Assembly: GCF_030812335.1 (NCBI RefSeq)
Contig: NZ_JAUSSN010000003.1
Location: 62,001 to 126,000, forward strand
DNA length: 64,000 nt
Source: Pseudarthrobacter oxydans
GTDB lineage: Bacteria; Actinomycetota; Actinomycetes; Actinomycetales; Micrococcaceae
Direction: 5' to 3'
Every line of letters starts with the position of its first letter. Position 1 is the stretch's first letter. The position numbers and the translations under genes were made by a program. Below, in pieces: positions 1 through 64,000 of the stretch. A model generated the notes under the pieces. That model worked only from the letters and a program-made list of their open reading frames with translations, had not been told where the DNA came from and did no database searches.

Positions 1-1
1 G

Positions 2-31
2 CCGGAATCGTGCCCAAAGGCGCCCCGGACG
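2..31. repeat. Partial copy of a dispersed intergenic repeat
   Basis: About 29 bases matching 21178-21206 with two substitutions (CC for TT), placed just downstream of the rdgB stop on the minus strand. The window edge truncates the view. Confidence 0.55.
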
Positions 32-41
32 GCGGCAGCTG

Positions 42-719
42 CTACCTCCCGGACAGCGCCTCCACAATCGCCGGGAGCAGCGCCCGGAATGCGTGCCCGC
101 GGTGGCTGATGGCGTTCTTCTCCGCCGGACTCAGTTCCGCGCAGCTGCGGTCCAGGCCGCTGGGCTGCAGCACGGGGTCGTAGCCGAAGCCCCCGGCGCC
201 GCGCGGTTCGCGCAGCAGCGTCCCCTCGAGCTGCCCGTACTCCACAACTTCCCGGCCCTCGTCCGGGCCGGAACCGGGCACCGCCAGCGCCGCGGCGCAG
301 ACAAACGCGGCGCCGCGGTACTCGTCGGGCACGTCGGCAAGCTGGTCCAGCAGCAGCCTCAGGTTGGCGGCATCGTCCCCGTGGCGGCCCGCCCAGCGGG
401 CCGAGAAGATGCCGGGCGCCCCGCCGAGTACGTCGACGGCGAGGCCGGAATCGTCGGCGATCGCCACGAGCCCGGTCGCCTGCGCCACCGCGCGCGCCTT
501 GAGCAGTGAATTCTCGGCGAAGGTCACACCGGTCTCGGCGACGTCGGGGGCGCCTACCGCACCCGCATCGACCACCTGGGTGTCGACGTCGAGGCCGGGC
601 ACCTGCCCGCGCAACAGTTCACGAAGTTCCCGGAGCTTGCCCTGGTTGTGCGTGGCGAGAACCAGCACCGGCGTGGCGGCGCGCTCGGCTGCTTCTTGCC
701 CCGCAGCGCCGGCTGTCAC
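42..719 (-). CDS. rdgB: RdgB/HAM1 family XTP/dITP diphosphatase
   Basis: Non-canonical purine NTP pyrophosphatase that hydrolyses XTP, dITP and ITP to monophosphates so deaminated purines stay out of nucleic acids. The 225-residue product has the family landmarks in order: ATHNQGK near residues 22-28, [24 protein letters not shown], and [16 protein letters not shown] near the C-terminus. The GTG start overlaps the rph stop (GTGA), so the two are translationally coupled. The first ~15 residues precede the conserved core. Cytosolic house-cleaning enzyme; identification is firm. Confidence 0.96.
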
Positions 720-1474
720 GGGGCTTCCGCCAGGGTGTCGCGCTGGATCGCGGCGAGCTGCTCGGTGCCCATCAGCGCGAGGTCCAGCAGTTTGTTGAGC
801 TCGTCGCGGTCGAAGGGGGCGCCCTCGGCGGTGCCCTGGACTTCAACGAACTTGCCGGAACCGGTGACGACGACATTCATGTCGGTCTCGGCCCGGACGT
901 CCTCCACGTACGGCAGGTCCAGCATCGGGACGCCGTCGATGATGCCCACGGAGACGGCGGCGATCGTGTCGACCAGGGGCTGGGCGTTGCGGGCGATCAT
1001 CTTGTTCTCGCGGGCGAAGCGGATGGCGTCGGCCAGCGCCACGTAGGCGCCCGTGATGGCGGCGGTACGGGTTCCGCCGTCGGCCTGCAGGACATCGCAG
1101 TCCAGCACGATGGTGATTTCACCGAGGGCCTTGGTGTCGATGATGGAACGCAGCGAGCGGCCGATCAGCCGCGAGATCTCGTGGGTGCGGCCGCCGATTT
1201 TGCCCTTGACGGACTCGCGGTCGGAGCGGGTGTTGGTGGCGCGCGGCAGCATGGCGTATTCGGCCGTGACCCAGCCGCGGCCCTCGCCCTTGAGCCAGCG
1301 CGGGACGCCCTCGGTGAGGGATGCGGTGCACAGCACCCGGGTGTTGCCGAACTCGATCAGGGCCGATCCCTCGGCCTGCTTGGACCAGCCGCGGGTGATG
1401 CTGATCGGACGGAGCTGATCGGGGGTACGGCCATCGGCGCGGATGATGGGGGCAGTCAGGGCTTCGGAAGTCAT
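716..1474 (-). CDS. rph: Ribonuclease PH
   Basis: Phosphorolytic 3'-5' exoribonuclease that trims tRNA 3' ends. The 252 residues match the family length. The N-terminal RPISI block, the [21 protein letters not shown] region and the [20 protein letters not shown] block are typical of intact RNase PH. It overlaps rdgB by 4 bases, a common actinobacterial pair. The ATG lies 6 nt after TAAGCT, so the mRNA may be leaderless, although GGTGG just upstream could also act as a ribosome site. Confidence 0.97.
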
Positions 1475-1574
1475 GCCACCAGCTTATCGACCCTTACCGT
1501 GCCAAAAGAGCACGCCCGGTCCTTCCGTGCCGACCGGAGCTGTCCGTACCTGTCCGGACCAAAGACGGACGGGC

Positions 1575-2372
1575 TCAAATCGTGTAGTGCACGCCTGCCA
1601 CGGCCACGGCCACGTGCTGGCCGAAGACGCCTTTGGCCTCGGCCATGACGGTGGTCGGGGACGTCCAGACCGGGATGTGGGTCAGCAGCAGCCGCCGGGC
1701 GCCGGCGGCGACGGCGGCCTCCCCGGCCCGCTTGCCGGTCAGGTGCACGTCCTTGATGCCGTCGTCGCGGCCTTCCTCGAACGCCGCCTCGCAGAGGAAC
1801 AGGTCGGCGTCGCGGGCCGCGTCCTCCAGCCCGACGCAGGAGTCGGTGTCGCCCGAATAACTCAGCACCCGGGTGACTGGGTTGCCGTCCTTGTCCGGCT
1901 CGGTGACCTCCACGCGGAGCGCGTACGCCTCCTCCACCGGGTGGTTGACGGCGTACGGGGTGACCGTGAACGGGCCCATCGTCACGGGCTTGCGCTCGGA
2001 CCAGTTGCTGAAGTCGAATTCCTCATGCATGCCCGGGTCCAGTTCCAGACCGTAGGCGGTGGCCATCCGGTCGGCGGTGGCGGCGGGCCCCCAGACCGGG
2101 ATCCTGCCCCGCGCCCAGCCGCCGGGCTTCCAGCGCACCGCGACGTGGAGCCCGCACAGGTCCATGCAGTGGTCCGGATGCAGGTGGGTGAGGAAGATCC
2201 CGTCAATGTCCTCAAGGTCCGTGTACCGCTGGATGGCACCGAGCGCGCCGCTGCCGAGGTCCAGGACGATTTTCCAGTTCCGCTCGCCGTCGCTGGCGGT
2301 CAGCAGGTAGCACGACGCCGGCGAGCCGGGCCCCGGAAAGGATCCGGTACAGCCCACGATGGTCAGCTTCAC
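1575..2372 (-). CDS. Metallo-beta-lactamase-fold hydrolase (RNase Z/cyclic phosphodiesterase-like)
   Basis: A 265-residue MBL-fold enzyme. The zinc motif [11 protein letters not shown] lies near residues 61-71, with SGDTDSC and LLLTHI further on supplying other expected ligands. The short N-terminal [10 protein letters not shown] block and overall length resemble the RNase Z/arylsulfatase-like branch of the family; substrate cannot be read from sequence. It overlaps murI by 4 bases (ATGA). The block murI-MBL-rph-rdgB is a conserved actinobacterial arrangement, hinting at a nucleotide or RNA role, but that is inference. Confidence 0.85.
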
Positions 2373-3397
2373 AGCAGTGTTCCCCCGCCCGCGGATCCGC
2401 CCACAAAGTTGGAGATCCGGGGGCGGCCCGCGCCGGCCTGCGCGGCGGCGATCATTTCCGGCGTGATCCGGGCCAGGCTGCCCGTGGGGTACTGGGCCGC
2501 GACGTGGTCCACGTGGCGGACGCTGAGCACCTCGGGTCCGAGGAAGCGACGGGCGAGGTGCTCGAACTGTGCGGCGTCCCCCGTGGCGATGAAGTTGTGG
2601 GACGGGGCCGAGGCGTCGGTCCGTTCCAGCCCGCGGGAGGCCAGCGCCCGGTAGACGTCCTTGGCCGTCTCCTCGGCGCTGGAGACGAGCGTGACGTCCT
2701 CCCCCATCACATAGGAGATGACGCCGGTGAGCAGCGGATAGTGCGTGCAGCCCAGCACCACGGTGTCCACCCCGGCGGCCCGGAGCGGCTCGAGGTATTC
2801 GCGGGCGACGGCGAGCAGCTCCGGCCCGGTGGTGATGCCGGCCTCGACGTAGGGCACGAAGGCGGGGCAGGCCGCGGAGGTGATGTGCAGGTCCGGGGCG
2901 GCGGCGAAGGTGTCCTCGTAGGCGCGGGAGCCGACGGTGGCCGAGGTGCCGATCACCCCGACCCGGCCGGTGCGGGTGGCGGCGACGGCGCGGCGCACGG
3001 CCGGCTGGATCACTTCGATGACGGGGATCCCGTAGCGGGCGGTGTAGCGTTCCCGGGCGTCGCGCAGCACGGCGGCGGAGGCGGAGTTGCAGGCGATGGT
3101 CAGCAGCTTCACGCCGGAGTCCACCAGTTCATCCATCACGCCCAGGGCATTGGCCCGGACCTCGGCGATGGGGAGCGGACCGTAGGGGCCGTTGGCCGTA
3201 TCGCCGACGTAGAGGATGGATTCGTTGGGCAGCTGGTCGATGATGGACCGGGCCACGGTGAGTCCGCCGACGCCGGAATCGAACACACCGATGGGACGCG
3301 ACCCCATCCGGCTGGCGGTCTGGCTGCTGGCGCTGTTGCTCGCTGGGGAGTCCGCAACAGCTCCCGCTGCCGGATCCATGCTCGATGCTGAAGTCAT
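2369..3397 (-). CDS. murI: Glutamate racemase
   Basis: Interconverts L- and D-glutamate to supply D-Glu for peptidoglycan. The core begins with [16 protein letters not shown]. Both catalytic cysteines are visible, in [12 protein letters not shown] and [11 protein letters not shown]. The chosen ATG gives 342 residues with a 30-residue Ser/Ala-rich leader before the core. An ATG at 3307 would give a core-length protein, and the reading frame also stays open 13 codons upstream. A TATCCT hexamer lies 9 nt before the ATG, so the leader would be very short. First gene of the murI-MBL pair. Confidence 0.93.
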
Positions 3398-3526
3398 GAT
3401 TATTCGAGGATAGGGCTTAGCCGGGGGTGCGGCCATCTCATTGTGTCGTCCGACTCATGTCGAATGTGTCACACGCCGCGGCACGCTGCGCTGCCCGCCG
3501 TCACCCAGCCGTCACCCAGCCGCAGC

Positions 3527-4093
3527 TCAGCCGCCCGTCTCCAGCGACTGCAGCATCGCCTGGACCAGGGATTCCTGCAGCCAGGTGGTGAAGTTGTAGA
3601 CCAGGGCCAGGTAGCTTTCGACGTCCTCGGCCTGGGACCAGTCCTGCATCAGGTGCACGTGCCCGGCATCCTCGTCGTCGCGGATGTCGAGGCGTTCGGC
3701 CAGCACCAGCCGGACATCGTTGAGCGCCATGGACCAGTGCCGCGCGTCGGCCGGGGTCAGGACCAGCTCGTCCTTGTCCAGTCCGAGGGACGCGGCCTTC
3801 AGCGCGCCGATCTTGCTTTCGCGCAGCGACCGTTCGGTGTACCGGCGGAACTCCAGCGAGGCGGCGTCGTCGTTCTTCGAGACGTTCGGGAGCAGCCGGC
3901 GCAGGGCACGGTCCGAGGGTTCGCGGGCCTCGGCGTCGAGTCCGACGAGCGCGGCGAGGGGGTCCTGGTTGGCGCGTTCCTCCGGCTCGAGCATGGAGAC
4001 AACGTCGCCGAAGAGGCTGCGCAGCAGTTCCCGTTCGGCCGGTTCCAGGTAGCCGGTGATGCCCTTGACGCCGTATTTGAATGCCTTAGCCAC
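3527..4093 (-). CDS. DUF2017 family protein
   Basis: A 188-residue acidic, helical cytosolic protein opening with MAKAFKYGVKGITGYLEPAE and containing an RELLRSLFGDVVSMLEPEE segment. It matches the DUF2017 family that regularly follows clpS in actinobacteria. The start overlaps the clpS stop by 8 bases, so the two are co-translated. No catalytic motif is visible and function is unknown; context suggests a link to ClpS-dependent proteolysis. Confidence 0.85.
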   Translation of the reverse strand: MAKAFKYGVKGITGYLEPAERELLRSLFGDVVSMLEPEERANQDPLAALVGLDAEAREPSDRALRRLLPNVSKNDDAASLEFRRYTERSLRESKIGALKAASLGLDKDELVLTPADARHWSMALNDVRLVLAERLDIRDDEDAGHVHLMQDWSQAEDVESYLALVYNFTTWLQESLVQAMLQSLETGG

Positions 4094-4469
4094 GTTTTCC
4101 TTTGCCCTTGCCTGATCCTCCGCCTGATCCGGCGCCGCCGGAGCCGCCGCCGGTGGCCTTTTCCACCGTGGCCCAGAGGCCGTAGCCGTGCATCGCGACC
4201 GCGTGCTGCTCCACCTGCTCCTTGCTGCCGTGCGCGACGATGGAGCGGCCCTTCTTGTGGACTTCGAGCATGAGCTTGTTCGCCTTGGCCTCGGAATAGC
4301 CGAAGTAGCTGCGGAACACGTAGCTCACATAGCTCATCAGGTTCACCGGATCGTTCCAGATCACGAGGTTCCAAGGGATGTCCGGGGCGGACAGGACATC
4401 TGTCGACGTCACTGTTCCGGTCTGGGTGCTCTCCTGGGTGTCAGGGCCGAGCGCAACGCTGAGGGTCAT
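4086..4469 (-). CDS. clpS: ATP-dependent Clp protease adaptor ClpS
   Basis: Adaptor delivering N-degron substrates to ClpAP/ClpCP. The 127-residue protein has the folded core from about residue 32: PWNLVIWNDPVNLMSYVSYV, then the helix with EVHKKG, then GLWATVEKA. A 30-residue N-terminal tail and a Gly/Ser/Lys-rich C-terminal tail flank it. The ATG sits exactly 6 nt after TAGAAT, with no Shine-Dalgarno, so the transcript is probably leaderless. Divergent from pncB. Confidence 0.95.
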   Translation of the reverse strand: MTLSVALGPDTQESTQTGTVTSTDVLSAPDIPWNLVIWNDPVNLMSYVSYVFRSYFGYSEAKANKLMLEVHKKGRSIVAHGSKEQVEQHAVAMHGYGLWATVEKATGGGSGGAGSGGGSGKGKGKRG

Positions 4470-4475
4470 CTGTCC

Positions 4476-4481
4476 ATTCTA
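4476..4481 (-). promoter_or_regulatory. -10 hexamer TAGAAT of clpS (leaderless)
   Basis: TAGAAT lies 6 nt upstream of the clpS ATG on the minus strand. With the usual 6-7 nt spacing to the start point, transcription would begin at the ATG. Confidence 0.6.
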
Positions 4482-4551
4482 TGGGGATGTGGGCCCACGC
4501 CGGCGAGGGCCCCGCGGCGAAGCGAAGCGAGACGTGGGAGCCGGTGGGGAC

Positions 4552-4557
4552 TAGAGT
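4552..4557 (+). promoter_or_regulatory. -10 hexamer TAGAGT of pncB (leaderless)
   Basis: TAGAGT is followed by 6 nt and the GTG start of pncB, with no ribosome-binding site between. It faces the clpS promoter about 70 bp away. Confidence 0.6.
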
Positions 4558-4563
4558 GAATTC

Positions 4564-5892
4564 GTGAGTTCATCAGCTGGCTGGGACCGTCCCCGCACGT
4601 CCCTGTACACCGACCATTACGAGCTGACCATGCTGCAGGCCGCATTGCATTCCGGTGCCGCCCACCGCAAGTCAGTGTTCGAGGCCTTCGCCCGGCGCCT
4701 GCCGGACGGGCGCCGCTACGGCATTGTGGGCGGCACGGGCCGGCTGCTGGAGGGCATTGCGGACTTCCGCTTCGGCGACACCGAAATCGATTTCCTCCGC
4801 CGCACCAAGGTGGTGAACGAGGAGACCCTGGACTATCTGGCCGGATTCTCCTTCTCCGGCGACATCTGGGGCTACGCGGAGGGCGAAGCGTACTTCCCGA
4901 ACTCCCCCATCCTGATCGTCGAATCCACCTTCGCCGAAGCCTGCATCCTCGAGACCTACATCCTCTCGATCCTCAACCACGACAGCGCCATCGCCTCGGC
5001 GGCCTCGCGCATGATCACCGCCGCCGGGAGCCGCCCCTGCGTGGAGATGGGCTCGCGCCGCACCCAGGAGGAATCCGCCGTCTCCGCCGCCCGCGCGGCC
5101 ATCATCGCCGGCTTCGACAGCACCTCAAACCTGGAGGCGGGCCTGCGCTACGGACTCAAGACCGTGGGCACCGCCGCGCACTCCTTCACCCTGCTGCACG
5201 ACACCGAGCGCGAGGCCTTCGAGGCGCAGATCGCCTCGATGGGCGCCGGGACCGCGCTGCTGGTGGACACCTACGACGTCGAGGCCGCGGTGCGCACCGC
5301 CGTCGAACTGGCCGGTGACAAGCTGGGTGCGGTGCGCCTGGACTCCGGCGACCTGGTGGCGCAGGCGCAGTGGGTGCGCCAGCTCCTGGACGAGCTGGGC
5401 AACGAGCGGACCCGCATCATCGTCACCTCCGACCTCGACGAGTTCGCCATCGCCGCCCTGCAGTCCGCCCCGGTGGACTCCTATGGCGTCGGCACCTCCC
5501 TCGTCACCGGCTCCGGCGCCCCGACGGCCAGCATGGTCTACAAGCTGGTCAGCCGGACGGACGACGACGGCGACTTTGTGTCCGTTGCCAAGGCCGCCAA
5601 GAACAAGACCAGCAAGGGAGGGCGCAAGTACGCGCTCCGCAAGCTCAACGAGCGCGGCACGGCCACACAGGAGATCGTCGGCGTCGGACACCGCCCGGAG
5701 GACGACGGCAATGACCGGCCGCTGCTGCAGCAGTTCGTCAAGAACGGCGGACTCCTGCCCGGCTGGACCGGTGCGGAGGGTGTGCTGCGCGCACGCCAGC
5801 GCCATGCGGACACCATGAGAGAGCTTCCCGCTGTCGTCAACCGGCTGCAGCGCGGCGAAGCAGCCATCCCCACCATCTACGAGGAGAACTGA
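4564..5892 (+). CDS. pncB: Nicotinate phosphoribosyltransferase
   Basis: Converts nicotinate and PRPP to nicotinate mononucleotide in the Preiss-Handler NAD salvage route. The 442 residues fit the family. LYTDHYELTMLQAAL opens the fold. The phosphorylated histidine is in TVGTAAHSFTLLH, and AVRLDSGDL plus YGVGTSLVTG form the phosphoribosyl-binding region. GTG start at 4564. The stop overlaps the pncA start (TGATG), so nicotinamide deamidation and nicotinate use are made together. Confidence 0.96.
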   Translation: MSSSAGWDRPRTSLYTDHYELTMLQAALHSGAAHRKSVFEAFARRLPDGRRYGIVGGTGRLLEGIADFRFGDTEIDFLRRTKVVNEETLDYLAGFSFSGDIWGYAEGEAYFPNSPILIVESTFAEACILETYILSILNHDSAIASAASRMITAAGSRPCVEMGSRRTQEESAVSAARAAIIAGFDSTSNLEAGLRYGLKTVGTAAHSFTLLHDTEREAFEAQIASMGAGTALLVDTYDVEAAVRTAVELAGDKLGAVRLDSGDLVAQAQWVRQLLDELGNERTRIIVTSDLDEFAIAALQSAPVDSYGVGTSLVTGSGAPTASMVYKLVSRTDDDGDFVSVAKAAKNKTSKGGRKYALRKLNERGTATQEIVGVGHRPEDDGNDRPLLQQFVKNGGLLPGWTGAEGVLRARQRHADTMRELPAVVNRLQRGEAAIPTIYEEN

Positions 5893-6602
5893 TGTCCCGC
5901 GCCCTGATTATCGTCGACGTCCAGAACGATTTCTGCGAAGGCGGCTCCCTGGCCGTCGAGGGCGGGGCGGCGCTTGCCGGCGCCATCAGCGAGTACGTCG
6001 ACGCCCACCACGGACAGTTTGACCACGTCGTGGCAACCCAGGACTGGCATATCGATCCGGGCGCGCATTTCTCGGACGACCCGGACTTCGTCGACAGCTG
6101 GCCGAGGCACTGCGTGGCCGGAACCCGCGGGGCCGAGCTGCACCCGGACCTCGACACCGAATACATCCAGGCCTACTTCCGCAAGGGCCAGTACACCGCG
6201 GCCTACTCGGGCTTTGAAGGGCTGCTCGCGCCGGACGACGCCGTTCCCTCCGGGGACCGGAAGGCCGGGGCCATGCCGGTCGCCGGAAGTCCGTCCGGCA
6301 GCGCGGCCGGGGCCGGCGACGCCGAGGCCGACGCCGGTGATTTCGCCGCGGGCGATTTCTCCGCCCGCGACTTCGCCGCTGGCGAGGATACGATCGGGCT
6401 CGACGACTGGCTGCAGAGCCACGACGTCGAGGACGTCGTGGTCGTCGGGATCGCCACCGACCATTGCGTCAAGGCGACCGCGCTGGACGGGGTGCAGGCC
6501 GGCTACTCCGTGACCGTGCTGCGGGATCTGACCGTCGGGGTCGCCGAGGATCTCGACGACGCCGTCGCGGAGATGGAACTCGGCGGGGTCGACATCGCCT
6601 GA
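5892..6602 (+). CDS. pncA: Nicotinamidase (PncA) with Ala/Asp/Gly-rich insertion
   Basis: Isochorismatase-fold amidohydrolase turning nicotinamide into nicotinate, the substrate of the upstream enzyme. Catalytic Asp is in IVDVQNDFCEGG. Metal-binding residues are in ATQDWHIDPGAHF, with FRKGQY (Lys) and the nucleophile Cys in GIATDHCVKATALDG. A roughly 45-50-residue low-complexity insertion (about nt 6235-6390, repeated FAAGDF/ARDFAAG) separates the SGFEG loop from the DDWLQ helix. Such an insert is absent from standard ~190-residue nicotinamidases. All catalytic residues are kept, so it is probably active. Confidence 0.94.
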   Translation: MSRALIIVDVQNDFCEGGSLAVEGGAALAGAISEYVDAHHGQFDHVVATQDWHIDPGAHFSDDPDFVDSWPRHCVAGTRGAELHPDLDTEYIQAYFRKGQYTAAYSGFEGLLAPDDAVPSGDRKAGAMPVAGSPSGSAAGAGDAEADAGDFAAGDFSARDFAAGEDTIGLDDWLQSHDVEDVVVVGIATDHCVKATALDGVQAGYSVTVLRDLTVGVAEDLDDAVAEMELGGVDIA

Positions 6603-6608
6603 GCGAAG

Positions 6609-6614
6609 TAGACT
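6609..6614 (+). promoter_or_regulatory. -10 hexamer TAGACT upstream of the small lipoprotein
   Basis: TAGACT lies just after the pncA stop. It is followed by about 49 nt containing a GGAG ribosome site before the lipoprotein ATG, so that gene may have its own leadered transcript. Confidence 0.4.
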
Positions 6615-6663
6615 CGAAATCCCTGCCAATATCGTCTGACCCGTAAGAACCCCGGAGTACACC

Positions 6664-7014
6664 ATGAAGAAGACCCTGACCGTCCTGATCGTTGCCGGGG
6701 CCCTGCTCGGCGCTGCCGGCTGCTCGGCCGCCCCGCAAGACACCACTGCCGAAACCTGCGCCCGGGTCCAGACCGTCGGCGCGGGTCCGACGTCCGCCGA
6801 GGACAAAGCGGGCATGATCCGCCTCGGCAACCGGCTCCGGCCCATCGAGGCCAGCGCGTCCCAGGAACTCCAGGCTCCGCTGCACTCCATCATCGAATTC
6901 CTGGACGAGTCGGCCAAGGAAACTCCGGACACCGCCAAGCTCGAGGAGATGCAGGCCAGCTACACCGCTGCCGGCCAGACCCTCAGCGAGCTCTGCGGCG
7001 CGGGCGGCCAGTAG
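6664..7014 (+). CDS. Small secreted lipoprotein of unknown function
   Basis: A 116-residue protein with a clear lipoprotein signal: two lysines, a hydrophobic stretch, then the lipobox LGAAGC with Cys at about residue 20. The mature part is helical and contains only two more Cys. GGAG precedes the ATG by 6 nt. No enzyme motif is seen. It follows pncA by 60 bp and ends at a strong hairpin, so it may be an independent unit. Membrane-anchored on the outside of the cell. Confidence 0.8.
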   Translation: MKKTLTVLIVAGALLGAAGCSAAPQDTTAETCARVQTVGAGPTSAEDKAGMIRLGNRLRPIEASASQELQAPLHSIIEFLDESAKETPDTAKLEEMQASYTAAGQTLSELCGAGGQ

Positions 7015-7069
7015 CAGCCCCCTTCGCCGGCGGGAGTCGCGGCGGGAGTCGCAGAAAAATTGCACAAGA

Positions 7070-7111
7070 GGGACCGGGGTCGGACTGCACAGTCCGACCC
7101 CGGTCCCTTTT
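7070..7111. terminator. Bidirectional rho-independent terminator
   Basis: A perfect 17-bp GC-rich stem (7070-7086 with 7091-7107) encloses a GCAC loop and is followed by TTTT. It separates the plus-strand lipoprotein gene from the minus-strand helicase gene and can serve both. Confidence 0.9.
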
Positions 7112-7122
7112 ATGTGCCGCCG

Positions 7123-8901
7123 CTACTTCCGGCCGATGAACCAGTCCTGAAGCTTCCGCAGCCGCGTCTGCAGCTGTTCCTCGTTGGCCTGGGCCACCGC
7201 CGGGCCGCCGCAGACCGTCCTGAGCTTGGTGTGGATGACGCCGTGCGGCGTGCCCGTGCGCGCGGACCAGGCCGCGACATTCTTCGCCAGTTCGGTGCGC
7301 AGGTCCATCAGCATGCGGTGGTCCGGCACGGCCGGTACTGCGGCCGCCGCCTGCGGGGCGCGCGCGTTCTTGCGGTTGAGCTGCTCGTGCTGGCGCTGGC
7401 GCAACAATGTACCGACCTGATCGGCGTCGAGCAGGCCGGGGATCCCGAGGAAGTCCAGCTCGTCCTCCGAGCCCACCTCGCCGCCGGTACCGAACTCGCC
7501 GCCGTCGAACAGCACACGGTCAAAGGAGGCCTGCGAATCCAGGGCCTCAAACTTGCCCTTCGTCAGCGAATCGGAGGCTTTCTCCTCGCGGTTCGCCTCG
7601 TCCATCAGCGAGTCCTCCGGATTGAACAGGCCGTCGCCGTCCTCCTTTTCCGGACGGTCCAGGGCGTGGTCCCGCTCGGCCTCCATGGAGTTCGCCAGTG
7701 CCATCAGCTGCGGCACGGAGGGCAGGAAGACCGACGCCGTCTCCCCGCGTTTCCGGGCGCGCACGAAACGCCCCACGGCCTGGGCGAAGAACAGCGGCGT
7801 GGCGATGGACGTCGCGTACACGCCGACGGAGAGCCGCGGCACGTCCACGCCTTCGGAAACCATGCGCACGGCCACCATCCAGCGCTTCTCGCTGGCGGTG
7901 AACTCCTCGATCTTGCTGGAGGCCTTGACGTCGTCGGAGAGAATCACCGTGGGCGATTCGCCCGTGATCCTCTTCAGCTGCCCGGCGTAGGCACGCGCGT
8001 CGTCATGATCGGTCGCGATGACCAGCCCGCCGGCGTCGGGAACGGTCCGGCGCACCTCGCTGAGGCGCTTGTCCGCCCCGGCCAGCACCGCCGGGATCCA
8101 TTCGCCCGCGGGATTCAGCGCGGTCCGCCAGGCCTGGGAGGTGACGTCCTTGGTCACCGCAGACTCCCCGAGCGAGGCCGCCATCTCCTCGCCGCCGCTG
8201 GTGCGCCAGCGCATCTGCCCGGAGTAGGCCATGAACATGACCGGACGGACCACGTGGTCCCGGAGGGCCTTGCCGTAACCGTACGTGTAGTCCGCCTTGG
8301 AGCGCCGGATCCCGTCCCGGTCCTCGGCGTATTCCACGAACGGGATCGGCGAGGTATCGGAACGGAACGGGGTGCCCGTCAGCGAGAGCCGGCGCGCCGC
8401 CGGCTCGAACGCTTCGCGGAGGCCGTCACCCCACGACAGGGCCTCGCCGCCGTGGTGGATTTCGTCGAGGATGACCAGGGTGCGGGCTGCCTCGGTCTTG
8501 GCCCGGTGCAGCATCGGCTTGCTCGCCACCTGCGCGTAGGTGACCGCGACGCCGATGAAGCCGCGGCCGTGCTGGCCGTCGGCGTTCTTGAAGTTCGGAT
8601 CGATGGCGATGCCCACCTTGGCGGCGGCATCTGCCCACTGCCGCTTCAGGTGGTCCGTGGGAGCCACGATAGTGACGCGGTTGACGACGTTCGCCTCAAT
8701 CAGCATGGAGGCCACCCGGAGCGCAAAGGTGGTTTTACCGGCGCCGGGCGTGGCGACCGCAAGGAAGTCCCTGGGATGGGTGGTGAAGTAGCTGTCCAGG
8801 GCCTCCTGCTGCCAGGCACGGAGCTTGGGCGCGGTGCCCCAGGCTGCCCGCTCGGGATACGCGGGGGGAAGCACGGGTCCGCCAAAAAGTGTCTCTGTCA
8901 C
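7123..8901 (-). CDS. DEAD/DEAH-box superfamily II helicase
   Basis: A 592-residue helicase. Walker A TPGAGKTT lies at residues 51-58, motif Ia-like IVAPTDHLKRQW follows, DEIH is at 146-149, and SLTGTPFRS is motif III. In the C-terminal RecA lobe, MVSEGVDVPRLSVGV and FFAQAVGRFVRARKR are motifs V and VI. It resembles the XPB/RadD-like actinobacterial helicases encoded beside DUF3039. GTG start, with GGAGG 8 nt upstream. The C-terminal ~150 residues are family-specific and charged. Substrate not known. Confidence 0.9.
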   Translation of the reverse strand: MTETLFGGPVLPPAYPERAAWGTAPKLRAWQQEALDSYFTTHPRDFLAVATPGAGKTTFALRVASMLIEANVVNRVTIVAPTDHLKRQWADAAAKVGIAIDPNFKNADGQHGRGFIGVAVTYAQVASKPMLHRAKTEAARTLVILDEIHHGGEALSWGDGLREAFEPAARRLSLTGTPFRSDTSPIPFVEYAEDRDGIRRSKADYTYGYGKALRDHVVRPVMFMAYSGQMRWRTSGGEEMAASLGESAVTKDVTSQAWRTALNPAGEWIPAVLAGADKRLSEVRRTVPDAGGLVIATDHDDARAYAGQLKRITGESPTVILSDDVKASSKIEEFTASEKRWMVAVRMVSEGVDVPRLSVGVYATSIATPLFFAQAVGRFVRARKRGETASVFLPSVPQLMALANSMEAERDHALDRPEKEDGDGLFNPEDSLMDEANREEKASDSLTKGKFEALDSQASFDRVLFDGGEFGTGGEVGSEDELDFLGIPGLLDADQVGTLLRQRQHEQLNRKNARAPQAAAAVPAVPDHRMLMDLRTELAKNVAAWSARTGTPHGVIHTKLRTVCGGPAVAQANEEQLQTRLRKLQDWFIGRK

Positions 8902-9121
8902 TTAGGTGCCCTCCATTCCGCGCACTGCTGCCGCTGCCGGAGAAACCCAAGTAAGCACAAAAAACACCAATCTTTTCGGATGAACCGTAAGCAATCACCG
9001 GCCAGCATGGGCCGGGCATCATTCACCGGGAGAACAGGGGTCCCCGGCGCACCGCGGCACGCCTGAGGGCCAGGGCGCGGTGACCCGCAAGGCCCTGGCA
9101 TCGCCGCTTTGTGCGGCCGCG

Positions 9122-9439
9122 TTACTTGTCGCCGGAGCCCTTGCCGCCGTCGCCGCCCGGCCGGAGGCCCTCATAGACCTCTTTGCATTCCGGGCAGACG
9201 GGGAACTTCTTCGGATCGCGGCCCGGAGTCCAGACCTTGCCGCACAGGGCGATCACGGGCTCGCCAGACAGCGCGGATTCCATGATCCTTTCCTTGCGGA
9301 CATAGTGCGAGAAGCGTTCCCGGTCACCGGGTTCCACTTCCTGGCGCAGTTCCTCGCGCTCGATTGTGGCCGTCGACGTCCCGGCTCCGGAGAGCTCGCG
9401 CATCGGGTCGTTTTCGAGAGGATCGGTCATGCTGTTCAT
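9122..9439 (-). CDS. DUF3039 domain protein
   Basis: A 105-residue conserved actinobacterial protein. The TSTATIEREE block, HYVRKERIMESALSGEPVIALCGKVW and the CPECKEVYEGL C-terminus are the DUF3039 signature; the Cys pattern CGK...CPEC suggests a small zinc-binding fold. The start at 9439 is chosen because the ATG lies 7 nt after TAAGAT; ATGs at 9448 and 9430 are alternatives. The frame stays open for another ~80 codons upstream, but that part reads as low-complexity Arg-rich shadow sequence. It precedes the helicase on the same strand. Confidence 0.85.
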   Translation of the reverse strand: MNSMTDPLENDPMRELSGAGTSTATIEREELRQEVEPGDRERFSHYVRKERIMESALSGEPVIALCGKVWTPGRDPKKFPVCPECKEVYEGLRPGGDGGKGSGDK

Positions 9440-9446
9440 GAGACCC

Positions 9447-9452
9447 ATCTTA
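9447..9452 (-). promoter_or_regulatory. -10 hexamer TAAGAT of the DUF3039 gene (leaderless)
   Basis: TAAGAT is 7 nt before the ATG at 9439. This spacing supports that start codon over the two neighbouring in-frame ATGs. Confidence 0.5.
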
Positions 9453-9521
9453 GCGGCTGGATCGGACGAAGGTGCGACGGTCGGGCGGCGGCATGGCGGC
9501 GTCACCGCGAAAAAAGGTGAG

Positions 9522-10304
9522 CTACAGGCCCTGCCACGCCGGCTTGTTCTCGTAGCTGTGCCGGTAGTAGTCGGCGAGCCGCAGCGACGACGCCGCCGCC
9601 TCGTCGAGCAGGACTGTGGCGTGCGGATGCAGTTGCAGCACGGAAGCCGGACAGATGGCGGCGACCGGTCCCTCCACGAGGTCACGGACCGTCTGGGCCT
9701 TCTGCGCGCCGGTGGCGATAAGGATCACATGCCGGGCCTCCAGGATGGTTCCCAGCCCCTGCGTGACGACGTGGTGCGGAACCTTGGACAGGCTCCCGAA
9801 GAACCGGGCATTGTCCCGCCGTGTCTGCTCGATCAGGGTCTTGATCCGGGTCCGCGAGGCAAGGGAGGAACCGGGCTCGTTGAACCCGATGTGGCCGTCG
9901 GTGCCGACACCCAGCAGCTGCAGGTCTACTCCCCCGGACGCGCGCAGGGCGTCCTCGAAGGACCGGCAGGCGGCCGGGATGTCCGCGGCCGAGCCGTCCG
10001 GCCCCAGGACGTTCGCCGGGTCGATGTTCACGCGCTCGGTGAATTCACGCCGGATCACCTCACGGTAGGACTCCGGGTGCCCGGGCGGCAGCCCCACGTA
10101 CTCGTCGAGGGCGAAGCCGCGCACCTGGCTGAAGTCCAGGCCGTCCCGGTCGTGCCGCAGTGCCAGTTCGTTGTAGACCGGCAGCGGGGATGAACCGGTC
10201 GCCAGGCCCAGGACGGCGTCGGGCCTGCGCCGGAGCAGCGCCTCGATCGCGTCCGCCGCGAGGGCGGCGATCGGCTTGCTGCCGGAGAGAATGACGACTT
10301 CCAT
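9522..10304 (-). CDS. nagB: Glucosamine-6-phosphate deaminase
   Basis: Converts glucosamine-6-phosphate to fructose-6-phosphate and ammonia, the last step of amino-sugar catabolism. The 260 residues contain LGLATGSSPLPVYNEL (phosphate loop), FALDEYVGLP, and GVGTDGHIGFNEPGSSL with catalytic Asp, His and Glu. Length and motifs are canonical for the bacterial enzyme. An AAAGGCAGAG stretch before the ATG can act as ribosome site. No nagA or transporter is adjacent, so it stands alone here. Confidence 0.96.
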   Translation of the reverse strand: MEVVILSGSKPIAALAADAIEALLRRRPDAVLGLATGSSPLPVYNELALRHDRDGLDFSQVRGFALDEYVGLPPGHPESYREVIRREFTERVNIDPANVLGPDGSAADIPAACRSFEDALRASGGVDLQLLGVGTDGHIGFNEPGSSLASRTRIKTLIEQTRRDNARFFGSLSKVPHHVVTQGLGTILEARHVILIATGAQKAQTVRDLVEGPVAAICPASVLQLHPHATVLLDEAAASSLRLADYYRHSYENKPAWQGL

Positions 10305-10391
10305 GGCTCTGCCTTTGCCCTTGCCTTGCCGTTCCCGTTGCCGGATGTGCCCTAGGGGCAGGGTATCCCAGTCCCGGCCACCGCGCGCGGA

Positions 10392-11963
10392 TCAGCGGTT
10401 GACGGTCAGCTGGGCCAGCAGTTCCGGCCCCCGCGCGTCGAGCCATTTCCCGCCCAGCCGGACCCCGGCGGCGAACAAGGCGAGTCCCAGGACCGGGCCG
10501 AGGACCAGGTTGATCCAGCCCGGGACAGCGCTGCCGGTGATGAACTGTGCCACCAGCAGCGCCGTTTCGGGGAGCACCAGCAGGAGCAGGACACCCATGC
10601 CGCCGAACTGCACCGCCATGGTCTGCGCCACATTGCCCGGCGGTTTCTTGAAGGGGCTGTCCCCGGGAAGCGGCACGGCGACGGTGTAGCGCGCGGACAC
10701 CACCGAGGACAGGCCCATCCCGCTGAACAGCAGCCCGAGGGACAGCCCGAGCACACCGGGCAGGAGCTGCCAGTCCGCGCCGAACAGGAACGGCAGGACA
10801 CTGAGCGCCAGCACCGCCGGCAGGGCAAAGACCAGGCATGCCACGGCACGGCCCAGCCGGTCGTGGACCCCGCTGACTCCCGTGGAAAGATGCAGCGCGA
10901 AGGCGGTGTTGTCATAGGAGACATCTGTTGAGATGGACCAGGCAAGCAGGAAGGCGGTCAGCGGACCGATGAAGAGGAGCATTGTGTAGGATCCGGTCTG
11001 GGCGGCCTGGAACAGGAACAGCACCGGCAGCAGCGGCACGACGACGAGGGCGCCCGAGTAGCGGGGGTCCCGGAGCCAGTAGCTCAACGACCGCGCCGCG
11101 ACCGCGCCCGCCGGCGTGGCGGGGAACAGCCCGAAGAAGCCCAGCCCGCCGGCTCTTTTCTTGGACGAGCCGGCGTAGGGCGGCGTCACGAGCGCCCGCT
11201 GCAGCAGGAACTTCCAGCACTGCCCGAGCCCGGCCAGAGTGGCAAGCGCGATCAGGAATTTGATGGCCGCGGCGCCGTAGCTCCCCGCGGCCAGTTCGCC
11301 GCCGAGGGACCACGCGGCACCGGCCGGGGTCCAGGACAGCGTCCGGGCCAGTCCGGTCAGGAAGTCCCCGGAGCCCGCAATCCCCCCTGCGACACCCGCC
11401 ACGATCGGCCCCATCAGGACCAGCGGAATCAGGAAAACCATGGCGCTGGCATCCTTGAACCGGCGGGAAGTCGCCAGCCCCGCGGTGGCGGTGGTGACCA
11501 CTTTGGACAGCACAATGCAGCTCAGCACCCCGAGGGCCGCCCCGACCAGGGCGCCCGCCGCACCGGGAAGGCTCCGGGACCAGGTCCCGACAGTGCCCAG
11601 CGCCACCAGTGCGGTCGCCGTGCCCGGGATGCCGATCAGCCCGCCGAGGGCCAGCCCGGTCAGCAGCTGCGGCATCGGCACGGCGAAGGTGGTGAACCGT
11701 GCCGGGTCCAGGGTCAGGTCGGCGGCGGAGGCAGCGACCGGGACGACGGCCCAGCCCAGCAGCGCCGCGGCACCGCCCAGCACGACGACGGTCTGCGCCA
11801 CGCCGGCGTCCGCCCCGCGCAGGAACAGCAGCCCCGTGATGCCGAGCGCCACGAGCCCGAGCGCGTACAGCGTGCCGATGCCAAGGCCCACGAGCTGCCA
11901 CGGGCTGCGCCGGGCGCTGTTGCGCAGCAGGGTCAGCTTGAGCCTTAGAAGGTGCGCAACCAT
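10392..11963 (-). CDS. ABC transporter permease
   Basis: A 523-residue integral membrane protein with many hydrophobic helices across its length, including clusters near the N-terminus (LVGLGIGTLYALGLVALGITGLLF) and C-terminus. The start at 11963 is used because GGGGCTGGA precedes this ATG and MVAHLLRLKLTLLRNS is a typical permease N-terminus; the frame is open further upstream. It overlaps the ATPase gene by 19 bases, so the two form one exporter-type ABC system. The cargo is not evident. Confidence 0.85.
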   Translation of the reverse strand: MVAHLLRLKLTLLRNSARRSPWQLVGLGIGTLYALGLVALGITGLLFLRGADAGVAQTVVVLGGAAALLGWAVVPVAASAADLTLDPARFTTFAVPMPQLLTGLALGGLIGIPGTATALVALGTVGTWSRSLPGAAGALVGAALGVLSCIVLSKVVTTATAGLATSRRFKDASAMVFLIPLVLMGPIVAGVAGGIAGSGDFLTGLARTLSWTPAGAAWSLGGELAAGSYGAAAIKFLIALATLAGLGQCWKFLLQRALVTPPYAGSSKKRAGGLGFFGLFPATPAGAVAARSLSYWLRDPRYSGALVVVPLLPVLFLFQAAQTGSYTMLLFIGPLTAFLLAWSISTDVSYDNTAFALHLSTGVSGVHDRLGRAVACLVFALPAVLALSVLPFLFGADWQLLPGVLGLSLGLLFSGMGLSSVVSARYTVAVPLPGDSPFKKPPGNVAQTMAVQFGGMGVLLLLVLPETALLVAQFITGSAVPGWINLVLGPVLGLALFAAGVRLGGKWLDARGPELLAQLTVNR

Positions 11964-12751
11964 TCCAGCCCCTCCGTGTGGTTGCGGCCGCCGACCAGCT
12001 GGACGAAGCGGTCTTCGAGGGTCGCCCCCGCGCGGACGGCGTCCACCGTCCCGGCGGCGAGGACCCGCCCGGCGGCGACGACGGCGACGTGGTCGCACAT
12101 CCGCTGGACGAGGTCCATGACGTGGCTGGAGACAATGACGGTGCCGCCGGAGGCCACGTAACGGTCCAGGATGTCGCGGATGTTGGCGGCCGATACGGGG
12201 TCCACGGACTCGAACGGTTCGTCCAGGACCAGCAGCCGGGGCGCGTGGATCAGCGCCGAGGCGAGGGCGATTTTCTTGGTCATGCCGGCGGAGTAGTCCA
12301 CCACGAGCGTTCCGGCATCCGCGCCCAGGTCCAGGGCGGCGAGCAGTTCCCTGACGCGTGTGGCCACCACGTCCTTGTCCATGCCGCGCAGCAGGCCGGC
12401 GTAGCTGACCAGTTGCTCGCCGGTCAGCCGGTCGAAGAGCCGGACGCCGTCCGGGAGGATGCCCATCAGCTTCTTGGCCTCCAGGGGGCGCTTCCAGACA
12501 TCCACGCCGTGCACGAATGCCGTGCCGAACTCGGGCCGCAGCAGGCCGGTGGCCATCGACAGCGTGGTGGTCTTGCCGGCGCCGTTCGGGCCGACGATCC
12601 CGTAGAAGGAACCCGCCGGGACGTCCAGGCTGATGCCGTCGACGGCGATCTTGTCGCCGAAGCGCTTGGCGAGCCCGCGCAGTGACAGGGCGGGAACAGC
12701 CTGGCCGGCCTGGTTTTCGGGGGCAGGCGGCTGCGGTTGCTCGAAAGTCAT
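11945..12751 (-). CDS. ABC transporter ATP-binding protein
   Basis: A 268-residue ATPase. Walker A GPNGAGKTT is at residues 54-62, the signature is DYSAGMTKKIALA (a YSAGM variant of LSGGQ), Walker B is RLLVLDEPFE, and the switch His is in VIVSSHVMD. The family is of the ABC-2/CcmA-like exporter type. The ATG lies 6 nt after TAGTCT and no Shine-Dalgarno is present, suggesting a leaderless operon with the overlapping permease. Function is probably export of a lipid, drug or polymer; substrate unknown. Confidence 0.92.
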   Translation of the reverse strand: MTFEQPQPPAPENQAGQAVPALSLRGLAKRFGDKIAVDGISLDVPAGSFYGIVGPNGAGKTTTLSMATGLLRPEFGTAFVHGVDVWKRPLEAKKLMGILPDGVRLFDRLTGEQLVSYAGLLRGMDKDVVATRVRELLAALDLGADAGTLVVDYSAGMTKKIALASALIHAPRLLVLDEPFESVDPVSAANIRDILDRYVASGGTVIVSSHVMDLVQRMCDHVAVVAAGRVLAAGTVDAVRAGATLEDRFVQLVGGRNHTEGLEWLRTF

Positions 12752-12757
12752 GTCGTT

Positions 12758-12763
12758 AGACTA
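12758..12763 (-). promoter_or_regulatory. -10 hexamer TAGTCT of the ABC operon (leaderless)
   Basis: TAGTCT sits 6 nt before the ATPase ATG with no ribosome-binding site in between. Confidence 0.55.
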
Positions 12764-12843
12764 ACCGCCCGGGTGCGCGGAAGGGATCGTCCTCAAGGCG
12801 TACCCCCACCGGCGGACCGCCGTGCCGTTGGACCGCCGTGCCG

Positions 12844-13944
12844 TTAGAAGGAGTGGCGGGGAATGGCGCGTTCGTATTGCGGCGGCCACGCCACGTCCTG
12901 GCCCAGTTCGAACGCGGCCCGCAGCCACCAGTGCGGATCCCGGAGGGCGGCACGGGCGATGAAGACACCGTCAGCCTGGCCGGTGGCGACGGCGTGCTCC
13001 GCCTGGCCGGCCGAGGTCAGCAGCCCGACGGTGCCGGTCTTGATCCCGGTTTCACGCCGGATCCGGGCGGCGAAGCCGGTCTGGTAGCCCGGTCCCACCG
13101 GGATCTTCTGGTAGGCGACGGCGCCGCCGCTGGAAACGTCCACGAGGTCCACGCCGTGGTCCGCGGCCGCCCTGGCCATCCGTACCGAGGCTTCGACGTC
13201 GATGCCGCCCTCGGCCCAGTCGGAGGCCGAGATCCGGAGCAGCAGCGGCATGGCGTCGGGAATGACGTTGCGGACGGCGTCGACCACGGCGAGGGTCAGC
13301 CGGTTCCGGCCGGTTTCGTCACCGCCCCAGCGGTCCGTGCGGTCGTTGACGAGCGGGCTCTGGAACTGGTGCAGGAGGTAGCCATGGGCGCCGTGGATTT
13401 CGATCGTGTCGAAGCCGGCTCCCACGGCCCGGACCGCTGCGGCCGCGAAGTCGGCGATGACGCCCTCGATCTGCCCCTCCGTCATTGCCGAGGGGGCCTC
13501 GTAGCCGTCAAAGGCTCCCGCGCCGGGACCAACGGTGGCCCAGCCGCCGTCGGCGGCGGGCACCGTGCCCTGTTTGCCGGAGAAGGGCCAGTAGGAGGAG
13601 GCCTTCCGGCCGGCGTGCGCCAGCTGGGTGCCGATTTTGGTCTCCGCCGTGCCGTGACGGTGCACGAAGGAGGTGATCCGTTCCCATGCTGCCGCCTGAT
13701 CGTCGTTGTAGAACCCGGCGTCCCTGGGGCTGATCCGTCCGGCGGCGTTCACGGCGGCGGCCTCGGTGAGGATCAGGGCGGCCCCGCCCGTGGCGAAGGA
13801 ACCCAGATGCATCAGATGCCAGTCGTTGGGCACGCCTTCCCCGGTTTCCGGCTCGCAGCTGTACTGGCACATCGGGGACACCCAGCCGCGGTGCTGCAGG
13901 TGCAGGGAGCGCAGTTCCAGCGGCGTGAAGAGGGCGGAGCCCAC
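12844..13944 (-). CDS. NADH:flavin oxidoreductase, old yellow enzyme family (YqjM type)
   Basis: FMN-dependent ene-reductase of 366 residues. The YqjM-class motif SPMCQYS with its redox Cys is near residue 25. LAHAGRKAS gives the active-site region, and EIHGAHGYLLHQFQSPLVN carries the substrate- and FMN-contacting His residues. FIARAALRDPHW closes the barrel. GTG start overlaps the upstream stop by one base (TAGTG), coupling it to the thioredoxin-fold gene. Likely reduces alpha,beta-unsaturated carbonyls; natural substrate unknown. Confidence 0.93.
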   Translation of the reverse strand: MGSALFTPLELRSLHLQHRGWVSPMCQYSCEPETGEGVPNDWHLMHLGSFATGGAALILTEAAAVNAAGRISPRDAGFYNDDQAAAWERITSFVHRHGTAETKIGTQLAHAGRKASSYWPFSGKQGTVPAADGGWATVGPGAGAFDGYEAPSAMTEGQIEGVIADFAAAAVRAVGAGFDTIEIHGAHGYLLHQFQSPLVNDRTDRWGGDETGRNRLTLAVVDAVRNVIPDAMPLLLRISASDWAEGGIDVEASVRMARAAADHGVDLVDVSSGGAVAYQKIPVGPGYQTGFAARIRRETGIKTGTVGLLTSAGQAEHAVATGQADGVFIARAALRDPHWWLRAAFELGQDVAWPPQYERAIPRHSF

Positions 13945-14954
13945 TAGAAGAGCACCCGGGCGAGGTTCTGGCGCGCCTTCGCCACCCGGTCATCGCCGGT
14001 GCCGACGACGTCGAACAGTTCAAGCAGCCGGACCCGTGCCGTTTCCCGCTCCGGGCCGAAGTTCCTGCCGATGAACGCGACGATCCGGCCGAGGCCGTCC
14101 TCCACGTGTCCGCCGGCGATGTCCAGGTCGGCCACGCTGAGCTGGGCCTCCAGGTTGTCCGGTTCGGTGGCGGCCTGCTGGCGCAGCGCCTCGGAGTCCG
14201 CGGCGGCGAGCGGCTGGAGCCGGCCCATCAGCTCCACCTGCGCGAGCCCGGCCTTGGCCTCGGCATCGGCGGGCATTTCGAGCAGGGCCTGGCGGTAGGC
14301 GTCGGCGGCCGCAGCGTAGTCCCCGGCCTCGATGGCGTCGAACGCCTTCTGGTGCAGGGGCGGCAGCGGCGAAGCCTCAGCCTCGGCAGCGCCGGGTTCG
14401 CCCGTGCCGACCTGTCCGGCCACGCCGTTGGCGGCGGCGACCTTCAGCAGTTCGTCCAGCAGGCTCCGGACCTGCGGTTCCTCGGCGCCGCCCTGGAAAA
14501 GCGGAATCGGCTGTCCGTTGACCAGGGCCACGGCGGTGGGAACGGCCTGCACCTGGAAGGCCTGGGCCAGCTGCGGGAACACTTCGACGTCGGCGGCGCC
14601 GAGGACGAGCCGGCCCGCATAGCTGTCCACAATCCGTTCGAGAACGTCGACCAGCTCGGCGGAGCCGGGCGAGTAGGCCGCCCACAGCGCCACGACGACC
14701 GGGACCTGGGCTGAGAGCTCCACGAGCTCCTGGAAATTGGCTTCAGTGATGTCGACCCGGAGCGGACGGCGCGGGTGCCCCGCGTCGCCGTTGCCCGCGG
14801 CGGGCGCTCCGGGCATCCCCGGTGCGCCGGCGGCACCTGGCGCGGCAGGCGGCGCCGCAGGGCGCTGTTTCAGGGAGGACAGGTCGACCGCACCGCGCAG
14901 GTTGAGCGGGTTGGCGGCAGCTGGCGGGACCGGGCGGGAGGCTGGCGAAGTCAT
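13944..14954 (-). CDS. Thioredoxin-fold/TPR protein (CnoX/YbbN-like)
   Basis: A 336-residue cytosolic protein with a Pro/Ala/Gly-rich first ~60 residues. A thioredoxin fold follows (VDITEANFQELV, then ALWAAYSPGSAELV, then VQAVPTAVALVNGQPI), then TPR-like helices to the end (residues ~200-336). The usual WCxxC is replaced by AYSPGS, so no redox pair exists; the cis-Pro loop VPT is kept. This matches chaperone-type CnoX/YbbN proteins. Start ATG is 6 nt after TAGAGT. It is translationally linked to the following flavin oxidoreductase. Confidence 0.85.
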   Translation of the reverse strand: MTSPASRPVPPAAANPLNLRGAVDLSSLKQRPAAPPAAPGAAGAPGMPGAPAAGNGDAGHPRRPLRVDITEANFQELVELSAQVPVVVALWAAYSPGSAELVDVLERIVDSYAGRLVLGAADVEVFPQLAQAFQVQAVPTAVALVNGQPIPLFQGGAEEPQVRSLLDELLKVAAANGVAGQVGTGEPGAAEAEASPLPPLHQKAFDAIEAGDYAAAADAYRQALLEMPADAEAKAGLAQVELMGRLQPLAAADSEALRQQAATEPDNLEAQLSVADLDIAGGHVEDGLGRIVAFIGRNFGPERETARVRLLELFDVVGTGDDRVAKARQNLARVLF

Positions 14955-14960
14955 GGTTCC

Positions 14961-14966
14961 ACTCTA
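14961..14966 (-). promoter_or_regulatory. -10 hexamer TAGAGT of the thioredoxin-fold gene (leaderless)
   Basis: TAGAGT, then GGAACC, then ATG. The same GGAACC spacer occurs before argS and before the gene at 19729. Confidence 0.55.
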
Positions 14967-15010
14967 GCCATATCGGCCCGGTCCGGTGCCACCGGAAGGA
15001 GCGCGGGCAG

Positions 15011-15046
15011 CAGAAAAGACCCGTCCTGCCGGCCGGGTCTTTTCTG
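15011..15046 (-). terminator. Terminator of the 15.1-16.9 kb envelope protein gene
   Basis: CAGAAAAGACCCG (15011-15023) pairs perfectly with CGGGTCTTTTCTG (15034-15046). Read on the minus strand, the second arm ends in a T-rich run. Confidence 0.75.
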
Positions 15047-15099
15047 TTGGCACTGGTTCTGCCGGTGCTGCTGGTGACTTTGTAGATGCTGCGGCTGGA

Positions 15100-16929
15100 C
15101 TACTTGAAGGTCGCTCCCACGAGGCCACGGGTGGCGGCAACGAGCCGCATCGGGTCCTGGGACCCGGCCGGCGGGATGTAGACGGCCACGGACTCAGCGA
15201 AGTTCAGCACCATGCCGGTGCTGGTCTCCTTGCCGCCGGCCAGGGCCGCCGCGTCGTCGCCGATCGTCAGCTTGTCGCCGGCGGCCTTGGGGGTGCCATC
15301 GAACGCGAAGTCCAGGCGGCCCATGGCCAGGGCCCCTCCGTCGGCGGTCCGGAACACCACAACGCTGCCCGGGACCATCTTGTGGGTGAAGGAGAAGGTG
15401 CCGTTGACACCCGAGTTCACGACATCGGCCTGGTAAGCCAGCGTGTCCGCAATATACGGGGACGACGCTCCCTCGGCGAGCTTGTCCTTGAACGGCGACT
15501 CGGCGGAGTTCAGCCGGTCGCCCAGCCCGCCCAGCGCTTCCTCACCGCTGAAGAGCAGACCCGACTTGTCGGTGGGTGCCAGCGTCTCGGTGCCGCCGCG
15601 GGCGATCCCCGGGAAGGTCGTTCCCGGCTGCAGCGGCGTGGTGAGGACCAGCTTGTAGTTCTCCCGCGGGGAGGCCTGGGTCAGGGTGAGCAGCTGCGGA
15701 ACGACGTTGCCCTCGCCCTGGGTGACCGCCATGACCGTACGCGGCCAGCTGCGCTGCTCGGTGACCACCGTGGTGAGGAGCTTGGTGGCACGGACCGGCA
15801 TCCGGGGCTCGTACGAGCCGACCTGGGAGCGGATCTTGTAGTTCTGCGTGCGGACCTCGAGTTCAGGACCGGCCACACGCGGCTCCAGCTTGCTGGCGTC
15901 CTTGGCCGCGTCCCCGGCGTCGACCGCGCTGGCAACCTGTTCCAGGATGCGGCGGAACTGGACATCAACCAGGACCGGTGACGCCGGAGCCTGCTCCGCT
16001 GCGGCGGAAGAAGTGGCCGGTGACGGGGGCGGCGTCTGGCTGGCCTGGGCCGCCACGCCGCTGCCGGCGACGGCGGTGGCGGTCAGCACGGCCACGACCA
16101 CTCCGGAGCGCCGCAGGCGCTGTGCCGCGGTGCCCGGTGCGGCGGTGAGCTGCTGGGAGGCGTTCTTCGGGGCAGTGTCCGTCGGGACGGCTGCCTTCGG
16201 GGCGGCTGCCTGGACCTCGGAGCCCCGGGGGGCGGTGTCCTTGGAGGCGGAGTCCTTGAAGCCGGGGGCCGGTTCGCCGCCGTTGCCGGAACCGCCGTCG
16301 CCGGTGCCTGTGCGGGTGCCGGACTTGGGCTTGAGCACCAACAGCGCGGCGCCGGCCAGGATCAGCAGGCCGCCGATCACCATCAGGGGAACGGCCCACG
16401 GGGTGGAGGTGTCGTTCGGAAAGGTCATGGTGATGGACGCGGGGGCCGGCTTGGTGCCGTCCGTCGCGAGCAGCAGCGACCAGTCGCCGTCGGCCGGCGG
16501 GGTCCAGTTGTACTTCAGCTCGCCGCTGGCGTTCTCCGTGCTGACCCAGAGGTCCGAGCCGGCCGGCGAGGGCGCGGCCGCATCCCCGTCAGCATGGGTC
16601 AACTGCAGCGCCTTGCCGTCCTCGGAGAGCCCGGAGACGGTGTTGTGCGCGGTGGCGCCAACCCAGGCATCGACGTCGTCAGGGCGGCCGGCGGCCAGCA
16701 TGAAGCTGCCCTCGCCCTTGACGTTGATCGTCACCGTGCCGTCGTGCAGCGTGCGGAGCTTCTCGTCAAAAACGGTCAGCGGCGCGGCGGTGGCTCCCGA
16801 GGGGGCGGTGGCCGTCACGGTCTCCGGCGGAGCCCAGAAGGTCTTCTGGCCGATTCCGGCCAGCAGTGTCAGGAGGCCCAGCAGCACTAGTGCGACTGCA
16901 GTCTTGAAACGCAAAATATTACCTATCAT
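15100..16929 (-). CDS. Large membrane-anchored envelope protein, unknown function
   Basis: A 609-residue protein. A hydrophobic N-terminal helix (about 8-27) is followed by an exposed domain with a GEGSFMLAAGRPDDVDAW motif, then a second membrane helix near 180-203. A Lys/Pro/Ala-rich linker and third hydrophobic segment (VVVAVLTATAVAGSGVAA) precede a ~280-residue C-terminal domain, probably outside the cell. The N- and C-terminal domains recur in actinobacterial proteins of unknown function. The start is uncertain: ATG at 16929 has no good ribosome site, and a TTG at 16914 is possible. Confidence 0.75.
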   Translation of the reverse strand: MIGNILRFKTAVALVLLGLLTLLAGIGQKTFWAPPETVTATAPSGATAAPLTVFDEKLRTLHDGTVTINVKGEGSFMLAAGRPDDVDAWVGATAHNTVSGLSEDGKALQLTHADGDAAAPSPAGSDLWVSTENASGELKYNWTPPADGDWSLLLATDGTKPAPASITMTFPNDTSTPWAVPLMVIGGLLILAGAALLVLKPKSGTRTGTGDGGSGNGGEPAPGFKDSASKDTAPRGSEVQAAAPKAAVPTDTAPKNASQQLTAAPGTAAQRLRRSGVVVAVLTATAVAGSGVAAQASQTPPPSPATSSAAAEQAPASPVLVDVQFRRILEQVASAVDAGDAAKDASKLEPRVAGPELEVRTQNYKIRSQVGSYEPRMPVRATKLLTTVVTEQRSWPRTVMAVTQGEGNVVPQLLTLTQASPRENYKLVLTTPLQPGTTFPGIARGGTETLAPTDKSGLLFSGEEALGGLGDRLNSAESPFKDKLAEGASSPYIADTLAYQADVVNSGVNGTFSFTHKMVPGSVVVFRTADGGALAMGRLDFAFDGTPKAAGDKLTIGDDAAALAGGKETSTGMVLNFAESVAVYIPPAGSQDPMRLVAATRGLVGATFK

Positions 16930-16951
16930 CAGCGGACACGTAGCTTCAATA

Positions 16952-16967
16952 GTAACCGTTTTGTTAC
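16952..16967. promoter_or_regulatory. Inverted repeat GTAAC-N6-GTTAC between divergent genes
   Basis: GTAAC CGTTTT GTTAC lies in the 203-bp gap between the envelope gene (minus) and the AI-2E transporter (plus). On the minus strand it directly precedes a TACTAT hexamer-like sequence, so it could be an operator. Regulator unknown. Confidence 0.35.
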
Positions 16968-17132
16968 CAGAGAGTCAGATCGGGCTGTTTGTCAACCCCT
17001 TCCGGGGTCTCCGCGGCAGCCCCGAAAGAGCGCCGTAACAAGCCTGCTGATAGTGTTTGCGTTGATCATCACACTGGGGCCGCCGCAGCGTCTCCGCCGG
17101 GGATATACAGAGAATAAAGGGCTTTCAACGCA

Positions 17133-18431
17133 GTGACTGGACACACGGACTCGTCCCCCTCAGGACCGGAAGAAACCAAGGAATCCGGCAGCACGGTGGA
17201 CAGTCCGCAGGAGCAGGTTTCCCCCCGCCGGGTGGCCCTGGCCGGGGTCCTGAATTCGATGGCCCACCGCTTGCGCCAGCCCCTGCCGGGAGCCCAGCCG
17301 CGGCTCCGCTTCGAGATGCCCCCGGAGCAGGTGGACGACGGGACGATGCCCGAGACCGAAACGGGCACCCGCTTCGGCAATCCCGGTCCGCGGATGTCCT
17401 CCCAGCACCCTCTCTACGTCGGGTTCATGGGGACGGTCGGCGTCGGCGTGGCCCTGCTCGTTTACTGGATTGGCTCCAACACCACCCAGCTGATCCTCTG
17501 GATCGTGGCGGCGCTTTTCATCGCCCTGGGCCTGGACCCAGTGGTGCGCTGGCTCGAGGGGAAAAAGCTCCCCCGCGCCGCCGGCATTGTGGTCGCCGTT
17601 TCCACCCTCGCCCTGGGCGTCGCAGCCTTCTTTGCCACGCTGATCCCCACGATCGTCCAGCAGGTCACCCAGATCGTTGAAGAGGCGCCGCGGTGGATCA
17701 CGGAATTCATCAACTCCGACTTCTTCCGCAGCATCGACAACCAGTACGGGGTGCGCGAACGCATCACCCAGGAGCTGGAGAAGTTCGTCAACGACCCGGA
17801 GGCGATGGGCGGCATCTTCGGCGGTGTCGTCGGTTTCGGCTCCACCGTGGCCAACGGACTCTTCGGCGCCCTGATTGTGCTGGTGCTGAGCCTCTACTTC
17901 CTCGCAGCCCTGCCGGCCATGAAGAAATGGGGCTACCGGCTGGCCCCGCGGTCCCGCCGGGCCAGGGTCGAGGCCCTGTCCGAGGAAATCACCGGGTCGG
18001 TGGGCAACTACGTGATCGGCCAGGCCGTCGTCGCAATCGTCAACGCAACGTTCGCATTTATTGTGATGACGATCGTCGGCGTCCCGTTCGCCGTCCTGCT
18101 GGCCTTCGTGGTGGCCCTGCTGGCGTTCATTCCCCTGGTTGGCGGGCTGATCGCCGGTGTCATTGTCACGCTGATCGCCCTCACGGCGGGCTGGCAGACC
18201 GCTGTGGTCTATGCCGTCTGCTACTTCGCCTACCTGCAGTTCGAGGCCTACTTCATCTCCCCGCGCATCATGCAGAAGGCCGTCGCGGTGCCCGGCGCCG
18301 TCGCCGTCATCTCGGTGATCGCCGGCGGCAGCCTGCTCGGCGTCCTGGGGGCGCTGATCGCCATCCCCACGGCGGCCGCCATCCTGCTCCTGGTCAAGGA
18401 AATCTTCATCGTCCGCCAGGACAACCACTGA
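17133..18431 (+). CDS. AI-2E family transporter
   Basis: A 432-residue membrane protein of the AI-2E/PerM family. After a ~90-residue hydrophilic N-terminus come paired helices (VGFMGTVGVGVALLVYWIG; LILWIVAALFIALGLDPVVRWLE). An amphipathic middle domain and five or more C-terminal helices follow, with the conserved FIPLVGGLIAGVIVTLIAL and PRIMQKAVAVPG segments. Substrate in this subgroup is not established; quorum-signal transport should not be assumed. GTG start with AAAGG upstream. It ends at the long palindrome 4 nt further on. Confidence 0.9.
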   Translation: MTGHTDSSPSGPEETKESGSTVDSPQEQVSPRRVALAGVLNSMAHRLRQPLPGAQPRLRFEMPPEQVDDGTMPETETGTRFGNPGPRMSSQHPLYVGFMGTVGVGVALLVYWIGSNTTQLILWIVAALFIALGLDPVVRWLEGKKLPRAAGIVVAVSTLALGVAAFFATLIPTIVQQVTQIVEEAPRWITEFINSDFFRSIDNQYGVRERITQELEKFVNDPEAMGGIFGGVVGFGSTVANGLFGALIVLVLSLYFLAALPAMKKWGYRLAPRSRRARVEALSEEITGSVGNYVIGQAVVAIVNATFAFIVMTIVGVPFAVLLAFVVALLAFIPLVGGLIAGVIVTLIALTAGWQTAVVYAVCYFAYLQFEAYFISPRIMQKAVAVPGAVAVISVIAGGSLLGVLGALIAIPTAAAILLLVKEIFIVRQDNH

Positions 18432-18434
18432 CAT

Positions 18435-18502
18435 TTTCCGCTACGGAAAAGGACAGCCGCTGCGTGGATCCACGCGGCGGCTGTCCTTTTCCGTAGCGGA
18501 AA
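18435..18502. terminator. 68-bp nested palindrome acting as bidirectional terminator
   Basis: Two 33-nt arms around a central AT (18468-18469) pair with only one T-G wobble at 18461/18476. Each arm end also contains its own small hairpin: TTTCCG-CTA-CGGAAA at 18435-18449 and TTTCCG-TAG-CGGAAA at 18488-18502. It sits between the convergent AI-2E transporter and alpha/beta hydrolase genes. Confidence 0.85.
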
Positions 18503-18515
18503 GTCCACAGGGCGC

Positions 18516-19328
18516 TCAGGCGTGCGCGGTGGCCACCGGACCGGCCCATTCGTGCGGCAGTTCGGTGCGGGTGCCGCCCTCGCCGGCACGGCCCGGGAGT
18601 ACTTCGTCGACGATCTCGTTGAGCACCCGGCCGGCGTACTTCTCCCCCACCCACAGGTGCTTGGCGCCGTCGACGCCCACGACGCGGGCCTGCGGCACCA
18701 CCTTGAAGCGCTCCGTGGCCTCGGCCGGCTGGAGGTAATCGTCAAGTTCGGGAACCAGGACCTTGAGCGGTTTGCCGGAGGATGCCCATTCCTTGAGGTG
18801 CACCTCCGTGGCCCGGTGCAGCGGGGGCGAGAGCAGGATGGCACCTTCGACCTCGGAGGCCACCGGTTCCGACGCCCCGTACATCAGCGCGAGCTCAGTG
18901 CCGAACGACCAGCCCACGAGCCAGCGGTTCGGCAGGCCGCGGTCGACGGCGAACTTCACGGCCGCCTCGACGTCGAGGCGTTCGCCGATTCCCTCCTCGA
19001 ACGCTCCCTCGGAAGTTCCCCGCGGCGATCCGGTGCCGCGGGTGTTGAACCGGAGCACGGCGATTCCGGCCAGGGCGGGCAGCCGGTAAGAGGCTTTCCG
19101 GTAGACGTGCGAGTCCATGAAGCCGCCGTGCGTGGGAAGCGGATGGAGCGTGATCAGGGTGGCCTTCACCTCGCCGGATTCCGGGAGCGCGAGCTCGCCG
19201 ACGAGCCGGTGTCCGTCGCTCGTGCGGAGCTCCACGTTCTCCCGGCGGGCCGGGAGAACGGTGGAGGCGCGGATTGCGGTCGGTGCGGAAGGCTGGCTGA
19301 AGACGTACGACGCCGGGTCAAAACTCAT
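18516..19328 (-). CDS. Alpha/beta hydrolase
   Basis: A 270-residue hydrolase. The oxyanion region is TLHPLPTHGG, the nucleophile elbow is LVGWSFGTELALMYG, and the likely His is in VDGAKHLWVGEKYAG. The fold resembles the small dienelactone-hydrolase/KANL3-like group acting on short acyl substrates. The ATG lies 6 nt after TAAGCT with no Shine-Dalgarno, so it is probably leaderless. Converges on the AI-2E transporter. Substrate not inferable. Confidence 0.87.
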   Translation of the reverse strand: MSFDPASYVFSQPSAPTAIRASTVLPARRENVELRTSDGHRLVGELALPESGEVKATLITLHPLPTHGGFMDSHVYRKASYRLPALAGIAVLRFNTRGTGSPRGTSEGAFEEGIGERLDVEAAVKFAVDRGLPNRWLVGWSFGTELALMYGASEPVASEVEGAILLSPPLHRATEVHLKEWASSGKPLKVLVPELDDYLQPAEATERFKVVPQARVVGVDGAKHLWVGEKYAGRVLNEIVDEVLPGRAGEGGTRTELPHEWAGPVATAHA

Positions 19329-19334
19329 GCGTCC

Positions 19335-19340
19335 AGCTTA
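19335..19340 (-). promoter_or_regulatory. -10 hexamer TAAGCT of the alpha/beta hydrolase (leaderless)
   Basis: TAAGCT, 6 nt, ATG. Same hexamer and spacing as before rph. Confidence 0.55.
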
Positions 19341-19375
19341 GCGAAAGCGGCCGGCGAAGCAGTCCGTGCCGGCAC

Positions 19376-19729
19376 TCAGCGGTACCGGTAGCTGCGTGAG
19401 GTCCAGCAGTTCGTATGCCAGTGCCGCCGCTCCGCGAGGCCCGCGGCGGGCCCGAAGAGATGGGATTCGGACCACACGACGAGATGCGCCACGCCGGGCA
19501 GCACCGCCGTCGAACAGCCCGGACAGATATAGGTTTTTTCCGCACGGCCGGCGGTCACGGGCCGGACCGACCACTCGCCGTCCGGCGCACTCTCCCGCCG
19601 CGCAAAGCCCGAGCGCGCGCGTTCCAGGTCAAGCTCCGGCACAGGTCCGCCCTTGACTCCGGGCTTGGCAGCCTTGGCCGGGCCGGCTCGTCCTGACACG
19701 GCTCGGCGGGGGCGGTTGGAACGGGGCAT
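19376..19729 (-). CDS. Small actinobacterial zinc-ribbon-like protein
   Basis: A 117-residue basic protein. After a positively charged ~45-residue N-terminus come [21 protein letters not shown] and RHWHTNCW, giving a CxxC...HxHxxC pattern suited to one zinc ion. Homologues are common in actinobacteria beside nucS and are often labelled ATP/GTP-binding without clear motif support; no P-loop is visible here. Start ATG is 6 nt after CAGAAT with GGAACC between, a leaderless-like layout. Divergent from nucS, from which it is separated by 59 bp. May bind nucleic acid; unproven. Confidence 0.75.
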
Positions 19730-19775
19730 GGTTCCATTCTGCCCCAGTCCGGGTGCCCGTTGTCCCGACAGACGG

Positions 19776-19781
19776 TAGTGT
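19776..19781 (+). promoter_or_regulatory. -10 hexamer TAGTGT of nucS (leaderless)
   Basis: TAGTGT is 7 nt before the GTG at 19789. This supports the GTG as the true start rather than an in-frame ATG 36 bases earlier. Confidence 0.55.
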
Positions 19782-19788
19782 TGACCGG

Positions 19789-20484
19789 GTGCGTTTAGTC
19801 ATAGCCCGTTGCTCCGTTGATTATGTCGGCCGGCTCAAGGCCCATCTCCCGCTCGCCACCCGGCTCCTGTTGGTCAAGGCCGACGGTTCCGTTTTGGTCC
19901 ACTCGGACGGCGGATCCTACAAGCCGCTGAACTGGATGAGTCCCCCGGCGTCCCTGCGGGTCTCCTCCCCGGACGAGGTCGACGTCGAAATCGGCGTGGT
20001 CGAGCAGTGGACCGTCCAGTCGGCCAAAACCGATGACCGCCTGATCATCAACATCCATGAGCAGCTGCACGACACCTCCCATGAGCTGGGCCAGGACCCC
20101 GGGCTGATCAAGGACGGTGTGGAGGCGGACCTGCAGCGGCTGCTGGCCGACCAGATCGAACTCCTCGGCGCCGGGTTCTCCCTCATCCGCCGCGAGTACT
20201 TCACCGCCATCGGCCCGGTGGACATCCTGGCCAGGGACGCCAAAGGCGCCACGGTGGCCATCGAGCTCAAACGGCGCGGTGACATCGACGGCGTCGAACA
20301 GCTGACGCGCTACCTCGAACTGCTCAACCGGGACCCCCTCCTGGCTCCGGTCCGCGGGATCTTCGCTGCGCAGCAGATCAAGCCACAGGCCAAGGTCCTG
20401 GCCAACGACCGCGGCATCGACTGCGTCACCCTCGACTACGACGCCATGCGCGGCGTCGACGACGTCGAGTCCCGGCTCTTCTAG
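19789..20484 (+). CDS. nucS: Mismatch-specific endonuclease NucS/EndoMS
   Basis: DNA endonuclease of the non-canonical mismatch repair pathway used by actinobacteria lacking MutS/MutL. The 231-residue product starts [16 protein letters not shown]. The C-terminal RecB-like nuclease core shows [12 protein letters not shown] followed by [22 protein letters not shown], supplying the Asp, Glu and Lys. [19 protein letters not shown] is also characteristic. Start GTG is chosen from homologue shape and the hexamer 7 nt upstream. Confidence 0.95.
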
Positions 20485-20812
20485 AACCCCACTGCGCCGG
20501 CCGGCAAGCATTTCCTTCCACAGTGGGTGAAAGGGCCGGCGGTATTCCGCCGTGAAATCATTCGTCGATACTTTGTACAAATTTTATGAAATTGTGCGCC
20601 GGGCCCGTTGACCTGACGCAAATCACATGAAATTCTTAGACCAGTCTTTGTGTAGGTGTTTTTTCATGCTCGCAAGACATGTTGCGAGCGTGAAGCTCCT
20701 GCCGCCGAAGTCCGGTTGATCCGGTCCCACAGCCAAGGTTCTTCTCGCGGAGTGACCAAGTCCGGCACGAAGTGTGCCGGCCTTAACCAAGATCCATAAT
20801 GAGGAGATATAC
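20485..20812 (+). promoter_or_regulatory. Intergenic region with promoter and long leader of the cold-shock gene
   Basis: 328 bp with no credible gene. TTGACC at about 20609 could be a -35 box, with AT-rich TCTTAGACC about 17-20 nt on. The leader would then be roughly 170 nt, typical of cold-shock mRNAs. A 7-bp hairpin CCGGCAC/GTGCCGG (20762-20768 with 20774-20780) lies 20 nt before the ribosome site GAGGAG (20801-20806). Confidence 0.5.
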
Positions 20813-21016
20813 ATGGCACAGGGAACCGTCAAGTGGTTCAACGCTGAAAAGGGCTTCGGCTTCATCACCCCGGATGACTCCGATGGCGATGTCTTCGTTC
20901 ACTACTCTGAGATCCAGACCGGTGGCTTCAAGACCCTCGACGAGAACGCTCGCGTTCAGTTCGAAATCGGCCAGGGCGCCAAAGGCCCCCAGGCTACCGG
21001 CGTGACGCTGGTCTAG
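20813..21016 (+). CDS. cspA: Cold-shock protein (CspA family)
   Basis: A 67-residue single cold-shock domain. RNP1 KGFGFI and RNP2 VFVHYS carry the aromatic surface that binds single-stranded RNA/DNA, and the protein begins [14 protein letters not shown]. The start is fixed by GAGGAG 6 nt upstream; a longer frame to 20774 is ignored. Long leader and strong terminator indicate a monocistronic, highly expressed RNA chaperone gene. Confidence 0.96.
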
Positions 21017-21057
21017 TACCCCGCAGCGGGACTGCCAGCGGCAGTCTCCGCGCAGAA

Positions 21058-21093
21058 ATGGTCCCCGGCCTCCGTGCCGGGGACCATTTTTTT
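21058..21093 (+). terminator. Terminator of the cold-shock gene
   Basis: ATGGTCCCCGGC pairs with GCCGGGGACCAT across a 6-nt loop, followed by a T tract to 21093. Confidence 0.92.
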
Positions 21094-21239
21094 GCCTCAG
21101 CGCACGAGGGTCACCCGAAGGATGCGCTCCGGGGGCACATTGACACGGACACGCCGCGGAGAGCGGACCCAATGCCCGGAATCGTGTTCAAAGGCGCCCC
21201 GGACGGGGAAGGGCCGCGCGGCCTCAGCGCACGAGGGTC
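21094..21239. repeat. 19-bp direct repeat flanking ~108 bp, including mprF 3' end
   Basis: GCCTCAGCGCACGAGGGTC occurs at 21094-21112 and exactly again at 21221-21239, where it covers the last four codons and stop of the mprF-like gene. The intervening DNA contains CCGGAATCGTG..CAAAGGCGCCCCGGACGG (about 21178-21206), which is also found at the left edge of the window (about 2-31) downstream of rdgB with two differences. Confidence 0.7.
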
Positions 21240-23779
21240 CTCAGCAGCCGCGCGCTGTGCCGCACGGACAATCCGGGCAGATAGGCCCGGCTCAGCGCCC
21301 TGCCCATGGCGGGCAGTTGCAGGGGGTCCTGGTAATAGAGGTACAGCGTCCGGTAGTCGGGTTTGAACCGGGACTTGAACGTGGCCAGGGAACGGAAGCC
21401 GTACACGGGCTCGAGAGCCTTCCCGACGACGTCGAGGATTCTGGCCAGCGCCTCGGGCCCGGCCTCATCGCGGGGACCATCCGCCACCGTGTCAGCTTCC
21501 TTCGCCAGCGGGGATCCGGACAACGAGATGACTTCCACCGAGCTCCGGAGCTCCTGCACCGCCGACGCGATCAGGAACTCCATGACGCCGGGGAAGGCAT
21601 CGCCGCGCCGGCGCATGAAGTCCAGCGTCCAGCTCACGAGGCGGCCGTCCGCATAGACCGGCAGCCAGCTGGTGACGCCCTGGACCTGCCCCTCGGCGTC
21701 CACCGCGAGGCAGCAGAGCACTTCCGGGTCCTCAAGCTCATCGATGCCGCCGAGCGTGAAGCCCATCTCCGGGATGCTCTTCTGGGCGGCCCACTCCTCC
21801 GAGACCTCGATCAGCTGGGCGCGCACCGCCGGCGCGAAGTCGGCGTAGCGGCCCCAGACCGCGCGCACCCCGGTCTTCTTGGCCCGGTTCAGGGCGGTCC
21901 GGACGTTTTGCCAGTCCTTGCCCGTGAACTCGAGCGAGCGCACGGACAGCCGGGTCTCCTGTGCCACGGCCACCCGCCGGAACCCGCGGCCCTTCAGCAG
22001 CGGCCACAGCTCGTCGGTGCAGGAGTAAAAGCAGGGAATGAGGGCATGCTCGGCGCAGTACCGGATAAAGCCCGCCGCGGTCTCCTCATGGGACGCCGCC
22101 GGGCCGAAGGGTCCCGCCAGCGTCAACGCGACGTTGCCATGCTGCTGGTAGGCCACTCCCCCGCGGCCGTCCGGCGCGAACCAGTACTTGTTGGGCTCCC
22201 ACAGCGCCATCCAGGACAGGGAGTCGCCGCCCTGGCGGATCAGGCTGCGGGCCACGTCACGGTCCCCGGCACCTGCGTCGCTGAGGTGCAGCCGGCGCTG
22301 CAGGACCAGCCAGACGGCGGCCAGGGCGACCGCCCAGAAGATGATCCCGGAGGCGGCGAAGAGGAAGGCCTCGACGGCGTCGCGGCCCTGGAAGATGCGG
22401 CTGTAGATTCCGGGGATGGGCAGCGGCAGGTACTGGCGGGAGAGCTCGGCAGCCAGGCCCAGCAGGCCGCCGTCACGGTCCATGCCGCCGGCGGCCAGCC
22501 AGACGCCGGTGTAGAGGGACGCCAGCACGAGCCAGGTGCCGCCGACCACCGCGGCGAGGGCCCGGCGGGCCCGGGGACTGGTCTCGACGCGGAACTGGCG
22601 GCGGTTCGCCGCGAGCAGGACAACGAGCACGAGCGGAACCACCACCAGGGGCAGCACGTGCACGAACCCGGACCCCATCACGCCGGTGTGCGGCCGGTCG
22701 GCGTACTGCGGAATCCTGGCGAACAGGGACAGGTAGACGGCGGCCATGGCGGTCACGGCGAGCTGGAGCGTGATCGCGATCCGCAGGGCGAGCCGGCGGC
22801 CGTGCCGCATGCCGTCGGCGCAGATAAGCAGCAGCACCACGGGCACCACCGCCAGCGCGAGGCCCAGCGGCCCGGCGAACCCGGCGCGGCCGGCCTCAAG
22901 GCAGGTGGCGTCGATAGTGCCGCCGCAATTCTGCTCCAGTTGGTTCAGCGTGGGCAGCGGGTTGAGCACGACGTCCCGCAGCAGCGCCAGCGGCCCGGTG
23001 GGGGTCCGGACCGTGGCAGTCAGGATGGGTCCGACGGCGAAGATCGCCACGGTGAGGGCGAGCAGGTTCCGGGTTTCGCGCCCGGTGGAGCGGTGCCGGT
23101 GCAGCGTGCCTTTGTCGCCCTGGATCCACCAGCCGGCCGCCAGCCCCGCCAGGGCCCCGGCGAACCCGACGACGGTCTCGGCGTGCCCCACGTACAGCAC
23201 GAGCATCAGGGAGACGGAGACGACGCCGGTGCGCAGCCGCCGCTGCCACAGCGTGGGCAGCAGCCCGCTGGACGCCAGCGACACGGCCAGGACGGCCGCG
23301 TACGGGCCCATGAGCCGCGCGTCCACCATCCGGCTCAGCCAGCCGTCGTCGGCGTAGCGGGCGAGTTGTGTCACCAGCAGGAACAGCGTCACCGCGGCGA
23401 ACTGCGCGGCGAAGTAGAAGACGGCCGTGCGCCGCGTACCGAGCTGCCGCTCGGCGAGGCCCAGCAGGAGGAGGATCATCAGCGCGGCCGAGGCGTAGGC
23501 CAGCAGGTTCGTGGCGAAGAACATCGAGCTGAACAGCGACCACCAGTTCCCCGCCTTCAGTTCGGGGGCACTGACCGACGCCACGTCCAGCAGTGATTCC
23601 GGCGGACCGGAGAGGAAGCTTCCGGTGGCCGCGCCGGTGATCAGGAAGACCGCGAGGACGCCGAGGGTGAACGGTATGGCCCGCAGGTGTCCCAGCGACT
23701 GCCGCAGGCCCTCGCGGCCCAGGCCGTGGAGGGGGCCGGCCCCGGTCCCCCGCCGCCCTGCCGTGGCTGCCGGGCTCAC
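21224..23779 (-). CDS. Rhomboid-like membrane domain fused to MprF-type aminoacyl-phosphatidylglycerol synthase domain
   Basis: An 851-residue protein. Residues ~35-220 look like a rhomboid bundle: GNWWSLFSSMFF (77-88), LAERQLGTRR, and GHAETVVGFAGALAG with His199. The catalytic GxSG is replaced by GPYA at 158-161, so it cannot be a serine protease. More helices follow to ~500. From ~530 to the end is a DUF2156/GNAT-like domain as in MprF (YWFAPDGRGGVAYQQ, GDPFG-like AGPFGP, FMRRRGDAFPGVMEFLI). It probably transfers an amino acid from tRNA to membrane lipid. The start overlaps the esterase stop (ATGA). Confidence 0.85.
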   Translation of the reverse strand: MSPAATAGRRGTGAGPLHGLGREGLRQSLGHLRAIPFTLGVLAVFLITGAATGSFLSGPPESLLDVASVSAPELKAGNWWSLFSSMFFATNLLAYASAALMILLLLGLAERQLGTRRTAVFYFAAQFAAVTLFLLVTQLARYADDGWLSRMVDARLMGPYAAVLAVSLASSGLLPTLWQRRLRTGVVSVSLMLVLYVGHAETVVGFAGALAGLAAGWWIQGDKGTLHRHRSTGRETRNLLALTVAIFAVGPILTATVRTPTGPLALLRDVVLNPLPTLNQLEQNCGGTIDATCLEAGRAGFAGPLGLALAVVPVVLLLICADGMRHGRRLALRIAITLQLAVTAMAAVYLSLFARIPQYADRPHTGVMGSGFVHVLPLVVVPLVLVVLLAANRRQFRVETSPRARRALAAVVGGTWLVLASLYTGVWLAAGGMDRDGGLLGLAAELSRQYLPLPIPGIYSRIFQGRDAVEAFLFAASGIIFWAVALAAVWLVLQRRLHLSDAGAGDRDVARSLIRQGGDSLSWMALWEPNKYWFAPDGRGGVAYQQHGNVALTLAGPFGPAASHEETAAGFIRYCAEHALIPCFYSCTDELWPLLKGRGFRRVAVAQETRLSVRSLEFTGKDWQNVRTALNRAKKTGVRAVWGRYADFAPAVRAQLIEVSEEWAAQKSIPEMGFTLGGIDELEDPEVLCCLAVDAEGQVQGVTSWLPVYADGRLVSWTLDFMRRRGDAFPGVMEFLIASAVQELRSSVEVISLSGSPLAKEADTVADGPRDEAGPEALARILDVVGKALEPVYGFRSLATFKSRFKPDYRTLYLYYQDPLQLPAMGRALSRAYLPGLSVRHSARLLRTLVR

Positions 23780-25173
23780 TGCTGGATGCCCCAGCGGGAC
23801 GCCAGGAAGTCCAGTCCGGCGGGCAGCCCCCTGGACCCGGTCTCCCAGGAGTGTCCCGCGTCGGGGACCAGCCGCGTTTCCACGGTGAACCCGGCCGCGC
23901 GCGCGGCGTCGGACAGGACCTCCAGGTAGCCGACGAATTCGGGGTCCCGTTCGCCGGCGGCAAAGTAGATGGCGTGACCTTCAAAGCGGTGCTCCCGCAT
24001 GAGCCGCAGCGGCGTCTGGCCGTCGAAAGCCTCGGTGTCGCCGCCATAGGCGGCTGCAATGGTCTTTTCCCGCTCCTTGGCGAGGGCGGGTTCCTGCTCG
24101 CTCGAAAAGGCCAGGGCGGAGCTGTAGACGTCCGGATGCCGGGTCACCATCTGCACGGCGCAGGTCGCCCCGAAGGAGAATCCCCCGGCCGCCCACTGCT
24201 GAGGGTCCGGATCCACGTCCAGCGTCCGGATGATCCAGGCCGGCACGTCCTCCGCGAGAAACGTGTCGGCCCGGGCGATCATGCTGTCCATGCAGAGGGT
24301 GTTGCCCGAGGCGGAGCCGTTCGGGTCCACGACGACGACCACCGGAGCCACCCCCTGGTGCGCTGCCGCATACTGGTCCATGCGGCTGCGCAGTGCCCCG
24401 CCGGTGAGCCAGTCAGCCGGTGCGCCCGGCTGCCCGGCGAAGAGGACCAGGACGGGCAGCGCCGGACGGGGCGAGGCCTGGTAGGCCGGCGGCAGATAGA
24501 CATAGGCTTCACGGCCTGCAAAGCCTGAGCTGGTGCCGGGGATTCCGGCGTGCCGCAGCACGCCGCCCTCGGGCAGGTCAGCCGGCGGGTTCCACCCGGA
24601 GAGGCTGACGGCAGCGGAGGGTCCGGGGGCGCGTTTCAGCCCGTCTTCCAGGGGCTGGATGCGGGCCAGGGCGGTGCCGGTCAGGTCACTCACCGTGTGG
24701 TTGAGGCCAAAGTAGCCGTTGATCTGGACGGCGGAGAGCAGCACGACGCCGAGCAGGGCGGCCGTGGCCACCGCCGTCGTCCGCGCCGGGCGCCGGGGGC
24801 CGTTGGGGCCGGGCGCCTGGGCCGCGCCCGTGGGACGCCAGATTCCCCACAGGCGCATCAGCCAGAGCAGCAGCGCCGTGACGGCGGGAAGGGACCAGGC
24901 CAGGACCTCGCGCGGAAGTTCCCCGGGGAAGACGGAGAAAACGTAGATCAGTGCCCAGTGCGCCCCGGCCAGGAGCGCGGCGGCGGCCAGGACCGCGGCG
25001 GCGGGTGGAAGCAGGAAGGCCAGCCGGCGGGGGGCGTCCGTTCGGCCGGGGGCAGCCCGGGCGGCGCTTTGTCGGCCCTGCCACAGCAGGTAGAGCAGGC
25101 CCGCGGTGCCCGCGGTCCAGGCGATCCAGAGCACCGGCCCGTCGACGACCCTGAGGTCTTCGATGAAGTCCAC
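23776..25173 (-). CDS. Membrane-anchored esterase (putative esterase/EstD-like fold)
   Basis: 465 residues. About four hydrophobic segments lie in the first ~165 residues. A catalytic domain follows: YVYLPPAYQASPRPALPVLVLF, the nucleophile elbow AAGGFSFGATCAVQM near residue 332, and DAGHSWETG with His near 440. It resembles the esterase family that includes mycolyltransferase-like and aminoacyl-lipid hydrolases. GTG start 5 nt after the DUF2550 stop; the end overlaps the MprF-like gene by 4 bases. Co-translation suggests it acts on, or removes, the aminoacyl lipid. This is inference. Confidence 0.83.
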   Translation of the reverse strand: MDFIEDLRVVDGPVLWIAWTAGTAGLLYLLWQGRQSAARAAPGRTDAPRRLAFLLPPAAAVLAAAALLAGAHWALIYVFSVFPGELPREVLAWSLPAVTALLLWLMRLWGIWRPTGAAQAPGPNGPRRPARTTAVATAALLGVVLLSAVQINGYFGLNHTVSDLTGTALARIQPLEDGLKRAPGPSAAVSLSGWNPPADLPEGGVLRHAGIPGTSSGFAGREAYVYLPPAYQASPRPALPVLVLFAGQPGAPADWLTGGALRSRMDQYAAAHQGVAPVVVVVDPNGSASGNTLCMDSMIARADTFLAEDVPAWIIRTLDVDPDPQQWAAGGFSFGATCAVQMVTRHPDVYSSALAFSSEQEPALAKEREKTIAAAYGGDTEAFDGQTPLRLMREHRFEGHAIYFAAGERDPEFVGYLEVLSDAARAAGFTVETRLVPDAGHSWETGSRGLPAGLDFLASRWGIQQ

Positions 25174-25178
25174 CGGGG

Positions 25179-25610
25179 CTAGCGCCAGGTGCCGACGCCG
25201 ACGACGGGCCCGGCCTCAAGCCAGGACGAGAGCCCCGTGTACGCGTCGAACCGCATCGCCAGCAGGACGTCCTGCCCTTCGTACCGGAGTTCGACAATCA
25301 CGGCGTCGGGCTGGACTTTGACAAGTTCGGATTCGGTGGGTTTGCGCCGGCCGATCAGCTCAAGCGAACTGCGGCGGAAGGTGTGCTTCGGCCGCATGCT
25401 CAGCGAGGCAAGGCGGAACCACTCAAGGTCGTTGTCCTGATAGCGACAAACCCCCATCTGCCAGCTGTTTCCAGCCGTGCAAATGGAGGCGTCCACCGTG
25501 CCCAGGGCGCGCCGCAAATTGAAGCGGCGCACCCCGGAAAGGCACAGTGCAAATACCAGCAACGCAAAGACCGTTGCCAGGGCGATGAACGGAAAAACAG
25601 TATCGTTCAT
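25179..25610 (-). CDS. DUF2550 membrane-anchored protein
   Basis: 143 residues with one N-terminal membrane helix (FPFIALATVFALLVFALCLSG) and a cytosolic C-terminal domain containing RRALGTVDASIC, WQMGVCRYQDNDLEWFR and VKVQPDAVIVELRYEG. This is the DUF2550 family that follows atpC throughout actinobacteria. ATG start is 10 nt after the atpC stop, so it belongs to the ATP synthase transcript. Function unknown. Confidence 0.88.
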   Translation of the reverse strand: MNDTVFPFIALATVFALLVFALCLSGVRRFNLRRALGTVDASICTAGNSWQMGVCRYQDNDLEWFRLASLSMRPKHTFRRSSLELIGRRKPTESELVKVQPDAVIVELRYEGQDVLLAMRFDAYTGLSSWLEAGPVVGVGTWR

Positions 25611-25620
25611 CAAGGTCGTG

Positions 25621-25905
25621 CTAGCGGATCCCCGCAGTAGCCGCGTCGCCCATTTGGGCGTTGTCAGCAACAATGACGACCCGGTTGTTGTCGACGGAGA
25701 AGAACCCGCCATCGACAACTACGGCGATACGGTCACCGGAAACCGGCTGGATTGCCAGCTCACCTTCGGCCAGAATCGCCAGCAGGGGCGCGTGGCCGGG
25801 CAGGATTCCGATTTCACCATCGCTGGTGCGGGCCTTGACCATCGTGGCCGCTCCGGACCACACGAAGTGGTCCGCTGCGACAATCTCAACCTCAAGCTCA
25901 GCCAT
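25621..25905 (-). CDS. atpC: F1 ATP synthase epsilon subunit
   Basis: 94 residues, the short actinobacterial form consisting mostly of the beta-sandwich domain (LEVEIVAADHFVWSGAATMV, GEIGILPGHAPLLAIL, VVDGGFFSV). The long C-terminal helix hairpin of E. coli epsilon is largely missing, as in relatives with truncated epsilon. Links gamma to the c-ring and modulates ATPase activity. It starts one base after the atpD stop. The upstream open frame to 26031 is a shadow of atpD. Confidence 0.93.
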   Translation of the reverse strand: MAELEVEIVAADHFVWSGAATMVKARTSDGEIGILPGHAPLLAILAEGELAIQPVSGDRIAVVVDGGFFSVDNNRVVIVADNAQMGDAATAGIR

Positions 25906-25906
25906 A

Positions 25907-28334
<2,428 letters not shown>

Positions 28335-28363
28335 ACTTATCCTTTCCTAAGATCCCGATGGCC

Positions 28364-28399
28364 GGGACTGCCGGAACCCGGTGGGGTCCCGGCAGTCCC
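28364..28399 (-). other. Intercistronic stem-loop between atpA and atpG
   Basis: GGGACTGCCGG (28364-28374) pairs perfectly with CCGGCAGTCCC (28389-28399). It lies inside the ATP synthase operon without a T tract, so it more likely tunes RNA stability or processing than ends transcription. Confidence 0.6.
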
Positions 28400-28410
28400 T
28401 GCCAGCGAAA

Positions 28411-30048
<1,638 letters not shown>

Positions 30049-30130
30049 CTGCAGTCCCTGCTCTCCTGTTTTCGTGATCATCGTTGCTCACGATGACCGG
30101 GGTTTCGTTTAGTTGTGCTGGTCCGGCTGG

Positions 30131-30955
30131 CTAAGCAAGCTGGCGGTGGAGCTGGGCCAGGCGGGCGAGGACCGAAGCGTCTACCACTTCGTCACCAACC
30201 TGGATCCGGATGCCACCGATCAGTGCCGGGTCAACGTTCATGTTGATCTTGAGCTCGCGCCCGTAAAGGGCATTCAGCCCCGCCTGCAGACGGCTGGTCT
30301 GTGTCTCCGTCAGCGGACGGGTGACGCTGACCGTTGCAATCCAGCGCTGCTGGCGCTTGGCTGCAAGCTCCGCGAAACGACGAACGAGCTTGGTTACCTT
30401 GAGGCCACGCGGCTGCGAAACCGCCTGTCCGATAAGGACCTTCGCTTCCTCGCTTGCACTCGGTACGAGCTTTTCGGCGAGGGCAACCTTGGCGGCCGCG
30501 CTTGCCTGCGGCTCGGACACAGCACGCTGTACCTCGTGGTTGGACTCGACAGCCTGGTTGAAGGCGAACAGATCGTTCTCCAGCGTTTCCAGGCCCGTGA
30601 TCCCCGAGGCAGAGACGGCAGACTTATTCTCAGCAACGGCAATTACCACCGAAGCGGCAAGAGTCTCGAGTGCATCGCCGATATCCCGGGCCGACGCCCA
30701 GCGTGAGCTGGCCAGTCCGCTCACGATATCCACAGCATCCGCGGAGACTTTTCCGCCGAAGAGCTGCTTGATAAGCGCCGACTTTTCGTCACCGCTGCGG
30801 GACGGGTCAGTCAGGGCGCGGCGCAAGCCAGCAGAGCTGTCCACCGTTCCCAGGATTCCGAAGAGTTCCTTAGCCAACTGCAGCGAGGCAAATGGAAGCT
30901 TGGCTTCCAGCGCCACCAAAGCCGCGGTGAGCGATTCGCTCGATACACCTGCCAT
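30131..30955 (-). CDS. atpH: F1 ATP synthase delta subunit
   Basis: 274 residues, longer than the ~180 of E. coli, as in other actinobacterial OSCP-type subunits with an extra N-terminal section. The C-terminal TVSVTRPLTETQTSRLQAGL and PALIGGIRIQVGDEVVDASV are the delta signature. The start overlaps the atpF stop (TAATG). Confidence 0.95.
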   Translation of the reverse strand: MAGVSSESLTAALVALEAKLPFASLQLAKELFGILGTVDSSAGLRRALTDPSRSGDEKSALIKQLFGGKVSADAVDIVSGLASSRWASARDIGDALETLAASVVIAVAENKSAVSASGITGLETLENDLFAFNQAVESNHEVQRAVSEPQASAAAKVALAEKLVPSASEEAKVLIGQAVSQPRGLKVTKLVRRFAELAAKRQQRWIATVSVTRPLTETQTSRLQAGLNALYGRELKINMNVDPALIGGIRIQVGDEVVDASVLARLAQLHRQLA

Positions 30956-31503
30956 TACTTAGCTGCACCTGCGTTCTGGTTCTCCAGATCTGCCAGGAAG
31001 CGGTCAACCACACGGGCTGAACGCGCGTCGTCCTCGAGGGACTCGCCAACAATGCGGCCCGCCAGGGTGGTGGCCAGCGTGCCAACTTCCGTGCGCAGCG
31101 ACACAACGGCCGCCTGGCGCTCGGACTGGATCGCCGCATGCGCCTGGGCCGTGATGCGGGCAGACTCGAGCGCTGCCTTCTCCTTCAGGTCCGCAAGGAT
31201 CTGAGCGCCTTCGGCACGTGCTTCCTCGCGGATGCGGTTGGCCTCGGCACGGGCATCGGTGAGCTGCTGCTTGTACTCTTCGAGGGCAGCGGAAGCCTCT
31301 GCCTGGGCCTTTTCAGCCTTGGCTATGCCGCCTTCAATGGCCTCCGCACGCTCTGCGAAGGTCTTCTCGAACATCGGGACAACGTACTTGACCACGATGA
31401 ACATGAGAACAGCGAAGCCGGCGAAGACGACAAGCATTTCCCAGGGATTGGGAACCAGAGGGTTAGTGCCCTCTGTGGCGGCTGAGATGATCAGCTGATT
31501 CAT
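30955..31503 (-). CDS. atpF: Fo ATP synthase subunit b
   Basis: 182 residues. One membrane helix (NPWEMLVVFAGFAVLMFIVVKYVV, around 19-42) is followed by a long charged, Ala/Glu-rich coiled coil forming the peripheral stalk. One-base overlap with atpH. Confidence 0.96.
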   Translation of the reverse strand: MNQLIISAATEGTNPLVPNPWEMLVVFAGFAVLMFIVVKYVVPMFEKTFAERAEAIEGGIAKAEKAQAEASAALEEYKQQLTDARAEANRIREEARAEGAQILADLKEKAALESARITAQAHAAIQSERQAAVVSLRTEVGTLATTLAGRIVGESLEDDARSARVVDRFLADLENQNAGAAK

Positions 31504-31560
31504 AATTCACCCGTCCTTATCTACTCGGTTCTGGATGTTCGCTTAGTTCTAAAGTTCAGA

Positions 31561-31764
31561 CTAAAGAACGAACGCGAAGACCAGGCCGAGGATGGCGAGG
31601 GCTTCAGTCAGCGCGAGGCCGAGGAATGCGATCGGCTGGAGCACACGCTGTGCCTCCGGCTGACGTGCTACGCCGTTGATGTAAGCGGCGAACACGAGAC
31701 CAACACCGATACCACCGCCGATTGCGGACAGACCGTAACCTACGAGGTTGAGATTGCCTTCCAT
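31561..31764 (-). CDS. atpE: Fo ATP synthase subunit c
   Basis: 67-residue hairpin of two helices joined by the polar ARQPEAQ loop (33-39). The proton-carrying carboxylate is Glu54 in [12 protein letters not shown]. The Gly-rich first helix ([14 protein letters not shown]) packs the ring. The very strong ribosome site AAAGGAAAAAA fits its high stoichiometry. Nothing suggests sodium coupling. Confidence 0.97.
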
Positions 31765-31841
31765 TTTTTTCCTTTCAAGATGCCATCTATGTGGCAGGTT
31801 GTTTGGTGTACTTCATCCCCCGAGGGGAAGATTTTGGGTGC

Positions 31842-32642
31842 CTAGTGGCTATCCGCGTGCAGCGCGCCTTCGATGTAGATCGCGGTCAGCAGCGTGAACA
31901 CGTACGCCTGCAGGACCATGATCAGCGCTTCCAGCATGTACATGGCGATCGCACCGCCAAGGACGAGAACTGAAGCGCCCTTCAGCAGGAGGTTCTCCTG
32001 CGTGACGAGGTACTCGATGCCCGAACCGGCGATCATGACGATCAGGTGGCCGGCCAGCATGGTCGCGAACAAACGGAGGCTGTGCGTGACCGGGCGGACC
32101 AGGAAGTTGGAGATGATCTCGATCGGAATGACGATCGGAAGAATGTAGCCCGGGACTCCGGACGGCACGGTGGCCAGCTTGAAGTACTTCAGGCCGTTCT
32201 TCTTGACGCCGATGACGATCCACGTGACATACACGATTCCGGCCATCACGTAGGCGCCGCCGACATGCGAGAAGGTGGGGAGCTGGATCAACGGAATTGC
32301 GCCGTAGATATTGTTCACCAGGATGAAGAAAAACAGGCTGAACAACAGCGGGACGTACTTCATGAAGTCTTTGCCGCCGATGATGTCCTTGCCGATGCCG
32401 TTGCGGACGAAGCCGTAGGCGGCCTCACCGGCGAACTGGAGCCTGCCGGGGACGAGCTGACCCTTGCGGGCAGCCATCAGAAAGAATGCGGCGATAATAA
32501 CGACCGAAAGGATTACCAGCAGCATCTGCTTGGAGAATCCGTCGGCCGCCCCCCACGGCACGATTGCCGGCAGGTGGATTTCTTCAATTCCAGGAGGCGT
32601 AAAAGTTCCTGAATTCTGGGCCGGGAGCGCAAGCGCGATCAA
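31842..32642 (-). CDS. atpB: Fo ATP synthase subunit a
   Basis: 266-residue multi-helix protein forming the proton half-channels. The essential Arg is in PVTHSLRLFATMLAGHLI. Start codon is TTG at 32642, supported by AGAGGAAA 4 nt upstream; a weak start may limit subunit a relative to c. C-terminal VLQAYVFTLLTAIYIEGAL is typical. Confidence 0.96.
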   Translation of the reverse strand: MIALALPAQNSGTFTPPGIEEIHLPAIVPWGAADGFSKQMLLVILSVVIIAAFFLMAARKGQLVPGRLQFAGEAAYGFVRNGIGKDIIGGKDFMKYVPLLFSLFFFILVNNIYGAIPLIQLPTFSHVGGAYVMAGIVYVTWIVIGVKKNGLKYFKLATVPSGVPGYILPIVIPIEIISNFLVRPVTHSLRLFATMLAGHLIVMIAGSGIEYLVTQENLLLKGASVLVLGGAIAMYMLEALIMVLQAYVFTLLTAIYIEGALHADSH

Positions 32643-32733
32643 CGCGTTTCCTCTCTGCAGTGTCCATCATTGGGCGTTGGCCGGGGAAAGGCAACGTTGC
32701 TGTCGCATTCTCCCCGTGTGAAATTATTTGGCA

Positions 32734-33063
32734 TTACTGATCCTCGTCCTGAGACGGGCCACGTGCAGCATTGTCCCCGCCGGCGGATTTATCCGGGCTG
32801 GTGAGGCCGTGCATATGAGAAAGATAGAACCCTCCCGCGGCTCCCAACAGGGCGCCTGCGAGCACAATCCAGCGGGTTCCCCACAGATTATCCAGACCCC
32901 ACCCTATCAAACTCCAGACGAGGATTCCGCCAACAATGTAGCTGAAGACGGCGATGCCGGCGTTGTATCCGCCGTCGCGTCCGTTGTCGGATACACCGGG
33001 GGCTCCGGTCGTTTTTGCGGGGGTGCGGGGCTTGTTCGTGGGGCGCTCTTTGCGGCTAAACAT
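32734..33063 (-). CDS. AtpZ/AtpI family ATP synthase-associated protein
   Basis: 109 residues with a charged N-terminus and two membrane helices (AGIAVFSYIVGGILVWSLIGWGLD and WIVLAGALLGAAGGFYLSHMHGL), the AtpZ/AtpI layout linked to c-ring assembly or Mg transport. It overlaps the preceding gene by 8 bases and lies upstream of atpB. Confidence 0.85.
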   Translation of the reverse strand: MFSRKERPTNKPRTPAKTTGAPGVSDNGRDGGYNAGIAVFSYIVGGILVWSLIGWGLDNLWGTRWIVLAGALLGAAGGFYLSHMHGLTSPDKSAGGDNAARGPSQDEDQ

Positions 33064-33541
33064 CGGTGCCGCCTTCCGGGGTCTCGGGGTCGTTGTAGAG
33101 CTGGAGCCGGGCCTTGCTGAAACCGTAGATTTCGGCGGCCTGCCACAGGACCACGGTCACGACGGCGCCGGCCAGGAACCAGCGCCCGTTCAGCCACTCG
33201 GGGCTGCCGATGGCAAACAGCACCACGGCAAAACCGACGACCTTGATGAAATAGGTGGCCGCGAACAGGCCGATGGCCCCGGAGGAGTGATTGCGGCCGC
33301 CGAAGTGGCCGACCAGGAGGCTGATCGAAAAGAAAGCGATAACCAGCACGCCGCCAAAGAGGGACGACAGCGCCGCAGCCATACTGTCGAAAAGGAGCGC
33401 CGCCAGGCTGGTGAGCATTAGGGCGCCGCCGCCAACGGCCGAACTGATGGCCAGCAGCCGCAGCCACAATGATTTTGTGGGACCTGAGACACCAACGTCT
33501 CCGGCGCCGGACGTTCGTCCGGGTTCGGCGTTGGAGGTCAT
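33056..33541 (-). CDS. ATP synthase subunit I-like four-helix membrane protein
   Basis: 161 residues from the ATG at 33541. Four hydrophobic helices are visible (LLAISSAVGGGALMLTSLAALLF; ALSSLFGGVLVIAFFSISLLVG; IGLFAATYFIKVVGFAVVLFAIG; FLAGAVVTVVLWQAAEIYGF). It is the first gene of the ATP synthase operon. A TTG 12 codons upstream is an alternative start. AtpI-like by position and shape; exact role is inferred. Confidence 0.75.
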   Translation of the reverse strand: MTSNAEPGRTSGAGDVGVSGPTKSLWLRLLAISSAVGGGALMLTSLAALLFDSMAAALSSLFGGVLVIAFFSISLLVGHFGGRNHSSGAIGLFAATYFIKVVGFAVVLFAIGSPEWLNGRWFLAGAVVTVVLWQAAEIYGFSKARLQLYNDPETPEGGTDV

Positions 33542-33604
33542 GAGATCCCAATCGTCGAGGCGTGGTGTGCTGGTCAAAGTCGCGCGGCGAAGGACCGCAC
33601 ATGA

Positions 33605-33610
33605 ATTCTA
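33605..33610 (-). promoter_or_regulatory. Candidate -10 (TAGAAT) of the ATP synthase operon
   Basis: TAGAAT on the minus strand is 63 nt before the first operon ATG, with AT-rich DNA upstream (TTCCGA 17 nt away as a weak -35). No other strong hexamer is seen in the 120-bp gap. Confidence 0.4.
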
Positions 33611-33664
33611 CATGAGATAGAAATTATTCGGAAAAGCCTTGCAGGGGGCGATTCCCCTGCGGCG

Positions 33665-34798
33665 TCATTCTTCCTCGGCCGAAGAGCGCGGCCCCAGTCC
33701 CGGCGCCCGGTGGCGCAGGTACGGCCACGCCGTCACGCCGGCCATGATGGTCATTGCGGCCACGTTCGCGACCATAACGACCTGCCACTGGAAGATGGCG
33801 AGGGCGAGGCCTCCGAACGCCAGCACACAGGTCCACAGGTACATCAGGATGACGGCGCCGCGGTGTGAATACCCGATATCCAGGAGCTTGTGGTGCAGGT
33901 GGCCGCGGTCCGCCGACCACGGCGACCGCCCGAGCGCGGTGCGGCGCACGACGGCCAGGCCGAGGTCCAGCAGCGGCAGGAACAGCACCGCAAAGGGAAG
34001 CAGGATCGGGATGATGGTGGGGATGCCGTTGGCCCGGTCATAAAGCCCGGACGTGATCTGGCCGGTGGACACAATGCCCGCCGAGGCCATGATCAGGCCG
34101 ATCAGCATGGCCCCGGAGTCACCCATGAAGATCTTGGCAGGGAACCAGTTGTGCGGCAGGAAGCCGATGCACGCGCCGACGAGCACGGCGGTCAGCAGGG
34201 TGGCCAGGTCCGAGCGGTCCAGCAGGATGGCCGTCCGGTGCACCCAGTACGCCGTCAGGAAGAACGCCGTGCCCCCGATGATGGCCACGCCCGCAGCCAG
34301 CCCGTCCAGGCCGTCGATGAAGTTGAACGCGTTCATCGTCGTCACGATCAGCCCGGCCGTCAGCGCGATACTCACCGCATCGCTTTCGATCACATACGGC
34401 TCGGGGACGAACGGAATGATGGTCATCCGGACGCCCCAGATCGCCACCACCAGGGCCGCGGCGCTTTGGCCGATGAGTTTGACCCACCAGCGCAGGTCCA
34501 GCAGGTCATCCGCCACGCCGACCAGCACGATCACGGCTGCGCCCGCGAGGATCCCCCAGGGTGCGTCGTTGTTACGGTAGATGTCCTTAACGAAGAAAGA
34601 CTGGCTGGCGATCAGCAGCGCCACGAAGAACCCGGCAAAGATTCCCAGGCCGCCGAGCCTCGACACGGGGGTCGAGTGCATGTCCCGGCTGCGGATCGGG
34701 GAGAACAGCTCCATCCGGTTGCCGACATAGCGGGCACCCCAGGTCGCTGTGTAGCTCACGACTGCCGCTGAGAGCATCATGAGCAGGTACATAATCAC
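33665..34798 (-). CDS. WecA/TagO-type undecaprenyl-phosphate sugar-1-phosphate transferase
   Basis: A 377-residue polytopic protein that starts lipid-linked glycopolymer synthesis by loading a HexNAc-1-phosphate on undecaprenyl phosphate. MraY/WecA motifs: DMHSTPVSRLGGLGIF, the Asp pair in VGVADDLLDLRWW, NAFNFIDGLDGLAAG, FMGDSGAMLIG and the HHKLLDIGYSHR loop. GTG at 34798 gives the N-terminus VIMYLLMM; ATG at 34792 is equally possible. It is separated from tsaC by two other glycosyltransferase genes. Confidence 0.93.
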   Translation of the reverse strand: MIMYLLMMLSAAVVSYTATWGARYVGNRMELFSPIRSRDMHSTPVSRLGGLGIFAGFFVALLIASQSFFVKDIYRNNDAPWGILAGAAVIVLVGVADDLLDLRWWVKLIGQSAAALVVAIWGVRMTIIPFVPEPYVIESDAVSIALTAGLIVTTMNAFNFIDGLDGLAAGVAIIGGTAFFLTAYWVHRTAILLDRSDLATLLTAVLVGACIGFLPHNWFPAKIFMGDSGAMLIGLIMASAGIVSTGQITSGLYDRANGIPTIIPILLPFAVLFLPLLDLGLAVVRRTALGRSPWSADRGHLHHKLLDIGYSHRGAVILMYLWTCVLAFGGLALAIFQWQVVMVANVAAMTIMAGVTAWPYLRHRAPGLGPRSSAEEE

Positions 34799-35094
34799 TG
34801 CGAAGACACCCGCTTGGAGCCGTCCGCACAGGGCACACCCGGTTTCACAGCCCGGAGCCACGGTGATGCTGCGTGGCTCCGGGGGTGGGGTGAACTCAGT
34901 TGCTGTGGGTCTGTCTTGCGATAAATGAAACTTCTCCGTCGCCGCGCGCAGGGCAGGCAGTGCGTAGTGCCTGACAGGGCTGTATTACAGTGGACTCTAG
35001 TCAAGATACTAACGCCAACGGCCACTTGTCTTCGCGTCACACGGCCCATCGCCGGCGGGAAAACCACCGGCGGCCGTGCTGAAAGGAACACTCG

Positions 35095-35991
35095 ATGACC
35101 CTGTCGGTTGCAGTTGCCGCCGTGACGTTTGACCGTCCCCGGGAGCTGGCAGTTCTGCTGAACGCCATCAACAACCAGACGGCATCGGTTCGTTCAATAT
35201 GCCTTGTCGACTCCGGCACGGTTCCCGCCCAGGACGTCGCGCGGGCGCACGAAAATGTGGATTACGTCCGGTCCGAGGCCAACCTCGGCGGTGCGGGAGG
35301 CTTCTCCCTCGCGATCCTCAAGGCCGTCGCCACCGGCGCCGAGTGGATCTGGATGATGGACGACGACGCCGAGCCCGCCGACCCGGAATGCCTCGCCACG
35401 CTCGTCCGCGAGGCGGAGGCCCGGGACCTCGAAGCCGTTGTCCCGCTCGTGGTTGCCCCCGGCCACCCCGACCGGCTCTCCTTCTTCTTCCGCCTGGACG
35501 GCAAGGTCACCCACGACCGCGCCGAGGTGGAGAAGATCGGTTTCCTGCCGGACGACGGCCACTTCTTCAACGGCGCGCTGATCCGCTCGGATGTCTTTTT
35601 CAAGGTTGGCCTGCCGGACATGCGCCTGTTCATCCGCGGGGACGAGGTGGACTTCACTATCCGGCTCCGCAAGGCCGGCATCCGCTTCGGCACCGTCACG
35701 ACGACGGCGATCACGCACCCCCACGCTTTTTCCGAGACCAAACACGTCTATGGCGCCCGGTGGCACGTCATCGTGCCGGAGTCGGCCTTCAAGCGCTACT
35801 TCTATTACCGGAACCGCGGGTACCTCATCCGCCGCCACTTCCGGATTAAGTCGTTCGTCGCGGACGTTGGCGGCTACCTCGGCTATTTCCTGCAGCGCGG
35901 CGATCTCCGCGGCCTGGCCGACTGGTTCGGGGCTTTTTCCGCCGGGTTGCGCGGCAAGGGCTTTGGCCCCCTCAAGGACCAGAAGTTCTAG
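35095..35991 (+). CDS. GT2 glycosyltransferase, galactofuranosyltransferase-like
   Basis: 298 residues. The GT-A fold has VAVAAVTFDRPRELAVLL, NLGGAGGFSLAI, the DxD-type WMMDDDAEPAD, and DEVDFTIRLRKAGI for the acceptor/base region. The NLGGAGGF and FIRGDEVDF patterns resemble GlfT-like and rhamnosyltransferase enzymes of actinobacterial cell walls. No membrane helix. AAAGGA precedes the ATG by 8 nt. The gene runs against the surrounding minus-strand genes and converges on wecG with stop codons sharing CTAG. Confidence 0.88.
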   Translation: MTLSVAVAAVTFDRPRELAVLLNAINNQTASVRSICLVDSGTVPAQDVARAHENVDYVRSEANLGGAGGFSLAILKAVATGAEWIWMMDDDAEPADPECLATLVREAEARDLEAVVPLVVAPGHPDRLSFFFRLDGKVTHDRAEVEKIGFLPDDGHFFNGALIRSDVFFKVGLPDMRLFIRGDEVDFTIRLRKAGIRFGTVTTTAITHPHAFSETKHVYGARWHVIVPESAFKRYFYYRNRGYLIRRHFRIKSFVADVGGYLGYFLQRGDLRGLADWFGAFSAGLRGKGFGPLKDQKF

Positions 35992-36755
35992 CGCCCGGGC
36001 TGTAGCCGGCGCCGGATCAGCAGCCCGGCGAGCAGCCAGGGCTCGCCGAAGACCCGGTACGCGACCCGCCGGGGGTGCAGGACCAGCCGCCAGGCCCATT
36101 CCAGGCCGAGGCGTCCGAGCCACCGCGGTGCCAGTTTCTGGATCCCCGCAATCTGCTCGATCGCGCCGCCAACGGCACAGTAGACCGCCGGGGGCAGCGT
36201 TGCCAGCCGGCGCGTGAGAACCTGCTCCTGCAGCGGCATGCCCAGCCCGACCAGCACCAGCTGCGGCCGGAACTCCGCGAGCCATGTGACGGCCGAATCC
36301 TCGAGCTCCTCGTTCCAGCCCTCCCCCGGCAGTCCGGCCACCCGGGCCTGCGGGACCAGGGCCGCGAGCCGGGCCACGGCCTGGGAGTTCGCCTCGGGTC
36401 CGGCTCCGATCACGGCGATCCGCTCCAGACCTTCGACGTCGGCCAGCGCAGGGATCCAGTCCGTGGAACCCAGCCGGTAGTCCATGACGGGCCCCCCGCC
36501 CTGCCGTGCGCCGCTGCCGCGGGCCCAGAGCATCAGCACCGGCGCGCCGTCGATCAGGACCACGTCGCTTTGATCGTAGAACGCCCGGAAGGCCGGGTCG
36601 GAGTGGCACAGTGTGACGCTGTGCAGGTTGTGTCCCACGACCGTGCGGGTGGTGCCTTCGGCCACGAAGCGGTTCAGGACCCCTGTCAGTTCAGGAACAG
36701 TCAGGGGCGTCGCGTCCACGTCAAGGACGGGGACGCTTTGTCGCTGGAGGATCAT
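35988..36755 (-). CDS. WecG/TagA/CpsF family glycosyltransferase
   Basis: 255-residue GT26 enzyme, the type that adds ManNAc or a related sugar to undecaprenyl-PP-GlcNAc. Motifs are TVVGHNLHSVTLCHSDPAF, VVLIDGAPVLML, ERIAVIGAGPEANSQAVARL, PQLVLVGLGMPLQEQVLTR and VGGAIEQIAG. The start overlaps the tsaC stop (ATGA). With the wecA-like gene this implies a wall teichoic acid-like or other secondary polymer. Confidence 0.92.
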   Translation of the reverse strand: MILQRQSVPVLDVDATPLTVPELTGVLNRFVAEGTTRTVVGHNLHSVTLCHSDPAFRAFYDQSDVVLIDGAPVLMLWARGSGARQGGGPVMDYRLGSTDWIPALADVEGLERIAVIGAGPEANSQAVARLAALVPQARVAGLPGEGWNEELEDSAVTWLAEFRPQLVLVGLGMPLQEQVLTRRLATLPPAVYCAVGGAIEQIAGIQKLAPRWLGRLGLEWAWRLVLHPRRVAYRVFGEPWLLAGLLIRRRLQPGR

Positions 36756-37645
36756 GCGGTGCCGGCCCCCGTGCTGGGACGTTCGACGGGTGCCCCAGTT
36801 TCAACGGGTTCAGGATGTACAGCGGGTGCCACAGTTTCAACCGGTTCAGGATGTACAGCGGGTTCCGCACTTACAGCCGGTTCAGGAACCAAGGCGGGTT
36901 CCGCAGTTTCAGCGGGAACCACGGCGGGTTCCGCGGGCCCGGCAGCTTCCGCCGCCGCGGCCACATCCTCTACAGCTTCCGGTTCCTCGCCGGCGCCCAG
37001 CACGGACGGGACGACCTCGCGGAGCCGTTCCAGGCTGATGGCGCCCTGGCGGACCACCCGCAGCGGCACGGCGGTGGCATCAACGATGGTGGACGGCAGG
37101 GCGTCGGCGCCCTCGGCCGGACGTGGCCCGCCTTCGAGGTACACCTCCACTGACTCCGCAAGCTGGGCTTCGGCCTCGGCTGCGGTCAGCGCGGCCGCCT
37201 GGCCGGTGCGGTTCGCCGAGGACACGGCCAGCGGCCCGGTCAGGGTCAGCAGGTCCTGGGCGACGTCGTCAGCCGGGATCCGCAGGGCGACGGTGCCCTT
37301 GGTCTCGCCAAGGTCCCAGTCCAGGGACGGCTGGGCATGCAGGATCAGCGTGAGTCCGCCCGGCCAGAACGCCTCGGCCAGGCGCCGGGCCTCTGCCGGA
37401 ACGTCCGTGGCGAGGCCGTCGAGGGCATTGAGCCTGGGGATCAGGACCGGCGGCGGCATTTTCCGGCTGCGGCCTTTCGACGCCAGCAGCAGGGTGACCG
37501 CGAGGGGGGAGAACGCATCGGCGGCGATCCCGTACACGGTGTCCGTCGGGAAGACCACGCACTTGTGGTCCCGGATGGCCCGCTGGGCATGTTCAAGTCC
37601 GGCAGCGCGCTGCTCAGCTTCTGTGCAATCGTAGCTAGTCGTCAC
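36752..37645 (-). CDS. tsaC: L-threonylcarbamoyladenylate synthase (TsaC/Sua5) with Pro/Glu/Val-rich tail
   Basis: First enzyme of tRNA t6A modification, condensing threonine, bicarbonate and ATP. The core (residues ~1-215) shows VFPTDTVYGIAADAF, the KGRSRKMPPPVLI substrate loop and SSANRTGQAAA. Beyond it is a ~80-residue tail of Ala/Glu/Pro/Val with PAVHPEPVET occurring twice, encoded by a DNA repeat at about 36797-36870. This is not the Sua5 domain of long homologues. GTG start. Confidence 0.92.
   Translation of the reverse strand: MTTSYDCTEAEQRAAGLEHAQRAIRDHKCVVFPTDTVYGIAADAFSPLAVTLLLASKGRSRKMPPPVLIPRLNALDGLATDVPAEARRLAEAFWPGGLTLILHAQPSLDWDLGETKGTVALRIPADDVAQDLLTLTGPLAVSSANRTGQAAALTAAEAEAQLAESVEVYLEGGPRPAEGADALPSTIVDATAVPLRVVRQGAISLERLREVVPSVLGAGEEPEAVEDVAAAAEAAGPAEPAVVPAETAEPALVPEPAVSAEPAVHPEPVETVAPAVHPEPVETGAPVERPSTGAGTA
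36797..36870 (-). repeat. Tandem repeat in the tsaC 3' coding region
   Basis: Two near-identical ~40-nt units containing GGTTCAGGATGTACAGCGGG encode the repeated Pro-Glu-Val segments; shorter related GCGGGTTCCGC motifs continue to about 36940. Confidence 0.7.
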
Positions 37646-37678
37646 TGGCCTATTCTTTCATCACTTCGTTTGCCCGTT

Positions 37679-38551
37679 TCACCGCGAGGCGGCCGGGCAG
37701 GCACGGACGGCGCTGGTGGCCCGGTCCCTGCCGTTGAGGTCACGATGCGTGGCCACCTCGGCCCACAGCCCGGAGCGCTCCAGCATCGCGGCGATCCAGC
37801 CGGCCTGGACTTCGGCGTGTTCCATCACGAAGTAGCCGCCGGGAACCAGCAGCCGGGCCGCGGAGGCTGCAGCCGCCGTCGGAAGCTCCATGCCGTCCGC
37901 TCCCCCGCCGTACAGTGCCTCGGGGGGATCGTGCAGTGCCACTTCGGGTTCGTTGGGGACCGCTTCGGCGGGAATATAGGGCGGATTGGACACGACGACG
38001 TCGAACGTCCCGTTGTGCTCCGGCAGGGCATCGCGCAGATCACCGCGGATCAGGTGGACACCGAGCGGCTGCAGGTTCCGGGCGGCCCAGGCGTGCGCGA
38101 ACTCGCTGAATTCGACGGCGTGGACCTCCGCGCCGGGAACCTCGTGCGCGATGGAGCCGGCGATGGCCCCGGACCCGGTGCCCAGGTCCACCACCTTGGG
38201 ATGTGCCAGGCCCCGCAGCCGGTCGATCACAAGCTGCACGACGGATTCGGTTTCCGGGCGGGGTATGAACACTCCCGGCCCGACGGCCAGCGCCAGGTAG
38301 CGGAAGTGCGCGACGCCGGTGATGTGCTGCAGCGGAATGCGCTGGGCGCGCTCGGCGATGAGCTCCCCGTAGCCGTCCGGGGCGGCGGTGTCGCCCAGCA
38401 TCAGGGCCCGGAGCCGGCCAAGCCCGACGCCGAGCAAATGCTCGGCGAGGAGTTCGGCGTCGGCCCGGGGACTCGGGACGCCCGCGGCGGCCAGGACGGC
38501 GGTGCCCTCGCGGACCGCGTCCGCAAGGCTCCGCCCGGTTCCTTCTGTCAT
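37679..38551 (-). CDS. prmC: Release factor glutamine methyltransferase
   Basis: SAM-dependent methylation of the GGQ glutamine of release factors. 290 residues; VVDLGTGSGAIAGSIA is the SAM loop and VVSNPPYIPAE the NPPY catalytic motif. The N-terminal helical domain starts after SLADAVREG. GTG at 38554 is an in-frame alternative to this ATG. Directly downstream of its substrate gene prfA. Confidence 0.96.
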   Translation of the reverse strand: MTEGTGRSLADAVREGTAVLAAAGVPSPRADAELLAEHLLGVGLGRLRALMLGDTAAPDGYGELIAERAQRIPLQHITGVAHFRYLALAVGPGVFIPRPETESVVQLVIDRLRGLAHPKVVDLGTGSGAIAGSIAHEVPGAEVHAVEFSEFAHAWAARNLQPLGVHLIRGDLRDALPEHNGTFDVVVSNPPYIPAEAVPNEPEVALHDPPEALYGGGADGMELPTAAAASAARLLVPGGYFVMEHAEVQAGWIAAMLERSGLWAEVATHRDLNGRDRATSAVRACPAASR

Positions 38552-38568
38552 CACTGCGCGGGCCGGGA

Positions 38569-39642
38569 TCAGTCGCCGATGGCGTCGAGGCGGGCCTGTT
38601 CGTCCATCTCGATGGCCGACTGGATGACCGGCTCCAGGTCACCGTTCATGACCTGGTCCAGGTTGTAGGCCTTGTAACCGGTGCGGTGGTCCGCGATCCG
38701 GTTCTCCGGGTAGTTGTAGGTCCGGATGCGCTCCGAGCGGTCCATGGTGCGGATCTGCGACTTGCGCTGGGCGGAGTTCTCGGCGTCGATCTGCTCCTGC
38801 TGGTGCGCCAGGATGCGGGCGCGGAGCACGCGCATGCCGGCTTCGCGGTTCTGTAGCTGCGACTTCTCGTTCTGCATGGCCACCACGATTCCGGTGGGAA
38901 GGTGGGTGATCCGGACGGCGGAGTCCGTGGTGTTCACGGACTGGCCGCCGGGGCCGGAGGAACGGTAAACGTCAATTTTGAGGTCGTTCTGGTTGATCTC
39001 GAGTTCTTCGGGCTCGTCCACTTCCGGGAGCACCAGCACGCCGGCAGCGGAGGTGTGGATGCGGCCCTGGGATTCCGTCACGGGGACGCGCTGCACACGG
39101 TGCACGCCGCCTTCGAACTTGAGCCGCGCGTAGACGCCCTCGGCCGGATCGTTCGAGTTGCCCTTGATGGCCACCTGGACGTCCTTGTAGCCGCCCAGGT
39201 CGGACTCATTGGCGGAAATCATCTCGGTCTTCCAGCCGCGGGATTCCGCGTACCGGGTGTACATCCGCAGCAGGTCGGCCGCGAACAGGGCGGCCTCGTC
39301 GCCGCCTTCGCCGCCCTTGACTTCGAGGATCACGTTGCGGGCGTCGTCCGGGTCGCGCGGGATCAGCAGCCGGCGCAGCTTGGCCGCGGCCGTCTCCAGC
39401 GCAACCTCCAGCTCGGGCACCTCGGCAGCAAACTCCGGGTCCTCCCCTGCCATTTCCTTTGCAGCCGCAAGGTCATCCTGGATGCCGTGCCAGGCATGGT
39501 ACGCCTCGACAATGCCGTTCAGCTGGGCAGAACGCCGCCCCAGCTTCCGGGCCAGCTTCTGGTCAGCATAGACAGCAGGATCCCCAAGCTGTGCCTGGAT
39601 AGCGTCATGCTCATCCAACAGGCCCTGTACGGACTCAAACAT
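38569..39642 (-). CDS. prfA: Peptide chain release factor 1
   Basis: 357 residues reading UAA/UAG. The codon-reading tripeptide PVT is in [17 protein letters not shown] and the catalytic GGQ is in [20 protein letters not shown] at 39642 is preceded by AAAGAGG at 8 nt; the TTG two codons upstream is rejected. TAGACT at 39670-39675 (minus) is a plausible -10. Confidence 0.97.
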
Positions 39643-39669
39643 TTTCAAAACCTCTTTCGACTCTTACAA

Positions 39670-39675
39670 GTCTAG
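39670..39675 (-). promoter_or_regulatory. -10 hexamer TAGACT of prfA
   Basis: TAGACT on the minus strand lies 27 nt before the prfA ATG, leaving a short leader with AAAGAGG. Confidence 0.45.
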
Positions 39676-39680
39676 TTACT

Positions 39681-39745
39681 GCAACGCGGGGTCACTTACG
39701 GCCCGTTCGGTGGTCCCTGATGGGCTCTAGGTGACCCCGCGTTGC
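39681..39745 (-). terminator. 15-bp inverted repeat between rho and prfA
   Basis: GCAACGCGGGGTCAC (39681-39695) pairs perfectly with GTGACCCCGCGTTGC (39731-39745), enclosing a 35-nt loop with an inner GCCC/GGGC stem. It lies downstream of rho and overlaps the region just upstream of the prfA promoter. Confidence 0.6.
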
Positions 39746-39788
39746 TTCTTGAAGCGGAGGAACCGGTTAACGCAACAACCGCCCGGGG

Positions 39789-39817
39789 AATTGGCGGCCC
39801 GGGAAGGGCCGCCAATT
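39789..39817 (-). terminator. Terminator-like hairpin after rho
   Basis: AATTGGCGGCCC pairs with GGGCCGCCAATT around GGGAA, 20 bp beyond the rho stop. No T tract follows on the minus strand. Confidence 0.6.
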
Positions 39818-39836
39818 TCCGAGCGGTTACGCGTCG

Positions 39837-42017
<2,181 letters not shown>

Positions 42018-42340
42018 GAAGGATCCTTCCCCCTCGACGGCGTCCAGACTAGGAGCTGGACGCGATGATTTGATCTGGGCTGCAGTTCAGATCTGCAGCC
42101 GGGATTTCGGCCTTGCCGGATGGATATTGGCCAGCACGGCCGGTTATAGCTCCACCTGGCGCGTTCCGGAAGAGAAGGAACGGCGGGCTGACGCTTTCAG
42201 GGGTGCAGAGATTGTTTCTGCGGATTCCTGCGTCAGACCAAAAGCAGGTGGCACCGGAAAATATTGCGCAGTGAAAGATGAGAGGCCACTAGGCCAACAT
42301 CGCGGTCTTTTGAACAGTAACTGAATTACTGCCTGCGTGA
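42018..42340 (-). promoter_or_regulatory. rho leader and promoter region
   Basis: 323 bp between the thrB stop and the rho GTG without a credible gene. It is less GC-rich than its surroundings in the half next to thrB. I see no confident -35/-10 pair; a long untranslated leader would fit rho autoregulation. No terminator-like hairpin for thrB is obvious. Confidence 0.4.
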
Positions 42341-43327
42341 TTACCGCCGGTGCACTTCCACTTTAGCACCTTCGACGTCCACAGCCAGCTTCATCACACG
42401 CCAGCCCACGTCCGGCGTGTTGCCGGACGTGAAGGTGCCGATGAACTCCACGGCGGCTTCGGCCTGGGCCTCTCCGTTGGCGAGGACCAGCACGGTGGGT
42501 CCGGCGCCGGAGACGACGGCGGCGAAGCCCGCCCGCCGCAGGGCTGCGATCAGGTCCGCGCTGGGGCGCATGGCGGCGGCTCGGTAGCTCTGGTGCAGGT
42601 AGTCCTCGGTGCCGGCCAGCAGGAACTCCGGCTTTTGCGTCAGGGCGTGGATCAGCAGGGCCGCACGTCCGGAGTTCATGGCGGCGGCGTGGTGGCCCAC
42701 CGAGGCAGGCAGCAGCGCCCGGGCGGCTTCGGTGGAGAGTTCGAAGTCCGGCACGGCAACCACCGGAATGACCGCGGAGGCCACCGCCGCGCAGGTGCTG
42801 CTGTACTGGTCACTGTCCTGCCACGACAGCGCCAGTCCGCCGAAAATGGCGGGTGCGACGTTGTCGGGGTGCCCTTCCATTTCGCTGGTGAGCTGCAGGA
42901 CCCAGTTCTTGTCCCGGCGGGCCGCCTCCGGAACCAGGGCATTGGCGGCGGTGACCGCGGCGACGACGGCAGAGGCCGAGGAGCCCAGGCCGCGGCCGTG
43001 CGGGTTGATGTTGTCCGCCGTGATCCGCAGGCCGTCGTGCCGGAAGCCCAGGCGGTGCAGGGCCTCGGTGATGGCCCTGACCACCAGGTGGCTGGCATCG
43101 CGGGGTAGGGATTCCGCCCCTTCGCCGCTAAGTTCGAATTCCAGCTCGCCGCTGTCCAGGGTTTCCACCGTCAGCGTGTCGAACAGCGTCAGCGCCAGGC
43201 CGAGGCTGTCATACCCGGGGCCGAGGTTCGCGCTCGTGGCCGGCACGCGGACCGTTACGAGCTGCCCGGCCGGAACCGCTGGCGTGTCGGCGGCGGACTC
43301 GGCCGGGATGGTGAGGGTGATTTCCAC
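42341..43327 (-). CDS. thrB: Homoserine kinase
   Basis: GHMP kinase phosphorylating homoserine. 328 residues; VRVPATSANLGPGYDSLGLAL and the ATP loop NPHGRGLGSSASAVVAAV are diagnostic, as is the C-terminal SGAGPTVLVL. GTG at 43327, 2 nt after the thrC stop, is preceded by GGAAGAAAAG; the frame is open upstream but that region codes thrC. Confidence 0.96.
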   Translation of the reverse strand: MEITLTIPAESAADTPAVPAGQLVTVRVPATSANLGPGYDSLGLALTLFDTLTVETLDSGELEFELSGEGAESLPRDASHLVVRAITEALHRLGFRHDGLRITADNINPHGRGLGSSASAVVAAVTAANALVPEAARRDKNWVLQLTSEMEGHPDNVAPAIFGGLALSWQDSDQYSSTCAAVASAVIPVVAVPDFELSTEAARALLPASVGHHAAAMNSGRAALLIHALTQKPEFLLAGTEDYLHQSYRAAAMRPSADLIAALRRAGFAAVVSGAGPTVLVLANGEAQAEAAVEFIGTFTSGNTPDVGWRVMKLAVDVEGAKVEVHRR

Positions 43328-43329
43328 GG

Positions 43330-44436
43330 TTACTTTTCTTCCAGTCCCAGGGCCGTGGCCACGGTGACCACGTCGTTCGAGACCTTGACGGGCTGCACTT
43401 CGCTGCCGTCCTCCGTGCGGAGCGCCCACTGCGGGTCCTTGAGGCCGTGGCCGGTGACCGTGATGACGATGGTCTTGCCGGCCGGCACTTCGCCGGCGGC
43501 GTGCTTCTTGATCAGGCCGGCGACGCCGGCAGCGGAGCCCGGCTCGACGAAGACGCCTTCACGGGCGGACAGCCAGCGGTGGGCGGACAGGATTTCCTCA
43601 TCCGTCACCGCTTCGATCACACCGCCGGACTCGTCGCGGGCGGCGATGGCGGAGTCCCAGGACGCGGGGTTGCCGATCCGGATGGCGGTCGCGATCGTGT
43701 CGGGTTCCGTGATCGGGTGGCCGGCGACGAACGGTGCGGCGCCGGCGGCCTGGAAGCCCCACATGACCGGGGTCCGGGTGGAGACGGCGGCCAGCGTTCC
43801 GGCGGTGGCGGACTCGAACGGCGCGCAGTATTCCTTGTAGCCCTTCCAGTACGCGGTGATGTTGCCGGCGTTGCCCACCGGGAGCACGTGGAAGTCCGGG
43901 GCGTCACCGAGCGAGTCGACGACCTCGAAGGCGCCCGTCTTCTGGCCTTCGATCCGGGCCGGGTTGACCGAGTTGACCAGGAACACCGGGTAGGACTCCC
44001 CCAGCTTGCGGGCAATGTCGAGGCAGTCGTCGAAGTTGCCGTCGACCTGCAGCAGGGTTGCGCCGTGCGCGATCGCCTGGCTCAGCTTCCCCATCGAGAT
44101 CTTGCCTTCGGGCACCAGCACGACGCACTTGAGCCCGGCCGCGGTGGCATAGGCGGCGGCGGAGGCGGAGGTGTTGCCGGTGGAGGCGCACACGACGGCT
44201 TTGGCCCCGGCGGCGACCGCCGCAGTCATGGCCATGGTCATGCCGCGGTCCTTGAAGGAGCCGGTCGGGTTCATCCCCTCGACCTTGAGGTAGACCTCGC
44301 TGCCGGTGAGCGCGGAAAGCTGCTGCGCGTGGACCAGCGGGGTGCCGCCCTCCCCCAGGGTGATGACCTTGGTGGCCTCGGTGACCGGCAGTCGTTCGGC
44401 GTATTCGCGGATAACGCCGCGCCATTGGTGAGCCAC
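43330..44436 (-). CDS. thrC: Threonine synthase
   Basis: PLP enzyme converting phosphohomoserine to threonine. 368 residues; the PLP lysine is in [15 protein letters not shown], with [14 protein letters not shown] binding the cofactor phosphate and [20 protein letters not shown] downstream. GTG start directly follows the hom stop (TAAGTG). Confidence 0.97.
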
Positions 44437-45783
44437 TTAGACTCCTTCTACCCGCAGTACGGATGTAACTGAATTGATGACGTCCAGGCCCTTGACGGCC
44501 TCGACGGTGGCTGCCAGTGCAGCCTCGCTTGCGCGGTGGGTCACGATCCGCAGTTCCGCTGACTCGACATTCGAATCGGCATCGCGGTGGATGGTCTGCC
44601 GCATGATTTCAATGGAGACGCCGTGGTCGGCGAAGAGCCGGGCAATCTTCGCCAGCACGCCGGGCTGGTCCGCGACGTCGAGTCCGATGTAGTAGCTGGT
44701 GACCGCGGCGGTGATGGGAAGCGCGGACACCTGGCCGGTCGTGGTCTCGGCACGGCCGGGACCGCCCAGGACGATGCTGCGGGCAGCGGAGATGAGGTCG
44801 CCCATCACGGCGGAGGCGGTCGGCTTGCCGCCGGCGCCCTGGCCGTAGAACATCAGCTCGCCCGCGTTTTCGGCCTCGATGAAGACGGCGTTGAAGGCTC
44901 CGCGCACCGCGGCCAGCGGGTGTTCGCGCGGCAGCAGGGTCGGGTGCACGCGGACGGACACGCCGGTATCGCCGTTGGCGCCTGTTTCCGTGCCTGTTTC
45001 TGTGCCTGCGGCCGTTAGCTTCTCGGCGATCGCCAGCAGCTTGATGACGAAGCCGGCGTCCTTCGCCGCGGCGATGTCCGCGGCGGTGACGGAACTGATG
45101 CCCTCGCAGTACACGTCGTCCAGGGAGAAACGCGTGTGGAAGGACAGCGAGGCAAGGATCGCGGCCTTGGAGGCGGCGTCGTAGCCCTCGACGTCGGCGG
45201 TGGGGTCGGCTTCGGCGTAGCCCAGCCGCTGGGCCTGGGCCAGGGCGTCGGCGAACTGCGCCCCGGTGGAGTCCATCTGGTCCAGGATGAAGTTGGTGGT
45301 GCCGTTGACGATGCCCAGCACCCGGGTGATCCGGTCGCCGGAGAGGCTGTCGCGGATGGGCCGCAGGATGGGGATCGCGCCGGCCACGGCGGCCTCGTAG
45401 GACAGCTGCACACCGGCCTTGTCCGCTTCCTCGTGGAGGGTGGGGCCGTCCTTGGCAACGAGCGCCTTGTTGCCGGTGACCACGCAGGCGCCGTTGCGCA
45501 TGGCGGTCAGGATCAGGGTCCGGGCGGGTTCGATCCCGCCCATCAGCTCGATCACCAGGTCGGCGTCCTTGATCAGGGTCTCGGCGTCTGTGGTGAACAG
45601 CCCGCGGGGCAGCTCGACCTCGCGGGGGGCGTCGAGGTTGCGCACGGCGATGCCGACCAGCTCCAAGCGGGCGCCGGCGCGCGAGGCCAGCATGTCGGCG
45701 TCGTCAAGGAGAATCCGCGCGACCTGGGCCCCGACGTTGCCACAGCCCAGCAGGGCTACTTTCAGGGTTCGCAATTCGGTCAT
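44437..45783 (-). CDS. hom: Homoserine dehydrogenase with C-terminal ACT domain
   Basis: Reduces aspartate semialdehyde to homoserine. 448 residues; nucleotide loop LLGCGNVGAQVARIL, GGIEPARTLILTAMRNGACVVTGNKAL, and the catalytic region EADPTADVEGYDAASKAAILA. Residues ~365-445 (YYIGLDVADQPGVLAKIARLFADHGVSI) form an ACT domain, expected to give threonine feedback control. Adjacent to lysA (TGAATG). Confidence 0.97.
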   Translation of the reverse strand: MTELRTLKVALLGCGNVGAQVARILLDDADMLASRAGARLELVGIAVRNLDAPREVELPRGLFTTDAETLIKDADLVIELMGGIEPARTLILTAMRNGACVVTGNKALVAKDGPTLHEEADKAGVQLSYEAAVAGAIPILRPIRDSLSGDRITRVLGIVNGTTNFILDQMDSTGAQFADALAQAQRLGYAEADPTADVEGYDAASKAAILASLSFHTRFSLDDVYCEGISSVTAADIAAAKDAGFVIKLLAIAEKLTAAGTETGTETGANGDTGVSVRVHPTLLPREHPLAAVRGAFNAVFIEAENAGELMFYGQGAGGKPTASAVMGDLISAARSIVLGGPGRAETTTGQVSALPITAAVTSYYIGLDVADQPGVLAKIARLFADHGVSIEIMRQTIHRDADSNVESAELRIVTHRASEAALAATVEAVKGLDVINSVTSVLRVEGV

Positions 45784-47268
45784 TCAGACTCCCATGTCGC
45801 GGTTGAGCAGATCTTCTTCGGTTTCCCCGCGGACAATGAGCCGGGCAGATCCGTCGCGCACAGCGACAACGCCCGGCCGGGCCAGATAGTTGTAGTTGCT
45901 TGACAGGGCCCAGCAGTAGGCGCCGGTACCCGGTACAGCGAGCAGATCACCGGCTGCCACGTCCTCGGGCAGATATACATCTCTAACAACTATGTCGCCG
46001 CTCTCGCAATGTTTGCCCACTACGCGGGACAGCTGCGGGGCCGCGTCCGACGTTCGGGAGGCCAGAATTGCGGAGTAATCCGCGTCGTAGAGCACCGGGC
46101 GCGGGTTATCGCTCATGCCGCCGTCCACCGACACATACCGGCGCGGGTACGTAACGCTGTCGCCGGGTTCACCGGGTTTGCCGGTTGCCGGGGTATCGAC
46201 CCGGACGGTCTTCAGCGTGCCCACCTCGTAGAGCGTGAAGGTGGTGCTGCCGACGATCGCACGGCCTGGTTCGATCGAAATCCGCGGGGCGGAAATCCCC
46301 AGCTCGGCGCATTTGGAGCGGACGACGGCGGCCATCGCCTGGGCGATTTCGGCGGCCGGGCGCGGGGTGTCCACGGGCGTGTAGGCAATGCCGTAGCCGC
46401 CGCCGAGGTCCAGTTCGGGGAGCACGATCGAGTACTTGGTCTGCATCGCGGCGAGGAAGTCCAGCAGCTTCTCCGCGGCCAGGGCGAAGCCGTCCGGCTC
46501 GAAGATCTGCGAACCGATGTGGCAGTGCAGGCCCAGCAGTTCGATGCCGGGGTAGCCCGTCGCCGCGGCGACGGCTTCCTCGGCTGCGGACAGCCCGGCC
46601 TGCTCGGTGGAGTCCCCGGCCATGGAGAGGCCGAACTTCTGGTCCTCGTGGGCCGTGGCGATGAATTCGTGGGTGTGGGCGTGCACGCCCGGGGTCAACC
46701 GCAACATGACCTTCGCGGTTTCACCGCGGGCGTCGGCGATCTTGGCGACGCGCTCGAGTTCGGCGAGGCTGTCCACCACGATCCGCCCCAGTTTCAGGTC
46801 CAGCGCGCGGTGGATCTCGCCGTCGGACTTGTTGTTGCCGTGCAGCGCGACGTCGGGGCCGGGGATCCCGGCGCGGGCGGCGACGGCGAGTTCGCCGCCG
46901 GAGGCCGTGTCCAGCCGCAGCCCCTCTTCCTCCACCCAGCGGACCACTGCCGTGCACAGGAAGGATTTTCCGGCGTAGTAGACGTCCACTCCCCCGCAGA
47001 TGTCGGCGAAGGCGTCGTTAAAGGCGTCGGAAAAGGCACGGGCCCGGGCCCGGAAGTCGTTCTCGCTCATCACAAACAGGGGTGTGCCGAACTGGCGCTG
47101 GAGCTCACTGACGGTGATGCCGTCAATGGCGAGTTCGCCGGCGTCGTTCCGGGTGACGCCGCCGGCCCACAGCGGCTCGTGCAGGGCATTGAGGTCGGCG
47201 GGGACCTGCAGCCATTCCGGGGCGAGCGGGGAGGCGGCGCCGGCGGTGGTGGACGGGTTCGTGGTCAT
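45784..47268 (-). CDS. lysA: Diaminopimelate decarboxylase
   Basis: PLP enzyme making lysine from meso-diaminopimelate. 494 residues; the PLP lysine is in VYYAGKSFLC, with LGLHCHIGSQIFEPDG, DLGGGYGIAYTP and VGKHCESGDIVVRD. The ATG at 47268 follows the argS stop by 5 nt. The N-terminal ~45 residues are an actinobacterial extension. Confidence 0.97.
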   Translation of the reverse strand: MTTNPSTTAGAASPLAPEWLQVPADLNALHEPLWAGGVTRNDAGELAIDGITVSELQRQFGTPLFVMSENDFRARARAFSDAFNDAFADICGGVDVYYAGKSFLCTAVVRWVEEEGLRLDTASGGELAVAARAGIPGPDVALHGNNKSDGEIHRALDLKLGRIVVDSLAELERVAKIADARGETAKVMLRLTPGVHAHTHEFIATAHEDQKFGLSMAGDSTEQAGLSAAEEAVAAATGYPGIELLGLHCHIGSQIFEPDGFALAAEKLLDFLAAMQTKYSIVLPELDLGGGYGIAYTPVDTPRPAAEIAQAMAAVVRSKCAELGISAPRISIEPGRAIVGSTTFTLYEVGTLKTVRVDTPATGKPGEPGDSVTYPRRYVSVDGGMSDNPRPVLYDADYSAILASRTSDAAPQLSRVVGKHCESGDIVVRDVYLPEDVAAGDLLAVPGTGAYCWALSSNYNYLARPGVVAVRDGSARLIVRGETEEDLLNRDMGV

Positions 47269-47273
47269 GGCAG

Positions 47274-48938
47274 TTACATCCGTTCCGGCGCCGAGACGCC
47301 CAGCAGTTCCAGTCCGTTGGCCAGCACCTGGCTCGTGGCGTCGTTGAGCCACAGCCGGGTGCGGTTGAGATCGGTGATCGGCTCGTCGCCCAGCGGGGCG
47401 ACACGGCAGGCGTCGTACCAGCGGTGGTAGGCGCCGGCGATGACCTCGAGGTGGCGGGCCACGCGGTGCGGCTCGCGCAGTTCGGCGGCCTTGGCCACGA
47501 TCGAGGGGTAGCTGCCGAGGTAGGAGAGCAGCTCGTTCTCGGTCGCGTGCTCCAGGAGGGAGGCCTCGAAGCAGTCTTTGCCGTCCACACGGCGCTCTAC
47601 CCCGGCGGCAACGGCGTTGCGGGCGGTCCCGCGGGACCGGGCGTGGGCGTACTGGACGTAGAACACCGGGTTCTCGTTGCTGTGCTTCTTCAGCAGTTCC
47701 GGGTCCAGGGTCAGCGGCGAATCGGCCGGGAAGCGGGCCAGCGAGTAGCGGACGGCGTCCTTGCCCAGCCAGGAGATGAGGTCCTTGAGCTCGATGATGT
47801 TTCCGGCACGCTTGGAGAGCTTGGCGCCGTTGACGGAGACCAGCTGGCCGATCAGGACCTCGATGTTGACCTCGGGGTCGTCACCGGCGGCGGCCGCGAT
47901 GGCCTTGAGCCGGTTGATGTAGCCGTGGTGGTCCGCGCCGAGCAGGTAGATTTTCTCGGTGTAGCCGCGGTCCTTTTTGGACAGGTAGTAGGCGGCGTCG
48001 GCGGCGAAGTACGTCGGCTCGCCGTTCGCGCGGATCATCACGCGGTCCTTGTCATCACCGAAGTCCGTGGTGCGCAGCCAGACCGCGCCGCCGTCGTCGT
48101 AGACGTGGCCCTGTTCCCGGAGCCGCGCGACGGCGTCCTCGATCGCCCCGCCGTCGTGGAGTTCCTGTTCGGAGAAGTAGACATCGAAGGCGACGCCGAA
48201 CTCGGCCAGGGTGCGCTTGATGTCGTGCAGCTGGGCCTTGTAGGCCGCGCCGCGGATCACCGGAAGCGCGGCGACGTCGGTCAGCTCGCGGATGTCCGGG
48301 TGCTGGGTCAGCACCTCGTGGCCAAGATCCGCGATGTACTCGCCGGGGTAGCCGCCCTCCGGGACCCCGCGGCCGTGCAGCCGGGACAGTACCGAGTGGG
48401 CGAAGACGTTCATCTGCGACCCGGCGTCATTGATGTAGTACTCGGCCGTGACATCGGCGCCGGAGGCCCGGAGCACGCGGGCAATCGCGTCGCCCAGGGC
48501 CGCCCAGCGGGTGTGGCCGATGTGCAGCGGGCCGGTGGGGTTGGCGGAGACGAACTCCATGTTGACCCTGTGGCCCGCGAGCGCGGTGTTCGTGCCGTAC
48601 TCCGGCCCCGCCTCGACGATGGCCTTGGCCAGGGCACCGGCGGCGGCAGCGTCGACGGTGATGTTCAGGAACCCCGGGCCGGCGATGTCGACGGCGGAGA
48701 CCCCGTCGATGGACTGCAGCCGGGCGCTCAGGACCGAGGCGAACTCCCGCGGGTTGGTGCCCGCCGTTTTGGCCAGCTGCAGGGCGATGTTGGTGGCCCA
48801 GTCGCCGTGGTCCCGGTTCTTCGGTCGCTCAACGCGCACCTCATCCGGGACATCGGATGCGGGGAGGGAGATTTCACCGGCGGCGACGGCGTCCTTCAGG
48901 CAGGCGGATATGGCGAGGGAGAGTTCTTCTGGGGTCAC
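47274..48938 (-). CDS. argS: Arginyl-tRNA synthetase
   Basis: Class I synthetase of 554 residues. The HIGH signature is in NPTGPLHIGHTRWAALGD, the KMSKS-equivalent is VNGAKLSKRAGNIIELKDLI, and the C-terminal anticodon-binding DALR domain ends RLWLNDATSQVLANGLELLGVSAPERM. GTG start 6 nt after TAGGCT with GGAACC between and no Shine-Dalgarno, suggesting a leaderless five-gene operon argS-lysA-hom-thrC-thrB. This ties charging of tRNA-Arg to lysine/threonine synthesis genes, as in other actinobacteria. Confidence 0.97.
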   Translation of the reverse strand: MTPEELSLAISACLKDAVAAGEISLPASDVPDEVRVERPKNRDHGDWATNIALQLAKTAGTNPREFASVLSARLQSIDGVSAVDIAGPGFLNITVDAAAAGALAKAIVEAGPEYGTNTALAGHRVNMEFVSANPTGPLHIGHTRWAALGDAIARVLRASGADVTAEYYINDAGSQMNVFAHSVLSRLHGRGVPEGGYPGEYIADLGHEVLTQHPDIRELTDVAALPVIRGAAYKAQLHDIKRTLAEFGVAFDVYFSEQELHDGGAIEDAVARLREQGHVYDDGGAVWLRTTDFGDDKDRVMIRANGEPTYFAADAAYYLSKKDRGYTEKIYLLGADHHGYINRLKAIAAAAGDDPEVNIEVLIGQLVSVNGAKLSKRAGNIIELKDLISWLGKDAVRYSLARFPADSPLTLDPELLKKHSNENPVFYVQYAHARSRGTARNAVAAGVERRVDGKDCFEASLLEHATENELLSYLGSYPSIVAKAAELREPHRVARHLEVIAGAYHRWYDACRVAPLGDEPITDLNRTRLWLNDATSQVLANGLELLGVSAPERM

Positions 48939-48944
48939 GGTTCC

Positions 48945-48950
48945 AGCCTA
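48945..48950 (-). promoter_or_regulatory. -10 hexamer TAGGCT of the argS operon (leaderless)
   Basis: TAGGCT, GGAACC, GTG. The only promoter-like element seen for the five-gene operon. Confidence 0.55.
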
Positions 48951-48982
48951 CCGGTGGCCTGCAGTGTGGCGGAATTGAGGCT

Positions 48983-48999
48983 GGTTCACAGGGTGAACC
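48983..48999. promoter_or_regulatory. 17-bp palindrome GGTTCAC-AGG-GTGAACC, candidate operator
   Basis: Perfect 7-bp arms around AGG, lying in the gap between argS and the flavoprotein operon and immediately upstream of TACGCT (49002-49007), a possible -10 for the latter. This is a classic dimeric-repressor-type site. Confidence 0.5.
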
Positions 49000-49111
49000 A
49001 CTACGCTGATTCATACGTTGTCATGGGAGTATCCGCTGCGGGCCTCCGCGTGCGGGTCACAGCTTCCCGCCATTCCCCCTTCCGACCGTCGCCAGAGAAA
49101 TGAGCAGCCGC

Positions 49112-49549
49112 ATGAACACCTCTCTCCGCAAAAGCGTTTTCGTCGGCATTGCCGGACTGTCCCTGGCCGGGTCCGCGGCCGGCTGCGCGCCGGGGCAGGC
49201 CACCGGCACCCCGGCAAGCAGCGCCGCGCCGTCAGCCGCCGCGGGCAGCGCCAGCTACAAGGACGGCACCTACAGCGCCGACGGCAACTACGTCTCGCCG
49301 AACGGCACCGAGACCGTGGGCGTGACCCTGACCCTGGCCGGCGGCGCCGTGTCCGACGTCCAGATCACCCAGCATCCGTCCAACCCCAACACCAGGAAGT
49401 TCCAGGGCGAATTCGCCGGCGGCATCCAGTCCCAGATCGTCGGCAAGAGCCTCGACGAGATCAAGGTCTCCAAGGTGGCCGGTTCATCGCTGACCAGCGG
49501 CGGCTTCAACCAGGCCGTGGACAAGATCAAGTCCGAGGCCACGTCGTAA
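49112..49549 (+). CDS. FMN-binding domain lipoprotein
   Basis: 145 residues. The lipoprotein signal is MNTSLRKSVFVGIAGLSLAG followed by SAAGC. A Ser/Ala/Gly linker precedes a small FMN-binding domain (YKDGTYSADGNYVSPNGTETVGVTL...FAGGIQSQIVGKSLDEI). The flavinylation loop reads AGSSLTSGGF where classic domains have SGATxTS, placing Ser instead of Thr at the presumed attachment residue. ATG at 49100 is an alternative start. ApbE is encoded next, so covalent FMN attachment is expected. Located outside the membrane. Confidence 0.87.
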   Translation: MNTSLRKSVFVGIAGLSLAGSAAGCAPGQATGTPASSAAPSAAAGSASYKDGTYSADGNYVSPNGTETVGVTLTLAGGAVSDVQITQHPSNPNTRKFQGEFAGGIQSQIVGKSLDEIKVSKVAGSSLTSGGFNQAVDKIKSEATS

Positions 49550-49603
49550 ACAGCCAGTCGTAGACACCGCGTCATGACCAGCCAGTAGCCAGCAGGAGGA
49601 AAC

Positions 49604-50476
49604 GTGCCGCATCCGGGCTGGGCGGATTTCAGTTTCGACGGGATCGGTACCCGCTGGGACATCTCAACACCGTCCCCGCTCTCCGGCGCGCTCCGCCGCC
49701 GGCTACTGGATGCGGTCGCGGACTACGACGCCGCGTGGTCCCGCTTCCGGCCGGACTCCCTGATCGCGGCCGCCGCGCGGCAGCCGGGCCGCTACACGCT
49801 GCCGGCCGGGGCAGCCGCCCTGGGGCCGCTCTACGCAACCCTGTACCGGCTTACCGGCGGGGCCATGACCCCGCTGATCGGCGGCAGCCTCGAACACCTC
49901 GGCTATGACGCCGGTTACTCCCTCCGCCCGAGCGGCCCTCCGCTGCCCGCCCCGCCCTGGGACGGGGTGCTCGACTGGCAGGGCACCGTCCTGACCACCT
50001 GCGCCCCGGTGGTGATCGACGTCGGCGCGGCCGGTAAGGGCCAGCTGGCAGATCTGCTGTCCGCCGAACTGCGCGACGGTGGCATCAGCGAGCACTTCAT
50101 CGACGCGAGCGGTGACCTGGTCAACGCGGGATCCTTGCCGGTAAAGGTGGGCCTGGAGCATCCCTATGATCCGGCCCGGGCCATCGGCATCGTCAGCCTC
50201 GGGGCCGGGGCGCTCTGCGCCTCCGCTGCCAACCGGCGCGCCTGGGGCGACGGGCTGCACCACGTGCTAGAAGGCACCACCGGCGCCCCGGTGCGCACCG
50301 TCGTCGCCAGCTGGGCGATGGCGGCGAGCGGCATGGTGGCCGACGCGCTGGCAACCGCGCTGTTCTTCGTCGAGGGGCCCCGCCTGCGGGAGGAATTCGA
50401 CTGTTCCTGGCTGACCGTCCACTCGGACGGCCACGCGGAGTATTCGGCCGATTTTGAAGGGGTGTTGTTTACATGA
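49604..50476 (+). CDS. apbE: FAD:protein FMN transferase (ApbE)
   Basis: Transfers FMN from FAD to a Thr/Ser of target proteins. 290 residues; SFDGIGTRWDIS opens the fold, VVIDVGAAGKGQLADLLSAEL and HFIDASGDLVNAG form the Mg/FAD site, and GLHHVLEGTTGAPV is the conserved HIxDPxTG-like region. No signal peptide is evident. AGGAGG is 5 nt before the GTG. ATGA overlap with the next gene. Confidence 0.93.
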   Translation: MPHPGWADFSFDGIGTRWDISTPSPLSGALRRRLLDAVADYDAAWSRFRPDSLIAAAARQPGRYTLPAGAAALGPLYATLYRLTGGAMTPLIGGSLEHLGYDAGYSLRPSGPPLPAPPWDGVLDWQGTVLTTCAPVVIDVGAAGKGQLADLLSAELRDGGISEHFIDASGDLVNAGSLPVKVGLEHPYDPARAIGIVSLGAGALCASAANRRAWGDGLHHVLEGTTGAPVRTVVASWAMAASGMVADALATALFFVEGPRLREEFDCSWLTVHSDGHAEYSADFEGVLFT

Positions 50477-52008
50477 CCGCCACCATCTCCACGCCCATGG
50501 GTTCGCGGCTGGACACGGCCCTGGGCAGGTTCACGATGTACCGGCTGGTCCTCTGGGTCCTCGCCGTGCTCGCCGTCTACAGCCTGCTGCTCGACGTGCT
50601 CGGCTGGCTCACCTTCGGGCTGCCGGAGATGATCGCGCACCTGGCGCTCTGCCTCGGCCTGACGTATGCCTCCAACCGGGTGATCGCGGCGGTGTTCCGC
50701 GTGCGCCCGCACTCCGAGTCGTCCCTGATCACGGGCCTGCTGCTGTACTTTCTCTTCTGGCCGACGCAGTTCTCGGCGGGCCTGCAGTACCTGGACCTGG
50801 CCGGCGTTGCCCTCGCCTGTGTGCTCGCGTCGGCGTCCAAGTACGCCCTGGCCTGGCGCGGCCGCCACATTTTCAATCCGGCGGCGGCCGGCGCGTTCAT
50901 CACCGGGCTGACCGGACTCAATATCGCCACCTGGTGGGCCGCCACGCCCGCGATGCTCTGGCTGGTGCTGCCGGGGGTCCTGCTGGTGCTCTACCGGGTC
51001 CGCAAGCTGCTGATGGCGTCTGTGTTCATCGTGGTGGCGGTGTCGATCGTGTCCGTGGAACTGCTGCGTGCCGGCATGGGAGCGGGCGAAGCGCTGTGGC
51101 AGTCCATCGCCCAGCGCCCGGTCCTGTTCTTCGTCGGCTTCATGCTGACCGAGCCGCTCACCCTGCCGCCGCGCCGCTGGCAGCAGCTGGCGCTGGCCGC
51201 CGTCGTCGGACTGCTGTTTGCGATTCCCTACAATTTGGGTTTCGTGGCCAATTCCCCCGAGCTGGCGCTGCTCGTGGGGAACGCGCTCGCCTTCGCCGCC
51301 GGCCAGCGCGGCCGCATCCTGCTGCGCTTTCGGGGCTCGCGCCCGCTGACCCCGACGACGACGGAGTTCAGCTTCCAGCCCGAGCGGCCGCTCCGCTTCA
51401 CCCCGGGACAGTACATCGAGCTGAACCTGCCGGAAGGCAAGGCCGACCACAAGGGCCGGCGGCGGGTGTTCAGCCTTACCAGTCCCCCGGACTCCCCGGA
51501 ACTGACCATCGGCGTGGGAACGGCCGAACCGCGGTCCACGGCGAAGCGGTCGCTCCTGGCCCTGGAGCCCGGTGACGAGCTGACGGCCACCACCGTGGGC
51601 GGCGACTTTGTCCTGCCCCGGAGTCCGGAGGCGCCGGTGCTGCTGATAGCGGCCGGCATCGGCATCACCCCCTATCTGGCCCAGCTGTCGGGGGGCTCCG
51701 CCGGGGACCGGGATGTGGTCCTGCTGTACCTGGCCAGGACGGCCGCCGAACTCGCCTACGCCGCGGAACTCGAACGCACCGGGGCCCGGGTCATCGCCCG
51801 GCTTGCCGACGGTACCGCGCCGCCGGCGTTCATGCAGGATGCGGGCGCCGTCCGGATCGACGGCGCCACGCTGAAGGACCTCGTCCCGGATATCGCGGGC
51901 CGCATTGTCTATGTCTCGGGCTCGCCGGCGAGTGTCCGCTCCCTCCGCGCGGCCGCCCGCCGGGCCGGGGCGCGGAGGATCCATGTGGACTCCTTTGCTG
52001 GCTACTAA
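50473..52008 (+). CDS. RnfD/NqrB-like membrane domain fused to ferredoxin reductase-like domain
   Basis: 511 residues. Residues ~20-275 contain about eight helices, with ESSLITGLLLYFLFWP and HIFNPAAAGAFITGLTG as in RnfD/NqrB, and W-A-A-T158-P-A-M-L, which resembles the SxATPL flavinylation motif of RnfD. Residues ~283-511 are an FNR fold: RPLRFTPGQYIELNLP, RRRVFSLTSPP (flavin), VLLIAAGIGITPYLAQL (NAD(P)H) and IVYVSGSPASVRSL. It would carry electrons from NAD(P)H through FAD across the membrane to the flavinylated lipoprotein. Direction and acceptor are inferred. Confidence 0.87.
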   Translation: MTATISTPMGSRLDTALGRFTMYRLVLWVLAVLAVYSLLLDVLGWLTFGLPEMIAHLALCLGLTYASNRVIAAVFRVRPHSESSLITGLLLYFLFWPTQFSAGLQYLDLAGVALACVLASASKYALAWRGRHIFNPAAAGAFITGLTGLNIATWWAATPAMLWLVLPGVLLVLYRVRKLLMASVFIVVAVSIVSVELLRAGMGAGEALWQSIAQRPVLFFVGFMLTEPLTLPPRRWQQLALAAVVGLLFAIPYNLGFVANSPELALLVGNALAFAAGQRGRILLRFRGSRPLTPTTTEFSFQPERPLRFTPGQYIELNLPEGKADHKGRRRVFSLTSPPDSPELTIGVGTAEPRSTAKRSLLALEPGDELTATTVGGDFVLPRSPEAPVLLIAAGIGITPYLAQLSGGSAGDRDVVLLYLARTAAELAYAAELERTGARVIARLADGTAPPAFMQDAGAVRIDGATLKDLVPDIAGRIVYVSGSPASVRSLRAAARRAGARRIHVDSFAGY

Positions 52009-52042
52009 GCGCCCGATTTTCCCTTCGAGCCCACCTTCCTGC

Positions 52043-52048
52043 TAAGCT
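52043..52048 (+). promoter_or_regulatory. -10 hexamer TAAGCT of the tRNA-Arg gene
   Basis: TAAGCT is 37 nt before the mature tRNA; no clear -35 partner. Confidence 0.35.
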
Positions 52049-52085
52049 CTAGGACGTCCCGCCGGTAACGGCAGGAACCCTGACT

Positions 52086-52158
52086 GCCCTCGTAGCTCAG
52101 GGGATAGAGCGTCTGCCTCCGGAGCAGAAGGTCGTTGGTTCGATTCCAATCGAGGGCA
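52086..52158 (+). tRNA. tRNA-Arg (anticodon CCG)
   Basis: 73 nt with a perfect GCCCTCG/CGAGGGC acceptor stem, D-arm AGCTCAG..GGGATAGAGC, anticodon loop CTCCGGA (CCG reads CGG), T-arm TTGGTTCGATTCCAA and discriminator A. The CCA end is not encoded. Confidence 0.95.
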
Positions 52159-52164
52159 CAGAAA

Positions 52165-52198
52165 AAACCCCGTCACTTCATGGAAGTGGCGGGGTTTT
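52165..52198 (+). terminator. Terminator after tRNA-Arg
   Basis: AAACCCCGTCACTTC pairs with GAAGTGGCGGGGTTT (one G-T pair) across a short loop, ending in TTTT. Confidence 0.9.
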
Positions 52199-52358
52199 CG
52201 CTTGTCCGCCTCAGCCGCCATCGACGCCCCGTCGGGGACGGCAACCACCTTACTGCTCCGCGAAGATGAAACGGACTCCTGACCGCCTTGCTCATGAAGA
52301 TCTGGCCATGCGCTCTTTCGGGTTCGCTTCCTGATCCGCAATTCGCGAGACCTCGGCA

Positions 52359-53078
52359 TTAGAGGTGGCGGAGGTAGCGCTCCGGTGATTCGAGAAACGA
52401 CCGCATGTTCGTGACCATATCCAGGTCCTCCCACGCCCGGGGACGTAGACCCCAGGGCCCGGCTTCCAGAATCTCCGCCCCGGGAAGTGCTGCCAGTACA
52501 GGCGAGTGCGTAGACATGATGACCTGCGAGTGGCCGGCGGCTAACAGGTCCTTCAAGACCGTGAGGAGGGTCAGGCATCCTTGGAAGGACAATGCGGATT
52601 CTGGTTCGTCGAGCACCCACAATCCGTCCCCCCGAAAGCGGTCCACGGCCAGCTCCAAGAAAGACTCGCCATGAGACATGTCATGGAAGGGGATGTCCCC
52701 TGTCCTGCTCGGGTTTTCCTCGAGGTAGGTGAAAAAACCGTGCATGGTTTCGGCGCGCAGAAAGTAGCCACGCCTGGTGGTACCGGCGTTCCGGACCAGG
52801 TGGAGGTGATAGGAAAGCTTAGATTCCGTGGACCTGGTGGTGTGCCGAGCTCCAGTTGATCCCCCTTCCGCTGACAAGCCGTACGCCAAGGCGATTGCCT
52901 CCACCAGCGTGGATTTACCGGACCCGTTTTCGCCGACCAGGATCGTGGCGGGAGTCAGATCGAGTCCCTGGTCGAGGACCTGGGCGACGGGAGCCAGGGA
53001 TGCTGGCCACTGCCCACGGTCCAGGACATTGCTCGGATCCTCTGTCAGACGCCGGATTGGATAGTCGCGCAGGGGCAT
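52359..53078 (-). CDS. Lone AAA/SMC-type ATPase
   Basis: 239 residues. Walker A is VGENGSGKSTLVEAIALAYG, the signature-like region is DMSHGESFLELAV, Walker B is LWVLDEPESALSFQG, and the switch His is in VIMSTHSPVL. It is a compact RecF/SMC-like ABC ATPase without coiled coil or fused nuclease (OLD-type TOPRIM absent). Start is 6 nt after AAGAAT. It is the first gene beyond tRNA-Arg. Such single-domain proteins are widespread with unknown role; defence or DNA repair is possible but unsupported. Confidence 0.8.
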   Translation of the reverse strand: MPLRDYPIRRLTEDPSNVLDRGQWPASLAPVAQVLDQGLDLTPATILVGENGSGKSTLVEAIALAYGLSAEGGSTGARHTTRSTESKLSYHLHLVRNAGTTRRGYFLRAETMHGFFTYLEENPSRTGDIPFHDMSHGESFLELAVDRFRGDGLWVLDEPESALSFQGCLTLLTVLKDLLAAGHSQVIMSTHSPVLAALPGAEILEAGPWGLRPRAWEDLDMVTNMRSFLESPERYLRHL

Positions 53079-53159
53079 GGGCCTATTCTTGCAGGCCCCT
53101 AGATCTTCCCAGGCCCTCGGGAGTCTGTGAGGCTCTCTTCGGTTTGCCGCCGCCGGCCT

Positions 53160-54041
53160 TCATTCCTGCCGTATCTTCCGCATGACCGCGGAGATCCACC
53201 CTGTCCGGAGCCTCGGAGCCAGCCACGACTCGAGCTGGCCGGCGCTCCACGACGGTGCCCTCACCAGGATAATTTCCCGGTCCTCCCGGTAGGCCTCGAG
53301 GATGCCGGCCTTGCTGGACAGCCTGCGGACCAGCCAGTCGACCTTGAGCGAGTAGACGTGGGCGATCTCGTCGCTCAGGCCGATCTCGAAGTCATACCCG
53401 CCGGGCTCGTCGCGGACTTCCTCGACCTCGAACGGCGGCTCCGGCTCCACAGTCTCGGCGGTGCCGCCGTCGACGTCTTTTAGACGGTCGATAAGTCGTC
53501 GTGCGTACGCTGCCATCGCGTCGTCCGGCGACTCCAGAGAACTGCGGAGGGCCGCGCGCGCGCTTACCACGGGGAGCCCGGGCAGGAAGTTGTGGTCCTC
53601 ACCTTTGCCGCTGACCAAGACCGGGTGGTTGTTGTAGGCGTAGCGCTCGTGGCTGTGGCGCGCGACGTCCCAGCGCGCCGACGGCACACGGTCCCGGACG
53701 ACTTCCGCGAGGTAGGACACTAGTCCGTCCAGGAGTGTCAGGGACTCCAAGGAGAGGGTCCGCTCCTTCTCTGCTGTATACCGCTCCCAGGACGGCCATC
53801 TCTCCCGCGGCACGGAGGCCGGGTCGGTAGCGCCGGGGTCGTCCAGACTGGTGAATCGGGACAGCATCCAGCGCCACAGCGGAACGAGACTCTCGGGGGT
53901 CCCGTCGAGGAAGACAGCCGGGTCCTGTCCGTCGTCCGCCAGGCGTTCCCGGAGCCGCTCCAGGGCCGGGCCGCGTTCGTCGAGATACTCCTGCAGGGCC
54001 GCGGCGGCTTGGGCTTTGCTCAGGTTCAAATAGTTCGTCAT
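53160..54041 (-). CDS. Hypothetical protein, two-part soluble protein
   Basis: 293 residues, no signal or membrane helix. The N-terminal half is helical and acidic (ALQEYLDERGPALERLRERLADDG; FTSLDDPG). The centre contains RHSHERYAYNNHPVLVSGKGEDHNFLPG. The C-terminal half is mixed, with EIAHVYSLKVDWLVRRLSSKAGI and PSWSAGQLESWLAPRL. GGGGGA lies 5 nt before the ATG; the open frame upstream to 54110 is rejected. I do not recognise the family. Separated from the ATPase by 81 bp on the same strand. Confidence 0.65.
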   Translation of the reverse strand: MTNYLNLSKAQAAAALQEYLDERGPALERLRERLADDGQDPAVFLDGTPESLVPLWRWMLSRFTSLDDPGATDPASVPRERWPSWERYTAEKERTLSLESLTLLDGLVSYLAEVVRDRVPSARWDVARHSHERYAYNNHPVLVSGKGEDHNFLPGLPVVSARAALRSSLESPDDAMAAYARRLIDRLKDVDGGTAETVEPEPPFEVEEVRDEPGGYDFEIGLSDEIAHVYSLKVDWLVRRLSSKAGILEAYREDREIILVRAPSWSAGQLESWLAPRLRTGWISAVMRKIRQE

Positions 54042-54134
54042 GAAATCCCCCAAAGGTCGTTCTCGAAGCGTACACAGCAGGAATGGGTGAGAGACGGGAG
54101 CGTGCACCATCGAGCACCGCTTCTCGAATGCTCA

Positions 54135-54140
54135 TAGAAT
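54135..54140 (+). promoter_or_regulatory. -10 hexamer TAGAAT of the small gene at 54148 (leaderless)
   Basis: TAGAAT followed by 7 nt and ATG. It overlaps the upstream ATG at 54139, making the downstream ATG the better start. Confidence 0.5.
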
Positions 54141-54147
54141 GACGCCA

Positions 54148-54456
54148 ATGGAGACCACCACGCCTGAGTACGCCCGATTGCGCGCCGCTATTACCGAGCG
54201 GCTGAATGCCCACGACCTGCTCGGCGTTCTGCCCCACGGGGCGCCGGAGACCGAATACGACCCGGAGATGGAGGACTTCGCTGCGCTGATTACAGCCGGC
54301 ACGTCCATCACACCGGAGGTCGTCGCCACGGTCTGGCACAAGTGGTTCGGCGACAGCCTCGGCAACAGCAACGGCGAGATTGAGCCGCCGACGTCAGGAA
54401 TGTCCGCCCTGGCCGTTGACCTTGAGGCCGTCCAGCGCGGCTTCGTGCAGTACTAA
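54148..54456 (+). CDS. Small acidic hypothetical protein
   Basis: 102 residues, soluble, beginning METTTPEYARLRAAITERLN, with DPEMEDFAALITAGTSITPEVVATVWHKWFGD in the middle. Unknown family; the shape suggests a small helical protein. ATG at 54139 is the alternative start. Followed after 48 bp by a small membrane protein on the same strand. Confidence 0.65.
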   Translation: METTTPEYARLRAAITERLNAHDLLGVLPHGAPETEYDPEMEDFAALITAGTSITPEVVATVWHKWFGDSLGNSNGEIEPPTSGMSALAVDLEAVQRGFVQY

Positions 54457-54504
54457 CCGGCCGGTAAGGTCGGTTCAAATCATCCGAGCGGGAATGGGGA
54501 ACCG

Positions 54505-54654
54505 ATGAGGCTTGAAGGCTGGCACGTGATGGTGTTCCTGGCGATGCTAGTGCTGGTCGCCATCGTTGTCGTGGTCGTGACGTTCCTGGTCCTTTGGACT
54601 GTTCGTCTTGTCCGGCGGCGTAACGGCGGCGGCCCGGGGTTGCCCTCGCCTTAG
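54505..54654 (+). CDS. Small single-pass membrane protein (49 aa)
   Basis: ATG preceded by GGGGA at 4 nt. The product has one strong hydrophobic helix from about residue 8 to 33 (VMVFLAMLVLVAIVVVVVTF...), then VRLVRRRN, giving an N-out/C-in topology by the positive-inside rule, and a GGGPGLPSP tail. Too short for ordinary gene calls; supported by ribosome site, hydrophobicity and clean stop. Confidence 0.55.
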   Translation: MRLEGWHVMVFLAMLVLVAIVVVVVTFLVLWTVRLVRRRNGGGPGLPSP

Positions 54655-54689
54655 AAGCTGGCGGGTTCCTCGCCTGGCTTAGGGCTGGT

Positions 54690-55121
54690 TCAGGGGACCG
54701 TGACGCGCTCGTCGGTGTGCACGGACTGCGGGCCAGTGGACGGGCAGTTGATAGAGCGCATGTCCCGGTTTCCATTAATGAAGGTGTACCGGACGCAGGC
54801 ACTGACTGTCCGGTGCTCGGCCCAGAAACCTCCGCTGGTGGTCAGGTGGTTCCGGAGGTAAAGATCGGCGACGAGGACCCCGTCGGCCGTCCATGTCAGG
54901 GAGTAGATGTTGGTAAGGCTCCCGGTGAGCCGTCTCGTGAGCTCACTGCGCTCCCCAGGGTCAACGGCCGCTGTGATGTGCGTGAAGGTCGCCATGGCCT
55001 CGTTGGACTGGTCCCGGATGGCGTTCCGGCCCATCTCCTCGATGCTTGTCCGGGCACAGGAGGCCAGGGTCAGGACGAGGGCCACGACGGCCACTGCGGT
55101 GCGCGCCCTGCCACCCCTCAT
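54690..55121 (-). CDS. Putative secreted lipoprotein
   Basis: 143 residues. Arg-rich n-region, hydrophobic AVAVVALVLTL, lipobox LASC with Cys near 22. The mature part has NAIRDQSNEAMATFTHITAAVDP and a paired Cys pattern (VSACVRYTF, SINCPS). GTG/ATG at 55130/55127 are alternatives; GGGGG lies 8 nt before the chosen ATG. No family recognised. Confidence 0.65.
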   Translation of the reverse strand: MRGGRARTAVAVVALVLTLASCARTSIEEMGRNAIRDQSNEAMATFTHITAAVDPGERSELTRRLTGSLTNIYSLTWTADGVLVADLYLRNHLTTSGGFWAEHRTVSACVRYTFINGNRDMRSINCPSTGPQSVHTDERVTVP

Positions 55122-55379
55122 CTCCATCACCCCCGTTCATACATATCAGCTCAACCGTCGACCTTGGCCACGATCTTCAAGGAGTCCCCCAGCTTAATGC
55201 ACTCCTCATGTCAGACCCTTTCCGCCGCCGGCGACAATGACCGCCGGTCGTGGCAGATGCTACTTGCAGGCTGCGACACTTCCGCCCACAAAAGCGGCCG
55301 CATAGCGATACGATGCATTCAGCACCGTCCGGGGACACCCCGGGGGCTGGTGCCTGCACTGATGGCCTGAGGGAACACA

Positions 55380-55616
55380 GTGAAGCGCAAAACCGGTGTC
55401 ATCATCGCTGCCGTTCTGGTCCTCGCCGCGGCCGCTTTCTTTTTTGTCCGGATGACAACTGAAGGCACGTGCCAGCGGCGGTCCAACGATATTGGGCCCA
55501 CGAATGCCTGCAGCTCCTCGGGGTCTGATGGCCAGTACGACTACATCATGAACGTGACCGACCGCGACGGGACCGAACCTCACCTCGTGGTGCTCTCCGT
55601 TAGACCGCACGAGTGA
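55380..55616 (+). CDS. Small membrane-anchored protein
   Basis: 78 residues starting at GTG with GAGGG 6 nt upstream. Basic N-terminus (KRKTG) and one helix (VIIAAVLVLAAAAFFFV), then a ~50-residue exposed part with two Cys (EGTCQRR, TNACSSS) that could form a disulfide. Unknown function. Confidence 0.6.
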   Translation: MKRKTGVIIAAVLVLAAAAFFFVRMTTEGTCQRRSNDIGPTNACSSSGSDGQYDYIMNVTDRDGTEPHLVVLSVRPHE

Positions 55617-56019
55617 AACCTTGAAACCCAAGCAGTTTTTATCTAGTCAATGGATATAGTGCCGGGGGCTCTGAGACCATTCAGGCCGCATCCGCCGCCT
55701 TGAGCCGCAGAACAGGGCGGCATTCCGTTCAGTAACCACTTGGGGGTAATTGCTGTGCGCCCGAAAACTCCCTATCAAATTTCCGGACCCGGACGCCAGG
55801 ACCGCTGAATCGGCGAACCACCTACACCTGGCAGCAGGCTGGTTCGCGCTGGCTCCGATCCTCATCGCCGGGGCTGTCTTTCACCGACGGCGCCAGGGGT
55901 TGTCTCCGGCGCGCTGACCGGGCCCGGGAATCCGCTGGCTTCTGGGCGCCCTTTCGTGTTGGCTGACAGAACGCAAGGTCAGACGCCGCGTTGCTGCGGC
56001 TCAACGAACGGGGCATCGG
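55617..56019 (+). other. 403-bp gap before yidC
   Basis: Contains GGATATAGT near 55650 (possible -10), lower-GC DNA to about 55750, and one small open frame (55750-55917) listed separately. No terminator or RNA gene seen. Confidence 0.4.
55750..55917 (+). CDS. Possible 55-aa single-pass membrane protein
   Basis: TTG start with GGGGG 3 nt upstream. The frame encodes LPIKFPDPDARTAESANHLH, one hydrophobic helix (AAGWFALAPILIAGAVF) and a basic HRRRQ tail. Codon use looks coding, and it is followed 102 bp later by the membrane insertase gene. Could be a real small protein or a gene remnant. Confidence 0.35.
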   Translation: MLCARKLPIKFPDPDARTAESANHLHLAAGWFALAPILIAGAVFHRRRQGLSPAR

Positions 56020-56820
56020 GTGGACGTTGGCGCAGCGCTGCTGTATCCGTTCCAGTGGCTGGTGTCCGCCATCATGGTGGGACTCCATGACGGCCTGAGC
56101 GCCCTCGGCATGCCCGCTGCCAGCGGCTGGACGTGGACGCTGTCCATCATCGGCCTCGTGCTGGTCATCCGGGCCGCCCTGATTCCGGTTGCGCTGCGGC
56201 AGGTCAAGGCCCAGCGCCGCATGCGGCGGCTGCAGCCGGAGCTGAGGAAACTGCAGGAGAAGTACAAGGGCAGGACGGACCCGCTCTCCCGCCAGGCCAT
56301 GGTGCAGGAGCAGATGGCCCTCTACAAGCAGCACGGCACCAACCCGCTGTCGGCGTGCCTTCCGCTGCTGATCCAGGTGCCGTTCTTCTTTGCCCTCTTC
56401 ACCGTGTTGTCCGGTATTACGACGGCGGCCATCAGCGGCAAGGGCATCGGCGCCATGAGCCCCGAGCAAGTGGTGCAGTTCGACGAGTCGAGCATCTTCG
56501 GTGCCCCGCTGTCCGCCTCCATGCTTCACGGCACGCCCGGGGGCGGCAACGTGGTCGCGGTGTGGATCCTCTCGGTCGGGATGATTCTGGCCATGACGGC
56601 GGCGCAGTTCATCACGCAGAAGCACATCATGGCCGGGACGGTGCCCGCCGAGTCCCCGGCGGACCCCTTCATGCGGCAGCAGAAAGCGGTGCTCTACGCC
56701 CTGCCGATTGTTTTCGGCATTGGTGGCATCGTCTTCCCCATCGGTGTCCTGATCTACTGGACCACCACGAATTTGTGGACCATGGTCCAGCAGTTCGTCC
56801 TTGACCCGCGCGCCCCTTGA
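56020..56820 (+). CDS. YidC/Oxa1 family membrane protein insertase (paralogue)
   Basis: 266 residues, five helices: FQWLVSAIMVGLHDGLSAL, WTLSIIGLVLVIRAALIPVAL with a membrane Arg, LPLLIQVPFFFALFTVLSG, WILSVGMILAMTAAQF and YALPIVFGIGGIVFPIGVLIYW. The cytoplasmic loop VKAQRRMRRLQPELRKLQEKYKG is typical. It is shorter than the housekeeping YidC and lacks rpmH/rnpA neighbours, so it is likely a second copy. GTG start with weak ribosome site. Confidence 0.88.
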   Translation: MDVGAALLYPFQWLVSAIMVGLHDGLSALGMPAASGWTWTLSIIGLVLVIRAALIPVALRQVKAQRRMRRLQPELRKLQEKYKGRTDPLSRQAMVQEQMALYKQHGTNPLSACLPLLIQVPFFFALFTVLSGITTAAISGKGIGAMSPEQVVQFDESSIFGAPLSASMLHGTPGGGNVVAVWILSVGMILAMTAAQFITQKHIMAGTVPAESPADPFMRQQKAVLYALPIVFGIGGIVFPIGVLIYWTTTNLWTMVQQFVLDPRAP

Positions 56821-56847
56821 GAAGCCAGGCGGGAGATTCCGGCCGGC

Positions 56848-57303
56848 TCAGCTCCGGGCCTCCACGATGTCCTTGAGCTTGTCCAGCGCCAGCGGCCAGG
56901 CCTCGTCGAACATGGCGACGAACTCGTCCTCACTGTCGAGCTCCACGTCCACTGTCGTCACCCCGCCGGCAACCCTGAACGCGTACTTCTCATGGGCTCC
57001 CATAAAAGCTTTCGCGGCCTCGCTGGTGGTGTCATCCTCGCCATTGACCACCTGCCCGATGTAGCGCAGGGAAATGAGCTCGTTCGGCCTGTTCTCCTCG
57101 ACCGTGGCGATCATCCCCGCCAGCGAGCCGTCGCCATCGGGCCCGAGGAAACGGATTTCGCTGCCCTGGCTCCAGTCCCCCTCATAGTAGGAATCACTGT
57201 TGAACACGCTGGTCCACTCCCGGTACGTGTCATCGTTCAGCATCGTGGTCCAGACGTCCTGCACGGGGGCGTTGATCGTCACCGAATACCTTAACTTTTC
57301 CAT
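56848..57303 (-). CDS. SRPBCC (AHSA1-like) domain protein
   Basis: 151 residues of the START/Bet v1-like fold: YSVTINAPVQDVWTTMLNDDTYREWTSVF, FLGPDGDGSLAGMIATVEEN, ISLRYIGQVVNG and a C-terminal amphipathic helix. Binds a hydrophobic ligand or acts as activator; specific role unknown. The ATG is 5 nt after TAAAAT. The open frame continues upstream but reads Arg/Pro shadow. Confidence 0.85.
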   Translation of the reverse strand: MEKLRYSVTINAPVQDVWTTMLNDDTYREWTSVFNSDSYYEGDWSQGSEIRFLGPDGDGSLAGMIATVEENRPNELISLRYIGQVVNGEDDTTSEAAKAFMGAHEKYAFRVAGGVTTVDVELDSEDEFVAMFDEAWPLALDKLKDIVEARS

Positions 57304-57308
57304 GCGTG

Positions 57309-57314
57309 ATTTTA
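57309..57314 (-). promoter_or_regulatory. -10 hexamer TAAAAT of the SRPBCC gene (leaderless)
   Basis: TAAAAT, 5 nt, ATG on the minus strand. Confidence 0.5.
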
Positions 57315-57517
57315 CGTCCCGGTGCGACCTGCGGAACAGGCCGGGTGCGGCACGGACCGGGTGCGGAACAGCGAACCAGGCGCGCCACCCTGCCAATTGT
57401 GGGTGCCCGCTCGTAGGCTGTCTGCATCGGCAGCGGGGTTCCGGCGGCCGGGTGGCTGGACTGGGTGCCGGCTGCCGCACCACCACGGGATCCCGCCGAA
57501 GCACTAAGGGGTCTCAC

Positions 57518-58576
57518 ATGCACTGTTCCATCATTCCTCCGTACATGCTCCGCCGCCTGGCGGCCCAGCGCGAACCCGAGCTCTCCGCCGCCGCCCGCGC
57601 GGCAAAGGAAGCGCTGCACCACGTCCCGAGCTTCCAGGCCTCCCGCGCCGTGCCCGGGCCCGGCAGCCATCCGGGACTGCGGGAACCCCAGCCGGCCCCG
57701 CCGGAACGGACGGTCTTCGACGCCAAGTTCGCCGAGCAGCTCCCCGGCAGCGTGGTCCGCAAAGAAGGGGAACCTCCCACCGGCGATCCCGCCGCCGACG
57801 AGGCCTATGACGGGCTGGGACACACCCACCGCCTCTACGCCGAAGCCTTCGGCCGGAACTCGATCGACGGCAACGGCCTCCACCTCGAGGCCACCGTCCA
57901 CTACGGCCGCCTGTACGACAACGCGTTCTGGGACGGGCGGCAAATGGTGTTCGGCGACGGCGACGGCCAGGTGTTCCAGCGGTTCACGAAATCCTTGAGC
58001 GTGATCGGCCACGAACTCGCCCACGGCGTCACCCAGTACTCCGCGGGGCTGGTCTACCGCAACCAGGCCGGCGCGCTGAACGAATCGATGTCCGACGTCT
58101 TTGGGGCGCTTGTTGAGCAGCACCTCCGGCAGCAGTCGACGGCGGAGGCTAGTTGGCTGATCGGCGAGGGCCTCTTCACGGAAAAGGTCCAGGGGACCGC
58201 TTTGCGTTCCCTGAAGGCGCCGGGGACCGCGTACGACGACGACGTGCTCGGCAAGGACCCGCAGCCGGACTCCATGGACGGCTATGTGCACACCAGCGCT
58301 GACAACGGCGGGGTGCACATCAACTCCGGGATCCCCAACCGGGCGTTCTGCCTGGTGGCCACGGCGCTGGGCGGCAACGCGTGGGACGCACCGGGCCGGA
58401 TCTGGTATGAAACCCTGACCGGTGGCACGCTCGCCCCGACCGCCACGTTCGGGGCGTTCGCCAAGGCCACAGCGGCCTCCGCCAAGGAGCTGTTCGGGGC
58501 GGATTCCACGGAGCATGACGCCGTGCGGTCCGCGTGGGAAACTGTGAAGGTAAAGTTCCCTGGAGCCAGACGATAA
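57518..58576 (+). CDS. Protealysin-like M4 metalloprotease without signal peptide
   Basis: 352 residues. The short protealysin-type propeptide starts CSIIPPYMLRRLA. The catalytic domain has VIGHELAHGVTQYSAGL (zinc His pair near 166-170), the third ligand Glu in GALNESMSDVFGALVE, and the active-site His in VHTSADNGGVHINSGIPNRAF. There is no secretion signal, as in protealysins. AAGGGG is 6 nt before the ATG; an ORF extending back to 57200 is rejected. Paired with an inhibitor-like gene. Confidence 0.92.
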   Translation: MHCSIIPPYMLRRLAAQREPELSAAARAAKEALHHVPSFQASRAVPGPGSHPGLREPQPAPPERTVFDAKFAEQLPGSVVRKEGEPPTGDPAADEAYDGLGHTHRLYAEAFGRNSIDGNGLHLEATVHYGRLYDNAFWDGRQMVFGDGDGQVFQRFTKSLSVIGHELAHGVTQYSAGLVYRNQAGALNESMSDVFGALVEQHLRQQSTAEASWLIGEGLFTEKVQGTALRSLKAPGTAYDDDVLGKDPQPDSMDGYVHTSADNGGVHINSGIPNRAFCLVATALGGNAWDAPGRIWYETLTGGTLAPTATFGAFAKATAASAKELFGADSTEHDAVRSAWETVKVKFPGARR

Positions 58577-58635
58577 CCAAGCTCATGGCGCTCCGAAACC
58601 CATGAATGTTGCCGTCTCCCGACGATCCGAGACCG

Positions 58636-58953
58636 ATGAAAATCACTGTGCAGCGCAGCGGCGGACTGGCCGGCATGAAGCGGACGTGGACCGTGCAGCC
58701 CACACCGCCGGAGGACACGGACCTCTGGCAGCCCCTCATCGAGGCCTGCCCGTGGGACGCCGTCCCCAAGTCGGGCCGGAGTGCCGCCGCCGGCCAGCCG
58801 GACCGGTTCCTGTACAACATCCGGGCCGGACAGCACCGCGCCACCCTGCCCGAACAGTCCGTCACCGGCCCCTGGCGGGACCTCGTCGAAACGGCCAAAG
58901 CGGCGGCCGAGCCGCCCCCGGCGTCGGACGGGCCGCAGGGACCCCGGCGCTGA
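58636..58953 (+). CDS. Emfourin-like protealysin inhibitor
   Basis: 105 residues beginning MKITVQRSGGLAGMKRTWTV, with LWQPLIEACPWDAVP and FLYNIRAGQHRATLPEQSV in the middle and a Pro-rich tail. Small size, the N-terminal beta-strand with SGGLAG and position 59 bp after an M4 protease match the emfourin family that blocks protealysin-like enzymes. Start ATG has only GAGACCG upstream, so it may be translated from the protease mRNA. Confidence 0.8.
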   Translation: MKITVQRSGGLAGMKRTWTVQPTPPEDTDLWQPLIEACPWDAVPKSGRSAAAGQPDRFLYNIRAGQHRATLPEQSVTGPWRDLVETAKAAAEPPPASDGPQGPRR

Positions 58954-59021
58954 CGCCCCCGGACCGGCCGCGCCGGTATCTGGCCGTGCCTGATGGGAGT
59001 ACGCCGTGCTGATGGGAGTAT

Positions 59022-59990
59022 CTAGACTGCCGCGGCGAGGTGTCCGCGGAAGGTGCGGCGGTACGACTGCGGGCTGGTGTCCAGCACCTTGGCGAAGTGG
59101 TGCCGCAACAGCACCGAGTGGCCGAAGCCGGATACGCGGGCGATCTCGTCGATGTTCAGGTCAGTGGTCTCGAGCAGTTCCTGGGCCCGCAGCACCCGCT
59201 GTGAGTTGAGCCAGGCCGCCGGGGTCGCACCCGTCTCGGAGCGGAAGCGCCGGGCGAAGGTCCGGGGCGACATGTGGACGCGCGCGGCGAGCTCGTTGAC
59301 CGAATGGTCCTCCCCCAGATGCCGCACCATCCACTGCAGCAGTTCCTCCATGGGCTCGGAGCCGCAGGCCGGGATCGGCCGGTCGATGAACTGGGCCTGG
59401 CCGCCGTCGCGGTGCGGCGGAACCACCATGTCCCGGGCGATGGCCGCCGCCACGTTTGCGCCGAACTCCAGCCGGACCAGGTGCAGGCAGGCGTCGATGC
59501 CCGCGGCGGTGCCCGCACTGGTAATGATCCGGCCGTCCTCGACGTACAGGACGTTTTCATCCACCCGCGCCGCGGGGTAGCGGCTGGCGAGCTCCTGGGA
59601 ATAGTGCCAGTGCGTCGTGCAGCGGCGGCCGTCCAGCAGCCCGGCCCGGGCCAGGGCGAAGGCTCCCGAACAAATGGACATGACCCAGGCCCCGCGGGCG
59701 TGCGCGGCGCGCAGAGTATCAAGGACGGATTCCGGAAGGTCCTCGTCCCGGCCGTAGGGGGTCATGATGACCAGGTCCGCATCCGTCGCGGCGTCGAGCC
59801 CGAGACCCACGTGCAGGGACAGCCCGGACTTCATCGGGACCTCGCCCGGGACGGGGGTGCAGACCCGGAAATCGAAGGCCGGCACACCGGTCCCCCGGTT
59901 CGACCGGTCCACCCCAAAGACCTCAAACGCGGTCCCGAACTCGAAGATCGAGAAGTTGGGAACCACGATCATCGCCACTGATTTGATCAT
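59022..59990 (-). CDS. GlxA-type AraC family transcriptional regulator
   Basis: 322 residues. The DJ-1/PfpI-like domain (1-~185) has MIVVPNFSIFEFGTAFEVFG and the Cys in WVMSICSGAFALA. The C-terminal double helix-turn-helix has VNELAARVHMSPRTFARRFRSETGATPAAWL and IARVSGFGHSVLLRHHFAK. The ATG lies 6 nt after CAGAAT. Divergent from a small membrane protein, with a 15-bp inverted repeat between. It probably controls that gene and itself. Confidence 0.92.
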   Translation of the reverse strand: MIKSVAMIVVPNFSIFEFGTAFEVFGVDRSNRGTGVPAFDFRVCTPVPGEVPMKSGLSLHVGLGLDAATDADLVIMTPYGRDEDLPESVLDTLRAAHARGAWVMSICSGAFALARAGLLDGRRCTTHWHYSQELASRYPAARVDENVLYVEDGRIITSAGTAAGIDACLHLVRLEFGANVAAAIARDMVVPPHRDGGQAQFIDRPIPACGSEPMEELLQWMVRHLGEDHSVNELAARVHMSPRTFARRFRSETGATPAAWLNSQRVLRAQELLETTDLNIDEIARVSGFGHSVLLRHHFAKVLDTSPQSYRRTFRGHLAAAV

Positions 59991-60006
59991 GAATCCATTC
60001 TGGCAG

Positions 60007-60051
60007 AACAGTGGCAGAAATTATAGCTTTTTGGGCATTTCTGCCACTGTT
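60007..60051. promoter_or_regulatory. Perfect 15-bp inverted repeat in the glxA-type/small gene promoter region
   Basis: AACAGTGGCAGAAAT (60007-60021) and ATTTCTGCCACTGTT (60037-60051) with a 15-nt spacer that holds TTATAG. It lies 17 bp from the regulator start and 31 bp from the divergent gene. Confidence 0.7.
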
Positions 60052-60082
60052 GTTGCCTCCCCGACCGGAGAACCATGGAGGT

Positions 60083-60250
60083 ATGGAACTCATCGGAATC
60101 GCCCTCATTGTCCTCATCGTCGTCGGCCTCGCCGCCACCGTCGCAGCCCTCCGCAAGGACGGGCTCGGCCACAACCCGCCGGTCCGCTCGGAAGACTACT
60201 GGACCGCGCTGGACCTGCCCAGCACCAACTACACCTTCCGGATCTTCTGA
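60083..60250 (+). CDS. Small single-pass membrane protein (55 aa)
   Basis: Strong ribosome site GGAGGT directly precedes the ATG. One helix (LIGIALIVLIVVGLAATVAAL) and a ~30-residue polar tail ending YWTALDLPSTNYTFRIF. It is divergent from the GlxA-type regulator and shares its palindrome, so it may be the regulated target. Unknown function. Confidence 0.7.
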   Translation: MELIGIALIVLIVVGLAATVAALRKDGLGHNPPVRSEDYWTALDLPSTNYTFRIF

Positions 60251-60393
60251 GCCCCGGCCGAGTCCCGATCACACCGCATCCCGTCCACCATCCCGTCCAC
60301 TACCGCCCCAACCGTCTCCCCCCACCCGTTGCCCGGCCCCGACAGGGACCGGGCACCTCTCTGTCCCGGAACCGCCGTGCGGACAGTTCCCAG

Positions 60394-60399
60394 TAGACT
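60394..60399 (+). promoter_or_regulatory. -10 hexamer TAGACT of hrpA
   Basis: TAGACT with 10 nt to the ATG, predicting a leader of only 3-4 nt. Confidence 0.4.
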
Positions 60400-60409
60400 G
60401 TGTGCAGCC

Positions 60410-64000
<3,591 letters not shown>

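Follow-up and report, generated by a model that had tools for sequence, protein, structure and literature searches.

Locus and domain make-up

The window analyzed here is a stretch of 64,000 nucleotides from Pseudarthrobacter oxydans (RefSeq assembly GCF_030812335.1, contig NZ_JAUSSN010000003.1, positions 62,001 to 126,000). Three adjacent genes in it code for a lipoprotein predicted to bind FMN, for a member of the ApbE family, and for a membrane-reductase fusion, with the following features.

49100..49549, + strand: gene for the predicted FMN-binding lipoprotein (149 aa; predicted NqrC/RnfG-type FMN-bind fold)
49100..49186, + strand: predicted lipoprotein signal peptide (codon of the lipidation Cys29, 49184-49186)
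49493..49495, + strand: codon of Thr132, the predicted flavinylation site, within GSSLT, a variant of SGATxT/S
49594..49599, + strand: AGGAGG ribosome-binding site of apbE
49604..50476, + strand: apbE, FAD:protein FMN transferase family (290 aa; PF02424, E 1.6e-28)
50473..52008, + strand: fusion gene (511 aa, single chain), ATGA-coupled to apbE
50473..51306, + strand: RnfD/NqrB-like membrane domain of the fusion (about residues 1-278)
51307..52005, + strand: FNR-type FAD/NAD(P)H reductase domain of the fusion (about residues 279-511)
52086-52159: tRNA-Arg, downstream of the fusion gene

Divergent from the trio, upstream, lie argS (arginyl-tRNA synthetase) and a gene for a PLP-decarboxylase that we read as lysA-like; the same pair is upstream of the trio in nine Arthrobacter-type loci (L051 to L056 and L058 to L060). 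A promoter scan found none, and the three terminator-like elements (1.1 expected) included none that was usable. No repeat of the tRNA-Arg 3' end occurs elsewhere in the window, and a tRNA-bordered island was rejected on this ground. Just past this tRNA, positions 52359-53078 on the reverse strand encode an AAA_21-type ATPase (Pfam E 5.3e-14), and the open reading frames beyond it (53160-54110 and 54690-55130) have no Pfam matches; the stretch behind the tRNA is perhaps a variable region.

By inspection, the lipoprotein's leader has a basic start, a hydrophobic stretch, and an AAGC lipobox-like site, and the FMN-bind-like domain is C-terminal. The match of this protein to Pfam FMN_bind (E 0.0017) falls below the cut-off. 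A fold search of its model against the PDB returned weak matches to CbFMN4, RnfG, and NqrC (best E 4.4e-3); FMN-bind domains and RnfG scored best, with lipoyltransferase and IscU chains interspersed. The SGATxT/S-type flavinylation motif is present as GSSLT, and its Thr132, which we take to be the residue that carries FMN, falls in a column with T or S in 34 of 35 alignment rows (D in L090).

The AlphaFold model of the fusion has a mean pLDDT of 91.2 and a pTM of 0.88. Reductase matches dominate both the whole-chain profile search (best 60 rows) and the whole-model Foldseek search (best 50 rows). When only the membrane part was used as a profile, the match was RnfD, which was also matched in a second structural look at the model. 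The C-terminal NAD-binding domain PF00175 lies in the same chain as the membrane domain, and a Pfam search found no 2Fe-2S domain in the reductase part. None of 32 membrane-domain rows contains the flavinylation motif [STD]GA[ST]x[ST], with the Thr column of RnfD not confidently alignable; a flavin in the membrane domain is thus assumed. The host genome has no match to PF02508, the family of the RnfA/E and NqrD/E subunits (positive control, 4 of 14 known genomes), which rules out a full Rnf or Nqr complex. The fusion can be seen as the half of Rnf formed by RnfC and RnfD, cut down to one chain and with an FNR domain replacing RnfC.

These results agree with much of a sequence-only reading of this DNA. 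Its three open reading frames, the AGGAGG before apbE, and the ATGA overlap into the fusion are all borne out by the sequence; the RnfD/NqrB-like membrane domain holds in the profile search set beforehand as its test; and its statement that no other Rnf subunit is present is matched by the lack of PF02508-type membrane subunits in the host genome.

Conservation of the three genes

Among named proteins, the closest come from Pseudarthrobacter and Arthrobacter. Within the genus, the fusion is matched over all or nearly all of its length in 30 of 36 other genomes, in one of them (G030) over two frames, and in none of 22 sampled genomes from the rest of the order. Across the phylum, the membrane domain is matched in 14 of 396 genomes at E 0.001, including the host's own, several of these matches being weak and not fusions. 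In Patescibacteria, 74 of 379 genomes have a match at E 1e-50, a count that includes reductase-only matches. From the genome scan we kept the best 80 loci, of which L051 to L090 hold the fusion or part of it. Among the matches listed, the trio's carriers span three phyla: fusions occur in Arthrobacter-type genera, Microbacterium, Herbiconiux, Aeromicrobium, and Nocardioides, and further in Dictyobacter, Ktedonospora, an Anaerolineaceae MAG, and several Patescibacteria.

We then asked how often the three genes occur together, the co-occurrence that the sequence-only reading had made a test of its proposal. Of the 76 loci that we checked, among them the window's own, 69 contain the FMN-bind gene, apbE, and the fusion; the fusions of these 69 are distinct, and nothing in this count speaks against the proposal. 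Two loci (L059 and L083) have a fusion with neither partner nearby. In a separate draw of 30 Patescibacteria loci with 1.5-kb flanks, both partners are present in 21 and one or both are missing in 9. The retention of the FMN-bind gene and apbE, together with the RnfD match of the membrane domain, argues against a different reading, that the fusion is a NOX-like quinone or O2 reductase to which the FMN protein is an accessory; we regard this as improbable.

Several loci depart from the common pattern. The fusion is interrupted by a stop in L043, reduced to a C-terminal remnant in G009, and split over two frames in G030, one of the genomes of the same genus; these cases point either to decay of the gene in some genomes or to faulty assembly. 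The MAG with L083 (G791) has no ApbE match, and a DsbA-like thioredoxin gene directly follows its fusion, a possible thiol link. The ApbEs of the trios are of two types, one of about 290 aa (the actinobacterial type) and one of about 250 aa that lacks about 40 middle residues. In this comparison, which covered L072, L082, L088, and Patescibacteria loci, the short type occurs in the Chloroflexota and in most of the Patescibacteria loci examined. Two Uhrbacteria loci (L070 and L079) combine the GSSLT motif with an ApbE of the actinobacterial type.

ApbE without a leader and the place of FMN attachment

The ApbE encoded in the window has no recognizable signal peptide: its N-terminus is not hydrophobic, and an in-frame stop lies just upstream. 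For other loci, we took the highest hydrophobicity over 15 residues for any start codon in the range from 60 residues before to 20 residues after the point where the ApbE domain begins, with a threshold of 1.6; this is a measure of hydrophobicity rather than a SignalP prediction. None of the 68 trio ApbE rows (L017 and L037 being one gene) reaches the threshold, with a median of 0.15 and a highest value of 1.59 in L070 and its duplicate L175. Four rows were left out for profile matches that start late (L027, split over two frames; L041; L061, at a contig end; and L086). The distance from the FMN-bind stop codon to the ApbE domain is 12 nt or less in 49 of 67 rows. In the Patescibacteria draw, none of the 13 measurable ApbEs reaches 1.6, one of them being that of L070 again; nine further ApbE matches began too late, and eight loci had no ApbE. 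Among the FMN-bind proteins, 68 of 71 rows reach the hydrophobicity threshold, and a lipobox-like site is present in 54 of 70 loci.

As controls, 30 ApbEs of the phylum were measured, of which 23 reach 1.6; they were taken from the best-scoring matches and therefore lean toward classical ApbEs. The remaining seven are leaderless outside a trio. In the carrier genomes, none of 18 ApbE rows reaches the threshold, and four of these are second, non-trio ApbEs (L193, L194, L195, and L221). The trait is therefore not unique to the trio. According to a JBC review, most ApbEs seem to be secreted, and cytosolic ApbEs with intracellular targets are also known to it (PMC12052999). Among the titles listed from an open-licence library, none concerns a leaderless ApbE with an exported target.

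The host genome has one ApbE and one FMN-bind-like protein, the lipoprotein (next match, E 0.39), which rules out a cytosolic FMN-bind target for this ApbE. With an ApbE that has no export signal and a predicted target that has one, attachment of FMN likely precedes export of the target. For exported cofactor proteins there are two usual alternatives: the protein is loaded inside and leaves by Tat, or it leaves by Sec and receives its cofactor outside (PMC9973259). Tat does not serve as a general answer: twin arginines in the n-region occur in 11 of 70 loci, in several of them upstream of the likely start. A search of 18 carrier genomes found TatC in 7, including the window's host, where Tat export is possible. 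It did not find TatC in the other 11, which are small (0.5-1.5 Mb) Patescibacteria-type MAGs, in which absence can mean incompleteness. Nine of these 11 have the whole trio (the exceptions being L083 and L084); ten have one ApbE gene and one has none. FMN_bind gave a single match in five of six carriers tested. Taken together, these counts indicate that at least several small genomes combine a leaderless ApbE with a single anchored target while showing no Tat route.

These observations led us to a tentative proposal, which we hold to be possible rather than probable, that the trios load first and export afterward: a cytosolic ApbE would flavinylate the unfolded or partly folded precursor, which would then leave through Sec/YidC, even in Patescibacteria without Tat. 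If true, this would break the rule that the cofactors of Sec-exported flavoproteins are supplied outside, and it would make FAD export needless. The competing explanation is that ApbE itself acts outside, exported by an unrecognized route, with flavinylation being extracytosolic as in NQR and Listeria. Characterized exported targets are usually flavinylated outside. Most ApbEs, moreover, seem to be secreted (PMC12052999). This explanation has to accommodate 68 rows that lack a hydrophobic leader, most of which have little or no room for one, as well as a need for FAD outside, which FmnA and EetB help to meet in Listeria (PMC9973259); we consider it unlikely. The trios thus raise the questions of where and when covalent FMN is attached and whether Sec can export a chain that carries FMN.

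Proposed electron path, candidate acceptor, and relation to known systems

We think it probable that the trio moves electrons outward through the membrane, with NAD(P)H in the cytosol as the source and covalently held FMN outside as the recipient, including loading by a cytosolic ApbE. In the steps we envisage, ApbE would use cytosolic FAD to place FMN on Thr132 of the lipoprotein precursor, and the loaded precursor would be exported, likely by a Sec-type route, and anchored by its lipid. To judge from its family, the C-terminal domain of the fusion would use NAD(P)H to reduce its FAD. Electrons would then cross the RnfD-like domain, which would take RnfD's part between RnfC and RnfG in the outward direction, and the lipoprotein FMN may finally hand them to an extracytosolic acceptor, the tentatively favored candidate being a metal, for example Fe(III) or Mn(III/IV). 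The most economical path would thus run from NAD(P)H through FAD and a membrane flavin to the lipoprotein FMN, with cofactors, direction, and acceptor all putative. The NqrB/RnfD arm in Rnf and Nqr is usually drawn as the return path, and the outward direction here is therefore one that we infer.

Inward flow would take electrons from an extracytosolic donor through the lipoprotein FMN and the RnfD-like/reductase chain to NAD(P)+, as in RnfG-RnfD-RnfC. The membrane domain is homologous to RnfD, and Rnf, when running forward, moves electrons along this arm inward to NAD+. Here, no PF02508 ion-pump subunits are present to power uphill reduction of NAD+, an aerobic soil-type host would seem to have no obvious low-potential donor, and FNR-type domains mostly work from NAD(P)H outward, all of which makes inward flow very improbable. 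Outward flow from NAD(P)H, the shuttle suggested by the sequence-only reading, is supported as a proposal, with neither the co-occurrence nor the RnfD match against it.

Some copies have neighbors that point to a concrete candidate acceptor. We scanned 40 neighbors with Pfam, namely 30 out of 133 listed proteins plus 10 out of 125 open reading frames downstream; the choice followed position and strand and, in part, visual selection of probable transporters. Metal transporters account for 10 of the 40, over nine loci, a share that, given this choice, is not a rate and makes a metal acceptor a lead rather than a result. Beside the fusion or trio, these are NRAMP (L065, L070, and L079), a ZnuA-type binding protein accompanied by an ABC ATPase (L073), P-type cation ATPases (L062, L064, L079, and L080), and VIT1 (L166), in addition to a ZIP gene on the opposite strand (L162). 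The other scanned neighbors have either no relation or no clear one to this question; an example is the two-component system that lies downstream in Microbacterium (L062). The window's copy adjoins no metal transporter, with argS and the lysA-like gene on one side and tRNA-Arg on the other; nothing beside it directly supports the lead.

The trio belongs to the published NQR/RNF-like flavinylation systems, a class counted at 127 clusters from 127 genomes, most of them of Actinobacteria and CPR (Meheust 2021, eLife, PMC8238504). As described there, the NQR/RNF-like chain consists of an NqrB/RnfD domain and PF00175, and NAD(P)H is the proposed donor for an extracytosolic FMN-binding domain. The class comprises clusters with ApbE or an FMN-bind protein, at least one of which has a predicted signal or lipidation site; here both genes adjoin the fusion, and the FMN-bind protein has a lipobox-type signal as judged by inspection and hydrophobicity. 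VIT1 occurs in six of the published clusters, and the main text of that paper names VIT1 and does not name NRAMP, manganese, zinc, or P-type (PMC8238504). A Ktedonobacter pair (Chloroflexota) was modeled by Huang 2024 (mSystems, PMC11334425; preprint PMC10979944), who report that the flavinylation site is missing in the membrane subunit, keep a unidirectional model, and infer a non-covalent membrane flavin site (PMC11334425). The contrast that the sequence-only reading drew with known flavinylated extracytosolic systems consequently fails, the same fusion with FMN-bind and ApbE being published (PMC8238504, PMC11334425, and PMC10979944). In other respects that reading is correct, novelty aside, and the module is real and well conserved; the missing export signal of ApbE was not part of it. 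To the published class we add an Arthrobacter-type genome, leaderless ApbEs, small carriers without TatC, and NRAMP, ZnuA-type, and P-type ATPase neighbors. With the fusion so widespread in the genus, ordinary laboratory actinobacteria could serve for first experiments.

In its core anatomy, the trio differs in nothing from NQR/RNF-like systems: it shares the one-chain membrane domain with PF00175, the predicted FMN-bind partner, the gene cluster, the proposed transfer from NAD(P)H to the outside, and the lack of an RnfD-type flavinylation site in the membrane domain. With the Rnf complex (RnfABCDGE) it shares the RnfD fold, a predicted RnfG-like FMN protein, and an NADH-side reductase function, whereas its genome lacks an RnfA/E-type subunit and its reductase is FNR-type and fused. 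Like Na+-NQR, it has an NqrB-like part, a predicted NqrC-like part, and an FNR-type NADH domain as in NqrF; unlike Na+-NQR, it is without an NqrD/E-type subunit or a 2Fe-2S match in the reductase, and it joins membrane and reductase domains in one chain. In Listeria extracellular electron transfer (FmnB/PplA), a flavinylated extracytosolic protein likewise passes electrons to outside acceptors, but the ApbE-like FmnB acts outside with FAD exported via FmnA and EetB (PMC9973259), whereas the trio's ApbE is leaderless. This ApbE also differs from exported, classical ApbEs in having neither an N-terminal signal peptide nor a lipobox. The cytosolic Klebsiella ApbE likewise lacks a signal peptide, but it acts on a soluble fumarate reductase (PMC12052999), whereas the likely target of the trio's ApbE has an export signal.
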